This document shows, in pieces, positions 1-45,162 of a DNA stretch of 45,162 nt. The DNA is from a virus. Made by a program: the position numbers and the translations under genes. The stretch lies in IMG/VR virus record IMGVR_UViG_3300023174_000274, positions 1 through 45,162 of that record; one strand, written 5' to 3'. The first letter of the stretch is position 1, and every line of letters starts with the position of its first letter. Below the pieces are notes generated by a model. That model saw nothing but the letters and a program-made list of their open reading frames with translations. It was not told the origin of the DNA and did not search any database.

Positions 1-979
1 ACTGCCGGGCGTAGAGGTTCTGGTCGCCGCTGACGGCGTTTGGGAGGATATATTGCACCCGGTCCGTTGCCTCCAGGTTGGCAATCAACCGGGGCACCCG
101 CACGCCCCCGCCAAGCGTCGGTGCGCCGGTCAGGGAGAACCGCGTGCTGGCCCGGTCGACCGAAGAGAAGCCGGCCCGGCTGCTGATCGTCGGCCGCTGC
201 GCGGGAGCCTCGTCACTCGTTTCCAGCAAATCACTCTTGGGTCGGCTGGAGACGAGCGTCGGGTTTCCAAAGAAGCTGATGTTGTCCCCGATATTCCGCA
301 CCAGGCGGTCGTGCTTCAGGATGTGCGCCTCGTGTCCGGCAAAGTCGCCCGTGGCATCCATGCCGGTTGAACGCATCCAGTTGAAAGCCTCGACCGCCGG
401 GATGAACCCCAGGGAGTTCTTGGTCGTCCGGCGCCTGCCGGTAATCGTATCGATCGGGAACGGCGTATCGAACGCCGGCTTCTCGTCAGAAATGATTTCG
501 ACGATCTCGTTCCGCTTGACCGAGAGCCGCACGTACTGCTTCTTGGACCCGCCCGGCTGCTGAAGAGCTGCGGCGCCGACGCCGACCCGGGTCTGGTACG
601 TGTAGATCAGGTCGAGCTCTTCCAACTGCTGGTTGGAGTCGTAGTAGGCCCTGTAGTTGTCCCGGTTGAACCACATGATGCGGTAGTCGCTACCGACCGG
701 GCGGAAGAACCACAGCCCCTTGCCCTGGGAGATGAAGTCGTCAACGATCCCTTCAAGCCGTTGGTCGATCTCGTTCTCCTCGATCAGCTTCTCCAGGAAC
801 GGATGGCGGAATCCGTAGGTGTCCGTCCGCGGGTAGAACTCAATGCCCTGCCGCAGCATGAACAGGCGCATCTGGGCAAGGTGCCCGGACACGATCGTCG
901 TGTCGGCGCCGCTGTCGCTCTTTCGTTCGCGGGCCGCCTCGAGGATCTGCTCAAAGCGGCCGGGGTCTTGTTGAGCCAT
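1..979 (-). CDS. Portal protein, N-terminal part, cut by the window edge
   Basis: This frame is open from an ATG at 979 to the left edge, about 326 codons. The portal is the dodecameric ring at the capsid vertex through which DNA is pumped. The call rests mainly on position: it directly follows the large terminase in the order small terminase, large terminase, portal. The visible part is compatible, with a helical N-terminus, aromatic-rich stretches such as GLWFFRPVG around residues 90-100, and a region rich in D/N/F near residue 240. The start has a CCTAGGAT motif only a few bases upstream and no Shine-Dalgarno sequence. The C-terminal part lies outside the window. A different head protein is possible. 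Confidence 0.68.
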   Translation of the reverse strand, partial: MAQQDPGRFEQILEAARERKSDSGADTTIVSGHLAQMRLFMLRQGIEFYPRTDTYGFRHPFLEKLIEENEIDQRLEGIVDDFISQGKGLWFFRPVGSDYRIMWFNRDNYRAYYDSNQQLEELDLIYTYQTRVGVGAAALQQPGGSKKQYVRLSVKRNEIVEIISDEKPAFDTPFPIDTITGRRRTTKNSLGFIPAVEAFNWMRSTGMDATGDFAGHEAHILKHDRLVRNIGDNISFFGNPTLVSSRPKSDLLETSDEAPAQRPTISSRAGFSSVDRASTRFSLTGAPTLGGGVRVPRLIANLEATDRVQYILPNAVSGDQNLYARQ

Positions 980-983
980 GAAC

Positions 984-993
984 GCATCCTAGG
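984..993 (-). promoter_or_regulatory. Late-promoter-like motif before portal gene
   Basis: The minus strand reads CCTAGGATGC, a member of the CTAGAAT-like family found before many leftward genes here. It lies only 4-6 nt before the portal ATG, closer than the other copies. If it is a -10 element the message would be almost leaderless. A shared GCGTTC follows this copy and the one at 9411. Confidence 0.4.
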
Positions 994-1038
994 GATAGCA
1001 CCGGTGCCAGACACGTCACTCGATGCTGGTTTTGCCGC

Positions 1039-2583
1039 TCACTCAATGTGGATCTTGCCGCGCCGACAACTCTGGTCCAGCAAGATCTGGAGGGCGTCGG
1101 CGCAGTCGTCGTGCTGGCTGTTGCCCAGGTTCACGATCTCGTCAAAAACCACGCGGAAGTCCCGGTACTTGTTGAAGACGACCTTGCCTGTCTCGAACAG
1201 GCCCATCACGCCGCGGAACCGGGCAAGCTTGTCCCCTCGGACACCCGACACCGGCGAGACGCGCAGGTTGAACAGTGGCTGGCGGACCAAGCTGGACTCC
1301 CGATGCGCGATCCGCTTGAAGTCGCCCTCGAACGACTTCTGATAGGCAACGGCCTCCGGCCAGATCGTCACGTCCGAACCGGTCGGCAGGTAGCGGCCGT
1401 CCGAATCCTGGTCCAGCAGGTTCCATTCATGCAGCAGCTCGCACAGGGCCTCGACCTTCTCGATGTTGCCCATGCTCTTGATCCGCCGTTTGTCGATGAC
1501 GTAGAAGGTGTCTCCGTCCAGGCCGCCCAACATGAAGACCGTGAAGTCGTTGCGCTCCTTCAGGCCGGACGAGAGGTCCATGCCGACGCCAATTAAGTCG
1601 AATTGATCGGGAATCTGCCCGCGAACAAACAGTTCTGGCGAGATACCCAGCTCGGTGGAGCGGACCGCGCGGTTCATGTACTGGTAGGCAAACGAGACCC
1701 GGTCTTTCTCCTGGAGGTCCATCAGGTACTCCAGTGACCACCATTCCGGCCAGTAGGACCGCGGCACGCCCTCGTCGTCGTACATCAGCGCCGCTTGGAC
1801 CATGACCTTCCAGCCGTTGCGCTCGATGAACGTCGTCGCAAAGACGTCGTCGAAATGGAAACGAGTACCCAGGGCGATCGCCCGGGCGCCCTGGAACATG
1901 GTCGGAACGATGACGCTGTTCCAGTTGGCCTCCATCTCCCGGCGAATTTCTGGGTTGTCGATCGACTTCTTGGACTTGATCAAGTCGTCCAGCACGACCA
2001 GGTTGGATCGCTTCGAGGTGATCGCACCGGCCAAGCCAGCGCAAGCCAGCGTGAAGGCGTCTTCTCCTCGGACGTCGATGTCGGCATGCTCAAAGTCAAT
2101 CGACCAGAGCTCGTCGCTGGTGCGGGTCTTGGACAGTCGGACGCAGGGGAAGATCTCCTGATAGGCGTCCGAAAGGATCGTGTTCTTAATGGCGGCGCTC
2201 TTGCCGCGCGCCACGTCCACAATGAACGAGACGTAGAGGATCCGCAGCAGCTTCTTGGCCAGCGTGTGCCGTCCAATGCACCAAGCCAGTAGCAGGCCGA
2301 TCACGGTGCTCTTGGCTGACCCTCGAGGGCTCAACAAGCAAGAGTCCGGCCCGGCAATGTCAAGCAGGTGTTCGTTGCTGTCCCCGGTGACAAGCTCGCG
2401 GTGCCACTCCAGCATGTGCGCGGCCGCAGGCTTGCCCATCGCCGTACAGAACGCCCCGAAGTCCTCGCGAGCCCGTTTGACGCGTTCGCTGACGACCTCG
2501 ATGTCAGCCTTGGATTGCGGAACGCGGCGCGCTACGAGACGCCCAGAACGTTTGTGTGCCCTGACGAGCGCGAGATCAGCCAT
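1039..2583 (-). CDS. terL: Terminase large subunit (packaging ATPase/nuclease)
   Basis: The 514-residue protein is the motor that pumps DNA into the prohead and cuts concatemers. The N-terminal ATPase has a Walker A variant SPRGSAKST (about residues 85-93) and a Walker B VVLDD in the middle of the ATPase domain. The C-terminal half has the RNase H-like nuclease signatures: GVGMDLSSG with the first catalytic Asp, and a late HDDCADAL with the final acidic pair. Length is normal for the family. Start ATG 2583. The small-subunit candidate ends 21 nt upstream and the portal begins 60 nt downstream, so the three form one leftward packaging unit. Confidence 0.95.
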   Translation of the reverse strand: MADLALVRAHKRSGRLVARRVPQSKADIEVVSERVKRAREDFGAFCTAMGKPAAAHMLEWHRELVTGDSNEHLLDIAGPDSCLLSPRGSAKSTVIGLLLAWCIGRHTLAKKLLRILYVSFIVDVARGKSAAIKNTILSDAYQEIFPCVRLSKTRTSDELWSIDFEHADIDVRGEDAFTLACAGLAGAITSKRSNLVVLDDLIKSKKSIDNPEIRREMEANWNSVIVPTMFQGARAIALGTRFHFDDVFATTFIERNGWKVMVQAALMYDDEGVPRSYWPEWWSLEYLMDLQEKDRVSFAYQYMNRAVRSTELGISPELFVRGQIPDQFDLIGVGMDLSSGLKERNDFTVFMLGGLDGDTFYVIDKRRIKSMGNIEKVEALCELLHEWNLLDQDSDGRYLPTGSDVTIWPEAVAYQKSFEGDFKRIAHRESSLVRQPLFNLRVSPVSGVRGDKLARFRGVMGLFETGKVVFNKYRDFRVVFDEIVNLGNSQHDDCADALQILLDQSCRRGKIHIE

Positions 2584-2604
2584 GGCAATCAGCGTAGCCG
2601 CTGA

Positions 2605-3135
2605 CTACCGTTCGTCGTTCACCTGGCTCCAGAACGATTCGTAGCCCTGCTCCAGGGCTGCTTTCATCTCATCGCTCTCTGCGAACATGTCCTGCAGGAT
2701 TCGCAGCAGGCGATCCGCGCCGGTAAGCAGAAGACCGCGGCGATCGACCGCCCGGGTCATGCGCTCGACCTCGACCAGGTGCCCGCGCAGCTCCTTGGAA
2801 AGCGAGGCAATGTTCCTGGCCGCGTCGAGTGGCTTGATTGGTACAGCCCCGTCATCGCCGGAGCCGACCATGCCGCCGGGGTCGCGCAGGCTGGCGATGT
2901 CAGCCTCGAGCTTGATGGCCTCGGCCAGGAGCATCTTGCGTCGATCGAGCCGGGGGTATCGCTTCTGCAGCCAACCTTCGAGCTCCAGGAAGTCCCCCTC
3001 GTAGCCCATGGCGCAGGCGTACATCCAGGTCTGCAGGGCGGAGTCGCGCGCTTCGCAGGCCAGGAGGAATCGCTCCCTCTGCCCACTGTCCAGGGACGAG
3101 AGAAAGCCAGCGACAGCCGGGGCGGACTCAGGCAA
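2605..3135 (-). CDS. Putative terminase small subunit
   Basis: This 176-residue, largely helical, charged protein is encoded directly upstream of the large terminase, where the DNA-recognition small subunit normally sits. No helix-turn-helix could be named with confidence, so the call rests on position, size and helicity. The first usable start is TTG 3135, overlapping the TGA of the upstream gene (stop at 3128). A scaffold or adaptor protein is an alternative. Confidence 0.55.
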   Translation of the reverse strand: MPESAPAVAGFLSSLDSGQRERFLLACEARDSALQTWMYACAMGYEGDFLELEGWLQKRYPRLDRRKMLLAEAIKLEADIASLRDPGGMVGSGDDGAVPIKPLDAARNIASLSKELRGHLVEVERMTRAVDRRGLLLTGADRLLRILQDMFAESDEMKAALEQGYESFWSQVNDER

Positions 3136-3667
3136 ACAGTGTCCGCCCCCGGTCGCGAATGGCCCCGCGAGCGTCCGCGCTCAGCGTCAGCTTGGTCTTC
3201 CGCTCCTCGTCTCCTTGCAAGCCGATCTGCTTCTCCTGGCTCTGGTAGCCCTCGCGCTGGCCAGCAAGCGCGGTATCGGAGACGTACTTCTGTCGCTCGA
3301 AGTCGACCTTGCCTTGGGAGGCGATGCGGCGGTCTTCTGCGTCAGAGGCAATCCCTTGGGCGGCTTTCTGGTACTCCACGGCGTGCGGCATCATCGCTTT
3401 GGCGTAGTTCACATCGCTGTTCTGCTTGAGCGCTGCTGTAGCGGAGTTGTAGAACAGATCGGCACCAGCGGCCCCGACGGCCTTGTTGCCCTTGTTGCTG
3501 TTCAGCCACCCGGTGATCGAAGCGTTCAAGTCGCCGCTTGCGCCATAGAAGGAGCTCGGAGTGTTGTAATCGGGCTCCGGGGCGGGATCCGGCGCGCGCT
3601 GAGACGCCTGCTGGGCCGCCCTGGCCCTGGCCTCTGCTCGTGCGCGGCGCTCTGCTCTGCTGCTCAT
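3128..3667 (-). CDS. Putative virion protein, charged N-terminus
   Basis: A 179-residue protein beginning with a run of Arg/Ala/Glu (RAERRARAEARARAAQQA), then a Pro-rich linker and an Ala/Gln/Lys-rich helical body. I recognise no family. The composition resembles internal virion or scaffold proteins. It overlaps the next gene by 8 nt, and its ATG 3667 lies 4 nt after the upstream stop, so it is translated with its neighbours. Confidence 0.7.
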   Translation of the reverse strand: MSSRAERRARAEARARAAQQASQRAPDPAPEPDYNTPSSFYGASGDLNASITGWLNSNKGNKAVGAAGADLFYNSATAALKQNSDVNYAKAMMPHAVEYQKAAQGIASDAEDRRIASQGKVDFERQKYVSDTALAGQREGYQSQEKQIGLQGDEERKTKLTLSADARGAIRDRGRTLFA

Positions 3668-3670
3668 GGC

Positions 3671-4402
3671 TTACACAAATGCACCGCTGATCTCTGATTC
3701 CTGATCACGGAGCAATCTGAGGATTGAGGCGCCCATGCCAACGACGGGAGCGAGCTGCTGCGCAAACTTCGCAATCCCCTGGGGCTGGTCCATCTGCCGC
3801 AGCTGCAGCACGGTGTCCAAGTAGTTCCGCTGTTGGCGCTCATTCGAAGCTATGGACTGCGGCATCAGTCCAGGGCCGTCACCGATGAACCGGTTGGCCA
3901 TCGCAAGTTGCTGGCCGCCAGTCTGGTCAAGGACGTCCCTTAAAGTGCCCCCGATGAGCTCGCGCCTGGCTCCAGTCTCCGCAAGCGTTTTACGGATGTC
4001 AGCGTCTGTTTGCGAGCCATATAACTTGCCCTGCCCCTCGTAGTCTGCGCCTCTTTCTGCAATCCTTCCCCTGACACCCTCTTGATTCAGGCTCTTTGCG
4101 TTGGCTACCGTGCTGCTCTGGAAGCGAGTATCCCTGTCAAGTTGAGATTCCGCGCCGCGGATGTTGACGTCTAGGATCTTTCCTGCCTGAGCCGGAAGCC
4201 TGTCTTCGGCTTGGAGTCCTAGCTGTTGCCTTCTGGTCTCAAGCTCCTCTGCCCTCCTCTCAGCCCTGATCTGATCCCGTCTAATTTCCGCCTGCAGGTC
4301 CCTGTACTCCCGTAGCTGCCGCTCCCGCGAGACGGAGCCAAAGGCGTCCGCAACCGAACCGATGCCGGTTGCGGCGTCACGAAGAAAACCGCCTACGCCC
4401 AT
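3671..4402 (-). CDS. Putative internal virion protein, coiled coil
   Basis: A 243-residue protein starting MGVGGFLRDAATG at ATG 4402. A TTG at 4447 would add 15 residues but lies upstream of the start of most likely transcripts from the motif at 4428. Residues about 25-70 are highly charged and helical (E/R/Q-rich), typical of a coiled coil, followed by a Gln/Asn/Asp-rich region. No family recognised. It is the first gene after a late motif and probably leads the terminase-portal message. Confidence 0.7.
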   Translation of the reverse strand: MGVGGFLRDAATGIGSVADAFGSVSRERQLREYRDLQAEIRRDQIRAERRAEELETRRQQLGLQAEDRLPAQAGKILDVNIRGAESQLDRDTRFQSSTVANAKSLNQEGVRGRIAERGADYEGQGKLYGSQTDADIRKTLAETGARRELIGGTLRDVLDQTGGQQLAMANRFIGDGPGLMPQSIASNERQQRNYLDTVLQLRQMDQPQGIAKFAQQLAPVVGMGASILRLLRDQESEISGAFV

Positions 4403-4427
4403 GAGGTGACCCTGCCTCCCATCGCCC

Positions 4428-4437
4428 GATTCTAGGG
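4428..4437 (-). promoter_or_regulatory. Late-promoter-like motif CCCTAGAATC
   Basis: On the minus strand the sequence is CCCTAGAATCGGGC, about 26 nt before ATG 4402. It shares CTAGAATCGG with the copy at 5621 and lies in the short gap between two leftward genes. No -35 box is evident. Confidence 0.5.
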
Positions 4438-4475
4438 GGAATGGCAAACTGCTCGCCCTGGCAAGCGGACGTGAG

Positions 4476-4955
4476 CTACTGGCTGAAGCCGTTGTTCAAA
4501 ATACCCGCAGCGAGAGCGTCGGTGCTCCCCGTCCACGGGAGCGTGTTCGACCGAATGCGGTTCAAAAGGTCCGTCGTATCGGCAAAATCGCCCAACTGAC
4601 CGTTCAACGTCGGCGGCCTGCCTGCATCCAGGAGAAGTTTCTGCAGTTCAGGCGATCCCGCAAAACGGCCACCGGCGCCCGATCCGGAAAAGCCAGACAA
4701 GTTGCTGGCCAGATTGGACAGCCCAGCGCGTACACTGTTTTGCCGGTTGACTTTGGCGTCAAACCGCCGGAGGGCAAGGTCTCCTTCGTTGCGAAGTCGG
4801 ACCTGGTCCAGCATGTTGGCGTTGTTGGCCTCGACCTCTTTGAGTCGGGCCTGGTTGTTCATCCGGTTCAGCTCGCGGTTCTGGAAGGGCGTCGACTTGT
4901 AGTCCCAGGCCCCAGCGAGCAGGTTGCCAAACGACTCGGGCGTAATCACCGTCAT
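4476..4955 (-). CDS. Putative virion protein, unknown
   Basis: A 159-residue protein (MTVITPESFGNLLAGAWD...) with an Asn/Arg-rich helical stretch (residues about 25-70) and a Gly/Ser loop (FSGSGAGG). No family recognised. The ATG at 4955 overlaps the TGA of the upstream gene as TGATG; a GTG at 4958 is the alternative. Part of the leftward virion block. Confidence 0.68.
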   Translation of the reverse strand: MTVITPESFGNLLAGAWDYKSTPFQNRELNRMNNQARLKEVEANNANMLDQVRLRNEGDLALRRFDAKVNRQNSVRAGLSNLASNLSGFSGSGAGGRFAGSPELQKLLLDAGRPPTLNGQLGDFADTTDLLNRIRSNTLPWTGSTDALAAGILNNGFSQ

Positions 4956-5596
4956 CACGCAATCCCCGAAGACAGGGCACTGGCCATCAACTGCGCGGCA
5001 GCGGGGTCCGTGTAGGACCTACTTGGGTTCATGGCCGCGCCAAGCAGCGCTTGCATGTAAGCGTTCCTGGAGTTCAGGTCCGCAGCAATGGCGGCCCTCC
5101 GGGCATCAGAAGCATCCTCCGCTCGCTGGTAGGCCATCTGCACCGGCAGCTGCTGCCAGGCGGCCATGTTCTGCGTCTTCATGGCAGAAGCAACGCGCCG
5201 TTCATTGGCCCCGATCTCATTGCCGACGGGGTCACTTGTCAGGGACTGGATGCCCTTGACGGCGCCTGCGCCGAGAGAACCGCCTAGTGCACTGCCAGCG
5301 AGGCCGCCAATGGTCCGGCCGATGAAACTGCCGATCGGCCCACCGAAAGGAGCCCCGAGGACGCCTCCAGCCAAGGCTCCCGCTGCGCCGAGCCCCAGCG
5401 ATCCGACCGCGCCGCCGGCGTTGGCCAGGGGGTTCGTCGGATCGCCGTTGAGCTCATTCATCGCGCTCAACGCGATCGGAACGCCACTCAGCGCAAAGCC
5501 CGCCGCACCGATGGCCCGCTTCTGCGCAGGGGTCAGGCTGTTCAGAAACCCCTGACGGGCCGGGATTGTGGGCGGGATTGTGGCAAGGCCGGACAT
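4955..5596 (-). CDS. Putative virion protein with Gly/Ala-rich hydrophobic core
   Basis: A 213-residue protein. Residues about 65-125 are a long Gly/Ala-rich hydrophobic stretch with GxxxG-like spacing (GALAGGVLGAPFGGPIG), which suggests membrane insertion, as in ejected internal proteins. The C-terminus is Ala/Ser-rich. Start ATG 5596 was chosen because it follows the motif at 5621 by about 25 nt; upstream in-frame codons lie inside the preceding gene. No family recognised. Confidence 0.7.
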   Translation of the reverse strand: MSGLATIPPTIPARQGFLNSLTPAQKRAIGAAGFALSGVPIALSAMNELNGDPTNPLANAGGAVGSLGLGAAGALAGGVLGAPFGGPIGSFIGRTIGGLAGSALGGSLGAGAVKGIQSLTSDPVGNEIGANERRVASAMKTQNMAAWQQLPVQMAYQRAEDASDARRAAIAADLNSRNAYMQALLGAAMNPSRSYTDPAAAQLMASALSSGIA

Positions 5597-5606
5597 GTTC
5601 TCGCTA

Positions 5607-6494
5607 CTACAAGCCTGCGCCGATTCTAGGCGGCAGATCCTGTCCATCTTCGGCCATGTATTTTGGCCTCACCGGCTCCGTCCAAGGCACCAATTCTGAA
5701 GAGTTGGCGATCGTGCGATCGAGCTTCGGGCAATAGACGGACCCAGGGGCGCCCGGGCGGGGATCGATACACGCTGTGCAGGCATGCACGTAGTCGATGT
5801 TGTGCAGCCGATTCGGATCCTCGATCGGGTGCCCAAGGTCAGGATCGATGAGCCGGTAGCGCTCCCGGTCGTAGGGCACGTTGTACGCCTCGATGTAGTG
5901 CCAAACGTCCGCATCGCTCCAGTCCCGCAGCGGGAACAGGGCCATGGCCCCATCGGCGCGCATCACGGCGTCCACCTTGGTGCCGGCCGGGCCGCCCAAC
6001 ACGGCATCAGTGTCGCACTCCTTGTGCCCGATCCAGAACGCCTGGAGCGGCGTATGTGCGTTCAGCCCCTCCTGGGTCGGACGGCGTGCCATCTCAACCG
6101 CGCAGACCCAGGGCTCTTCCCTGTCCTCGCCGGCGGGACCGGGGCCGCGGTGCGTGATCCCCGTGGGGCAGGAGAAGCTGCCGCCATTCAGCCGGTAGAC
6201 GTTCTGCAGTTCGAACTCATCACCATGCGACTGGAAGGCGACCAGGCTCGGGTGCCAAGAGATCACCTGCAGTCCCCAGTCCCGGATCAACCTGTCATGA
6301 AAAGAGTACCGGCGCGGCTGCCATGGCTCGCGGAAGAAGATCACCGGCGGCTGGAACCCGAGGTCGTGTAACAGGTGCAGCAGAACCATGGAGTCCTTGC
6401 CGCCCGACCACAGCACCGCGTTCAGTGGGAACGATTCGTGGCCACGCTCAATCAGCGCCAGGGTCCGATCAACGCGTCGGGAGAAGCCGTCCAT
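5607..6494 (-). CDS. PAPS-reductase-family (PP-loop) protein
   Basis: A 295-residue adenine-nucleotide alpha-hydrolase-like protein. The PP-loop SGGKDS is at about residues 30-35 (LWSGGKDSMVLL), and the later FPLRDWSDADVWHYIE is the typical helix of CysH/CysD relatives. A Cys-rich region in the C-terminal third (ACTACID, YCPKL) may bind metal. Cellular relatives reduce activated sulfate or modify nucleic acids; phage versions have no settled role. It sits inside the virion operon, ATG 6494 only 4 nt after the upstream stop. Alternatives are a DNA- or tRNA-thiolation-like enzyme. Confidence 0.85.
   Translation of the reverse strand: MDGFSRRVDRTLALIERGHESFPLNAVLWSGGKDSMVLLHLLHDLGFQPPVIFFREPWQPRRYSFHDRLIRDWGLQVISWHPSLVAFQSHGDEFELQNVYRLNGGSFSCPTGITHRGPGPAGEDREEPWVCAVEMARRPTQEGLNAHTPLQAFWIGHKECDTDAVLGGPAGTKVDAVMRADGAMALFPLRDWSDADVWHYIEAYNVPYDRERYRLIDPDLGHPIEDPNRLHNIDYVHACTACIDPRPGAPGSVYCPKLDRTIANSSELVPWTEPVRPKYMAEDGQDLPPRIGAGL
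5621..5630 (-). promoter_or_regulatory. Late-promoter-like motif CCTAGAATCG
   Basis: Minus-strand CCGCCTAGAATCGGC, about 25 nt before ATG 5596. It lies inside the last codons of the PAPS-reductase-family gene, so the motif is kept even where it must be compatible with coding. Confidence 0.5.
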
Positions 6495-6498
6495 CGCG

Positions 6499-6816
6499 TC
6501 AGATCAGCGCGAAGCCGGCGGTCACCGCAGCGCTGACGGCCGAGCCAGCTGCGACCTTGCCCAATTCGCCGGCAAGGTTCGGAGCCTTGGCTTTGCTGGA
6601 GCCCTGCTGGTACATCGCCCCAAGTTGACGAGCCCTTACGAAAGAATCGGTGTTTTTCTTATCAATTTCAAAAGCATTCTTCTGGTCTTCGCTGTCGAGG
6701 TAGTCATCCATGAACCTCGTGTTGCCGTAGTATTTCGTGCTGCTTCCCGGCCCAGTGGCCACATCAGCGCTCAATCCGCTGGTGTCGAATCCGTTGGCTG
6801 TGAAACGGCTTGCCAT
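6499..6816 (-). CDS. Putative virion protein, unknown
   Basis: A 105-residue protein starting MASRFTANGFD at ATG 6816, 2 nt after the upstream stop. It has a polar N-terminal half and an Ala/Val-rich C-terminal helix (AAGSAVSAAVTAGFALI) that could insert in a membrane. No family recognised. Confidence 0.68.
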   Translation of the reverse strand: MASRFTANGFDTSGLSADVATGPGSSTKYYGNTRFMDDYLDSEDQKNAFEIDKKNTDSFVRARQLGAMYQQGSSKAKAPNLAGELGKVAAGSAVSAAVTAGFALI

Positions 6817-6818
6817 GA

Positions 6819-7175
6819 CTACTTGATCCCAAAACCGGACATCCAGGTCGACGGGCCGATCGATGCGCTCTTGTCCCACAGACCAGAGATCGCCGATCCG
6901 CCGCCCTTACCGAAAAGCCCTGCGAGCCCGCTGGCGGCGGCGTTACCGAGGAGGCCGCCCGCCTTGCTTGCCACGCCGCTCAACCCCTGCTGCAGGGCAG
7001 AAGACCCGGGTGACTGCGCTGCGGCTCCGCCCTGGTTGGTGCCGCCGTACATCATCTGGGCGTTGTCGCGCTCTTGCTTTAGCCCGGCGCGTAGCTTGGT
7101 GTACCGATTCGCGCGCTCGCGGGCCGCAGCCGCCCCGAAGACCTGCCCTCCGTACGGATCGCCGTCGCCGTTCAC
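6819..7175 (-). CDS. Putative virion protein, unknown
   Basis: A 118-residue protein beginning at GTG 7175 (NGDGDPYGGQ). The middle is basic and Gln-rich, the C-terminal half Gly/Ala/Ser-rich (GLLGNAAASGLAGLFGKGG). No family recognised. The start codon is about 26 nt downstream of an ATAGAAT motif. Confidence 0.68.
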   Translation of the reverse strand: MNGDGDPYGGQVFGAAAARERANRYTKLRAGLKQERDNAQMMYGGTNQGGAAAQSPGSSALQQGLSGVASKAGGLLGNAAASGLAGLFGKGGGSAISGLWDKSASIGPSTWMSGFGIK

Positions 7176-7200
7176 GCTGGCTCTCGCTCTGTCTACCTGG

Positions 7201-7210
7201 GCATTCTATG
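7201..7210 (-). promoter_or_regulatory. Late-promoter-like motif CATAGAATGC
   Basis: Minus-strand GCATAGAATGCCC, about 26 nt before GTG 7175. It overlaps the stop codon (TAG) of the upstream gene. It differs from the consensus by ATAG in place of CTAG. Confidence 0.42.
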
Positions 7211-8525
7211 CAGCGCCCGCGATGGGGCTGCCGGACAGCTGCGATTGCTGGACCATTTCTTCTGCTTCCTTTGCAGCGAGGCGATGCTCCTCCAGGTTGC
7301 GGGCGCGGCGCACCTGCTCGAGCAGCATCGCCCCGGCACCGGTGATCCCCAGTCCCGCCGAGGTGCCGGCCAGGGTGCCCAGCAGGAGCCTGGACTCGAC
7401 GTGATTGGCGGCTGCCGTGTAGTCCTCGACGGCTCTTGCGTGGATCTTGGCCGCTTCTTCGGTCGTCAGCTTCCCGCCGCCGGGGGCCTCAGGCGCAAAG
7501 CCTCCCCTGGTGTAGGTCAAGTTGAGCTTCGCTTTGTCCTTGGCTTCCCTGAGGGACTGGAGCTCTTCGAAGCGGTTGCCGCCCGGTGCGTTAGCCAGGC
7601 GCTTGCCGGCCATCCGAAGTCCAGCTCGGCCGGCCGCGAGACCACCAACGAGCGGCAGCAGGCCGGTCAGCAGGGGTACTGATTTGCCGACGAAGTTGAT
7701 TTCCGCTCCATGGATCCCATCCGGAGTGAACTTGACGAGTCCCTTGTCGCCATGAAGGAAGGCCTTGTACGACTCGTACTCCCCGGGCGACACGTCGGGG
7801 CGCTCCTGGACAAACTCCTTGTAGGGCAGCAGTGAACCGCTGCGGCCGACCGTGCGGTAGAGCCTCTCGGTGATCGGATCGGCACTCTCCTTTTTGTCCT
7901 CCTCGGTGGGCAGGACAGCCCCGTAGCCGGGCTGACGGAACAGGGTGCCCGATGCAGCGGAGGCGGCCAGGACGAGAGGGAACGCCGCGGCGAACCTCAG
8001 CGACGGCCGGGTGATCGGGGACCCCAGGGGAGCGTGAGGAATCGGCTCTTCCCACGGCAGCAAGCGGCTTCCCAGGGCTCCGTGTTGCGTCTGGCTGGCA
8101 GCTAGTACCGAGGCAGCTTCTGGAGCATTCAGGAACCACCAAATGCTCTGCAGCCCTTGCGTCGTGGCGTCCTTGGCGGCAGCGCCGGCGAACTGAGCGC
8201 CGCGGCGAGCAAGGCCAGGCCCGCGCCCCTGTTTGACGTCCTTGCCGTCAAGTTCTGGGAAGTCCCCGACCCGCAGGGTGTTCTGCCGCATCTCGGGGTC
8301 GGTCGCCCGCTGCTCGTCGAACGCCTTGAGCTTTTCAGGGCCGTACCCAAGCAGGTATTCCGGGGCGTACTGCCTGGCGGCGTCGAGGATGTTCGAGCGG
8401 CGCATCAACCACGCGAACGGATCTGCGACGCTCCCGTAGGACCTGAAGTCCGGGTCGGCCATGAAGGCCTGCTTGAAGACATCCCGCAGCCCAAGGCCCG
8501 ACCTGGGAATCCGAGGGACGTCCAT
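7206..8525 (-). CDS. Putative internal virion protein (439 aa)
   Basis: A 439-residue protein with an aromatic/charged N-terminus, a central hydrophobic region (SVPLLTGLLPLVGGLAAGRAG, starting near residue 275), a helical Lys/Glu segment, and a Gly/Ala-rich segment (LLLGTLAGTSAGLGITGAG) before a charged C-terminal helix. Repeated amphipathic and hydrophobic segments resemble proteins ejected with the genome. No family recognised. ATG 8525 overlaps the upstream stop as TGATG. Confidence 0.7.
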   Translation of the reverse strand: MDVPRIPRSGLGLRDVFKQAFMADPDFRSYGSVADPFAWLMRRSNILDAARQYAPEYLLGYGPEKLKAFDEQRATDPEMRQNTLRVGDFPELDGKDVKQGRGPGLARRGAQFAGAAAKDATTQGLQSIWWFLNAPEAASVLAASQTQHGALGSRLLPWEEPIPHAPLGSPITRPSLRFAAAFPLVLAASAASGTLFRQPGYGAVLPTEEDKKESADPITERLYRTVGRSGSLLPYKEFVQERPDVSPGEYESYKAFLHGDKGLVKFTPDGIHGAEINFVGKSVPLLTGLLPLVGGLAAGRAGLRMAGKRLANAPGGNRFEELQSLREAKDKAKLNLTYTRGGFAPEAPGGGKLTTEEAAKIHARAVEDYTAAANHVESRLLLGTLAGTSAGLGITGAGAMLLEQVRRARNLEEHRLAAKEAEEMVQQSQLSGSPIAGAA

Positions 8526-9094
8526 CAGATGGCACCTTCGCTCATGCCACCGCCAAACACCGGCAACTGCAAGCCGGGCGGGAGCATATAGCCGCGGATC
8601 CCGGCAGCGGCCAGGGTCTCCCGGCGAATCTCTTCGTCGCGGGCGGCCTGCTCGGCACGCTGCTGCTCACTCACGCTTTGCTCGTAATTTTGGTAAGCCT
8701 TATTGGCGAAGGGGCGAGCTTCAGGCGGCAATGCCATGTACCCAAGTGTCTCGGCGCCGAGCTCACTGGCACTCCTGAGCCCCATCGCCATACCGGGCGA
8801 GAGATTGACGCCCGCGCGGTTCGCGCCGGCAATCAGTGCGCCGCCGCCCAATCGCCCAAACGACTGCAGTCCCAGGCTGATTCCTAGGTCCTCCAGAAAG
8901 GTGCCGGTCCGCAACAGTGCGCCGGTGCCTTCCGGTTGGTTCATGGCCGTCATGCCAGCGAAAGCCACGTTGGGCACGACGCTCGTCATCCACTCCGCGC
9001 CGGTCTGAGGCAGGACCTCCCGACGGACCGCCCGACCGGCACGGCTTCCAGCTAGTCCCTTGAGCCCTTGCAATGCTTGAGCAGCGAATCTCAT
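8525..9094 (-). CDS. Putative virion protein (189 aa)
   Basis: A 189-residue protein with a basic helical N-terminus (RFAAQALQGLKGLAGSRAGR), a Gly-rich hydrophobic middle (FGRLGGGALIAGANRAGVN) and a Gln/Glu/Arg helical region before a Pro/Gly-rich tail. No family recognised. It lies between two small leftward genes and overlaps the next gene by one base. Confidence 0.7.
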   Translation of the reverse strand: MRFAAQALQGLKGLAGSRAGRAVRREVLPQTGAEWMTSVVPNVAFAGMTAMNQPEGTGALLRTGTFLEDLGISLGLQSFGRLGGGALIAGANRAGVNLSPGMAMGLRSASELGAETLGYMALPPEARPFANKAYQNYEQSVSEQQRAEQAARDEEIRRETLAAAGIRGYMLPPGLQLPVFGGGMSEGAI

Positions 9095-9100
9095 GACGAA

Positions 9101-9391
9101 TCAGACAGCCGAGCTGGGTTGAGAGGGAGGCTGGGACAAGGCGTTGAACGCCTGCAGGCGGGCGGAGAAATCGTTGAAGAAAGGCTGCGACTCCCGACTT
9201 GCGGCCGCCTGACCAAACTCTCCTTTGACGCCGATCTGATTGAACGCAGTAGACGGCGCCTTGGTCGGCACTCCTTCCTGTGAACTCATTGAGACATCGG
9301 TTGTCTTTGCGCGCTGGTCATTCGCGGCGCGAAGCGCAGTGGCCAAGCGGTCACCGGCGTATCGGTTCTCATTGATGCCCGTGTAACGCAC
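9101..9391 (-). CDS. Small putative virion protein containing IN-ENRYAG
   Basis: A 96-residue protein starting at GTG 9391. The N-terminus contains NRYAG, echoing the IRYAG with which two proteins at 41 kb begin, so these may share a short targeting or assembly signal. The rest is Gln/Ser/Ala-rich and hydrophilic. The start lies about 20 nt downstream of a CCTAGCAT motif. Confidence 0.65.
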   Translation of the reverse strand: MRYTGINENRYAGDRLATALRAANDQRAKTTDVSMSSQEGVPTKAPSTAFNQIGVKGEFGQAAASRESQPFFNDFSARLQAFNALSQPPSQPSSAV

Positions 9392-9410
9392 TGCCAGAAC
9401 CTCGCTGAAC

Positions 9411-9420
9411 GCATGCTAGG
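9411..9420 (-). promoter_or_regulatory. Late-promoter-like motif CCTAGCATGC
   Basis: Minus-strand ACCTAGCATGCGTTC in the 50-nt gap between the 1069-residue gene and the small gene starting at 9391. The CTAGNATGCGTTC core is shared with the motif at 984. Confidence 0.45.
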
Positions 9421-9444
9421 TGGACCGAAAGGACTCCCCGCCGG

Positions 9445-12400
9445 CTACGGAAGGAAGCCCATTTGCTCGACCTGGGGCGTCACGGTGCGCTGAGCGCCTG
9501 CAGCAGTGGCTCTCCTGCGGGCGGCGGCCCGGCTGGCCAACCTTTCGGATGGGTCAGCACTCACGGGAAGCCGCACCACGCTGTATCCAGCGTTGCCGCC
9601 TTCGCTGGTGCCAGCGAAATCGCTCCACATGGGTTGCCGGTCGCCTAGCCCCAGCTCTTCAGGATCAAATTGCGGCTCGGAAGTGCCCACTTCGGGCCTC
9701 GCCAGCACTTCCCGCAAGGAAGTGACTGAACGGAAGGGGCGTTCCTGACCAACAAAGCTGTACCCGCCCTGCTCCTGGCTGGGGCGGTTGGGAGACGTCC
9801 GAACCAGTGCAAACCCCCTGCCATCGATCGTGCGACGCATGGCTGCGTCGTAGTCGGCGAGCGTTGGATCCGGCAGGGCGCGCGGGATCGAATCGGGGTC
9901 GAACCCAGGGATCATTGGCTGCGAAGGGTCTACCGCGGAAGACGCGTACTGCCCGGATCGCGCGGCCCTCTCCATGACCTCGCCCAGTGAAGGGCCTTGC
10001 GGCTCGCGCCGGCGCAGCCAGGGGGCGCTCTGGACGCCTTTGAGCGCGCCAGGGATCGCCGGCTGGACGTAGTAAGCGCGGTTGGCCAGGGTCTGCGTCG
10101 CGTCGAGGAGCCGCTGAGTCGATGTTGAGGTCCGCAACCCCGCGCCAAGGGCAACGTCGAAGACCCCGGGAACGACTGGGCTGGCAAACTGCTCGAAGCC
10201 CCCCGTAATGGGCGCTGCGGCGTAGTCGGCTCCCTGGTAGGAGGCAATCGCGTCCAGCAGCTCCAGGGTGCTCCATCTCTCAGGATTTAGCCGGGGATCT
10301 TTTTCGACGAACTTGCGAACCCCGGGTTGGTCCGAGAGCAGGCCCACTCCCTGGAAATTGCTGCTATGGAGCCCCTTGTCCCAATCTTGCTTGGGAACCT
10401 TGATCCAGCGCTCTTGCCTGCTCGAGAGGGCTGGGACCTGGACGCCGCTGTTCCCGCCGCCTTTCTTCTTTGTTGTCCGAGGGATCAGGTAGCCAGCATC
10501 AGAGCCATCGGCGCTGCTGTAAGCGATCATTCCGTTTTCGTCCGGTTCGGACAGCGCGTATCCGGCTTCTTTTGCTTGCAAGATGTCGAGGTCGCTGGCT
10601 TTCTGCAAGGCGTTTCTGTTTTCTCTGCCGTAATTCTTGTGGTCTTCTTCTTGGAATCTTGCAACCCGCTCTGGCGTTGACAGCTGGATTGTTTGAGCAT
10701 ACTTGCCGCCAGTGACTCGGCCGAGTTCACCTAGTAGGGCGTCGGTGTTCCTCTTTGTTGGCCAGCCGATGCGGAACAAGTCCGTTGGGCGCCCCTTCCT
10801 GTCCAGCACGTTGTAAACCGGCAGTTCGGCCTGGACGGCATGGGTCCGCAAGTGAGCGGGAAGGGCGGCGTTTGATTGGACGGCAGCACGGACCTCGGGC
10901 AGGTCAAGCCCCTGGAAGACGGGATCTACGATGCCGTTTTCGTCTATTCTCACTGTCCGACGAATACTTCCCACGAGGCTATCTCCCTCTTGAATGTCTT
11001 CGCTTGCCTCGCGAGGAGTAAACGAATCAACCGGGAAGCGATTGCCGTCGTCGAGGGACTTGAGAAGTGTATTGCCGTCGTCGAAAAATGACCCCTTGAA
11101 AGCGGGCGTTTTGTATTTATCGTTTAATTCTCCAATGAGCTTGGCAAGCGAAACGTCCTGCTGCCTCTCCCAGGCGGCCGTGCTGTCGGGATCCATTTCC
11201 CTGGAAAAGACTGTTTCCAGGGGATCGACTCGCATTGTGCCGTACTGCCCCTGTTGATCACGAGCGGCAAGGGTCAGCATGTCGCCAGTTGCGGCGCGGC
11301 TCTCCCTGCTGTCAATTTCAACCGCTGGGGGAACGGTCCGCTCGTAGGTGTTTCCTGCCCTTTTTGTCGTGTACGGATCGCCTGCTTTTTTGATGAGTTT
11401 GCGCCACCTGGATTGCGCTCCCAGCCCCTCATACCGGCGCAAGTCTCTTGGGGTGCGGACCTCGTCGATCAGATCTTCGCGACCCGCGCTCCTGAGTGCC
11501 TGGATCACTGGACTTGGCGTTGGCTCGAAATAGCGTTCATCCCGTGGTGCGCGCTTCTCCATGGCGCGATCTCTTGCGTTTGCGTAGTCATGCAGAACGT
11601 TCTGCTCAACCTGGAGGATGTCACTTCCATCGGCCGCCAAGTTGATCAGGTAACCCCTACTGCCGTCGGGCCTTTCATAGGTGTGCACGTCGGACCTGGT
11701 TGCAGGGCTCGCTGTGTCACCAAGGGCAGTTGCAACCGGGACTGGCTGGACGGCGTAGCCGGCGGCTATTGCTTGATTGACGTCATCTTGCGAGATCCTT
11801 CTTCCTTGGTTAAATGTTCCTCTTAGCACGTCTCGGCGAATTGCATTGGCAACTCCTCCAGGCTCCATGCCGGTCTTGCGGTCAAACACTTTGGCAGGGG
11901 GTAGCTCGGTACTCCTCTTCGTGGGCCAGCCGATAAGGCCGTCTTCACCGGTCGTGGCGTACGGCAGGCGGATTGCGCCACCTTCGCCGGGCGAGGGGGT
12001 GTAAATGCTGCCCAGGGGGTTCCCTTCCGCCACTGCTTGAATTGCGCGCGCTACGCTGCTTTCCCCTCTGGCTGCGTATGTTGCCGGGTCAAACAGCAGC
12101 CCCTGAGTCGAATAGCCAGACCTTCGGGGCGCTGGCTGGCCGACGCGCGCCATGTCGGCGTCGGGATTGACTGCGTACGTGGCCGTATTGAACAGCAAGG
12201 GTTGATTTGGGTTTTCCCCCGGACTGACGACCTGCTTACTGCGCCAGGGGCCAGGGTTCTGGAAGCTTGGCTTTGGGGGTTTCGTCGAATCAAACTTTGA
12301 CGGCTGCGGGTCGTAGTACGCAGGGGAATGCCTGACGGGTTCGGAAAGCGCTAAGGCCTCGAAAGCCTCTTGGGACGGCGCGGAAGGGTTTTTGAGGTCA

Positions 12401-12654
12401 AATTCGGAGCGTCTGACGGTTTCGGGCTCCGCTGGGATTCCCTTGGCGACTAGGTATTCCCTGGCCTCCCCTGAGCGCTGCGCATTGCGCTCGGCAAGCC
12501 GTCGTCGAATCAGCTCAGCATAGCCTCTGATTGCAGCCGGCTCGTCATACCCGGGCATGCCGGGCGCAGCGGGGCCCATAGGCCTTGGACCGAGCCTTCT
12601 GCGGGCGTCACCGGGGTCGCCAATGTCCCGAAAACCGCCGATTCGCCTCGCCAT
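9445..12654 (-). CDS. Large putative virion protein (1069 aa)
   Basis: The largest protein of the window, with no family I recognise. It is polar, rich in Arg/Asp/Pro and short on hydrophobic segments. Internal repeats are visible: LLFNTATYA and LLFDPATYA near residues 150 and 190, and GWPTKRST / GWPTKRNT further on. The N-terminus is Pro/Arg/Gly-rich. Size, position at the head of the leftward block and mosaic repeats suit an internal or tail-associated particle protein. Start ATG 12654 faces the 0.7-kb divergence region. It could also be a polyprotein-like substrate; no protease or enzymatic motif was seen. Confidence 0.72.
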   Translation of the reverse strand: MARRIGGFRDIGDPGDARRRLGPRPMGPAAPGMPGYDEPAAIRGYAELIRRRLAERNAQRSGEAREYLVAKGIPAEPETVRRSEFDLKNPSAPSQEAFEALALSEPVRHSPAYYDPQPSKFDSTKPPKPSFQNPGPWRSKQVVSPGENPNQPLLFNTATYAVNPDADMARVGQPAPRRSGYSTQGLLFDPATYAARGESSVARAIQAVAEGNPLGSIYTPSPGEGGAIRLPYATTGEDGLIGWPTKRSTELPPAKVFDRKTGMEPGGVANAIRRDVLRGTFNQGRRISQDDVNQAIAAGYAVQPVPVATALGDTASPATRSDVHTYERPDGSRGYLINLAADGSDILQVEQNVLHDYANARDRAMEKRAPRDERYFEPTPSPVIQALRSAGREDLIDEVRTPRDLRRYEGLGAQSRWRKLIKKAGDPYTTKRAGNTYERTVPPAVEIDSRESRAATGDMLTLAARDQQGQYGTMRVDPLETVFSREMDPDSTAAWERQQDVSLAKLIGELNDKYKTPAFKGSFFDDGNTLLKSLDDGNRFPVDSFTPREASEDIQEGDSLVGSIRRTVRIDENGIVDPVFQGLDLPEVRAAVQSNAALPAHLRTHAVQAELPVYNVLDRKGRPTDLFRIGWPTKRNTDALLGELGRVTGGKYAQTIQLSTPERVARFQEEDHKNYGRENRNALQKASDLDILQAKEAGYALSEPDENGMIAYSSADGSDAGYLIPRTTKKKGGGNSGVQVPALSSRQERWIKVPKQDWDKGLHSSNFQGVGLLSDQPGVRKFVEKDPRLNPERWSTLELLDAIASYQGADYAAAPITGGFEQFASPVVPGVFDVALGAGLRTSTSTQRLLDATQTLANRAYYVQPAIPGALKGVQSAPWLRRREPQGPSLGEVMERAARSGQYASSAVDPSQPMIPGFDPDSIPRALPDPTLADYDAAMRRTIDGRGFALVRTSPNRPSQEQGGYSFVGQERPFRSVTSLREVLARPEVGTSEPQFDPEELGLGDRQPMWSDFAGTSEGGNAGYSVVRLPVSADPSERLASRAAARRRATAAGAQRTVTPQVEQMGFLP

Positions 12655-12682
12655 TGCCCGCCTGTCCCGCGAATTGCCGTCA

Positions 12683-12696
12683 GATCAGTCTATCGG
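12683..12696 (-). promoter_or_regulatory. Weak late-promoter-like motif
   Basis: Minus-strand CCGATAGACTGATC, about 32 nt before ATG 12654. It matches the TAGAAT-like core only partly (TAGACT) and lacks the CTAG, so it is a candidate only because of its position. Confidence 0.25.
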
Positions 12697-12783
12697 CGTT
12701 GATTCCTGGGGCTTACAGCGTGTTCAGGGCCGCAGCGGACGCGCGCAAGGGTAATTTCGCCCCAAGATTCGTGGACCTGAAGC

Positions 12784-12815
12784 AAAAAAGGGCCCTATAG
12801 GGGCTTCAATTTTTT
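12784..12815. terminator. Possible bidirectional terminator
   Basis: A run of six A, then a GCCC-CTATA-GGGC hairpin (as read on the minus strand), then six T after a short spacer on the plus strand. The stem is short (4-5 bp), so it is a weak candidate. It would stop leftward transcripts from the 13-kb region. Confidence 0.35.
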
Positions 12816-13365
12816 GTTGCGCCGCGCCACATACACCTAAACCCACCCTCAGTAGCCTGAAGGCTGGAGGAAAAAAAAGAATTGCGTGCATTCAGCGGTA
12901 CACACGCGTGTCAATAGCGTCGCGAGCATGCGCAGCAGCCAGCAGAGGCGTGCGTCAGAGGTGCAGTAGCAGCCCTCGCAGGCCGCGGCGATCGCAACCG
13001 CTATAGCGCACGCAGCCTACGCCTTCAGCTGCCCACGATCGCATGCAGCAGCAGCTCACGCTACGCGTGCGCGGCATTCGCTGCGCTCATGCAGCAACAG
13101 CCGCGTACGCATCACGCGCTGCTCATGCACTCTCACACGCTACATCTGCACCTTTTGCGCATTAGCTTTACGCCTGCAATCCTTAGACGCTCTTGCACCC
13201 TATCGCACACTCCCTCGCAACCCCCTGACGCCTCATATCCACTGCGCCGCAACGCTTCTCACCTGCATATTCAATAGCTCCCCTGCACATGCGCTACGCG
13301 CGACCACACGCTCCCTCTCGCACACGCCCACGCAGCGGGGGAGGCAGAAGGAATGATCGTGAGCT

Positions 13366-13392
13366 CACTCAGCAGTGCACACATCTGTTGAG
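13366..13392 (+). promoter_or_regulatory. 27-nt hairpin element A, copy 1
   Basis: CACTCAGCAGTG, a 7-nt spacer, then CTGTTGAG. The arms CTCAGCAG and CTGTTGAG pair over 8 bp with one G-U, and outer bases AGCT/AGCT extend the fold. The inner CACT-CAGC-AGTG is itself an inverted repeat. It lies about 40 nt before GTG 13433. Confidence 0.6.
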
Positions 13393-13410
13393 CAGCTTAC
13401 ATCACCTCGC

Positions 13411-13424
13411 CCGGCAATCGCCGG
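13411..13424 (+). promoter_or_regulatory. Start-proximal hairpin B, copy 1
   Basis: CCGGC-AATC-GCCGG, ending 8 nt before GTG 13433. Same stem as three further copies, but the loop is not a GNRA tetraloop. Confidence 0.55.
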
Positions 13425-13432
13425 CTTTGCTC

Positions 13433-13582
13433 GTGATCCGCATCATCTCCTTCGCTGAGAACAACCCCAAGGCTTACATCTTCGGATGTTTCGCGCTGGG
13501 AACCATCCTTCGCCTGGCCATGTGCCACGGCAACTGGGGGATCTTCATGGACCCCCTCTACCCGCTCATCCACCGGGGCTAG
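13433..13582 (+). CDS. Small membrane peptide (49 aa)
   Basis: A short gene starting at GTG 13433 (MIRIISFAENNPKAYIF) with one hydrophobic segment (AYIFGCFALGTILRLAM) that could span a membrane, and an aromatic C-terminus. The start is supported by hairpin B just upstream, as in the next units. The TAG stop lies inside a GTGCCA-catc-TGGCAC hairpin. No family recognised. Confidence 0.6.
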   Translation: MIRIISFAENNPKAYIFGCFALGTILRLAMCHGNWGIFMDPLYPLIHRG

Positions 13583-13601
13583 TGCCACATCTGGCACCCC
13601 C
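13575..13601 (+). repeat. Hairpin element C, copy 1
   Basis: GGGGC-TAGTGCCACATC-TGGCAC-CCCC: a GTGCCA/TGGCAC stem in a GGGG/CCCC clamp. It contains the stop codon of the 49-residue gene. A nearly identical copy is at 14739. Confidence 0.55.
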
Positions 13602-13606
13602 ATCTT

Positions 13607-13643
13607 GCCCCTGGTTCTGCACGCGCAGAATCGGGGGCTTTTC
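13607..13643 (+). terminator. Rho-independent terminator
   Basis: A 14-bp stem GCCCCTGGTTCTGC / GCAGAATCGGGGGC (two G-U pairs) with an ACGC loop, followed by TTTTCT. It ends the first rightward unit directly before element A copy 2. Confidence 0.8.
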
Positions 13644-13652
13644 TAGTGAGCT

Positions 13653-13679
13653 CACTCAGCAGTGCACACGCCTGTTGAG
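13653..13679 (+). promoter_or_regulatory. 27-nt hairpin element A, copy 2
   Basis: CACTCAGCAGTG...CTGTTGAG with the same 27-nt length as copy 1, starting about 10 nt after the T run of the preceding terminator and 45 nt before ATG 13724. Confidence 0.65.
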
Positions 13680-13700
13680 CAGCTCAGGGACACTCTCGCC

Positions 13701-13714
13701 CCGGTGAAAGCCGG
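13701..13714 (+). promoter_or_regulatory. Start-proximal hairpin B, copy 2
   Basis: CCGGT-GAAA-GCCGG with a GNRA loop, ending 9 nt before ATG 13724; the spacer ATTCCCTCA has no Shine-Dalgarno sequence. Confidence 0.6.
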
Positions 13715-13723
13715 ATTCCCTCA

Positions 13724-14275
13724 ATGGCTACCGCTACCACCAAAGCCCAACTCGCCGAGGCCCTCGAGGCCGCCACCAGCCGCATCAGCGAGCTGGAAGC
13801 CCTCCTCACTGCCGCCCAGAGCGAGCAACAGCAGCCGACCGCTGCCGCCCATCTGGACCAGGTCCTCTGGATCCAGCGCAAGCCGCTCGCAGAGCGCACG
13901 CCTGACGGCAAAGGCAACATCGGCTACACCCGCAACGGGATGCTCACTGTGCGCTTCGCCGCGCAATACGCCTCCCTCGACAAACGGACAGGCACCCGCA
14001 CCTTCGGCGTCTGGAAGTTCTTCACTTCCTACGGCGAAGTCGCCCAGCAGGTCATTGACCTGATGCGCACGGAAGACCGCCTCGTCCGAGTCCAGGCCTA
14101 CGAAGAGCCCTGGTCCAGCGCTCAAGACCCCAACGCTCGCAACAGCGACTGGGTCGTCAGGGGCTTCAACCCTATCGGCCGCGGCGCCGGCGCTCCTCCG
14201 GAGCTGCCGCCCGTACCCGCCAAGGCCGCAGCTCCGGCTGCCCCTCAACCCCAGCTGGCGCAACTCGCCTTCTGA
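13724..14275 (+). CDS. Unknown protein, possible OB-fold DNA-binding (183 aa)
   Basis: Residues 1-40 form a helical coiled-coil-like segment (AEALEAATSRISELEALLTAAQ). The middle (about 45-150) is a mixed strand region with patterns like GMLTVRFAAQYA and RVQAYEEPW, reminiscent of OB-fold ssDNA-binding proteins. The tail is Pro/Ala-rich and ends QLAQLAF. It forms its own unit between elements A/B and a strong terminator, which suggests high, separately controlled expression. The OB suggestion is weak. Confidence 0.75.
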   Translation: MATATTKAQLAEALEAATSRISELEALLTAAQSEQQQPTAAAHLDQVLWIQRKPLAERTPDGKGNIGYTRNGMLTVRFAAQYASLDKRTGTRTFGVWKFFTSYGEVAQQVIDLMRTEDRLVRVQAYEEPWSSAQDPNARNSDWVVRGFNPIGRGAGAPPELPPVPAKAAAPAAPQPQLAQLAF

Positions 14276-14281
14276 GCCCAC

Positions 14282-14322
14282 GCCCCCGGCTCCGTCTCTC
14301 GACGGAGTGCGGGGGCTTTTTT
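14282..14322 (+). terminator. Strong rho-independent terminator
   Basis: GCCCCCG-g-CTCCGTC, loop TCTC, GACGGAG-tg-CGGGGGC, then TTTTTT. A textbook terminator after the 183-residue gene. Confidence 0.9.
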
Positions 14323-14330
14323 ATTGGCCC

Positions 14331-14357
14331 CACTCAGCAGTGCACATGCCTGTTGAG
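14331..14357 (+). promoter_or_regulatory. 27-nt hairpin element A, copy 3
   Basis: CACTCAGCAGTG...CTGTTGAG, 8 nt after the T run of the terminator and about 47 nt before ATG 14405. Confidence 0.65.
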
Positions 14358-14378
14358 CGGGCGCCAGTCCTCTCTATT

Positions 14379-14394
14379 CCCGGCGAAAGCCGGG
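14379..14394 (+). promoter_or_regulatory. Start-proximal hairpin B, copy 3
   Basis: CCCGGC-GAAA-GCCGGG, six base pairs with a GNRA loop, ending 10 nt before ATG 14405. Confidence 0.6.
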
Positions 14395-14404
14395 TCTCTC
14401 TGTC

Positions 14405-14725
14405 ATGACCGAATCCCGGCTCTATGACCTCTCCCAGCAACTCCGCCTGCTGGCCCGCCGCGACTGCAAGGTCGGGCGCCACGGCGGCCTCCTCGGAGGA
14501 TCCATCGACCACTCGATCGAAGCCGCTCGCGAGGAACTCCTCCTCGCCCTGGAACTCCTCCAGGACCGCCAGGCCCTAGACGTCCAACACCTGGACGCCA
14601 TCGGCTATTGCCAGGAACTGGCATGGCGCAACCGCCACCAGATCCAGGCCCTCCGTCGCCAGGCGGAGTTCGAGCAGCGCCTGGAGGCCTCAGCCCCAGC
14701 GCCGCTTCGCCTCGAAGCCGCCTGA
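14405..14725 (+). CDS. Unknown helical protein (106 aa)
   Basis: A 106-residue helical protein with Leu/Arg/Glu-rich amphipathic segments (EAAREELLLALELLQDRQAL, LRRQAEFEQRLEA). No family recognised. It has hairpins A and B in its leader and hairpin C after its stop, so it is a further short unit. Confidence 0.72.
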   Translation: MTESRLYDLSQQLRLLARRDCKVGRHGGLLGGSIDHSIEAAREELLLALELLQDRQALDVQHLDAIGYCQELAWRNRHQIQALRRQAEFEQRLEASAPAPLRLEAA

Positions 14726-14738
14726 CCTCCTCCCTACC

Positions 14739-14764
14739 GGGGTAGTGCCACATCTGGCACCCCC
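14739..14764 (+). repeat. Hairpin element C, copy 2
   Basis: GGGG-TAGTGCCACATC-TGGCAC-CCCC, nearly identical to 13575-13601. It lies 13 nt after a stop and 20 nt before hairpin B copy 4. With no T run it is more likely an RNA structure or operator than a terminator. Confidence 0.55.
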
Positions 14765-14783
14765 GGTCCCTCTTTCCTCTCGC

Positions 14784-14797
14784 CCGGCGGAAGCCGG
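14784..14797 (+). promoter_or_regulatory. Start-proximal hairpin B, copy 4
   Basis: CCGGC-GGAA-GCCGG (GNRA loop), ending 11 nt before ATG 14809. This unit has hairpin C rather than A upstream. Confidence 0.6.
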
Positions 14798-14808
14798 TTC
14801 TCTCCAGC

Positions 14809-15018
14809 ATGCGTGTTGATCTCACTCGAGGCGTCCTCTTGGGCGCTCCTATCGGCTATGCCATCGGGCTTTTGACCTACGGCGGAATCGGCTACCTCGT
14901 GGCCGGTCAGACCGGCCTCATCGTTGGCAGCGTGATCGCCACGGCGTTCGCGGTCGCCGGCCTGATCCTCTGCCTGCGCTTCGTTGAGGTGCTGACCTCC
15001 CCGGAGGTTCCTTTCTGA
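14809..15018 (+). CDS. Small two-helix membrane protein (69 aa)
   Basis: Two hydrophobic segments (about residues 9-31 and 36-58: GAPIGYAIGLLTYGGIGYLVA and IVGSVIATAFAVAGLILCL) suggest an inner-membrane hairpin. Function unknown; an early-expressed membrane peptide could affect host metabolism or superinfection. The stop overlaps the next start as TGATG. Confidence 0.72.
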   Translation: MRVDLTRGVLLGAPIGYAIGLLTYGGIGYLVAGQTGLIVGSVIATAFAVAGLILCLRFVEVLTSPEVPF

Positions 15019-15248
15019 TGGACCTCCCCAGCATGACCGTGCCGGGGCTCCAAGCCCTGGCCAACCGGCTGGCAGACGACTGCCGTAGAGCCGCAGCCCG
15101 CGGCGACCACGCCGCCGATAGCGCCGCCTTCGAGCAACTGCTCCCCGTCCTGGCGGAACTCACCCGCCGGGAAGAAGCCGCCGCCCGACCGCCCGGGCTG
15201 ACAACCTCTGCTACCCTCCCCCCGGACTCCGTCCGGCTATCAATGTGA
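15018..15248 (+). CDS. Unknown helical protein (76 aa)
   Basis: A 76-residue protein with Ala/Arg-rich helices (LQALANRLADDCRRAAARGDH, LAELTRREEAA) and a Pro/Thr tail. It overlaps its neighbours on both sides (TGATG and GTGA), so it is translationally coupled. No family recognised. Confidence 0.68.
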   Translation: MDLPSMTVPGLQALANRLADDCRRAAARGDHAADSAAFEQLLPVLAELTRREEAAARPPGLTTSATLPPDSVRLSM

Positions 15249-15454
15249 TCACCATCACCGCCCCCAGCGGCCAACTGCTCGCCGACCAGCGCGGGCAGTT
15301 CTTCTATTCCCACCAAGGCCAGACCGTCTCGGTCCCGCCGACCTCGTGTCGCTGGGACCTGGCCGACATGGCCCGCCTCTGGGGCGACATGTGCGCCGCC
15401 ACCGGTGACGCCTACGTCCTTCGCATCTCTCCTCGCGCCTCGCGTCAGCCCTGA
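15245..15454 (+). CDS. Unknown protein (69 aa)
   Basis: Starts at GTG 15245 overlapping the upstream TGA. The sequence (MITITAPSGQLLADQRGQFF) looks like a small beta-rich protein with a helical end (DLADMARLWGDMCAATG). No family recognised. The following 110 nt hold an imperfect CCCCG...CGGGG hairpin and the palindrome CTCGCCCGGGCGAG. Confidence 0.65.
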   Translation: MITITAPSGQLLADQRGQFFYSHQGQTVSVPPTSCRWDLADMARLWGDMCAATGDAYVLRISPRASRQP

Positions 15455-15567
15455 CTGACGCCCTGTAAACGTCCCCGTCCGCCGTCTCTACCTTGATGGC
15501 GGCGTGAATCGGGGATCCGCTCTTGCCTGGCTCGCCCGGGCGAGAGCTTTCATCCCTCCCCCATCCC

Positions 15568-15726
15568 ATGATCAAAGGTTTCTGCGTCTTCATCAGCGCC
15601 GTCGTCGCCGCGGGTATGGCGGCCGGCGCTGCCGCTGACTACCAGGCTTTCCGCCTGGAGGCGCAGGCGGGGATCCCCATCCCGGCTTGCGCCAACGTCA
15701 GCCTTTTGCGGCCCCCGTGCCGCTGA
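15568..15726 (+). CDS. Small exported or membrane peptide (52 aa)
   Basis: MIKGFCVFISAVVAAGMAAG followed by AAA looks like a signal peptide or single membrane helix, with a short Pro/Cys-containing tail. The ATG is preceded by a pyrimidine-rich leader (catccctcccccatccc). The 3' end overlaps the convergent zinc-ribbon gene by 29 nt. Function unknown. Confidence 0.55.
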   Translation: MIKGFCVFISAVVAAGMAAGAAADYQAFRLEAQAGIPIPACANVSLLRPPCR

Positions 15727-15958
15727 CTTTCGTTGCCAGCCAGCTGCGCAGCTGAGCCTGGTCGATCAGGATATCGTTGCCACGCCAAGCCACGGCGTGC
15801 ACAGGGATCTCCCGCTCTGGCGGCAACGGCGGCTGCCAGCTGTACCAGCGCTTGCCGCATTCGCGGCAACGGCGCCAGCGGACCCGCCCGCCTTCCGAAA
15901 AGACGGCTGGGCGACTGGTCACCACCTCGGCGACCCCGCCGCACTTCGGGCATTTCAT
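15698..15958 (-). CDS. NrdR-like zinc-ribbon protein (86 aa)
   Basis: Starts MKCPKCGGVAEVVTSRP at ATG 15958. CPKC and CREC about 30 residues apart, with VRWRRCRECGKRWYSW between and after, closely follow the zinc-ribbon of NrdR-type repressors (CPxC...SR...RRRxCxxCxxR). The ATP-cone of NrdR is missing, so this is a stand-alone DNA-binding ribbon. It is a leftward island, divergent from the gene at 16013, and lacks the CTAGAAT motif, so it may be a regulator made outside the late programme. Confidence 0.7.
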   Translation of the reverse strand: MKCPKCGGVAEVVTSRPAVFSEGGRVRWRRCRECGKRWYSWQPPLPPEREIPVHAVAWRGNDILIDQAQLRSWLATKVSGTGAAKG

Positions 15959-16012
15959 CCTGACTGCTCCAGCGGTCAGGCAGCTTACCCCCTCTCTCCC
16001 CACTCTCTCTTC

Positions 16013-16252
16013 ATGATCCTCGAGATTTTTCTCGGGCGCATCGCCTATGGCCCCGCCATGGGCAACGCCCGCCACCTCAGGCGCATCGCACGCGCCGTCG
16101 AGCGCTCCCACCCGGGTGCTCGGGTCGTCCTCTCTCCAGAGGACGGCTACAGGCCCTCTCAGCTCGCCGCTTTGGCGGCTATCGCCGATGACGGCGAGCG
16201 CGCCATGCGCGAGCTGATGAACCAACCCACCACCCCCAGCACCAATGACTGA
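16013..16252 (+). CDS. Unknown protein (79 aa)
   Basis: Starts [17 protein letters not shown] at ATG 16013 after a long pyrimidine leader (ccctctctccccactctctcttc). Mostly helical and basic in the middle ([16 protein letters not shown]). It overlaps the pentapeptide gene by 8 nt. No family recognised. Confidence 0.62.
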
Positions 16253-16853
16253 CTACGCCCCCATCCTTGCCGAGCACGCTCAGTGGCTGGCTGATCCCGC
16301 CACCGGGCAGCGCGCCAACCTGCGCGGCGCCAACCTGCGCGGCGCCGACCTGTACAGCGCCAACCTGCGCGGCGCCAACCTGCGCGGCGCCAACCTGCGC
16401 GGCGCCAACCTGCGCGGCGCCAACCTGAGCGGCGCCGACCTGTACAGCGCCAACCTGAGCGGCGCCGACCTGAGCGGCGCCGACCTGTACAGCGCCAACC
16501 TGAGCGGCGCCGACCTGGGCGACGCCAACCTGCGCGGCGCCAAGCTGAGCGGCGCCAGCGGGCTCCCTGTCGTTGCTGACTCTGCTGAGCGGCTAATCGC
16601 CGCAGCGGCAGCTGCAACGGCTAAGCCCGACGCCCTCGAGATGGAATCGTGGCACACCTGCGACACGACCCACTGCCTTGGGGGCTGGGCCATTCACCAG
16701 GCGGGACCGCTTGGCGCCGTCCTGGAGCAAACTCTCGGCGCTCCAATCGCTGCTCTTCTGCTGCTTGGGCCTGAGGCTCAGTCCCACTTCTGGGACAGCA
16801 GGGAGGACGCTCTGGCCTACCTCCAGTCCGTCCTGGACAAGGCCAAAGCATGA
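16245..16853 (+). CDS. Pentapeptide-repeat protein with WHxCxTxHC C-terminal domain
   Basis: Residues about 23-102 consist of some 16 A(N/D)LxG repeats, which form a right-handed beta-helix; related proteins can mimic DNA. The rest is a second domain with [14 protein letters not shown] and [14 protein letters not shown]. That same domain recurs in the protein at 23998. Fusions of pentapeptide repeats with this domain are seen in phages and bacteria; the function is not known. It overlaps both neighbours (ATGACTGA and ATGA). Confidence 0.88.
16315..16555 (+). repeat. 15-nt tandem repeats encoding pentapeptides
   Basis: Tandem 15-nt units of the type GCCAACCTGCGCGGC/GCCGACCTGAGCGGC run through the gene and are very similar at DNA level, including synonymous sites, which suggests recent expansion. 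Confidence 0.85.
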
Positions 16854-17179
16854 CAACTCAATCCCTATCCCTGCGCCTGGCGGACGACCTCGCCGCCAAT
16901 CCCCTGACCTGGCCGGGGCTCTACCCCCGCTACGGCGTCACCAACGACGGCCAAGCGCTCTGCCCCGACTGCTGCCGGACGGAGCGCAAATGGATCGGCA
17001 CCACCACCGGTTCTGACGGCTGGTGCCTCATCGACGTTTCCGTCGACTGGGGCGACGACAACGTCAGCTGCAGCCACTGCAGTAAGCCCATCCTCGACGC
17101 CTGTCTTGAGGAACCCCAGGTCGGCGCCGATGCGCCAACCGTGGAAGAACGCAACTCCCTGTCCCTCGCCTGCATCTGA
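16850..17179 (+). CDS. Putative zinc-binding protein (109 aa)
   Basis: Contains CPDCC (about residue 38) and CSHC (about residue 74), a possible CxxC...CxxC zinc site around a strand-rich core ([20 protein letters not shown]). ATG overlaps the upstream TGA. Similar small zinc proteins are common in phage early regions; role unknown. Confidence 0.7.
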
Positions 17180-17180
17180 A

Positions 17181-17453
17181 GTGAAGCAAATCTCCTATCC
17201 CGAGCTGGAGGCGCACTTCCACCCCGAAGTGCACGACAGCCTCAGGCGCGTCGCCAGCCATCCTGGCGCTACGCACCTGGTCTTGTTCCAGAACCAAGCC
17301 CTTGATTCATCCGCTCACGGCCTTTGCTCTGCATTGGCTGTCGGCCCGGGCTGCACACGCGCCTCCCTCGAAGAGGCGTACGCCGGTCACCTGAACGACC
17401 TGCCGTCCCAAAGGCAGCACCCAATCGCCCACTGCGAACTACCCATCCTCTGA
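17181..17453 (+). CDS. Unknown protein (90 aa)
   Basis: GTG 17181 (MKQISYPELEAHFHPEVHD) begins one base after the upstream stop and is preferred to longer in-frame starts that lie inside the previous gene. Mixed helix/strand sequence with a short glycine/cysteine segment (SALAVGPGCTRAS). No family recognised. Confidence 0.62.
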   Translation: MKQISYPELEAHFHPEVHDSLRRVASHPGATHLVLFQNQALDSSAHGLCSALAVGPGCTRASLEEAYAGHLNDLPSQRQHPIAHCELPIL

Positions 17454-17456
17454 CCC

Positions 17457-17771
17457 ATGGCGCTTTCCACTGGCTCCCCGCCCTGGTCCGAATGGTTCGA
17501 CGGCCGCACGGCCATTCGTGACCTGCCGGCTGACTGCATCAAAGACTGCTCGGCTCGCGAGAGCGACGTCAGCGAAGCCGTTGGCCACTGGGTCAAGAAG
17601 CTCCAGCTCGAAGCCCCGCCCTGGCTGTTGCGCGAGCACCTCCGCGGCACCGGGGCCTGGGAGCCCTCCGAGCTCTGCGACCACCAGGAAAACCTGCGTC
17701 GCCTGCTTTGGATCTGGGCCTGCGACTGCCGCGAAAGCGGCCTCAACCTTCCCATCTATCTCGCTCGATGA
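17457..17771 (+). CDS. Unknown Trp-rich protein (104 aa)
   Basis: Rich in Trp, Cys and Glu (PPWSEWFDGRTAIRDLPADC, LLWIWACDCRESG). No family recognised. Three nt after the upstream stop; its TGA overlaps the next ATG. Confidence 0.68.
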   Translation: MALSTGSPPWSEWFDGRTAIRDLPADCIKDCSARESDVSEAVGHWVKKLQLEAPPWLLREHLRGTGAWEPSELCDHQENLRRLLWIWACDCRESGLNLPIYLAR

Positions 17772-17962
17772 CGGCCCGCTCTGCGCTTTGCCTCTGCACC
17801 AGCATCTTCACCTGCGGTGTCTGCCTGGCGGATCTCGTCAGCCGCAACGCCGCGGACTTCTCCTTCTACCCCCAGGCCTGGATCCCTAGGCCCCACCCCT
17901 CCCCTGCGGTGGTTGAGCTCCGCGAGCTCCGCCGCCAGCGGACGCTCACTGACGCACCATGA
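17768..17962 (+). CDS. Unknown Cys-containing protein (64 aa)
   Basis: ATG 17768 overlaps the upstream stop (ATGA). The N-terminus has spaced cysteines (CLCTSIFTCGVC) that could bind a metal; the rest is Pro/Arg/Leu-rich. No family recognised. Confidence 0.55.
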   Translation: MTARSALCLCTSIFTCGVCLADLVSRNAADFSFYPQAWIPRPHPSPAVVELRELRRQRTLTDAP

Positions 17963-18144
17963 ACCTCCCACTCACCCTCAAGGTGGAAGCCACCGGCGCC
18001 ACCAACGACGACCTGCTCATCGCTCTCGACGAAGTCAAACGCCTCATCTCTGAAGGCTTCAGATCAGGCTTCGACTCCAACGAGAGCGGCTCTTTCGACT
18101 TCGAGTACGACGACACCGCCTGGAGACAAACCAATGAATCCTGA
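17959..18144 (+). CDS. Unknown acidic protein (61 aa)
   Basis: Short mixed alpha/beta sequence (MNLPLTLKVEATGATNDDLLIALDE) ending in an acidic aromatic tail (SFDFEYDDTAW). Its ATG overlaps the previous stop. The DLLIALDEVKRLISEGF helix followed by an F/D-rich strand resembles small phage proteins; function unknown. Confidence 0.65.
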   Translation: MNLPLTLKVEATGATNDDLLIALDEVKRLISEGFRSGFDSNESGSFDFEYDDTAWRQTNES

Positions 18145-18337
18145 CCCCAACGCCCCTCGGCCACCGACGCCCCGGCGGTTCGTGTCGATCACTCGAACCG
18201 TCCATTCCAGCAGGGACGGCTACTTTCTCGATGCCATTGCCGACGACGGCACGGCCTGGTACTGCCTGTACAGTCCCCTCCTCGCCCCCTGCGAGGTCGG
18301 CTGGAAGCAGCACGGAGCTCTGCCGCCGATCAGCTGA
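18134..18337 (+). CDS. Unknown protein (67 aa)
   Basis: A small beta-rich protein (FVSITRTVHSSRDGYFLDAIADDGTAWYCL) overlapping the upstream gene by 11 nt. The 3' end overlaps the convergent leftward gene by 8 nt. No family recognised. Confidence 0.65.
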   Translation: MNPDPNAPRPPTPRRFVSITRTVHSSRDGYFLDAIADDGTAWYCLYSPLLAPCEVGWKQHGALPPIS

Positions 18338-18551
18338 ACACCGGCTCGGCCACGCCTAATGACCGGGGGACAGCTTCCTCTTGGATGTCCGCCACCCGGC
18401 CAGCCCGGGCGCGCATCAGTTCCCTGACGCGCTCGCTCTCGGCGCCCCATCCCATCTCCGGCAGCGCAAGCCCACTCATCAGGGCTTCCTGCCACAGAGC
18501 TGCTTCGACCAGCTCCGCTAGCTCGATCTGATCGCCCGCAAACCTGTCCAC
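18330..18551 (-). CDS. Unknown protein, late leftward island (73 aa)
   Basis: Helical, acidic protein (FAGDQIELAELVEAALWQEA) directly downstream of the 169-residue leftward gene. No family recognised. Its place behind a CTAGAAT motif suggests late expression and a link to the particle or lysis. Confidence 0.62.
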   Translation of the reverse strand: MDRFAGDQIELAELVEAALWQEALMSGLALPEMGWGAESERVRELMRARAGRVADIQEEAVPRSLGVAEPVFS

Positions 18552-18552
18552 A

Positions 18553-19062
18553 TCAGGCGAGCGGGCTGTTCTCTGTCCTCTCGCCTGTCTGTGACCCCTC
18601 CTGCATGAATCCCATCAGTGCCAGCAACTGCTGAGCACCAGCTGTCATCAACGCACCACCGCCAACCACCGCCGTCGGCAGCACGCCGCGGCGGACGTAC
18701 GCGTTCCCCGCGATCCCCTCATTAACCATCTCCATGAACCCGCGGCCGGTGAACTCACCTGGTCCGCGGCGCATGGTCGGAGAGTATTCCCTTGCGACCT
18801 GCTGCCGGCCCTTCTTGCTCTGCAACAGCGCTTCGATCTGGCTCTCCATCCCCGCTCCGGGGACGGCTTGTCCTGCCCCTGGAGACATGCCGCGCGTGAT
18901 CCGTTCGATCACCTTCTTCCTGTCGCCATCAGTCTGCGCTCCCTCCACAAAGCTCACGTTGCGCGCAACGCCAGCGGCCTTATTGCTGCTGGCACGCTTT
19001 GCCGCCTGGGAGGCAACCCAGGAGTCCAGGTTCCCGGGAGCGCTCTGAACCCAATCCCACAT
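18553..19062 (-). CDS. Putative late virion protein in an early region (169 aa)
   Basis: Starts MWDWVQSAPGNLDSW at ATG 19062; the longer form is rejected because it would run into the promoter-like motif. Polar, Gln/Arg/Gly-rich, with an Ala/Gly hydrophobic stretch near the C-terminus (VVGGGALMTAGAQQLLALMG), like other putative virion proteins here. It is isolated among rightward genes but carries the CCTAGAATC motif at 19084. Confidence 0.68.
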   Translation of the reverse strand: MWDWVQSAPGNLDSWVASQAAKRASSNKAAGVARNVSFVEGAQTDGDRKKVIERITRGMSPGAGQAVPGAGMESQIEALLQSKKGRQQVAREYSPTMRRGPGEFTGRGFMEMVNEGIAGNAYVRRGVLPTAVVGGGALMTAGAQQLLALMGFMQEGSQTGERTENSPLA

Positions 19063-19083
19063 TGCCGTTACCTCGGATCGCTT

Positions 19084-19093
19084 GATTCTAGGT
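19084..19093 (-). promoter_or_regulatory. Late-promoter-like motif ACCTAGAATC
   Basis: Minus-strand CCCACCTAGAATCAAGC, about 22 nt before ATG 19062. It lies 15 nt from element A copy 4 in a divergent gap, so both control systems meet here. Confidence 0.55.
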
Positions 19094-19107
19094 GGGTTTT
19101 GTGGGTC

Positions 19108-19134
19108 CACTCAGCAGTACACATGTCTGTTGAG
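19108..19134 (+). promoter_or_regulatory. 27-nt hairpin element A, copy 4
   Basis: CACTCAGCAGTA...CTGTTGAG; the flanks (GGTCC before, TGGCC after) extend the stem to about 11-12 bp, the longest of the set. It starts 54 nt before ATG 19162. The stem is kept although the loop differs. Confidence 0.62.
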
Positions 19135-19161
19135 TGGCCCATCTCTCTGTTGGAAATCACC

Positions 19162-19569
19162 ATGCCCTGCATCACCCTCGGCCCCATCGAGCTCCGCTTC
19201 AACGCAAATACAAACGGCGTCAACTGGAGCGACGTCGAACTCGCCTTCATTACCGACCGCAATCAGGCCGGCTTCGCGACCCGCGAAACAGCCCTTCGCG
19301 CCGGCTTCAAGAGCGAGCACGCCCTTGAAATTTTCGGCGAGGACGACACCACCTCCACTGCCGTCCTCAACGGCACCACCTACCACGGCAAGCGGATCAC
19401 CGGACCCGACGGCCAGTCTTACACCCTGACGGCCGAGCAGGTCGCCGCCAAGGCCGAGTATGTCAAGGCCATGCGACAAAGCAAGCTTGCCGCCCAGCAG
19501 GCAGCTCAGTTCGCCAAGGGGATCGATCCCTCGATCCTCGTTGACGCCACCGTCACCGCTGAAGCCTGA
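19162..19569 (+). CDS. Unknown protein (135 aa)
   Basis: Starts MPCITLGPIELRFNANTNG at ATG 19162. An alpha/beta N-terminal half with GKRITGPDGQSYTLT, then a long Ala/Gln/Lys helix (AAKAEYVKAMRQSKLAAQQ). No family recognised. First gene behind element A copy 4. Confidence 0.68.
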   Translation: MPCITLGPIELRFNANTNGVNWSDVELAFITDRNQAGFATRETALRAGFKSEHALEIFGEDDTTSTAVLNGTTYHGKRITGPDGQSYTLTAEQVAAKAEYVKAMRQSKLAAQQAAQFAKGIDPSILVDATVTAEA

Positions 19570-19578
19570 TCATCAGCC

Positions 19579-19630
19579 CCTGCCACAATCACAGCCTCGG
19601 CGTGCGTCCTGCATGCCGGGGCTTCTTTGT
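19579..19630 (+). terminator. Possible terminator
   Basis: AGCCCC and CCGGGGCT, about 35 nt apart, flank a secondary stem and are followed by TCTTTG. The T run is poor. Confidence 0.35.
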
Positions 19631-19646
19631 GAAAACAGTGACCGCT

Positions 19647-19844
19647 ATGGCAAGCAACTGCCCTGCCGCCGTGCTACACGTCCATCGCCTGCGTGACTGG
19701 GCTGCCATCTTGCTTCGTCAAGCCAAGGCCAGCTTCGACGCCGGCGACGGCAGCCAGACAGCCGAGTCCGTCGCTGCCATCCGCGAAGTCCACCGCTCGT
19801 TTCAGCAGCGAGCCCAGCAAATCGACCGAACCCTTTCCCTATGA
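19647..19844 (+). CDS. Unknown helical protein (65 aa)
   Basis: MASNCPAAVLHVHRLRDWAA at ATG 19647 (a GTG at 19638 is possible). A small helical protein overlapping the Gp157 gene by 4 nt (ATGA). Its linkage suggests a role with Gp157, but no family was recognised. Confidence 0.6.
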   Translation: MASNCPAAVLHVHRLRDWAAILLRQAKASFDAGDGSQTAESVAAIREVHRSFQQRAQQIDRTLSL

Positions 19845-20536
19845 CCATCGCCCCAGCCAAACCCGAAACCCCTTCCCTGTTCCAGCTGACGCTGGACAGC
19901 CAGGAGATCGACGGCGAACTGGCCGTCGCCCTGGCCAAGGCCGGCTCCGAAGATCCCGAGGAGCAAGCCGAGGCCGAGGCCCTGATCACCGGCCTGCTCG
20001 AGCGGGCCAATGACAGCCAGCGCATGCTGCTGCGTAAAGCCAACGGCATCTGCCAGATCCGCGAGATGCTCCTCGGCAAGGCCGAGTTTCTCCGCAAAGG
20101 CGCAGCCGAGCGCATCGCCAAGGCCGAGGCGGAGGAACGCGCCGCCCAGCGCCTGGAGGACTACCTCCTGCGCTGCCTCCAGGCCCTCCACCCCGGGCAG
20201 ACGAAGTTCGAACTGCCCGAGTTCACGATCGGCTCACGCGTCAGCGAAGCCGTCGAAGTCGACACCAGCCTCGACGCTCCCGACATGCCCGAAGAGTTCA
20301 CACGCGTTGAACTCAAGCTCAAACTCTCAGGCCACGGCAGCACCAAAGCTTGCGCCATCGAGCAGCTGCTGCGCGAGGTCCTCGAGGACATGCTCGAAGG
20401 CTGCCCTCCTGGCACCTACCAGTTAGCCGAACCCAAGGTCGAGCCCGACAAGACGGCCATCAAGGCCGCCATCAAGGAGGGCGCCACCATCTCTGGCGCG
20501 CAACTGGTCAAGCGCCGGCGATGGTCCATCAAGTGA
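19841..20536 (+). CDS. Siphovirus Gp157-family protein
   Basis: A 231-residue protein matching the layout of the Gp157 family (PF05565): N-terminal acidic helical region, long charged coiled coil (residues about 65-110, RIAKAEAEERAAQRLEDYLL), then a beta region with P-E-E-F and the C-terminal PDKTAIKAAIKEGATISGAQL signature. Gp157 proteins occur next to SSB and recombinase genes and have been linked to phage resistance in Streptococcus; biochemical role unclear. The final codons form the first unit of the 11-nt repeat array at 20526. Confidence 0.88.
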   Translation: MTIAPAKPETPSLFQLTLDSQEIDGELAVALAKAGSEDPEEQAEAEALITGLLERANDSQRMLLRKANGICQIREMLLGKAEFLRKGAAERIAKAEAEERAAQRLEDYLLRCLQALHPGQTKFELPEFTIGSRVSEAVEVDTSLDAPDMPEEFTRVELKLKLSGHGSTKACAIEQLLREVLEDMLEGCPPGTYQLAEPKVEPDKTAIKAAIKEGATISGAQLVKRRRWSIK

Positions 20537-20580
20537 CCATCAAGTACCCATCAAGTACCCGTCAAGTACCCGTCAAATAC
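20526..20580 (+). repeat. Five tandem 11-nt repeats
   Basis: Five consecutive copies of CC(A/G)TCAA(G/A)TAC at 20526, 20537, 20548, 20559 and 20570. Copy 1 ends in GA rather than AC and supplies the last codons and stop of the Gp157 gene. The 11-nt spacing is one helical turn and not a multiple of three, so the array favours a DNA-level role or a recent slippage event. Confidence 0.85.
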
Positions 20581-20790
20581 CCGCAGCCCGACTTCCTGCG
20601 CGTGACCACGCCGTCGGGCCGCTTTCTGGTCACACCTCAAAGCGGCAGGGCACGGTTGGCCCTCAACCAGCTGTGCGATCCATCCCTGCCTCGTATCGGC
20701 GATGCCCTCCTGCTCTCTCCTGAGCAGGCCGCTGGCGTCGCCGGCTACCTCCAGTCCCTCTCCTTCTCTGTGTTCTCGTGGCATTCCACA
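20533..20790 (+). CDS. Small ORF without its own stop, possible frameshift with next gene
   Basis: GTG 20533 overlaps the Gp157 stop. The frame reads convincingly through DFLRVTTPSGRFLVTPQ and LLLSPEQAAGVAGYLQSLSF to about 20775, then loses protein-like composition but stays open to 21105, over the next gene. The next gene starts at GTG 20778 in the -1 frame. Either a -1 frameshift fuses the two, an indel broke one gene, or the overlap is accidental. The end given is where coding character stops. Confidence 0.4.
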
Positions 20791-21398
20791 CCATCACGTC
20801 CGAACCCCGCCCTTCCATCCGCCACCACGGCTGGCACTTTGCCTACTACGACAAGACCGCTCCTTCCGGCCGGCAGTGTGTGGTCACATTCCCGGCAAGC
20901 ATTGCCGACACCATCAAGCCAGGCTTCAGGTTCGACGAAGACACTTCTGTCCGATGGGACGACGCTCTCAAGGCGTCTGTCCTCCATCTGGACTTCGATG
21001 AGCTCGAAAACCTGGCTGAGCCTTCGCTCCCACCTGACCCTGAAGCCGGGTGGGGCGACATTGACTGTCCCACTCCCACCCCACCCGCCCAGCAGCCGGA
21101 GCTGAGCTCGCCTGGGACGGCGGCCGCGCCCAGGCCCATGCGTGCTCCTGCACACCGCAGGGCACAAGCCCAGGTGGCTGTCACCCAGGGCGCGCAGCTG
21201 CCCGCCGCCTACCTCCGGATCAACAGGGAAGTCGCCCAGGCTTTCCTCTTCCAACTGGCCATGATCGGCACCGCCGTCGGCGAAGCCCGCCGTGCCGACG
21301 TGGCACAGAAGCTCACAGCCATTGCCTCGATCCCCTACTACCGCCAGATCGGCGTCGAGCTTTCAGAAGACGACATCAAGGGCATGACCTCCCTCTGA
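20778..21398 (+). CDS. Unknown protein (206 aa)
   Basis: GTG 20778 start. N-terminal domain (1-85) is beta-rich (SIRHHGWHFAYYDKTAPSG, VRWDDALKASVLHLDFDE), followed by a Pro/Ala-rich linker (about 90-130) and a helical C-terminal domain (INREVAQAFLFQLAMIGTAV). The linker-separated design suits a DNA-binding accessory factor, but no family was recognised. It may be fused by frameshift to the upstream ORF. Confidence 0.68.
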   Translation: MAFHTITSEPRPSIRHHGWHFAYYDKTAPSGRQCVVTFPASIADTIKPGFRFDEDTSVRWDDALKASVLHLDFDELENLAEPSLPPDPEAGWGDIDCPTPTPPAQQPELSSPGTAAAPRPMRAPAHRRAQAQVAVTQGAQLPAAYLRINREVAQAFLFQLAMIGTAVGEARRADVAQKLTAIASIPYYRQIGVELSEDDIKGMTSL

Positions 21399-21418
21399 TG
21401 AGTGCGCTCTTGTGAATG

Positions 21419-21445
21419 CACTCAGCAGTGCACATTTCTCGTTCC
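21419..21445 (+). promoter_or_regulatory. Element A, half-site copy 5
   Basis: CACTCAGCAGTGCACAT is intact but the right arm CTGTTGAG is lost (TTTCTCGTTCC). The local TGCACT-CAGC-AGTGCA inverted repeat is complete here. It precedes ATG 21455 by 36 nt. Confidence 0.5.
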
Positions 21446-21454
21446 TTGTTTTGT

Positions 21455-22051
21455 ATGGAATCCACCCTCGCCCCTGTGCAAGGCAACGCTCTTGCCACTC
21501 TCCCCGCTTGGGCTGCCCCGGCAACGCCCGAGCGCAGTTACACAACCGTCGGCATCTCCGCCGACGGCCTTCTCTACATCTACGGCGAAACCGCAGCCTC
21601 CCCGGGCCCGCTTCTGCCGAGCGTGATCGGCGTCGTCCTTGACGTCCAGTTCACCCAGCTCGGCGGCACCAGCCGCTACGGGATCCGGGACTACCTGGAC
21701 CTGTACCTGGGAACTGTCATCCCAGGCGAGTGCGTCGTTCTCCGCCTGCCCTGCGGGGCGCGGCCGCACCCCGAGACCGGCGCCCTGCAGACACCTTGGT
21801 CCATCCGCAGCCTGCTGGGTGCCTTACTCCTGCTTGACTTGCAGGAGACGGCAATCAAACTGCAAACCAAGCGTGGCAACACGACCACGTTTTTCAGGGT
21901 CTTCCCCCACTCCGCCGACGGAGTGGAACAACCGGAGGTCCGAGCCGAGTCCATCGGCCCGGGGCAGGACGACCTGGAGGCCGCCGTCAATCGCCTCCGC
22001 GGCCAGCTCGGGCTTCCTCTTCTCCCACTCTCAACCATTATCGATGTCTGA
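21455..22051 (+). CDS. Unknown protein, OB-like core (198 aa)
   Basis: ATG 21455 (MESTLAPVQGNALATLP) was chosen because longer starts lie inside element A. Residues about 30-150 look strand-rich (YTTVGISADGLLYIYGET, VVLDVQFTQLGGTS, ETAIKLQTKRGNTTTFF), possibly OB-like, then a helical tail. No family recognised. Overlaps the next ATG by 8 nt. Confidence 0.7.
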   Translation: MESTLAPVQGNALATLPAWAAPATPERSYTTVGISADGLLYIYGETAASPGPLLPSVIGVVLDVQFTQLGGTSRYGIRDYLDLYLGTVIPGECVVLRLPCGARPHPETGALQTPWSIRSLLGALLLLDLQETAIKLQTKRGNTTTFFRVFPHSADGVEQPEVRAESIGPGQDDLEAAVNRLRGQLGLPLLPLSTIIDV

Positions 22052-22574
22052 CCACGACGCTGCTCCCGATCGCGTTTCGCGAGAGGCCCTTCAGGCCCTC
22101 CTACGGAATGCGCCAACTCCCGGAGCAAGCGACAGGAACCTGCCACTCGGGACCGCGGTACCCGTTCTCCCTCTCGATAACGCCGACTTCGGCGCCGTCG
22201 ATCTGGTCGTCCTGCTCGAGCAGGTCCTTGCCGCAGCCGGTGGCGCCACCTCGCTCCACTTGCTGCACGCCAGCAGTTACCTGCTGAGCGTCGTCGCCGA
22301 CGCCATGGAGCGACGGCTCGCCGACCCCGACTTCAACGACCTCAGCGGAGTCGCCGGGATGCTGTTCAAGACGGCGACTCGCGCCTTGATCACCAGCATC
22401 AGCGCCTGCGCCAGGCAGATCGATGGCTTTGTCGGGCCCCTCACTGTCATCCACGTCGAAAGCGTCGGCGGTGACCTCACCAGCCGCAAGGGGCTGATCA
22501 GTGACGGCACCCTCACGGCGCTTGGTATCGACATCGAAGCCTTCGATCGCGAGTTCAAGCGCCGCGCCTCCTGA
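22044..22574 (+). CDS. Unknown helical protein (176 aa)
   Basis: Starts MSDHDAAPDRVSREALQALL at ATG 22044. Largely helical with Leu/Ala-rich segments (VDLVVLLEQVLAAAGGATS, LHLLHASSYLLSVVADAMER). No family recognised. It is followed by a 44-nt pyrimidine-rich leader before the DUF932 gene. Confidence 0.68.
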   Translation: MSDHDAAPDRVSREALQALLRNAPTPGASDRNLPLGTAVPVLPLDNADFGAVDLVVLLEQVLAAAGGATSLHLLHASSYLLSVVADAMERRLADPDFNDLSGVAGMLFKTATRALITSISACARQIDGFVGPLTVIHVESVGGDLTSRKGLISDGTLTALGIDIEAFDREFKRRAS

Positions 22575-22618
22575 CCCACCTTCCTTTCCCTTCCTTCCAC
22601 CTCCTCTCTGTACGCACC

Positions 22619-23701
22619 ATGTCCCACGAGTTCACCTCCGGCGTCTTTGCTCACGACACCAAGGCCTGGCACGGCCTCGGCGACGTCATCACCGGCACCC
22701 TGCCGGCTGACGAGATGTTCCGCCGCGCCCAGGCCCTCTTCCCGGTCGAAACCCTTCAGCTCCACGCCGGCGACATCGATAGCCCGGCCCTCCTTGACGC
22801 CGTCACCCAGGCCGCCGACCGGCCCTTCAGCTCCCCCGAGGAGCGCGGCATCGCTATCCATCGCGCTCTTGAGCAGCACCTGCTCTCGCTCAAGGAAAGC
22901 CGCGTCGGCATCTGGCGCCCCGACGAACGCAAGATCCTCGGCACCGCCAGTCCTGGTTACCGGGTCATCCCCAACCAGCGACTGCTTGACTTCGCTCAGG
23001 CGATCCGCGAGGAAGCCGACATGGACGCTTGCGTCGTCCTGCGTGGCGGCGCCAAGGTGGCCTTCACGGCCAGGATCCGCGGCACCGACCAGCAGGTCGT
23101 ACCCGGCGACAAGGTGCACCGCAACATCGTGGGCTACCTCGGTCATGACGGCTCAACCGCTTTTGGCGGCATGTTCACCGACATCCGCGTCGTCTGCGCC
23201 AACACGCTTGGATTCGCAATGACCGACGCCAGCCGCCATGGCCGGCAATTCACCATCCGCCACACGGACAACGACGTCGCCCAGATCGACGGCATCCTCC
23301 AAGACATCGACATTGCCCGGCAATCTTTTGCCGCGGTCCTCAGCGACTACCAGGCCATGCAGGCCACGCCGATGAGCGTTGACCTGTACCGCCACTGGCT
23401 GGAGCAGGTCTACCAGGTGCCCGACGTCAAGCTCGACGGCGGTGACACCCGCCCCGGCCGCATCGAGGACATGCCCCGCAAGTGGGCCCAACTCGAGCGT
23501 GCCTGGCACTACGGCCTTGGCCGCGACATCCCCGGCGTGGCAGGCACCGTCTACGCCGGCCTCAATGCTGTTACCGAAGTCGAGACCTCGATGAAGACGC
23601 AAGGCGCCGGCAAGCGCCGTCTCCACTCGACCCTATTCGGCGCCGGTGCCGGCGTCGTGCGCCGCGCCAACGAGCTGGCCCGCGAACTGGTAACGGCATG
23701 A
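22619..23701 (+). CDS. DUF932 family protein (360 aa)
   Basis: Matches the DUF932 / phage-plasmid-like TIGR03299 family in layout: WHGLG near residue 17, YRVIPNQRLLDF near 118, a VCANTLGFA segment near 200, and a C-terminal helical region. Length is typical. Such proteins are found widely in phages and plasmids, often near recombination genes; no biochemical role is settled. The start follows a pyrimidine-only leader. Stop overlaps the next ATG. Confidence 0.9.
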   Translation: MSHEFTSGVFAHDTKAWHGLGDVITGTLPADEMFRRAQALFPVETLQLHAGDIDSPALLDAVTQAADRPFSSPEERGIAIHRALEQHLLSLKESRVGIWRPDERKILGTASPGYRVIPNQRLLDFAQAIREEADMDACVVLRGGAKVAFTARIRGTDQQVVPGDKVHRNIVGYLGHDGSTAFGGMFTDIRVVCANTLGFAMTDASRHGRQFTIRHTDNDVAQIDGILQDIDIARQSFAAVLSDYQAMQATPMSVDLYRHWLEQVYQVPDVKLDGGDTRPGRIEDMPRKWAQLERAWHYGLGRDIPGVAGTVYAGLNAVTEVETSMKTQGAGKRRLHSTLFGAGAGVVRRANELARELVTA

Positions 23702-23910
23702 GCACTGCATGCCCGTCCCCAGAGTTCACCAATGCAGTCGAAGCCCTGGCATCAAAGTGCTACGGGCTGGACTTGCAGGGCGGCGACGAGCGTCGCTACC
23801 TGCTGCGGGACCTGTTGACCGACTGCCGTCACTATGCCGACAGCCACGGGATCAACTTTTTCGATGCGCTCGATGGTTCCTACCAGGACTACCTGGAAGA
23901 GCTTGACTAA
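23698..23910 (+). CDS. Unknown small phage protein (70 aa)
   Basis: ATG overlaps the DUF932 stop. The pattern (DLQGGDERRYLLRDLLTDC, FFDALDGSYQDYLEE) is that of a small helical phage protein often found beside DUF932-type genes. No function known. Confidence 0.68.
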   Translation: MSTACPSPEFTNAVEALASKCYGLDLQGGDERRYLLRDLLTDCRHYADSHGINFFDALDGSYQDYLEELD

Positions 23911-23960
23911 CTCCAAGTACGTCAAAAGCCGGAACGTCACTGATCCGACCCACCTTCACC

Positions 23961-23981
23961 GGGCCGTCTCGTGGGCGGCCC
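23961..23981 (+). terminator. Hairpin before next unit
   Basis: GGGCCGT-CTCGTGG-GCGGCCC followed by TTTCC. A terminator or leader structure; it lies 16 nt before ATG 23998, much like hairpin B. Confidence 0.4.
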
Positions 23982-23997
23982 TTTCCTTGTCTCTGCC

Positions 23998-24540
23998 ATG
24001 ACTGACACATCAGACACAACGAATCCCTTGCGTGACTATCGACTGCTGCAGTTCGCAAGGGAAATGCTGGAGCGCTTTTCTAAAGAAACCTACGCCGGCC
24101 GCCTGCGACGCAGGGAGCTCTTCAACAGCGACCGCACCGCTCGCAACATCCTCTCCGATTACGACTTTGACGAGCTCGACGAGGAAGCCCAGCGGCAGGT
24201 CTTGCTCAACCTTGAGGAGATCCCAACCCTGGCGCCTGCGGCCAGTGAGGCGCTTCTACTCGAGGTCGCACGCCAAGCCCTCGGCTCGGACAACGCCCTC
24301 AACATGAAGTACTGGCACAGCGATGGCGATTTCGGCTGCGCGCCCGGCTGCGGCACCTCTCACTGCATCGCCGGCTGGGCAACCACCGTCGCCCGGGAAG
24401 CAGGGGTGCTCCTCGAGAACGAGTTCGGCACACGCATCGCCGGCGCCATGCTCCTCGGCCCGGAAGCCACGGCCCATTTCTTCGACAGCCAGGAAGGCGG
24501 CGAGCGGTATCTCCAATCCGTCCTCGATCGCAACACCTGA
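23998..24540 (+). CDS. Protein sharing the WHxxxxxxHC domain (180 aa)
   Basis: ATG 23998. N-terminal 90 residues helical and charged; C-terminal 80 residues contain YWHSDGDFGCAPGCGTSHCI and LLGPEATAHFFDS, matching the C-terminal domain of the pentapeptide protein at 16245, with an insertion that adds Cys residues. A metal-binding site of W-H/C/H-C type is plausible. The two genes are paralogous through this domain only. Confidence 0.75.
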   Translation: MTDTSDTTNPLRDYRLLQFAREMLERFSKETYAGRLRRRELFNSDRTARNILSDYDFDELDEEAQRQVLLNLEEIPTLAPAASEALLLEVARQALGSDNALNMKYWHSDGDFGCAPGCGTSHCIAGWATTVAREAGVLLENEFGTRIAGAMLLGPEATAHFFDSQEGGERYLQSVLDRNT

Positions 24541-24574
24541 TCACTCCTCCTCTTTGTTCCCTCAATCTTTCCTC

Positions 24575-25921
24575 ATGGCCAAATTCCAACTGACCATCAG
24601 CTCCGATTACGTCAGCGACTGGAGCGCCTACGAAGGCGTCCGTGAGTCCATCCAGAACGCCCTGGATGGCAGGGATGCCGGTCATCCCATGCACATCCGT
24701 CATAACGGTGACACCCTCAACATCGCCAACTTCGGCGTCAAGCTCGACCGCTCCGTCTGGCTGATGGGCAGCACCAACAAAGCCGGCACCGATGCCCGCG
24801 GCCACTTCGGCGAGGGGCTCAAGCTCGGCGCTCTCGCCCTGGTCCGCGCTGGCCGCAAGTTGCGCATCGTCAACGACGACGAGGACTGGCTCTGCACCCT
24901 CGAGGACTCCAAGGCCTTCCCGGGCCAACAGGTCCTGACCGTCACCACCCGCAAGCGCCCCACCCCACTGGGTGCCTTCTCGGTCCAGGTCCTCTGCTCC
25001 GAGGAGGAATGGAGCAAGTGGCAGGACTCATTCATTGACCTCAAGCCCAAGGCCTTGAAGTCCATTGCCGCCGGCGGCGTCCAGATCCTCACCGATCCCA
25101 CCGAGCGCGGCCGCTGCTACGTCAAGGGCATCTTCGTGGAGGAGAAGCCGGACCTCTATGCCGGCTACAACTTCAACCGCGACGTTCGCACTGATCGCGA
25201 TCGCCGGGTGATGAACTCCTTCGATTTCGACTTCCACGCCGGTAACGCCTGGATCAGCGCCCTCACTGATGGAGAGATCACTCCTCTCGGCATGCTGGCC
25301 ATGCTGCAATCAGCGGCGCCAGATGCCAAGGCAACGGGCGATCGCTACTGCCCCGCTTCCGGCATCGAGGCCGTCGGCAACGCCTGGACTGCCCTCCATG
25401 GCGCTTCTTCCGTACCTGTCCTCGATCAGGCCGGCGCCACCGAGGCCGGTCACTACGGCCGGATCGGCATCATCGCCAGCCCCGCAACCTGTGCCTTCCT
25501 TGACGATCACCCAACGCTGAGCCTCAAGTCCCTGCGGGCGGCGAAGCGCAACGACGTCACGGCCACCTACGGCCTGAGCGATCTCACCTACGCCGAGCGC
25601 GCGGTTTACCAAGCCGCCATCGAAGTCATCACCCCCACGCTCAACTCCATGGGCATCACGCCCATCGCACCCCGGCTCAGCCTCGTCGACTTCCAGTGCG
25701 ACGACGTCCTGGGCCTGCATCGCTTCAACCGAGAAGAATCCGTGCACCAGGTCCTGGTCGCCCGGCGCACCCTCGACTCTCTCCCCCGCTTCCTGCAGGT
25801 GCTTGTCCACGAGATCGCTCATGATTTCGGCGGCGACGGCGAGGTTGCGCACGAGCGCGCCGAAGGTGAGATCTTCTCCAAGGTCATCAGCCGGCTGCTC
25901 GATGCCGCCCTGGTCGCATGA
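24575..25921 (+). CDS. GHKL ATPase with C-terminal HEXXH motif (448 aa)
   Basis: Start MAKFQLTISS at ATG 24575 after a pyrimidine leader; the longer reading frame overlaps the upstream gene. The N-terminal 110 residues carry the Bergerat fold motifs: E24-x3-N28-x2-D31 (VRESIQNALD) and GHFGEGLKLG (residues 76-85). Middle domain unknown. Near the C-terminus HEIAH (412-416), followed by DGEVAHE, forms a zincin-like HEXXH site. This joins an ATP-dependent conformational module to a possible metalloprotease. Substrate unknown. Confidence 0.85.
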   Translation: MAKFQLTISSDYVSDWSAYEGVRESIQNALDGRDAGHPMHIRHNGDTLNIANFGVKLDRSVWLMGSTNKAGTDARGHFGEGLKLGALALVRAGRKLRIVNDDEDWLCTLEDSKAFPGQQVLTVTTRKRPTPLGAFSVQVLCSEEEWSKWQDSFIDLKPKALKSIAAGGVQILTDPTERGRCYVKGIFVEEKPDLYAGYNFNRDVRTDRDRRVMNSFDFDFHAGNAWISALTDGEITPLGMLAMLQSAAPDAKATGDRYCPASGIEAVGNAWTALHGASSVPVLDQAGATEAGHYGRIGIIASPATCAFLDDHPTLSLKSLRAAKRNDVTATYGLSDLTYAERAVYQAAIEVITPTLNSMGITPIAPRLSLVDFQCDDVLGLHRFNREESVHQVLVARRTLDSLPRFLQVLVHEIAHDFGGDGEVAHERAEGEIFSKVISRLLDAALVA

Positions 25922-26112
25922 CCGGCGGCGCCTTGCGACAAGTTGGGACGCCCTGCCCCGACTGCGGCTCGATCGAGCGCGGCCCAGGCGCGCAGCAATG
26001 GTCGATCAGATCGATCGCATCGAGCGCAGCCTTGCCGTTCTCAAAAGAAACCTACCCCCTGTCAGTCAATGAGCGACCACCTGCCCCCGGGCTTTCACAC
26101 GACGCAGCTTGA
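25918..26112 (+). CDS. Small ORF with CPDCG motif, uncertain
   Basis: ATG 25918 overlaps the upstream stop. The start reads like a zinc ribbon (VGTPCPDCGSIERGPG) but the second CxxC is missing and the C-terminal third overlaps the next gene. A different frame contains MVDQIDRIERSLAVLK ending in TGA at 26072. One of the two, or a shifted fusion, is likely real. Confidence 0.38.
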   Translation: MTGGALRQVGTPCPDCGSIERGPGAQQWSIRSIASSAALPFSKETYPLSVNERPPAPGLSHDAA

Positions 26113-26341
26113 CACCAGCGAAGCCACCACGGTCTACGTCAATCGTTTGAAACGCAAGGCGTACCGAGTCAAAGCTATCGGCGAAGGGCTCCTCAGACTT
26201 CTTGATGCAATCGAAGACGAGGAATGTTTCGCGTCAGACGCTCTTGCTTCTATTGAAAATCATGGCAGAGAGCTGCACGACCTGTCAATGATTGCTCATA
26301 CCGCTGACTTCAAGTATCTCCATCACGTTCTTCACTCCTGA
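26069..26341 (+). CDS. Unknown helical protein (90 aa)
   Basis: ATG 26069 overlaps a TGA. A helical protein with an acidic centre (GLLRLLDAIEDEECFASDAL) and His-rich C-terminus (FKYLHHVLHS). No family recognised. Its codon use is less GC-biased than its neighbours. Confidence 0.65.
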   Translation: MSDHLPPGFHTTQLDTSEATTVYVNRLKRKAYRVKAIGEGLLRLLDAIEDEECFASDALASIENHGRELHDLSMIAHTADFKYLHHVLHS

Positions 26342-26344
26342 TTC

Positions 26345-26899
26345 ATGTCCCGTAACAACTGGACCCCCGTGGTCCTCGACTTACTGCACCTGCTCACCGA
26401 GGAGGGCGGCGCCCGCCTCCTTTGGGTTGACGACGGCGGCAGCACCACGCACCTGCCACCGCCTTCCCCCGATGCCGACCGTTCGTCGATCCGCCTGCAA
26501 GCCGCCGCAGCTATCGCCGCTGTCGATGCGTCCACCCTGCAGATCATGTTGGACGGGAAATTAGCCCTGCTTTCGATCGTCCTGGGCAACGAGCCCGAGG
26601 AGATCGTCCAAGACTGGGTTGCCCCCAACTGCACAACCATCTACTGGATGCTGGAAGCGATCACCCGCAAGTTCGCCAGTCAGTGGGAGGGCAAGATCTG
26701 CCCGGTCATCCCCGACCAGTACCGCTGGTCGCATCCCTACGCCTGGCTCCAAAGCGTGTCAGCGGAATGGGACCGCGAACGACTTCTACACGAAGTCCAT
26801 CGCCTCGCCTTGCAGCACGATTCCGATTCACTGCAAGACCTCTATCAGGGCGAAATGGAGAGAGACGGCTACTACGACCCACTGCCTCAGGCGACATGA
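26345..26899 (+). CDS. Unknown protein (184 aa)
   Basis: ATG 26345, 3 nt after the previous stop. A helical protein with repeated aromatic segments (YWMLEAITRKFASQWEGK, SHPYAWLQSVSAEWD) and an acidic C-terminus. No family recognised. ATGA overlap with the small gene downstream. Confidence 0.7.
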   Translation: MSRNNWTPVVLDLLHLLTEEGGARLLWVDDGGSTTHLPPPSPDADRSSIRLQAAAAIAAVDASTLQIMLDGKLALLSIVLGNEPEEIVQDWVAPNCTTIYWMLEAITRKFASQWEGKICPVIPDQYRWSHPYAWLQSVSAEWDRERLLHEVHRLALQHDSDSLQDLYQGEMERDGYYDPLPQAT

Positions 26900-26979
26900 C
26901 TTCCATATTCGACAAGGCCGACTACCGGGATCGTTGCCGCACGCTCAATCGCACCCCCTCGCAAGCCGGCTTCTGGTAA
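26896..26979 (+). CDS. Very small ORF (27 aa)
   Basis: ATG 26896 overlaps the upstream stop (ATGA) and reads MTSIFDKADYRDRCRTL to a TAA at 26979, rich in Arg/Asp. The overlap supports translation, but the size allows no functional call. Confidence 0.4.
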   Translation: MTSIFDKADYRDRCRTLNRTPSQAGFW

Positions 26980-27025
26980 TACGTCCTTGAAATCCGCCAC
27001 GGCATCCACCCGCTCCCGTCCTCTC

Positions 27026-27418
27026 ATGTCCCTCGCTCACTCTAATCTCCACCCGCTGGCTGTCCTCGGCAAAGCACCGCACCCAACCGGCCGCCTGCGG
27101 GGCTACTGCAACACCACCTACGCCGCCCTCTGTGCCCTGCTCGGCAAGCCTCACGAGTTCGACCTCGACAAGGTCAACGTCGAGTGGGCCTTCCTCTGCA
27201 ACGACGGCACGACCTTCCACGTCTACGACTGGAAGCTGCCCGCCATCCCTGAAGACCCGTACGACTGGCACATCGGCGGCAGCAGTGACTCCGCCCTGGA
27301 TGCCTTCCGACGCTTCACGGGCCTGCCCGTCATCCATGCAAGATCTGTTCTCTGCCTTCCTTCCTCTCGTGCCGATCAACAAAACGACAGCCCTCAAGCT
27401 CAAGGCCAGCCTGCTTGA
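27026..27418 (+). CDS. Phage protein with DWKLP / WHIGG motifs (130 aa)
   Basis: ATG 27026 after cgtcctctc. The pattern GYCNTTYAALCALLGKP, then VEWAFLCNDGTTFHVYDWK and DWHIGG recalls a widespread small phage protein family found in many hosts; no function is known. The C-terminal 27 residues overlap the next gene and lose that character. Confidence 0.68.
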   Translation: MSLAHSNLHPLAVLGKAPHPTGRLRGYCNTTYAALCALLGKPHEFDLDKVNVEWAFLCNDGTTFHVYDWKLPAIPEDPYDWHIGGSSDSALDAFRRFTGLPVIHARSVLCLPSSRADQQNDSPQAQGQPA

Positions 27419-27980
27419 GCATCGCGTCCTTTCCGACTTTCACAGCCTGCCCAGAGCCGACCTGGTGCAAAACATCATTCACGGCGCTGGCCTTGCCACA
27501 GCTCTCATCCCGATGATGGAGCGCTACAAGAGAGACCACAGCACCGCCAAGTGGGGCATGCACATGGCGGTTGTCGATCCCGGCGAGCGGGACTTCTGCT
27601 TTTGGCATGACCGCTCAGAGGCCATCGACTCGGCCTACGCCCTCATCGAGCTGAGGCCAATGACCGACTACGTCGGCACGCTTGATACGTGCAACTTCTC
27701 CAGGCTTTGGTGGTCCGCCGGGGGAGCTTTCTCCAGCTTCGCTGGCCTGCTCGCTCCGGACTGGCACAAGGTGTACGACGCGATACAGCTCAAGGACCGG
27801 TGCGACGGGCGCGCTCACTGGGGCGATCAGGCCCGCAGGGCGTTCGCCCAGGCCTTCGACGAGCGCTGGGCTGACGACAGCCTTGTGCTGCAGCCCACCG
27901 TCAAGGCCGACGAGCGGTTGTTGCGCTTTGCGACGGCACCGCGGATCAATCCACCAGCCACTGTTGCTTCTGATTCATGA
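27336..27980 (+). CDS. Unknown protein (214 aa)
   Basis: ATG 27336 lies inside the previous gene (83-nt overlap). A mixed alpha/beta protein with aromatic motifs (FCFWHDRSEAIDSAYALIEL, RLWWSAGGAFSSFAGLL) and a charged helical end. No family recognised. Stop overlaps the next ATG (ATGA). Confidence 0.68.
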   Translation: MQDLFSAFLPLVPINKTTALKLKASLLEHRVLSDFHSLPRADLVQNIIHGAGLATALIPMMERYKRDHSTAKWGMHMAVVDPGERDFCFWHDRSEAIDSAYALIELRPMTDYVGTLDTCNFSRLWWSAGGAFSSFAGLLAPDWHKVYDAIQLKDRCDGRAHWGDQARRAFAQAFDERWADDSLVLQPTVKADERLLRFATAPRINPPATVASDS

Positions 27981-28258
27981 GCATCCAACACACCATCACG
28001 GCGGTCGAGGGAAAGATCAGCCTTGCCCTCGAAGCCCTCGATCTTGCCGCTCACTTCGGCGGCACCTGGGGTGAACATCCCGAACACGAAGTCGGCGCCT
28101 GGGCCGAAGAAGTCGCCAACGAAGACACACGCCTGGGCTACTGGGAATGGGTCGCCAGCCGCATCGACAGCGGTGACTTCGACCTCGGTGACGACGACAC
28201 GGACAACGGCGTCACCGAAGCGCCAATCCCGCCCAAGATCGAGGCACCAGGCTGGTGA
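27977..28258 (+). CDS. Unknown acidic protein (93 aa)
   Basis: Helical N-terminal half (EGKISLALEALDLAAHF) and an acidic middle (SGDFDLGDDDTDN). Highly acidic overall, as many small early phage inhibitors are, but this is only a composition argument. Overlaps both neighbours. Confidence 0.65.
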   Translation: MSIQHTITAVEGKISLALEALDLAAHFGGTWGEHPEHEVGAWAEEVANEDTRLGYWEWVASRIDSGDFDLGDDDTDNGVTEAPIPPKIEAPGW

Positions 28259-28686
28259 CTGACCACGACCGCTACATCCAAGCAGCCCGAGCCAAGTGGG
28301 GTGGCGACGGCGACATCTGCATTGAGGACGGCGACGTCGACACCGTGACCGACAGTGAGGGCGCCTGGGTTTCCGCGCGTCTCCTTGTGAGGCGCGACGA
28401 GCTCGAGCCCGCTCCAGGCCCGACTTACAACGTCTGGATTGCGGAGCAAGAGGAACTTGGGTTGGCCCCGGGTGGCACCTTCCTTGGCGACAACTGGACC
28501 TGGACATTCGACCAGTCCTTCACCTGCGATGACGACCCCGACGGCAAGGGCGCACGCCTCAGCGCGCACGCCTACGCACGCTCCCTGCGCAACATCTACC
28601 CCTGCGCCTTTGTGGCCGTCAGGCCCAGCGGCAAGTCTCCACTGCCGATCAAGCACTTCACTGAATCCTCTGCTCCTCATGCCTGA
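28255..28686 (+). CDS. Unknown protein (143 aa)
   Basis: GTG 28255 overlaps the upstream TGA. Aspartate-rich beta-type sequence (DICIEDGDVDTVTDSEGAWV, WTWTFDQSFTCDDDPDGKG). No family recognised. Confidence 0.65.
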   Translation: MTDHDRYIQAARAKWGGDGDICIEDGDVDTVTDSEGAWVSARLLVRRDELEPAPGPTYNVWIAEQEELGLAPGGTFLGDNWTWTFDQSFTCDDDPDGKGARLSAHAYARSLRNIYPCAFVAVRPSGKSPLPIKHFTESSAPHA

Positions 28687-28960
28687 AGAACCCCTCCTCT
28701 ACTGGCTCGTCAGTGGCCGTATCCCCTACGACGATGACGACACTCTCTACGCAACGCCAGGACGGTGCACCAAGACGCAAGCCGAGAATGACTACCGCGG
28801 CGCCATGATTTCCATTGCGTTGGAATCCGACGACGAAGAAACCCTTAGGCGGGTAAAGCTCGACAACATCACCGCTGATCAGCCGATGACCGACGGCGTC
28901 ATCGTCACAGCGTTTGCGTCATCTGATTCACCGATCATCATTGACGGCGACTTGTTCTAG
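28679..28960 (+). CDS. Unknown acidic protein (93 aa)
   Basis: ATG 28679 overlaps the previous gene by 8 nt. Beta-rich with acidic segments (GRIPYDDDDTLYATPGRC, ESDDEETLRRVKL) and a hydrophobic end (SPIIIDGDLF). Function unknown. Confidence 0.66.
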   Translation: MPEEPLLYWLVSGRIPYDDDDTLYATPGRCTKTQAENDYRGAMISIALESDDEETLRRVKLDNITADQPMTDGVIVTAFASSDSPIIIDGDLF

Positions 28961-28992
28961 CCCCTTTTCTACCGCTTCCTTCTTTTCCTCTC

Positions 28993-29349
28993 ATGGACCC
29001 TTCCCGCTACGTCGTCCTGGACTGCACGTCCGGGACGTTCTTCAACGCAGCACACGCCGTGCTGATTGATGTCGATGCCCTCCCCGAAGGCCTCGAAAAA
29101 TCGATGCTCAACGAAGGCAGCGACACCGAACGCCGCGAACTGGCCGACATCCACGGCATCGACCTCGAGACCTGGTCGTCACCGGGCAGCAAGGAGGCCC
29201 GAGCTCTCGACGCTGTGGCCTCATTGCTCGACAACGAGCAGTGGAGCTCCGACCACATAGAAGCTGTAGCCGACATGGTGCGCGATACGGGCCGCGCCAT
29301 CGGCGACAACTTCCATGCCGATGCACCTTCTGAATCCTCTCCTTTTTGA
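28993..29349 (+). CDS. Unknown acidic protein (118 aa)
   Basis: ATG 28993 after tcttttcctctc. N-terminal part beta-rich (RYVVLDCTSGTFFNAAHAV), then helical acidic C-terminus. No family recognised. Its stop is followed after 5 nt by the next ATG. Confidence 0.67.
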   Translation: MDPSRYVVLDCTSGTFFNAAHAVLIDVDALPEGLEKSMLNEGSDTERRELADIHGIDLETWSSPGSKEARALDAVASLLDNEQWSSDHIEAVADMVRDTGRAIGDNFHADAPSESSPF

Positions 29350-29354
29350 ACCTC

Positions 29355-29921
29355 ATGGGCTGGCTATTCGACACTCACCCGACCTCCAAGGCCAACTACG
29401 TCAAGGAACTCTTGGCGCGCAACTTCACATCAAACTCACCCTGCGCCTTGTTGGACCACTCGCTCCGAGGCAACTGCCTCTGGATTCTGGCCAAGCCAGC
29501 AGGGCAAGAGCCCTTCATCGGCCTGTTCCTGCTGGAATGCCACGACGGCTGCTGGGGCTACAAGGACATGGACGAATCCTGCGGCCCCTACTACCACAGC
29601 TGCCCGCTCAGGTTCCTTGAGCAGGCGCCGGAGCCTCAGGGCTGCAACCGCGACCACGCCGGCAGTGGCAAGAGCTGGCGGGACTTCGTCCGCGAGCATC
29701 ACGCTGCACTCAAGCAGCAGCGCAAGCGGCCGAGGCCTGCTATCGGTCAGAGGATCCGCCTCGATGGCGAACGCTTCCCCGGCTACGAAGCCACCTACAC
29801 CGTCACTGCAGATCTGGGCCGCAAGGGCCTGCTGCTCAACAACTACCTCCGACTCAACGCCCGCCAGATCAAATGGGCTGAGCTGGTGCAATCCCCCGTC
29901 CCTCTCGCGGCAACGTCATGA
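29355..29921 (+). CDS. DUF6927-like phage protein (188 aa)
   Basis: ATG 29355 (MGWLFDTHPTSK). MGWLF at the N-terminus, an LDHSLRGNCLWIL block near 35, WGYKDMDESCGPYYHSCP near 70-88, and a C-terminal Trp-rich region match the DUF6927-type layout. Such proteins are common in phage accessory regions; no function is known. A TTG at 29346 is the less likely start. Confidence 0.75.
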   Translation: MGWLFDTHPTSKANYVKELLARNFTSNSPCALLDHSLRGNCLWILAKPAGQEPFIGLFLLECHDGCWGYKDMDESCGPYYHSCPLRFLEQAPEPQGCNRDHAGSGKSWRDFVREHHAALKQQRKRPRPAIGQRIRLDGERFPGYEATYTVTADLGRKGLLLNNYLRLNARQIKWAELVQSPVPLAATS

Positions 29922-30160
29922 GCAAGCGCTACACGCACTACTTCGACGTGCGCCTGGCTAACTCGTTCCAGTCCGACATTGAAGACTTTGACGAGGCCTT
30001 CGACGCCTGGTGCGACTCCTTTCCCGACAAGCTTTCTCTGCGCGAAAAACTGCTGGTTTCCGATGAAAGCACCATGTCAATCCTCAAGGGAGTCCTTCAC
30101 AGCGACACCTGCGTCAATCAAGACACCTCCGCTCCGGCAGCAGCCGCTGATAACAAATGA
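29918..30160 (+). CDS. Unknown acidic protein (80 aa)
   Basis: ATGA overlap at both ends. Acidic and aromatic (DIEDFDEAFDAWCDSFPDK) with an Ala-rich tail. No family recognised. Confidence 0.6.
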   Translation: MSKRYTHYFDVRLANSFQSDIEDFDEAFDAWCDSFPDKLSLREKLLVSDESTMSILKGVLHSDTCVNQDTSAPAAAADNK

Positions 30161-30360
30161 CCGGCCCAGTTACCTGGCCCGTCTGGTGGGCTGGCAACCA
30201 GTCGGATGGCTCCGCGTCCGTTCTTGCGGCGCAACCGTACACGGGGCGATACCCGCAACATTTCACCCACGTTTTACGGCTTGCCGCTCCAAAGACCCAT
30301 CGCGGCTGGTTGGAAATGGCCGTTGATCTTCGCACTCCCGCCCCGGCAGCAGCCGGTTGA
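30157..30360 (+). CDS. Unknown small protein (67 aa)
   Basis: ATG overlaps the upstream stop. Trp/Pro-rich (TGPVTWPVWWAGNQ). Overlap supports translation; composition is only moderately protein-like. Confidence 0.5.
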   Translation: MTGPVTWPVWWAGNQSDGSASVLAAQPYTGRYPQHFTHVLRLAAPKTHRGWLEMAVDLRTPAPAAAG

Positions 30361-30364
30361 TCCA

Positions 30365-30622
30365 ATGCCTCGTGACAACTTCAAGCACGGCTACCCGCTC
30401 ATCTACAGCGAGGACGCCTATCCCCCGCAGACCGATCCAGCCATGTCTCGTACGCAAGTGTTCGCTGCCCTGTCCGCAATCAACTCAGACAGCTACCGGC
30501 GCGAGCGCCAACACCTGCGCCAAGCGCTGTTCTTCCAGCAACGCGAGGAGCACTTACTGGCCGCTATGGACCGACTGATTGCCAAGCAAGGCGGGCCGGC
30601 CCCGCAGGGCAAGCGGCCATGA
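30365..30622 (+). CDS. Unknown helical protein (85 aa)
   Basis: ATG 30365, 4 nt after the upstream stop. Basic, Gln/Arg-rich helices (RRERQHLRQALFFQQREEH), possibly nucleic-acid binding. No family recognised. Confidence 0.6.
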   Translation: MPRDNFKHGYPLIYSEDAYPPQTDPAMSRTQVFAALSAINSDSYRRERQHLRQALFFQQREEHLLAAMDRLIAKQGGPAPQGKRP

Positions 30623-31014
30623 GCGAATCCCTCAAGCCTGTTATCGATCAAGTCATCGAGCTTGCCCTCGAAGGCCTGAGCTACTACCGCCAGGTCATCG
30701 GCGATCCCGATGCCTACCCCGGCGCTGACGAAAACATCCAGCTCATCGAAAGCCGCCTCCGAGAGCTCGACTCAGACTTCGCTTTTGCGTCTCTTGTCAA
30801 CCGAGAGTTCTCCACCTACAGCGAGAGTCAACGCGAGCTCATCGAATGCGCCCGTGAACAGCCCTACGTCTGCGATGGCCAAGTCGAGATCGACGACGCG
30901 GCCATCATCAACAGCTGCGATGGCGGCGCTTACGTCTCCGGCTGGGTCTGGGTTTACGACGAGGACACGGGTAACGACGATGAAACCGAAAACGAGGATG
31001 ACAACGATGACTGA
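30619..31014 (+). CDS. Unknown strongly acidic protein (131 aa)
   Basis: Helical N-terminal part and an acidic C-terminus (YDEDTGNDDETENEDDNDD), a DNA-mimic-like tail; this is only a composition argument. Overlaps the next gene by 8 nt. Confidence 0.66.
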   Translation: MSESLKPVIDQVIELALEGLSYYRQVIGDPDAYPGADENIQLIESRLRELDSDFAFASLVNREFSTYSESQRELIECAREQPYVCDGQVEIDDAAIINSCDGGAYVSGWVWVYDEDTGNDDETENEDDNDD

Positions 31015-31717
31015 TTCACTGGCCGACGCCATTCAGGTGGCTCAGATGGAAAACTGGGCGCCAGGGCTCAAGCGGGACTACATGGCTCGCTTCGCTGCCG
31101 GATGGGACTTGGCCGCCAACGGCACCTGGTTAACGCACGACCGTGACGCCAAGGGCATGCGCCTCACCGCAGCCGCCTGGGCACGCGAAGGCCATCCCAT
31201 GCCCGAGGACCCCGACTACGCCGAATGGCATCGCGCCTTCTACCACCACGAAGCCCTCGACTCCGACGAGGACGAACCCGACCCCTATCCCAACCGCGCC
31301 ATGTACCAGCTCCCTGCACAATCAGGCGGCGAGCAGCCTCAGTTCACCCGTCATGACCTAAGCGGGCCGTACGCCAAGCTCGCGCGTCATATCACGGCGA
31401 TGCACGAAATCATCCGCCTCGCGGTTACCGATGACCCTTATCGGGCGAAAATCGCGGAGCACGTCCGCGAGTGCATGGAACTGATCTGCACCCAGGAGAA
31501 ATGGATGCTGAACCCTGTTGCCGTTGTCAACCCCAGCCCAGCAGGGCGGTCTTCCGGTGAAACCTTCCGCATGGTCGATCACGGTTCAGCCCTCGGCTCT
31601 GGTCCCAGCCAGGGCAGGGATTTCCTCGATTCCGATTTTGTCCGCAAGCAGCGGGAGATGCACGACCGCCTACGCACCGACGACGACACCGCTGAAACCA
31701 GGGTGACCGACAGGTAA
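31007..31717 (+). CDS. Unknown protein (236 aa)
   Basis: ATG 31007 overlaps the acidic gene. N-terminal region helical (RDYMARFAAGWDLAANGT), middle acidic Asp/Pro-rich (SDEDEPDPYPN), then a helical segment (LARHITAMHEIIRLAVTDD) and a hydrophilic tail. No family recognised. Confidence 0.66.
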   Translation: MTDSLADAIQVAQMENWAPGLKRDYMARFAAGWDLAANGTWLTHDRDAKGMRLTAAAWAREGHPMPEDPDYAEWHRAFYHHEALDSDEDEPDPYPNRAMYQLPAQSGGEQPQFTRHDLSGPYAKLARHITAMHEIIRLAVTDDPYRAKIAEHVRECMELICTQEKWMLNPVAVVNPSPAGRSSGETFRMVDHGSALGSGPSQGRDFLDSDFVRKQREMHDRLRTDDDTAETRVTDR

Positions 31718-31753
31718 CTGCCAGCCCCTGACCCCAGCTCCAGCCTCAACAAC

Positions 31754-31798
31754 CAGCCCGATCTGCGCAGGCAACAGCCGCGGCAGGTCGGGCTTTCT
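31754..31798 (+). terminator. Rho-independent terminator
   Basis: A 12-bp stem AGCCCGATCTGC / GCAGGTCGGGCT (one G-U) with a 19-nt loop, followed by TTCTTG. It ends the long small-gene operon 20 nt before the Gp88-like gene. Confidence 0.7.
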
Positions 31799-31817
31799 TG
31801 TGTCCTCTCAACCTCTC

Positions 31818-32603
31818 ATGAATCTTTCTCGTACCGCTTCTCACTTCCAGCGCGGCATTCCTCTGTTCGGCCGCGGCAACAGCAAGCTCCCGGATTCGAC
31901 GCTGACCTTTGCGCTGCCATCTGGTCATACCTGCCCCGGTGCCCTGCAGTGCCTGGCCCTGGCGGACCGGGAAACCGGCAAGATCAGCGACGGCCCGCAG
32001 CAAACCTTCCGCTGCTACGAGGCCTCCATTGAGAACTTCCGTCCCAGCGTTCGCGCCAATCGCTGGCGGAACTTCGACATCCTTCGCGGCCTCAATCCCA
32101 ACGAGGTCACCGACCTCCTGCTAGCCGGTATTGGCGCCGTCCTCGATCACAAGAGCACCCACGTCCGCTGGTTCACCGGCGGCGACCTCTACTCGGCCGT
32201 TCTGCGAGACGCCATCTTCCAGACCTGCCGCGAGACCAGGGGCCTGACCCACTACTTCTACACCAAGAACCTGCCGCTGCTCGCCCCCTCCTACGAGCGC
32301 GTGATCGACCTGCCCGACAACCTGCGCGTCGTGGCATCCTGGGGCGGCAAGTTCGACTACCTCGCCCCTCTCTTCCCTCGCACCGCCCGGGTCGTCCACA
32401 CCCGCGCCGAAGCCGAACGCATGGGCCTGCCGATCGACACCACCGACCGGCTGGCCTGGCAGGACGAGCCCGTCCATTTCTGCCACCTCAGTCACGGCAC
32501 CCAGCCATCCGGCAGTGCGGCCGCCCAGGCCATCGCCTCTCGCCGGCGTTCTGGCGACTTCACCGGTTACGGAACCAGCTACAAGAGGCAGCTTGCTGCC
32601 TGA
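31818..32603 (+). CDS. Gp88-like phage protein (261 aa)
   Basis: ATG 31818 was preferred over GTG 31800 because of the recurring cctctc-ATG leader. LPSGHTCPGALQCLALAD near residue 35 is the signature of the mycobacteriophage gene product 88 family; RWFTGGDLYSA near 115 and VVASWGGKFDYLA near 175 follow the same pattern. The cysteine cluster at the N-terminus suggests a metal or iron-sulfur site. Function is not established. Confidence 0.8.
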   Translation: MNLSRTASHFQRGIPLFGRGNSKLPDSTLTFALPSGHTCPGALQCLALADRETGKISDGPQQTFRCYEASIENFRPSVRANRWRNFDILRGLNPNEVTDLLLAGIGAVLDHKSTHVRWFTGGDLYSAVLRDAIFQTCRETRGLTHYFYTKNLPLLAPSYERVIDLPDNLRVVASWGGKFDYLAPLFPRTARVVHTRAEAERMGLPIDTTDRLAWQDEPVHFCHLSHGTQPSGSAAAQAIASRRRSGDFTGYGTSYKRQLAA

Positions 32604-32814
32604 CTCGCTCAAGATCACCAGCCACTGCCTGTTGCGTCTCTGCACCGCTCTCGCCCTGGAGGCCGAGGGACTCGCTCATGGATTCCCTCTGGCCACCTTG
32701 GAGCTCAACCAGCAGAGCGGCCGCGACTTCACCGCCAAGCAGTGGCTGCAGATCCTCGAGCCCTTCTACGTCCAACGCTTCTCCCCCAACGATCCCAGCT
32801 TCCGTCTCGTATGA
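32593..32814 (+). CDS. Unknown small helical protein (73 aa)
   Basis: The convincing part is KITSHCLLRLCTALALEAEG through FYVQRFSPNDPSFRLV. No ATG is available; TTG 32593, overlapping the upstream TGA, is the best start. ATGA overlap with the next gene. Confidence 0.52.
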   Translation: MLPDSLKITSHCLLRLCTALALEAEGLAHGFPLATLELNQQSGRDFTAKQWLQILEPFYVQRFSPNDPSFRLV

Positions 32815-32993
32815 CCAACACCTACTCGATTACCTGGGAGCGCCCCTGCCGCCGCTTCGGCTTCACGACGATTGAGGACTGCGCCAGCAGTGAAGACGCC
32901 GCGGAATACTTCATCGATCACGTCCGCGGCAAGGATCCCAAGGTGCCAGCCGACGCTGAGATCTCAGCTGTCCGACTGGCGAAGTCCAGCTGA
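32811..32993 (+). CDS. Unknown small protein (60 aa)
   Basis: ATG 32811 overlaps the upstream stop. Mixed sequence (MTNTYSITWERPCRRFGFTT) with an acidic helix. No family recognised. Last rightward gene before the leftward holin-like gene. Confidence 0.6.
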   Translation: MTNTYSITWERPCRRFGFTTIEDCASSEDAAEYFIDHVRGKDPKVPADAEISAVRLAKSS

Positions 32994-33010
32994 CCCGCCC
33001 TGGTCGCAGC

Positions 33011-33190
33011 TCAGCGATCGTGCTCCAGGTCCCGCAGGCGATTCTCGTGGTCGCCCAGCATCCGCTGGATACCCTCGAGGATCGTCCCGGTCCTGGCTTC
33101 AAAACGGCCAAGGCCGTTGGCGATCTTCCAGAGAGCGACAACGCCTGAGCTACCAAGAGCCACCAGGGCAATGATTGCTTCTGGGCCCAT
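33011..33190 (-). CDS. Holin-like membrane protein (59 aa)
   Basis: MGPEAIIALVALGSSGVVALW at ATG 33190 gives one N-terminal membrane helix (about residues 4-22), followed by a charged amphipathic coiled-coil tail (LEGIQRMLGDHENRLRDLEHDR with its Leu heptads). This layout fits small hemolysin/holin-type or spanin-like lysis proteins. It is alone on the minus strand among rightward genes but carries a CCTAGGAT motif about 28 nt upstream, as expected for a late lysis gene. No endolysin was recognised nearby. Confidence 0.55.
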   Translation of the reverse strand: MGPEAIIALVALGSSGVVALWKIANGLGRFEARTGTILEGIQRMLGDHENRLRDLEHDR

Positions 33191-33217
33191 CGTCGGCGGT
33201 GCTGTACGCGTTCCGCA

Positions 33218-33226
33218 CATCCTAGG
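33218..33226 (-). promoter_or_regulatory. Late-promoter-like motif CCTAGGATG
   Basis: Minus-strand ATTCCTAGGATGTGC, about 28 nt before ATG 33190. It supports late expression of the holin-like gene. Confidence 0.5.
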
Positions 33227-33303
33227 AATCGCGCTTTGGCGAAACCGCTCCGGCGGCAAGCGGCCCAGCGTGCCTGCCTAGGCTGCTAGCTCTGGCTCGC
33301 GCA

Positions 33304-33480
33304 ATGGGCTACCTTCGCATTCACCTGGTCCATCGCGATACCCGCGAACCCGTGAGCGCCAGCGGCTTGACTCCCTGCGTTCTCCCTCACGAGATCGACC
33401 ACGCCAATCAGCACCTGGAGCAGCGCCAGCTGCCCTGGATCTGGGTGCCCACCACCGACGACCTGCCCCCATGCGGCTGA
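33304..33480 (+). CDS. Small ORF upstream of the clamp-like gene (58 aa)
   Basis: ATG 33304 to TGA 33480 gives MGYLRIHLVHRDTREPV and ends QLPWIWVPTTDDLPPCG. It overlaps the following gene by 10 nt, so it is probably coupled to it. No family recognised; too short for a function call. Confidence 0.6.
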   Translation: MGYLRIHLVHRDTREPVSASGLTPCVLPHEIDHANQHLEQRQLPWIWVPTTDDLPPCG

Positions 33481-34112
33481 CGCTCGACTCCTCGCTCTTC
33501 TCTTGCGCTGCCTCCTTCACTGGCAAGTACGGCACCGACAAAGGGGTCGAGATTGCGCCTTTGCGCGCCGGAGACCCGGAGTCCGGCGTCACTGTCGCCG
33601 CCTTCAATCGCGGCGCTGTTGGCATGATCGGCTACGACCCAAACGGACGTGGTGACGACAGCATCCTGCTGTTCCCAAGTTCCAAGTTGACCTTGGCGAC
33701 CAAGGGCATCAAGATTGCCGATCGCGACATCTGCATCGAAGGCGACGACGTCGCTGACCTCACAGCCCGGGTGACCACCTACTACAAGGCCCACAACACC
33801 CACAAGGATTTCAAGGTCACCGCCTCCAAGGACCTTCCGTGCTACAGGCCCGCTATTGCCGCAGCTCTCGATCGCTGGGGGGCCACTCCTGCTGTCTCCG
33901 CGACCGCCGGTCGCTACGACCTTGGCTTACTCCTGGCTGCTGTCAAGGCCATGGTCGACGATGGCGACTCCCTGGTCATTTCCGGATACGACGGCGGCCC
34001 CTTACGCCTGCAGCGAGAAGATCTTCAGATCGTCGTTCTGCTGATGCCGCAAACCGCGCAGCCCATTCCCACCGCCCCCGACTGGCTCGCTGAATACGCC
34101 GCTGCCCACTAG
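33471..34112 (+). CDS. Unknown, possibly sliding-clamp-like (213 aa)
   Basis: Strand-rich protein. The C-terminal block (GLLLAAVKAMVDDGDSLVIS, then LQIVVLLMPQ) resembles the end of bacterial sliding clamps (beta subunit), where a hydrophobic strand is followed by MP-x. Position beside SSB supports a replication role. The N-terminal half is not clearly matched, so the clamp suggestion is weak. Confidence 0.55.
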   Translation: MRLTLDSSLFSCAASFTGKYGTDKGVEIAPLRAGDPESGVTVAAFNRGAVGMIGYDPNGRGDDSILLFPSSKLTLATKGIKIADRDICIEGDDVADLTARVTTYYKAHNTHKDFKVTASKDLPCYRPAIAAALDRWGATPAVSATAGRYDLGLLLAAVKAMVDDGDSLVISGYDGGPLRLQREDLQIVVLLMPQTAQPIPTAPDWLAEYAAAH

Positions 34113-34176
34113 CCCATGCATAGTGCTTGCCAAGGCAGACAACCGACCTATGCTGGCGTGCCCCCTGCAGCATCTC

Positions 34177-34857
34177 ATGAGCTATGCCTCATCAATCGTT
34201 GCCCTGAGCGAGAGGGTTTCCGCCTTTTCCGCCGAGGGCAAGGACTACCTGCAAGCTGAGGCTGCCATCTGCGGCCAGGAGCCCGTGACTGTCTTGCTCC
34301 GCGCCTACGCCGACAGCGTCGCCGCCAAGGCCCTGGCTGACCGGAACCCAGGCGATCGTTTGATCGTCTCTGGCGAGGCCAGCCTGCAGCAACCGGATGG
34401 CGACGTGCCGATCATCACGGCATCCGTCGTCTCCAGCGCGTTCGATGACCAGTATCTCAACGAGGTCGTCATCGTCGGCCGCATCGGCAGCGACGCCAAG
34501 GACGCCGAGAGCGGCAAGTCAACCCGGCGCTCCGTCGCCGTGAACCGCTTCTACCGAAGCCCTGACCCTGCGGCCCAGGAGCCCATTGAAGTCACCGACT
34601 GGTTCTCCATTCGTGCTTTTGGGTTCACCAAGGATCGCTTGACAGCTGCCGATGTTGGAGCGCTCGTTGAAATCAACGGCTGCTTCACCCAGATGACCAA
34701 TGCCGAAGGCAAGCCCTACAGCGAAGTCAAGGCCCGCATGGTCCGCGTGCATCGCGGCTCCAAGGGCGGCAGCAACCCCGCTGCTGGTACCAGCGCTGTC
34801 GGTTACGACCACGAGTCCTTCCAGGGCCAGCCCGACGAGTGCCCGATCAACTGGTAG
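34177..34857 (+). CDS. ssb: Single-stranded DNA-binding protein with two OB-like halves (226 aa)
   Basis: ATG 34177 (MSYASSIVAL). Residues about 92-195 match SSB: NEVVIVGRIGSDAK, TDWFSIRAFGFTKD, GALVEINGCFTQ. Residues about 22-90 form a second OB-like block (DYLQAEAAICGQ, PGDRLIVSGEASLQQ, PIITASVVSS). The C-terminus is acidic-to-aromatic (PDECPINW) and may recruit partners. Bacterial SSB normally has one OB fold of about 110 residues plus a tail. Coats ssDNA during replication and recombination. Confidence 0.85.
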   Translation: MSYASSIVALSERVSAFSAEGKDYLQAEAAICGQEPVTVLLRAYADSVAAKALADRNPGDRLIVSGEASLQQPDGDVPIITASVVSSAFDDQYLNEVVIVGRIGSDAKDAESGKSTRRSVAVNRFYRSPDPAAQEPIEVTDWFSIRAFGFTKDRLTAADVGALVEINGCFTQMTNAEGKPYSEVKARMVRVHRGSKGGSNPAAGTSAVGYDHESFQGQPDECPINW

Positions 34858-34899
34858 TGCCTGCGTTTTTCGTTCCTTCAAGCAACCCTGCTCCAACCC

Positions 34900-35601
34900 A
34901 TGTCGATCTTCCCCAGCAACTACGTTCGCTCCGACCAGGACGACCCCGCGATCCCCGCCAAGTACTTCGACTTCAAGAAGCTTGCTAACGGCGAAACCAC
35001 CACCGTTCGCCTTTGCGGCACTGCCACCAGCGGTCACTGCATCGCTGGCTACAAGTACTTCACAGCGGATGGCAGGCCCCGATGCTTCCCCACTTGGCCT
35101 AAGAACTACATGGACGACATTGGTCTCACCTATGAGGCCAAGAAAAACGGGACCGAGGAGAAGGCTACGCCGACTTTCTTCCTTGCTTGGGCCTGCAGGC
35201 GCAAAGAGGCTGACGACTATCAAGTCCTCGAGATTGGCCAGTTCAAGGTTCGCGAAGCCATCGAAGCCGTTCTCGGTATCGAGGACTATGCCATCGAAGA
35301 CGGCGAAATGGCCAATTTCTACCTGACCGTCACTCGCCGTGGCTTGATGCTCGACACCAAGTACGACGTGACGCCCGTCCTCAAGGCGCCCAGCGCCGCC
35401 GAGGCCAAGCATTGGCGCTCTCGGGCTTCTTCCATCTGGCTGCCTGCCCTGTTTGAGGGGGGAGATCCTTTCGAGGGCCGTCCTTCGGGTGTCAGCGCTC
35501 CGTCCTGCGAGCCCTTGACCCGCCGGGATGAGCTAGGCGCCGACGAAGAAATTGAGCAGCCTGTGACGAACCTCACATCCGTTCCAACCGAGGGCTGGTA
35601 G
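34900..35601 (+). CDS. Unknown, recombination/replication-associated (233 aa)
   Basis: ATG 34900 (MSIFPSNYVRSDQDD). A mixed alpha/beta protein with Lys/Tyr-rich strands (KYFDFKKLANGETTTVRLCG) and a helical acidic segment near 125-145. It sits between SSB and the PD-(D/E)XK nuclease, which suggests an ssDNA-binding or recombination-associated protein. No family recognised with confidence. Confidence 0.66.
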   Translation: MSIFPSNYVRSDQDDPAIPAKYFDFKKLANGETTTVRLCGTATSGHCIAGYKYFTADGRPRCFPTWPKNYMDDIGLTYEAKKNGTEEKATPTFFLAWACRRKEADDYQVLEIGQFKVREAIEAVLGIEDYAIEDGEMANFYLTVTRRGLMLDTKYDVTPVLKAPSAAEAKHWRSRASSIWLPALFEGGDPFEGRPSGVSAPSCEPLTRRDELGADEEIEQPVTNLTSVPTEGW

Positions 35602-35618
35602 TAGGCGTCCGTCATTGT

Positions 35619-35655
35619 GCACTGGGTCGAGTCTTCCCTGGCCTTGGCCCAGTGC
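35619..35655 (+). other. Imperfect inverted repeat in an intergenic gap
   Basis: GCACTGGG and CCCAGTGC, 8-bp arms separated by 21 nt, within the 114-nt gap between 35601 and 35716. The downstream part is T- and C-rich (ctgtactctttctcttccttgtc). It could be an operator or leader hairpin. Confidence 0.4.
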
Positions 35656-35715
35656 TTCACTGGACTTAGCTTCCTCCTGTACTCTTTCTCTTCCTTGTCT
35701 TCGCCTTTCATCGTT

Positions 35716-36087
35716 ATGGCATCAGCGACTGAGGCCACTTCCGGCTTAGCCTCGCAGTCACCTCCCGTCAGCCCAACGCATGAGGAGCTTCTGGCGAACC
35801 TGGTGACACAGCTCGGCTTTCCGTCTTTTGCTGTCCCGGTAGCCCACCCTTACAAGCCCGGCTCCAAAGCCTATGCTCAGGCTTTGTTTCTTCCGGCTAC
35901 TGCCTCTCACCTCGCTCCCTCCGTCTTCGGGGTGCTCCGTGGCAGTGGTCAGATTCTTGATGCCCCCGGGGTGACGGAACACCACATGAGCGACTGCGCT
36001 CTTTCTCTTCAACACAACCTCATTGCCGTCCTTGTCCTGCGACCCGACGATCCTGCTCGCTCTGCAGCGAGCCACGCGCAGCTCTGA
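35716..36087 (+). CDS. Unknown protein (123 aa)
   Basis: ATG 35716 (MASATEATSGLASQSPP) after a pyrimidine-rich leader. Low-complexity N-terminus, then a mixed alpha/beta domain (LANLVTQLGFPSFAVPVAHP, APSVFGVLRGSGQIL). No family recognised. Confidence 0.66.
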   Translation: MASATEATSGLASQSPPVSPTHEELLANLVTQLGFPSFAVPVAHPYKPGSKAYAQALFLPATASHLAPSVFGVLRGSGQILDAPGVTEHHMSDCALSLQHNLIAVLVLRPDDPARSAASHAQL

Positions 36088-36274
36088 AGTCAGGGCTCTC
36101 CTGAACCGCCATGATCGTCAGAGCGTCAACAGCGCTTGGCAGCAGCTGAGCCCAGCTGAGCGCGGCGCCTTGCACCTCTGCCGGCTATTCGATGGAACCA
36201 TCATCCTCGACCCAGAAGGGCCTCTCCCCGAAGCCTGTCCCGACCGAGCTGAGCGAGCTGACGAGGATCCGTGA
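36023..36274 (+). CDS. Small helical protein with WxxLSPxER motif (83 aa)
   Basis: The pattern WQQLSPAERGALHLCRLF recalls a cyanobacterial small-protein motif of the form WxxL(S/T)PxxR. The start (TTG 36023) is uncertain because it overlaps the previous gene by 65 nt; the TTG at 36032 is also possible. It overlaps the next gene by more than 80 nt in another frame. Confidence 0.5.
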   Translation: MPSLSCDPTILLALQRATRSSEVRALLNRHDRQSVNSAWQQLSPAERGALHLCRLFDGTIILDPEGPLPEACPDRAERADEDP

Positions 36275-36647
36275 GCACCTGGCCGCTCTGCTTGCCCATG
36301 CTCAGCAGCACGGTGAGCAACAGAAGCAGATCAGCCGGCACCTGTCTGACGTTGCGCGGCTTCTCGAGGGATTCACCTCGGGCGGCTCCTCGTTCCAGGC
36401 CTACCAGGTCAGCCCCCTGGTCCTGGTCTATGCCGCCATCTTGGGTCCGATCCTTGGCGATCGGATTGATGGCGCCCTCCCCAAGGAGGGCGACTACCTC
36501 GATGAGATGACCAAGGGAGCGGCTGTCATGGCTCGCCAGCTTTTGCGCACTCTCGACGCCTACCAGGGCGAGCGGGGCGTCATCGATTACCTCGAAGCGA
36601 ACTGCGGCGACATCAAGCCGCCTGATCAGGCGAGCGCTAGCGGCTGA
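36192..36647 (+). CDS. Unknown helical protein (151 aa)
   Basis: Helical, Gln/His-rich N-terminal half (REHLAALLAHAQQHGEQQKQ), a possible membrane-associated segment (SPLVLVYAAILGPILG) and a mixed C-terminus. No family recognised. Directly before the nuclease gene. Confidence 0.66.
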   Translation: MEPSSSTQKGLSPKPVPTELSELTRIREHLAALLAHAQQHGEQQKQISRHLSDVARLLEGFTSGGSSFQAYQVSPLVLVYAAILGPILGDRIDGALPKEGDYLDEMTKGAAVMARQLLRTLDAYQGERGVIDYLEANCGDIKPPDQASASG

Positions 36648-36671
36648 TCGCGATCGCTTCTGCTGACTGCG

Positions 36672-36691
36672 GCCTCCTTTGCGGGAGGCTT
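36672..36691 (+). terminator. Possible terminator hairpin
   Basis: GCCTCC-TTTGCG-GGAGGC followed by TTCTAATTT. It lies between the 151-residue gene and the nuclease. Confidence 0.5.
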
Positions 36692-36732
36692 CTAATTTCG
36701 CGTCTCTCCAGACTCGCTACATTCTCCGAAAG

Positions 36733-36738
36733 AGGAGG
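36733..36738 (+). promoter_or_regulatory. Shine-Dalgarno sequence deciding the nuclease start
   Basis: AGGAGG at 36733-36738 sits 5 nt before GTG 36744, unlike the pyrimidine leaders of most rightward genes. It supports GTG 36744 over GTG 36738, which lies inside the sequence. Confidence 0.6.
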
Positions 36739-36743
36739 TGGAG

Positions 36744-37559
36744 GTGACGCGGCCGACCCGGTTCGAAATCGATGGTGTCCGTCACTATCGAACCGGCGAC
36801 CAGCCTGATCGCTTCTACCCTTCTGTCACTGCAATTCTTGGCAAGACCGCCAGCGCCAAGTCCAAGCAGACTCTTGAGCAATGGAATCTCAAGAATCCCG
36901 GCGGGAATGTCGCTGCTGCCCAGCGTGGATCAATCATCCACAAAGCCTGCGAAGACTACCTGCGGGGCAAGGCCGTCGACGTCCCACCCCACCTCCTTCC
37001 GTACTGGGATGGCGTTGCTCCCCATCTCGACGCTTTTGACCATTTCATCTGGTCGGAGAAGCCTCTGCACCCCAGCTGGGCCTTCTGCACTGGAGATGAC
37101 GGCATTTCGCGCATCTGGTCCCACAAGCACGGCTTTTGCGGCTGCCCGGACATCGTCGGCGTCCGCCGGGGCATCGTCACCCTTTCTGACGTCAAGTCAA
37201 GTAACGGTCGCTACTGCCGCTACTTCCCCAAGGGCGACCTGAGCCGCGAGTTCTACGGCGGCTGGATGAAATTCAACAAGTGCGCTCTTCAGCTGGGCGC
37301 CTACGCCATTGCCCTGGAAGAGACCCTCGGGATCTCGGTTGAGATGGCTCAGATCCTGGTCACAACTCCTCAAACCACTCAATCCTTCCTGCTTCGCGGA
37401 CACGAGTTGCACTCCTGGCGCTACAAGTGGCTGCAACGCGTCGCCGACTACTACCGCTTGGTCGCCCTTGAACAGGAGCTTGCTGCCCTGCCGAGCGCCA
37501 AGGCGAGCGAAGTGAAGACGCCTTCTAGCATGGGCGAGAAGCTCTTGATCGCCGCATGA
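36744..37559 (+). CDS. PD-(D/E)XK exonuclease, RecB/Cas4-like (271 aa)
   Basis: GTG 36744, preferred over GTG 36738. Motifs of the RecB/Cas4-type nuclease fold: HKACEDYL (the conserved His), GCPDIVG with the metal-binding Asp, LSDVKSS (D-x-K equivalent), and QLGAYA (Q-x3-Y). Such phage nucleases resect DNA for recombination or replication restart. Placement near SSB supports this. Size (about 270 residues) is normal for the PDDEXK_1-type family. Confidence 0.88.
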   Translation: MTRPTRFEIDGVRHYRTGDQPDRFYPSVTAILGKTASAKSKQTLEQWNLKNPGGNVAAAQRGSIIHKACEDYLRGKAVDVPPHLLPYWDGVAPHLDAFDHFIWSEKPLHPSWAFCTGDDGISRIWSHKHGFCGCPDIVGVRRGIVTLSDVKSSNGRYCRYFPKGDLSREFYGGWMKFNKCALQLGAYAIALEETLGISVEMAQILVTTPQTTQSFLLRGHELHSWRYKWLQRVADYYRLVALEQELAALPSAKASEVKTPSSMGEKLLIAA

Positions 37560-37804
37560 ACAACCCGCAGCAAGGCGGTGCTCCTGATGAGCGCCAACGC
37601 GTCCTGAACAAGCACAAGGACCGGGCCAAGAAGATGATGCGTCGCGGCAAAGACGGTCAGCCCGCCGATCAGCAGCAGGGCGATCCCAACCTCAAGGCCG
37701 GCTATCGCCCCGGGCAGCGACCCAACCAGCCTTCCGGCGCTCAAGGGCAGCAAGGGGGCAGCCAAGGGAACTCCGACCAGCAACAACCCGCTCGAGGACG
37801 CTGA
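37556..37804 (+). CDS. Low-complexity Gln/Gly/Pro-rich protein (82 aa)
   Basis: ATG overlaps the nuclease stop (ATGA). Basic in the first half (NKHKDRAKKMMRRGKDG), then Gln/Pro/Gly-rich and disordered. The TGA at 37802 is followed in the same frame by sequence that reads into the next gene, raising the possibility of readthrough. Confidence 0.6.
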   Translation: MNNPQQGGAPDERQRVLNKHKDRAKKMMRRGKDGQPADQQQGDPNLKAGYRPGQRPNQPSGAQGQQGGSQGNSDQQQPARGR

Positions 37805-37861
37805 GGTGGGCCCATCCGTCCCGATCGCTTCAGCTCCGCGGTTGCCAGCAACGTCGACGCC

Positions 37862-38455
37862 ATGCGCATGGCCGGCAGCAGCCCCGACCTGCAGACAGCC
37901 GTCGCCGGTTCGCTTGCGGCTCTGGGGTACTCCGTCCCTGGCCTGTACAGCACGATCGACTGGTTCACCGGCGACACCAACGGCGTCAACTCCGGCGAAA
38001 TCCCTCTGAACGTGCTGATCAACATGCTCCCGATGCTGACGACTAGCGCGGGCTTTGCCGCTGGGGCTACCACCGCGCCGGGGTTCCTCTCCTTGGTCGA
38101 CCGCCATGCACTTGATGACCGGCTTGAGCAAACACTCGACCAGCTCAAGGACCTGAACGATCTGCAGCGCACCAAGGGGACTCAGCCCACTCCCAGGATG
38201 AAGCAGGACATTGCTGACCTTGGGCAGAAGATGAAAGCCGAATACGACGTTGCAAACGCCGCCGTCATGGACAAGGCTCGAGCCATCGCTGCGCGCCAGA
38301 ACGCCTCCTCTCCGGCCAGCGAACAAGAGGCGGTTGATCTGATCCACCGAATCGCAGGACGCCGCGGCGCCTACGGAGCCCTGGCCGGCGCGATCGCGGG
38401 TGGGGTCCCAGCCGTCATGATGATGCGGGATCAGGAGCAGCCGCAGCGCTCATGA
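37862..38455 (+). CDS. Putative membrane-associated protein (197 aa)
   Basis: ATG 37862 is the first ATG after an in-frame TGA at 37802, but the codons between (with PDRFSSAVASNVDAM) already look protein-like, so the true start may be earlier and non-canonical. A hydrophobic stretch (LNVLINMLPMLTTSAGFAAG) and a C-terminal Gly/Ala hydrophobic stretch flank a charged helical region. Virion-type composition. No family recognised. Confidence 0.66.
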   Translation: MRMAGSSPDLQTAVAGSLAALGYSVPGLYSTIDWFTGDTNGVNSGEIPLNVLINMLPMLTTSAGFAAGATTAPGFLSLVDRHALDDRLEQTLDQLKDLNDLQRTKGTQPTPRMKQDIADLGQKMKAEYDVANAAVMDKARAIAARQNASSPASEQEAVDLIHRIAGRRGAYGALAGAIAGGVPAVMMMRDQEQPQRS

Positions 38456-38649
38456 CCCGCTTCGCTGGCGAGCGCATGCAGAAGGCCATGTCGCAAGGCG
38501 GCACGAAGGGATCCTTCACTGCCTCTGCCACCAAGGCCGGCATGGGCGTGCAGGAGTATGCCCGGCATGTCCTGGCTCACAAGGACGAGCACAGCCCTGG
38601 CCTGGTCAAGAAGGCCAACTTCGCCCGCAACGCCAGCAAGTGGAGCTAG
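38452..38649 (+). CDS. Unknown small basic protein (65 aa)
   Basis: ATGA overlap with the upstream stop. Basic and Lys/Ala-rich (MQKAMSQGGTKGSFTASATK), a possible nucleic-acid or membrane contact. Ends convergently with the leftward gene at 38646 (4-nt overlap). Confidence 0.62.
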   Translation: MTRFAGERMQKAMSQGGTKGSFTASATKAGMGVQEYARHVLAHKDEHSPGLVKKANFARNASKWS

Positions 38650-39014
38650 GGGTCGACTTTTTCCGCAGCGAGATCCGCGAGCTCTTCGGTGGTCACTGAT
38701 TCCGTCTTGGCCATCAAGTCTTCCATCAACAAAGACCAGCCCAGCGGCTGCGCCCTGAGGCCCGGACAATCCCAGTGCCCAGCCAGGTGCTCGTAGGCGA
38801 ACTTGCGAGCCATGAGCTCATAGGAGTCAGGCTTGTCCCCGGAGCCGTCCCATGGGCGCAGCCCGGCCGACCAGAACGTGACGGCCGTCTGGAAGTCCCT
38901 GGCGCAGATGGCTTCGTGTACGCGCTGCTGCGCCCTTATCTCTTCCTGCTGTTCGTCCCAGCTCATCCCGTTGAAGCGGGCCGATTCAGCCTCGAGGAGC
39001 TCCTTGCCTGTCAC
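38646..39014 (-). CDS. Unknown protein, leftward (122 aa)
   Basis: GTG 39014; in-frame sequence upstream stays open for about 30 codons with no clear start, so the N-terminus is uncertain. Charged helical protein (GMSWDEQQEEIRAQQRVHEA, LMEDLMAKTESVTTEELADL). No family recognised. No late motif was seen upstream. Confidence 0.62.
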   Translation of the reverse strand: MTGKELLEAESARFNGMSWDEQQEEIRAQQRVHEAICARDFQTAVTFWSAGLRPWDGSGDKPDSYELMARKFAYEHLAGHWDCPGLRAQPLGWSLLMEDLMAKTESVTTEELADLAAEKVDP

Positions 39015-39121
39015 GGCCGCGCCATCGCGAATTGGGTTCAGCTTAACCGTGGTCTCCGCCCGACACGGCTTGCGTTCCGTCTGCCACTCCTGTAGAACAC
39101 CCCTGTATCCCAGGCCTTTTC

Positions 39122-39352
39122 ATGGTTGACCCCAAAAACCCCTTCCGCTCGTCCAGCCTTTCCCTCGAGGCCGTCTCTGCTGGTATCGCAGTCCTCGTCC
39201 TCATCGTGATCCTCGGCTTCGGCGGTTACGGCTGGGTCCGCAACGTCGGCAAGCTCATGAGCGGCGACTGCGGCCAGAACACCGGCTGCATCGCTGTTCG
39301 CGCCATCGGCATCCCGATGGTTCCGCTTGGGGCCGCTGCTGGGTACTTCTGA
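39122..39352 (+). CDS. Small membrane protein (76 aa)
   Basis: ATG 39122. One strong hydrophobic segment (residues about 18-36, VSAGIAVLVLIVILGFGGYG), then a polar Gly-rich part with two Cys (SGDCGQNTGCIAVRA) and a second hydrophobic end. A small membrane protein, perhaps linked to lysis or host takeover. It ends 15 nt from the convergent HNH gene. Confidence 0.65.
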   Translation: MVDPKNPFRSSSLSLEAVSAGIAVLVLIVILGFGGYGWVRNVGKLMSGDCGQNTGCIAVRAIGIPMVPLGAAAGYF

Positions 39353-39367
39353 TCGTCGAACAGCTGC

Positions 39368-39694
39368 TCAACCCCCGTCCGCGGCGGCGGAGGAATCCAA
39401 CCATTTCTTAATCACTTCCTCCCTGCCAGCGCAGTAGAACGCCTGCTCTGCGTACCACTGCCAAACGTCGCAGTGGTTCTTCGAGACGTTGCACGGAGCG
39501 CAGGCTGGCACCAGGTTCCCCTTCTGCGTTGTCCCGCCCTTGGCCTTCGGGATCACATGGTCAAGGGTTACTTTCTCTGGCCGGCACCCGCAGTAAGCGC
39601 AGCACCCGTCCCAGGCGTTGACGATCTCTCGCCTGAAGCTGTTTTTGGTGACACGCTTTGAGACTAGTTCCGATCCTTCGATTCTGTGAGACAC
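39368..39694 (-). CDS. HNH endonuclease (108 aa)
   Basis: GTG 39694; the longer frame lies inside the SLOG gene. The classical HNH core is present: CCAYCG, VTLDHVIPKAKGG, NLVPACAPCNVSK, giving a zinc-ribbon plus the HNH catalytic loop. In phages such proteins often act in packaging or as homing nucleases; here it sits on the leftward late side downstream of putative particle genes. Confidence 0.88.
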   Translation of the reverse strand: MSHRIEGSELVSKRVTKNSFRREIVNAWDGCCAYCGCRPEKVTLDHVIPKAKGGTTQKGNLVPACAPCNVSKNHCDVWQWYAEQAFYCAGREEVIKKWLDSSAAADGG

Positions 39695-39746
39695 AGGCTT
39701 CCGTCTCGCTGGTTGCCAAGCGCCATCCCAGGCTAACGAGGGCGGC

Positions 39747-40730
39747 TCACCCTCCCAGCCATCTCTCCGCGGCGGCGCGAGTCGCAGGGTCCGCCAGGTT
39801 CCGCACTGGGATCCTGTGGCCCTCGGCGGTGCGGATGGCGTGGCCAGTGCCACCGATGGCTTGCGCGCCTGGTGACCAGACCACGAACTTCTCACGAGGC
39901 GTGTCGAGCCTGGGCCCCAGCAGCACCAGCACGTTGCGGGCGTTGTAGTTCCGTCCGCCCGGGCGGTACGGGTCTTCATACTGCCTGGCGATCGCATGAG
40001 CCTGCTCCCAGGTTGGGAGCCGGCTGGCGTCGAAGACACGTCCCCCGACGTACTGGGGATCCGGCCCACGAAGATCATTGGGACCAGGCAGGAGGATTGA
40101 CAGCGCCTCTGGATTGGTCACCAGTCGCGATGCAGCCCGATCCGCGCCAGGGGCTCCGCCATGAACAATGCGCCCGCCGCTCTCGGCATGCTTCTTGCCG
40201 ATCTGGGAGATCAGCTCAAGCACATCCGGTGGAGTCGTTCTTGCTCCACCAAAGGCCCAGATCGGCCCAGTCGGCGCTGCAGCGGCGGTGATCAAGGCGT
40301 CTCCAGCCATGCGAGGGGTCGCAATCACGCCCTGGCTTGGCAGCTGATACAGCAGCTGCTCCATCCGGCCGTTGTCCAGGCCGTTCTGGCCCATGTACCA
40401 GCGCAGGAACTCCGGCGTCCAACGTTCAGTCTTGGACAGTTCCTCCGCCATGGAGGGGTCGACCATGCGCTTGCCGGTCACGATCACCGGCTGCCGGCGG
40501 CCATCCCTGTCCGTGAACAGGACGTTGGCGCCAGGCTCGAGGCCTCGGCTCAGCCCTTTGCGCAGCGTCGATGTGCGCAGACCCTGGATGATGGCATCCA
40601 TCGTGGTCGCCGGCGTACCCGGCGTGCCATAGAACTTCCAGCCATCCGGCCCCTGCCGGGTGTACTTGAAGTTCATGGGCATCTGAAGTGTCATGCTGTC
40701 TCCGGCCAGCTGCTGGCTTGCGGCAGCCAT
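39747..40730 (-). CDS. ASCH-like plus SLOG-like fusion protein (327 aa)
   Basis: The N-terminal half (about residues 45-110: MDAIIQGLRTSTLRKGLSRG then GANVLFTDRDGRRQPVIVTG) follows the ASCH pattern (T-x-aIl-G-R-T-x-T-x-R). The second half has GGARTT, the SLOG pocket-like VHGGAPGADRAASRL, then NARNVLVLLGPR and a late GGTGHAIRTAEGHRIPVRNL. ASCH domains bind RNA or modified bases; SLOG domains bind nucleotide-derived ligands. The combination suggests recognition of modified nucleic acid or a small signalling nucleotide. It overlaps the upstream gene by 40 nt. No catalytic residue was confirmed. Confidence 0.72.
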   Translation of the reverse strand: MAAASQQLAGDSMTLQMPMNFKYTRQGPDGWKFYGTPGTPATTMDAIIQGLRTSTLRKGLSRGLEPGANVLFTDRDGRRQPVIVTGKRMVDPSMAEELSKTERWTPEFLRWYMGQNGLDNGRMEQLLYQLPSQGVIATPRMAGDALITAAAAPTGPIWAFGGARTTPPDVLELISQIGKKHAESGGRIVHGGAPGADRAASRLVTNPEALSILLPGPNDLRGPDPQYVGGRVFDASRLPTWEQAHAIARQYEDPYRPGGRNYNARNVLVLLGPRLDTPREKFVVWSPGAQAIGGTGHAIRTAEGHRIPVRNLADPATRAAAERWLGG

Positions 40731-40978
40731 CGATCACTTGAGCCCCGCAGGGCGTAATCGGTGAAGCAAATACGACCTCCCTTTTCGGTCCCTCGAGCGG
40801 CCAGCACGTCTCGCGCATGCTGTATCGAAAGCACGGGCAAAGTCGACGGGTCCTGGATGTTACTGGCCCAGAACAGCCCTACATCGGGTCCACCATCGAC
40901 CAAATGGTCGCCTTCCGCGTACTTCCTGGCAATCAGCAATGCCAGTTCTTCGCCTGCCATGCGTTTTTCGACGGGCAT
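40691..40978 (-). CDS. Unknown protein (95 aa)
   Basis: ATG 40978 (a GTG at 40981 overlaps the upstream stop). Helical, charged protein with LVDGGPDVGLFWASNIQDPS and KGGRICFTDYALRG. No family recognised. It overlaps both neighbours, the downstream one by 40 nt. Confidence 0.62.
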   Translation of the reverse strand: MPVEKRMAGEELALLIARKYAEGDHLVDGGPDVGLFWASNIQDPSTLPVLSIQHARDVLAARGTEKGGRICFTDYALRGSSDRWLPQASSWPETA

Positions 40979-41262
40979 CACCAGCTCCAGTTACAACTCC
41001 AGTACCCCGGCGTCGTCTTGTCGTTCTTCTCGCTGCAATTGTGGCGTGACTTGAAGTTCGCCCGGCGATCCTCGTCGCCATGGCCGCCTCTGCCGTGCGG
41101 ACCGTTGCGGTAGTTCTGCATCGATGGGTCTCCAAAGCGCACGATCTTCGGGTCACCGTCGTTGTCCTTGACCAGCACCGCGAACTTCTTGTTTCCGCCA
41201 GGCGTCCGCTTGGGTTGGTTGTAACCCTGAAAGACTTCGCCGGCGTAGCGGATGGTAGTCAT
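40978..41262 (-). CDS. DUF5754-like protein (94 aa)
   Basis: Starts MTTIRYAGEVFQGYNQPKR. The second half (KKFAVLVKDNDGDPKIVRFG, ANFKSRHNCSEKNDKTTPGY, then WSC) matches the DUF5754 pattern, also found in marine phages, with the closing FxARHNC...YWSC motif. Its function is unknown, probably particle related. ATGA overlap with the upstream gene, which shares the N-terminal MTTIRYAG. Confidence 0.8.
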   Translation of the reverse strand: MTTIRYAGEVFQGYNQPKRTPGGNKKFAVLVKDNDGDPKIVRFGDPSMQNYRNGPHGRGGHGDEDRRANFKSRHNCSEKNDKTTPGYWSCNWSW

Positions 41263-41573
41263 TGCCAGGTGCCGTCCAGGATTGCTTCGTCAGTGCTGAC
41301 GCCCAGCGGTAGCAGCTCACTCCTCCAGAGCCCTGATTCCACGAGGTAGTCCCTTGGGTCGCTACCTGCAGGGTGCGCAAGGTTGTCCCATGCGCGCAGA
41401 GCTTGCATTTGCGGCGACTCAGGCGGCAGCTTCGAGATGCGGTTCACCAATTCCGACAGCCCGATCGCCGCGGAGACCCACTCCTCTTCTGTCCCATGCG
41501 GGTCGGCCAGTGCGGCCATGAACGGCGCTGCTTGTTCAGTGAGGGCGTTACCGGCGTAGCGGATGGTGGTCAT
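41259..41573 (-). CDS. Unknown protein sharing MTTIRYAG N-terminus (104 aa)
   Basis: Begins MTTIRYAGNALTEQAAPFMA, the same eight residues as the downstream DUF5754-like gene, then a different helical body (WVSAAIGLSELVNRISKLPP). No family recognised. The shared start suggests a common signal for packaging into the particle or for assembly. Confidence 0.66.
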   Translation of the reverse strand: MTTIRYAGNALTEQAAPFMAALADPHGTEEEWVSAAIGLSELVNRISKLPPESPQMQALRAWDNLAHPAGSDPRDYLVESGLWRSELLPLGVSTDEAILDGTWQ

Positions 41574-42022
41574 CAGAAAGGCAGGTCGTCTTCAGCCAGG
41601 GCTCGAAGATAGGCGAGCTCCAACTCCCGCTGGGCTGGCAGGATGTTGTGCCCGACTCCAAGATGCCTTGCTCCATCCCACTCTTCCGTGGCTTGCATTC
41701 CCAGCAGGTTTCTGCGCATCACGCTAGGTGCATTACTGCTCCACATCATTGGCAGACTCGGATAGGCCGGGTCGTACATACTGCCCTCCGCCTCTGGTCT
41801 ATCTACTGGAGTTTGATTCCGCCAGCTCAGGCCCGCATATTCAGGGTTCCCGGTGTAATGAGGTACCCCATTTTCGTCGTAGTAACCAAATTGAGCCTTG
41901 GGATTGCTAGCGGCAATCTGTTTGGCCTTCTCCAAGTACCTTGCAAGAAGTGCCTCCGCAAGTGGTTCGCTTGGAGCGCTCAGATACTGCGAAGCTAGTC
42001 TTGCGTACGAAGCGGGAGGCAT
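41573..42022 (-). CDS. Unknown putative virion protein (149 aa)
   Basis: ATG 42022. Tyr/Pro/Asn-rich protein (GYYDENGVPHYTGNPEYAGL, GSMYDPAYPSLPMMWSSN) with a helical start and end. Composition resembles the 1069-residue protein. Follows the CTAGAATT motif and leads a leftward unit down to the HNH gene. Confidence 0.66.
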   Translation of the reverse strand: MPPASYARLASQYLSAPSEPLAEALLARYLEKAKQIAASNPKAQFGYYDENGVPHYTGNPEYAGLSWRNQTPVDRPEAEGSMYDPAYPSLPMMWSSNAPSVMRRNLLGMQATEEWDGARHLGVGHNILPAQRELELAYLRALAEDDLPF

Positions 42023-42042
42023 GGCTACTCAACCGTTACGGC

Positions 42043-42051
42043 AATTCTAGC
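42043..42051 (-). promoter_or_regulatory. Late-promoter-like motif GCTAGAATT
   Basis: Minus-strand CAGCGCTAGAATTGCC, about 21 nt before ATG 42022, in the 49-nt gap between two leftward genes. Confidence 0.52.
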
Positions 42052-42071
42052 GCTGCTGTGATCTACCATTT

Positions 42072-43310
42072 TCAGCTCCTCCCAGCCTGCTGAAGCTGCG
42101 CCTCGAGCTCACGGATGCGCCGGTCCTTGGGGCTCTCCATCCCGAGCTGTTGGGCCAGCAGGGAGCCGATCGCCAGGCCGCCCATGATACCCACCTCGTC
42201 ACCAATGAACCGGCCCGCAGCCCGGCCAACATGCTCACCGGTCACCGCAGGCGCCGGATCCAGCAGTGATCGCAGCGTCTCGCCAATCGGGCGATCGGCG
42301 CCAGGCAGGAGGTCGTCGCTGCCCTTGTAGTGATCGGCCACCCTGTTGATGGCCTCGTCGATCGAGCCTGCTGACTCCTTGGCCATCACTCGCTCGACCT
42401 GCTCGTACTCCTGCAGCAGGGCATCGAGGATCTTCTGCCGCTGCTCAGGTGGCATCGACTCAATCCCACGCATGGCGGCGGCTCCCGTCCTGCCGACCTT
42501 GACTTGCGGCGCCACCCGGGCAAACGTCTCGGCCGTCAGGCCGTACCGCTCAGTAAAGGCAGCGGGATCCTGCGCGGCCTCGCGGGCCATGCGCGCCGAG
42601 GTGTCATTGATCAGGCCTTCCTGTACGGCCTGCTTCATCATCATCCCCTGGTGCTTCAGGCCCTCGGCTGTCGTCTCCGAGCCCATCAACCTGCCCACCA
42701 TGGCAGGCATGCCTTCCTGGTTCCTGAGGGCGCCGGGATGAAACTTCTTGCCTGCCGCGGCGCCAATGCGGCGACCCAGCATCCCTATCCCGATACCACC
42801 GGCAATCGCGGCTGCTGTCTCCAGCGCCGTCTGCCCCCAGGGCTGATCGCTGCCAATCTGAGAGGCGCCTGCCATCAGGCCGCCCATCGTGCCCTCGAGG
42901 AGCTCTTCTCCCAGGGGGTCGGTCAGCAAGAAGCCGATCAACCTGCTGCCCGCCATCGGCGCGCCTGATGCTCCTGCTGCCACCGGTTGCTTCCTCTGGC
43001 TGGCGCCCGACAGGTCCAGCTCCAGCTGGCCAGGCGATACTGCAACTCTAGGAACCTCAGCAGAGGCCTCCGCCGCGGCCCGCCTGAGGTATTCCACCAG
43101 GGCCTCGTGATCGCCAGCGAGGGGCCCATGCTCGCCTATGCCGGGCACCGGCAGGAGCGACCGAGCTGATGCCTGGTCATGCACGCTCGGCCCCTGGGCA
43201 GCAGCGAATGCCTCAGGGCTCAGCGGATTGGCGGACTTGTACGGGCTGGCGAAGCGCCCGCCCTTGCGGGTCACGTCCTGCAGGCGCAGTGAGAGCTGCT
43301 GAGCGCCCAT
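42072..43310 (-). CDS. Putative internal virion protein (412 aa)
   Basis: ATG 43310. The first 120 residues are polar with a basic Gln-rich start; then two Gly/Ala hydrophobic regions (GLMAGASQIG; ETAAAIAGGIGIGMLGRRIG), a helical middle with KHQGMMMKQAVQEGLINDTS, and a final hydrophobic segment (GEHVGRAAGRFIGDEVGIMG) before a coiled-coil end. Amphipathic and hydrophobic segments suggest a protein injected with the DNA. No family recognised. Confidence 0.7.
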   Translation of the reverse strand: MGAQQLSLRLQDVTRKGGRFASPYKSANPLSPEAFAAAQGPSVHDQASARSLLPVPGIGEHGPLAGDHEALVEYLRRAAAEASAEVPRVAVSPGQLELDLSGASQRKQPVAAGASGAPMAGSRLIGFLLTDPLGEELLEGTMGGLMAGASQIGSDQPWGQTALETAAAIAGGIGIGMLGRRIGAAAGKKFHPGALRNQEGMPAMVGRLMGSETTAEGLKHQGMMMKQAVQEGLINDTSARMAREAAQDPAAFTERYGLTAETFARVAPQVKVGRTGAAAMRGIESMPPEQRQKILDALLQEYEQVERVMAKESAGSIDEAINRVADHYKGSDDLLPGADRPIGETLRSLLDPAPAVTGEHVGRAAGRFIGDEVGIMGGLAIGSLLAQQLGMESPKDRRIRELEAQLQQAGRS

Positions 43311-43314
43311 GAGC

Positions 43315-43674
43315 TCAGCCTCCCGCCACCGGGTGGGGCATGTACACCCCCAGGTCGATCACATCACCCAGCAAGGAGACGACCCGCATCGGCAGGTTTC
43401 CGCTCTCCACCAGCCCGTACACTTCTTCGCCGGTGACTTCGCCGGACATCAGCCCCTGGCGGATCCCTTCGTAGAGGGCCAGGTCCTTCACCGACAGGTC
43501 ACCCTGACGTTGCCGGAGGCCACCCAAGTTGTTCCGCGCGTGCTCCTCTTGCGTCATCTCGCGCGCGTAGGGCGGCGTGCCCTGCTCGATCAGGTGCTGA
43601 GCCAGGGCAAGCCCACCAGCGCCGAGTGCAGCCCCGGCCCCGAGCGCGGCTCCAGCCATTCGCATGCCGCTCAT
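43315..43674 (-). CDS. Putative virion protein with hydrophobic N-terminus (119 aa)
   Basis: ATG 43674 (MSGMRMAGAALGAGAALGAG) begins with an Ala/Gly hydrophobic segment, followed by a charged helical region and LMSGEVTGEEVYGLVESGNL. No family recognised. Its stop lies 4 nt before the next gene in the operon and its start overlaps the upstream gene by 4 nt. Confidence 0.66.
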   Translation of the reverse strand: MSGMRMAGAALGAGAALGAGGLALAQHLIEQGTPPYAREMTQEEHARNNLGGLRQRQGDLSVKDLALYEGIRQGLMSGEVTGEEVYGLVESGNLPMRVVSLLGDVIDLGVYMPHPVAGG

Positions 43675-44057
43675 TGCCTTGCCTCCTGCCTGTCCCTATC
43701 GGGTGCCACCAGCGCGATCCCGGCGCCGGCGCCCAGGGCCCCGAGCAGCGCGGCCCCGGCCATGCGCCTGGGGTCGTGATCGTCATACAGCGCCTGCAGG
43801 CTCATGAGCAGCTTGTCGTTCAGCTCCCGGTTGACCGCCGCGGCCGCATCGATCTCCGCAATCTCCTCTGCCGTGAAGAGCCTTCCCTCGGGATGCCCCA
43901 GCCTCTCAGTGATCTGCCGCTGCGCATCCTCGCTGGGCACGTCGCGAAAGAACATCGGCAGACCTTCGATGTTCACCATCACGCCATCGCGGGCGGCGCG
44001 ACCGATCGCTGCGGCGGTGCCGCCCTGCAGCGCATCAGCGACTCGACGCCCGAACAT
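43671..44057 (-). CDS. Putative virion protein (128 aa)
   Basis: ATG 44057 (MFGRRVADALQGGTAA). Helical with an acidic middle (EGRLFTAEEIAEIDAAAAVN) and a hydrophobic Ala/Gly C-terminus (MAGAALLGALGAGAGIALVA), similar in style to the 119-residue protein. First gene after the motif at 44080. Confidence 0.66.
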   Translation of the reverse strand: MFGRRVADALQGGTAAAIGRAARDGVMVNIEGLPMFFRDVPSEDAQRQITERLGHPEGRLFTAEEIAEIDAAAAVNRELNDKLLMSLQALYDDHDPRRMAGAALLGALGAGAGIALVAPDRDRQEARQ

Positions 44058-44079
44058 CCCAGCTGTCAGACCGTCTGCC

Positions 44080-44089
44080 GACTCTAGCG
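44080..44089 (-). promoter_or_regulatory. Late-promoter-like motif CGCTAGAGTC
   Basis: Minus-strand GCCGCTAGAGTCGGC, about 22 nt before ATG 44057. It shares CTAGARTCGGC with the copy at 5621. A terminator directly upstream separates it from the regulator gene. Confidence 0.5.
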
Positions 44090-44102
44090 GCCGTCACCAG
44101 GC

Positions 44103-44133
44103 AGCAAAAAAGCGGGCCTTTCTCAAGGGCCCG
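44103..44133 (-). terminator. Rho-independent terminator of the regulator gene
   Basis: On the minus strand AAGCGGGCC/GGCCCGCTT form a 9-bp stem followed by TTTTTTGC; the loop is about 9 nt. It ends the leftward regulator transcript just before the late motif at 44080. Confidence 0.85.
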
Positions 44134-44193
44134 CTTGTCCTCTCTGTTGGTCGGCTTATGGCTACCGGACCTCTGCCAAGGTACCACATCGGT

Positions 44194-44841
44194 TCACGCC
44201 ACGGCGCTGCGCGTGCTGAAGGCTTCCCGAACCGCCTCCTCGTCCAGGTTGACCGCGACGCTGAAGGCTTCCACCAGTTCGTCGCTGAAGACCCCCGTCG
44301 TGGCCAGCGCTTCCAAGGCCTCCTCGGTCAGCCCCATGCGCAGCCGCAGGGCAGGGGAGACCTTGGCGTTCTCCAGCTCCTCGAGCGGCCAGGTGTAGCG
44401 CGCTGGGGCCGGCTCTGCCTTGGGGTCCTCGGCGTCGCCGCAGCCGATCGCTCGCTTGCCCAAGTCGCTCATCGCCTCCAGAATCGGCGCCAGGTGCTCG
44501 ACACCTGCATCAGACCGCAACCAGGACGCAACCTCATCAAAGCTCAGGGCATTGCGAAACTCTCCGGTTTCGTAAAAGCAGACCAAGGCATCCAGCGTGA
44601 TCCCCAGCAAGCGCGCTAGCTGACGGTTGATCCCTGTCGCCACCTTGAGCGGCTGCACGCGATGGCGAAAGTACTTCTGAGTCGTGCCAATAGTGATGCC
44701 CAGTTCAGTCGCTAGCCTGCGCTCACTGAGCCGGTTGCGGATCATCGCCTGCCGAAGCGCTTGGGCAAAGCGCTCGACCTGAGCAGCCTCTTGGGCTGTT
44801 GCCGTTTCAAGCGGGGCGGTAGCCCCGGCCTTGTCTTCCAA
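44194..44841 (-). CDS. HTH (XRE-like) transcriptional regulator (215 aa)
   Basis: The likely start is TTG 44841, which has an AAGGAG Shine-Dalgarno sequence 7 nt upstream; a longer frame to 44946 is open but would cross the promoter. Residues about 20-65 contain an XRE-type helix-turn-helix: FAQALRQAMIRNRLSERRLA, then ITIGTTQKYFRHRVQ and INRQLARLLGITLD. The C-terminal half is helical with LEELENAKVSPALRLRMGL. It may repress the divergent gene or control the early/late switch; similar proteins occur in cyanobacteria and their phages. Confidence 0.78.
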   Translation of the reverse strand: MEDKAGATAPLETATAQEAAQVERFAQALRQAMIRNRLSERRLATELGITIGTTQKYFRHRVQPLKVATGINRQLARLLGITLDALVCFYETGEFRNALSFDEVASWLRSDAGVEHLAPILEAMSDLGKRAIGCGDAEDPKAEPAPARYTWPLEELENAKVSPALRLRMGLTEEALEALATTGVFSDELVEAFSVAVNLDEEAVREAFSTRSAVA

Positions 44842-44848
44842 GACGCTT

Positions 44849-44870
44849 CTCCTTGACGCAATGAATTGTA
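44849..44870 (-). promoter_or_regulatory. Extended -10 promoter and RBS of the regulator
   Basis: Minus-strand TGGTACAAT (extended -10, TACAAT at 44865-44870) with AAGGAG (44849-44854) about 10 nt downstream. The transcript would have a leader of only about 15-20 nt. Confidence 0.5.
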
Positions 44871-44931
44871 CCAACACATTCAATAGCGCTCGACCTGTCA
44901 TACAACCGGTAGCCGCGTATTTGCTGCACGC

Positions 44932-44967
44932 TTTATTTCTTGACATCGTGCAACTTTCTTTTATTTC
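44932..44967 (+). promoter_or_regulatory. Divergent promoter region with TTTATTTCT direct repeats
   Basis: TTGACA at 44940-44945 is a perfect -35 box for rightward transcription, with a T-rich possible -10 about 16-17 nt later. TTTATTTCT occurs twice, about 27 nt apart, around it; the words GCTGCACGC at about 44923 and 45025 repeat too. Possible operator sites for the divergent regulator. Confidence 0.42.
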
Positions 44968-45002
44968 TCATCTGTGTCTTAGCTTTGAATACTGGTTGGC
45001 GC

Positions 45003-45162
45003 ATGCGTCCGGCTTCAGCCATACTGCTGCACGCCGCAGCAATCGCTTCGCATGACACCAAGACCATCCCATCCGCCCCGCAGGCTTTCGAGCCACGGGC
45101 CTTCCGGCAAGAACGCCTCCCCCGAGATCTCCAGGACTTATGCCGCCTGGCTCAGGATCCAG
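45003..45162 (+). CDS. Rightward gene, N-terminal part, cut by the window edge
   Basis: ATG 45003 opens a frame to the right edge: an Ala/Ile-rich start, then TIPSAPQAFEPRAFRQERLP and RDLQDLCRLAQDP, charged and protein-like. The start is uncertain because the first 20 residues look less like coding sequence. It would be the first gene divergent from the regulator. Another frame (ATG at 45053) is also open but Pro/Ser-rich. Confidence 0.42.
   Translation, partial: MRPASAILLHAAAIASHDTKTIPSAPQAFEPRAFRQERLPRDLQDLCRLAQDP

Follow-up and report, generated by a model that had tools for sequence, protein, structure and literature searches.

A phage-borne protein family joining a Bergerat-fold ATPase to a zincin domain, a candidate nucleotide-gated metalloprotease

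Background

A 448-residue protein encoded by an uncultivated virus combines in one chain an N-terminal ATPase domain of the GHKL type and a C-terminal zincin-like domain. This architecture was pointed out in an earlier note on the strength of an E-x3-N-x2-D motif, a GHFGEG motif and a C-terminal HEIAH, all of which are present, and it is now borne out by conservation across a family of relatives, by solved structures matched in profile searches with either end of the protein and by confident structural models. We consider the best explanation overall to be a metalloprotease gated by nucleotide, perhaps with DNA-associated proteins as its substrates, a reading for which we find about as much reason for belief as for reserve.

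Gene and domain architecture

The gene lies in IMG/VR record IMGVR_UViG_3300023174_000274, a 45,162-base viral record with tailed-phage genes that was analyzed over its whole length and is here called the window. Apart from the terminase listed below, the products of the window include a Gp157-like protein, a DUF932 protein, a phage exonuclease and a GP88-like protein. It also encodes a PAPS-reductase-like protein (5607-6494, minus strand), likely an auxiliary metabolic or DNA-modification gene, an ORF rich in NLRGA-type pentapeptide repeats (16245-16853, plus strand) and a 1069-residue ORF of coding-like composition with no PHROG match (9445-12654, minus strand).

The features of the ATPase-zincin gene, along with the terminase, are as follows:

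1039-2583, minus strand: terminase
24575-25921, plus strand: ORF of 448 residues with GHKL ATPase, transducer-like domain, helical linker and zincin
24575-24904, plus strand: Bergerat-fold ATPase domain, approximately residues 1-110 (PHROG 6077, profile and Foldseek matches)
24644-24667, plus strand: N box, E24-x3-N28-x2-D31, with the catalytic Glu and Mg-binding Asn (conservation)
24728-24742, plus strand: non-canonical G1 box, N52-F-G-V-K56 (sequence comparison)
24800-24817, plus strand: lid motif (G2 box) GHFGEG, residues 76-81 (alignment)
24905-25264, plus strand: transducer-like domain, approximately residues 111-230, with R208-D209-R210 (R210 conservation, Foldseek)
25265-25570, plus strand: mostly helical linker domain, approximately residues 231-332 (AlphaFold2 secondary structure)
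25571-25918, plus strand: zincin domain, residues 333-448 (AlphaFold2; Wss1 the best match by profile and fold)
25808-25822, plus strand: HEIAH, predicted zinc-binding motif, residues 412-416 (invariance in 55 sequences)
25835-25837, plus strand: D421, candidate third metal ligand (53 of 55 sequences)
25850-25852, plus strand: H426, alternative candidate third ligand at the start of the C-terminal helix (37 of 55)

The ATG at 24575 is the right start, since the coding signature begins there (GC at the three codon positions 0.65/0.45/0.83, coding-like from 24575 on) and a frame extended beyond it runs into the preceding gene at 23971-24540; the alternative start at 24323 is ruled out by the codon-position GC of the extension 24323-24574, which is not coding-like. 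Close relatives begin at the same methionine.

Searches with the single 448-residue protein gave no family match in Pfam and nothing useful among PDB sequences. PHROG 6077, a family of unknown function, covers residues 1-231 (E 3.9e-39); the match ends at residue 231, position 234 of the 366 in the profile, and leaves the zincin outside it. The same PHROG is matched by all 55 members of an alignment of zincin-bearing sequences. A profile of the family recovers topoisomerase VI-B, HSP90, MORC2 and MutL at its N-terminal end, and Wss1, M48, proabylysin and Spartan at its C-terminal end. Modeling of the whole protein by AlphaFold2 with the family alignment gave a pLDDT of 93.3 and a pTM of 0.78. 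Foldseek searches with the N-terminal part of this model recovered TRAP1, MORC4, topoisomerase VI-B and MutL with probability 1.00, the alignments to TRAP1 and MutL running past the ATPase domain.

Among viral models, the same searches recovered uncharacterized phage proteins and RIIA. One could accordingly picture a RIIA-like GHKL protein that shields the phage against exclusion or defence by its host, and in which the zincin is one of many variable C-terminal effectors, here cleaving a host defence protein, and one short relative is indeed annotated as a RIIA lysis inhibitor. Nevertheless, the RIIA PHROG matches just one of the 55 members, the window protein not being that one, the named RIIA fold matches are longer (approximately 574-887 residues), and there is no RIIB among the scanned neighbors (22619-23701, 23971-24540 and 26345-26899, the ORF at 25943-26341 lying outside the scan). 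We therefore regard the RIIA-like role as unlikely, and membership of the window protein in the RIIA family itself was rejected, there being no RIIA sequence match for it. A known defence protein was likewise rejected as an identity: PADLOC gave weak similarity to 'TmtA' models for 29 of the 55 family members (best 6.6e-8) and none for the window protein, and a TmtA system was not found in the literature searched.

The ATPase half and its altered G1 box

Invariant columns in the alignment of 55 zincin-bearing sequences comprise G65, G76, G79, E80, G81, R210, H412, E413 and H416, and thus include the lid motif, an arginine of the transducer-like domain and the HEXXH. The N box is nearly as constant, with E24 kept in 54 sequences, N28 in 52 and D31 in 54.

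The G1 box is a different matter. GHKL proteins typically have D-x-G-x-G at this position, the aspartate of which contacts adenine, and this canonical form is absent from the window protein, in which asparagine stands for the aspartate and the second glycine is missing too. All 30 members of the clade that includes the window protein have N, S or T at the aspartate position; the aspartate is kept in 28 of 31 zincin-bearing relatives outside this clade and in only 1 of 56 zincin-less relatives. In HSP90 the mutant D79N, the equivalent of having N52 in the window protein, fails to bind ATP. The altered box casts doubt on ordinary ATP use in the window clade, where nucleotide binding or the choice of base may differ; an asparagine in place of the aspartate could suit another base. 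In a more radical form of this argument, the GHKL domain of the clade would not use ATP normally at all, serving as a scaffold or binding another nucleotide, with the zincin as the working part. The replacement of the aspartate throughout the clade and the loss of the second glycine in the window protein favor such a view, but the clade has kept the catalytic glutamate, the Mg-binding asparagine and the lid glycines, a combination hard to explain without nucleotide turnover, which makes it distinctly unlikely in our judgment.

Distribution and history of the family

Similarity to the window protein was detected in 98 GenBank phage records, mostly in the N-terminal half. The phage and Pseudomonas-plasmid relatives whose full-length sequences were inspected are mostly of 350-411 residues and have no HEXXH, while a C-terminal HEXXH is present in Moorella phage MTATph1, two megaplasmids and Exiguobacterium phage vB_EalM-132. 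A scan of viral contigs with a zincin-domain pattern gave a single locus, and relatives were gathered through ATPase patterns instead. Scans of viral and genome contigs for open frames with the lid motif yielded 132 distinct frames, 71 with a C-terminal HEXXH, 58 without and 3 cut off, a census biased by full-length queries that favor full-length relatives and including some near-duplicates or doubtful frames. The median number of residues after the lid motif is 371 in zincin-bearing proteins under 560 residues versus 284 in the others, indicating that one group has a domain that the other lacks.

The pairing of ATPase and zincin is found again in phages, megaplasmids, Clostridia and DPANN archaea. 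Cellular genomes have the gene rarely and sporadically: searches located it in 6 of the 188 from one DPANN class and in 2 of the 145 from one Clostridia family. Several plasmid and cellular versions, one of them archaeal, have two or three ATPase modules followed by one zincin (L016, L017, L203-L206 and L210), which is what an engine acting in pairs would predict. In an unrooted tree built by a quick method from the ATPase regions of 117 proteins, the zincin label changes 4 times versus approximately 39 with shuffled labels, pointing to a long evolutionary linkage of the two domains. As D-x-G-x-G is the general GHKL state, and its aspartate is kept mostly by zincin-bearing relatives outside the window clade, the root probably lies among the zincin-bearing relatives; on this sequence-based reading the short phage proteins probably descend from zincin-bearing ancestors and have lost the domain.

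The coupling of the two halves is not strict everywhere. The homolog in Exiguobacterium phage vB_EalM-132 (L225:5983-7296) keeps an HETIH but has lost the aspartate of the N box (QNAVF), and may be a protease whose ATPase is inactive; a relative with two ATPase modules from a Melainabacteria MAG (L204, frame 3336) reads SEEKAH in place of HEXXH, its zincin being a probable inactive version. Three relatives (L032, L038 and L039) have an extra C-terminal tail beyond the zincin, which in L032 and L039 gives a weak, below cut-off match to a MazE/AbrB-like Pfam family, a possible DNA-binding addition.

The zincin domain

Modeled alone, the zincin domain attains a pLDDT of 97.0 and a pTM of 0.88. 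The model consists of a helix, three strands, an active-site helix and a C-terminal helix, in that order, which is the minimal zincin topology; HEIAH is thus predicted to fall in the active-site helix, in agreement with the metalloprotease assignment of the earlier note. Foldseek places Wss1 (5xbn) at the top (TM 0.62, probability 1.00), followed by selecase, with CapP lower; the E-values of these zincin matches are 0.02 or weaker, though the probabilities of the leading Wss1 and selecase matches are high. A sequence profile of the domain also matches Wss1 (1.9e-5). In Pfam, SprT-like hints are seen in 15 of the 55 members, with 17-21.5 bits in three relatives against a cut-off of 25.6 and no match for the window protein; WLM is weak in 2 of the 55, and MPTase-PolyVal matches weakly in only one (E 0.017).

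Long homologs retain the HEXXH together with the Bergerat motifs: H412, E413 and H416 are present without exception in an alignment of 55 sequences whose identity to the window protein falls to 17%, on a par with the G-box of the ATPase. Within the zincin segment, dN/dS among the three closest relatives is approximately 0.1-0.35. The further H/E pair that the earlier note saw past HEIAH calls for a correction. The residue kept throughout the family is D421, one position off the histidine of the HELTH...PHD segment of Wss1 in the profile alignment; H426 is constant in the subfamily of the window protein (alignment A5), where HEXXH-x4-D-x4-H is invariant, and is less widespread in the family as a whole.

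That zincin-less relatives are common implies that the ATPase module is useful by itself, and allows that the zincin might be a structural or substrate-binding metal site in an HSP90-like chaperone or conformational clamp devoid of protease activity. There is a precedent in ArdC, whose protease activity is dispensable for antirestriction, so that a zincin of phages and plasmids need not act by cleavage. Against this, the catalytic glutamate of HEXXH is invariant in all 55 sequences and a structural site would not need it, leaving a purely structural role very unlikely. The chance of a spurious motif in an ordinary ATPase is negligible: HEXXH does arise in 1.8% of shuffled copies of the 448-residue protein, but its invariance across 55 sequences refutes this, as does the confidently predicted zincin fold around it.

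Genomic neighborhoods

In the window, a gene for a DUF932 protein (PF06067, E 1.8e-30; 22619-23701, plus strand) lies upstream of the ATPase-zincin gene, and a DUF932-related ORF is found near it in 11 compared loci, distant relatives included. Other neighbors encode DNA replication or repair proteins: 1) a UvrD-type helicase adjoining the gene in L031 and L037, with a related ORF in L043; 2) a Prim-Pol overlapping it in L041; 3) an SNF2 helicase and clamp loader nearby in L040; 4) a ligase, exonuclease and UvrD near the homolog in vB_EalM-132; 5) a helicase, SSB and dUTPase near that of MTATph1. In most relatives from the window clade the scanned neighbors are of no known function. Early phage genes often sit close to replication genes, which weighs against reading a role on DNA into these associations. 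The earlier suggestions that the protein cleaves a host factor or senses invaders receive no direct support, and the context points rather to DNA replication and repair modules.

A potential nucleotide-gated clamp

We propose that, like its counterparts in HSP90, MORC and topoisomerase VI-B, the N-terminal GHKL domain would bind nucleotide, close its lid and dimerize. The transducer-like domain could then relay this closure by way of the invariant R210, and the C-terminal zincin would in turn cleave a protein gripped by the closed dimer. We lean slightly toward the view that the protein is an intact protease under nucleotide control. The likeliest substrates would be proteins on or near DNA in phage replication, such as host DNA-binding proteins, roadblocks or protein-DNA crosslinks, given that the zincin fold is nearest to Wss1 and that several relatives have replication and repair neighbors. 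This DNA linkage, drawn in part from a modeled fold, is a weaker surmise than the nucleotide-gated zinc protease, and we offer DNA-associated substrates only tentatively. Similarly tentative is the broader picture of a widespread family, in phages, plasmids and some cells, in which a Bergerat engine and a protease in the same chain form a nucleotide-gated clamp on DNA-bound proteins, with the nucleotide preference perhaps changed in one clade.

To our knowledge, the known ATP-dependent proteases (Lon, Clp, FtsH and the proteasome) use AAA+ motors. If the above proposal is true, a zinc protease coupled to the conformational cycle of HSP90 or MORC would depart from that design; it would also provide a function for part of PHROG 6077 and add a protease to the DNA-replication toolkit of phages. 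Because the pairing of the two domains turns up in many phages unrelated to one another, in large plasmids and in some bacteria and archaea, the family is a promising candidate for a type of protease under nucleotide control that has yet to be studied.

Comparison with known systems

Like T4 RIIA and its orthologs, the window protein begins with a GHKL domain and ends in a C-terminal part specific to phages, and the folds are similar across the ATPase and transducer parts; it differs in being shorter, in carrying a zincin and in giving no RIIA PHROG match. MORC, topoisomerase VI-B, MutL and HSP90/TRAP1 share the Bergerat-fold ATPase and transducer but not the altered G1 box of the window clade, and we know of none of them fused to a zincin. 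A fusion of GHKL and zincin domains is not described in the accessible parts of the literature searched, which had most subscription journals outside it, and is likely, though not certain, to be new.

Zincins borne by phages and conjugative elements are known in the MPTase of polyvalent proteins and in ArdC (PMC5512222, PMC7213743). These differ from the window family in their weak or absent family match to it, and no GHKL partner is described for them in the available portions of those texts.

For the zincin, the closest solved structure belongs to the Wss1/SPRTN (SprT-like) proteases of DNA-protein crosslinks. The zincin of the window family differs from theirs in falling below Pfam cut-offs where checked and in its conserved D421 near the position of the third ligand of Wss1. 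Wss1 cleaves DNA-binding proteins in a DNA-dependent fashion and works with the ATPase Cdc48 (PMC6945406). Whereas Wss1 and SPRTN use Cdc48/p97 in trans, the window protein has an ATPase in the same chain as its zincin.
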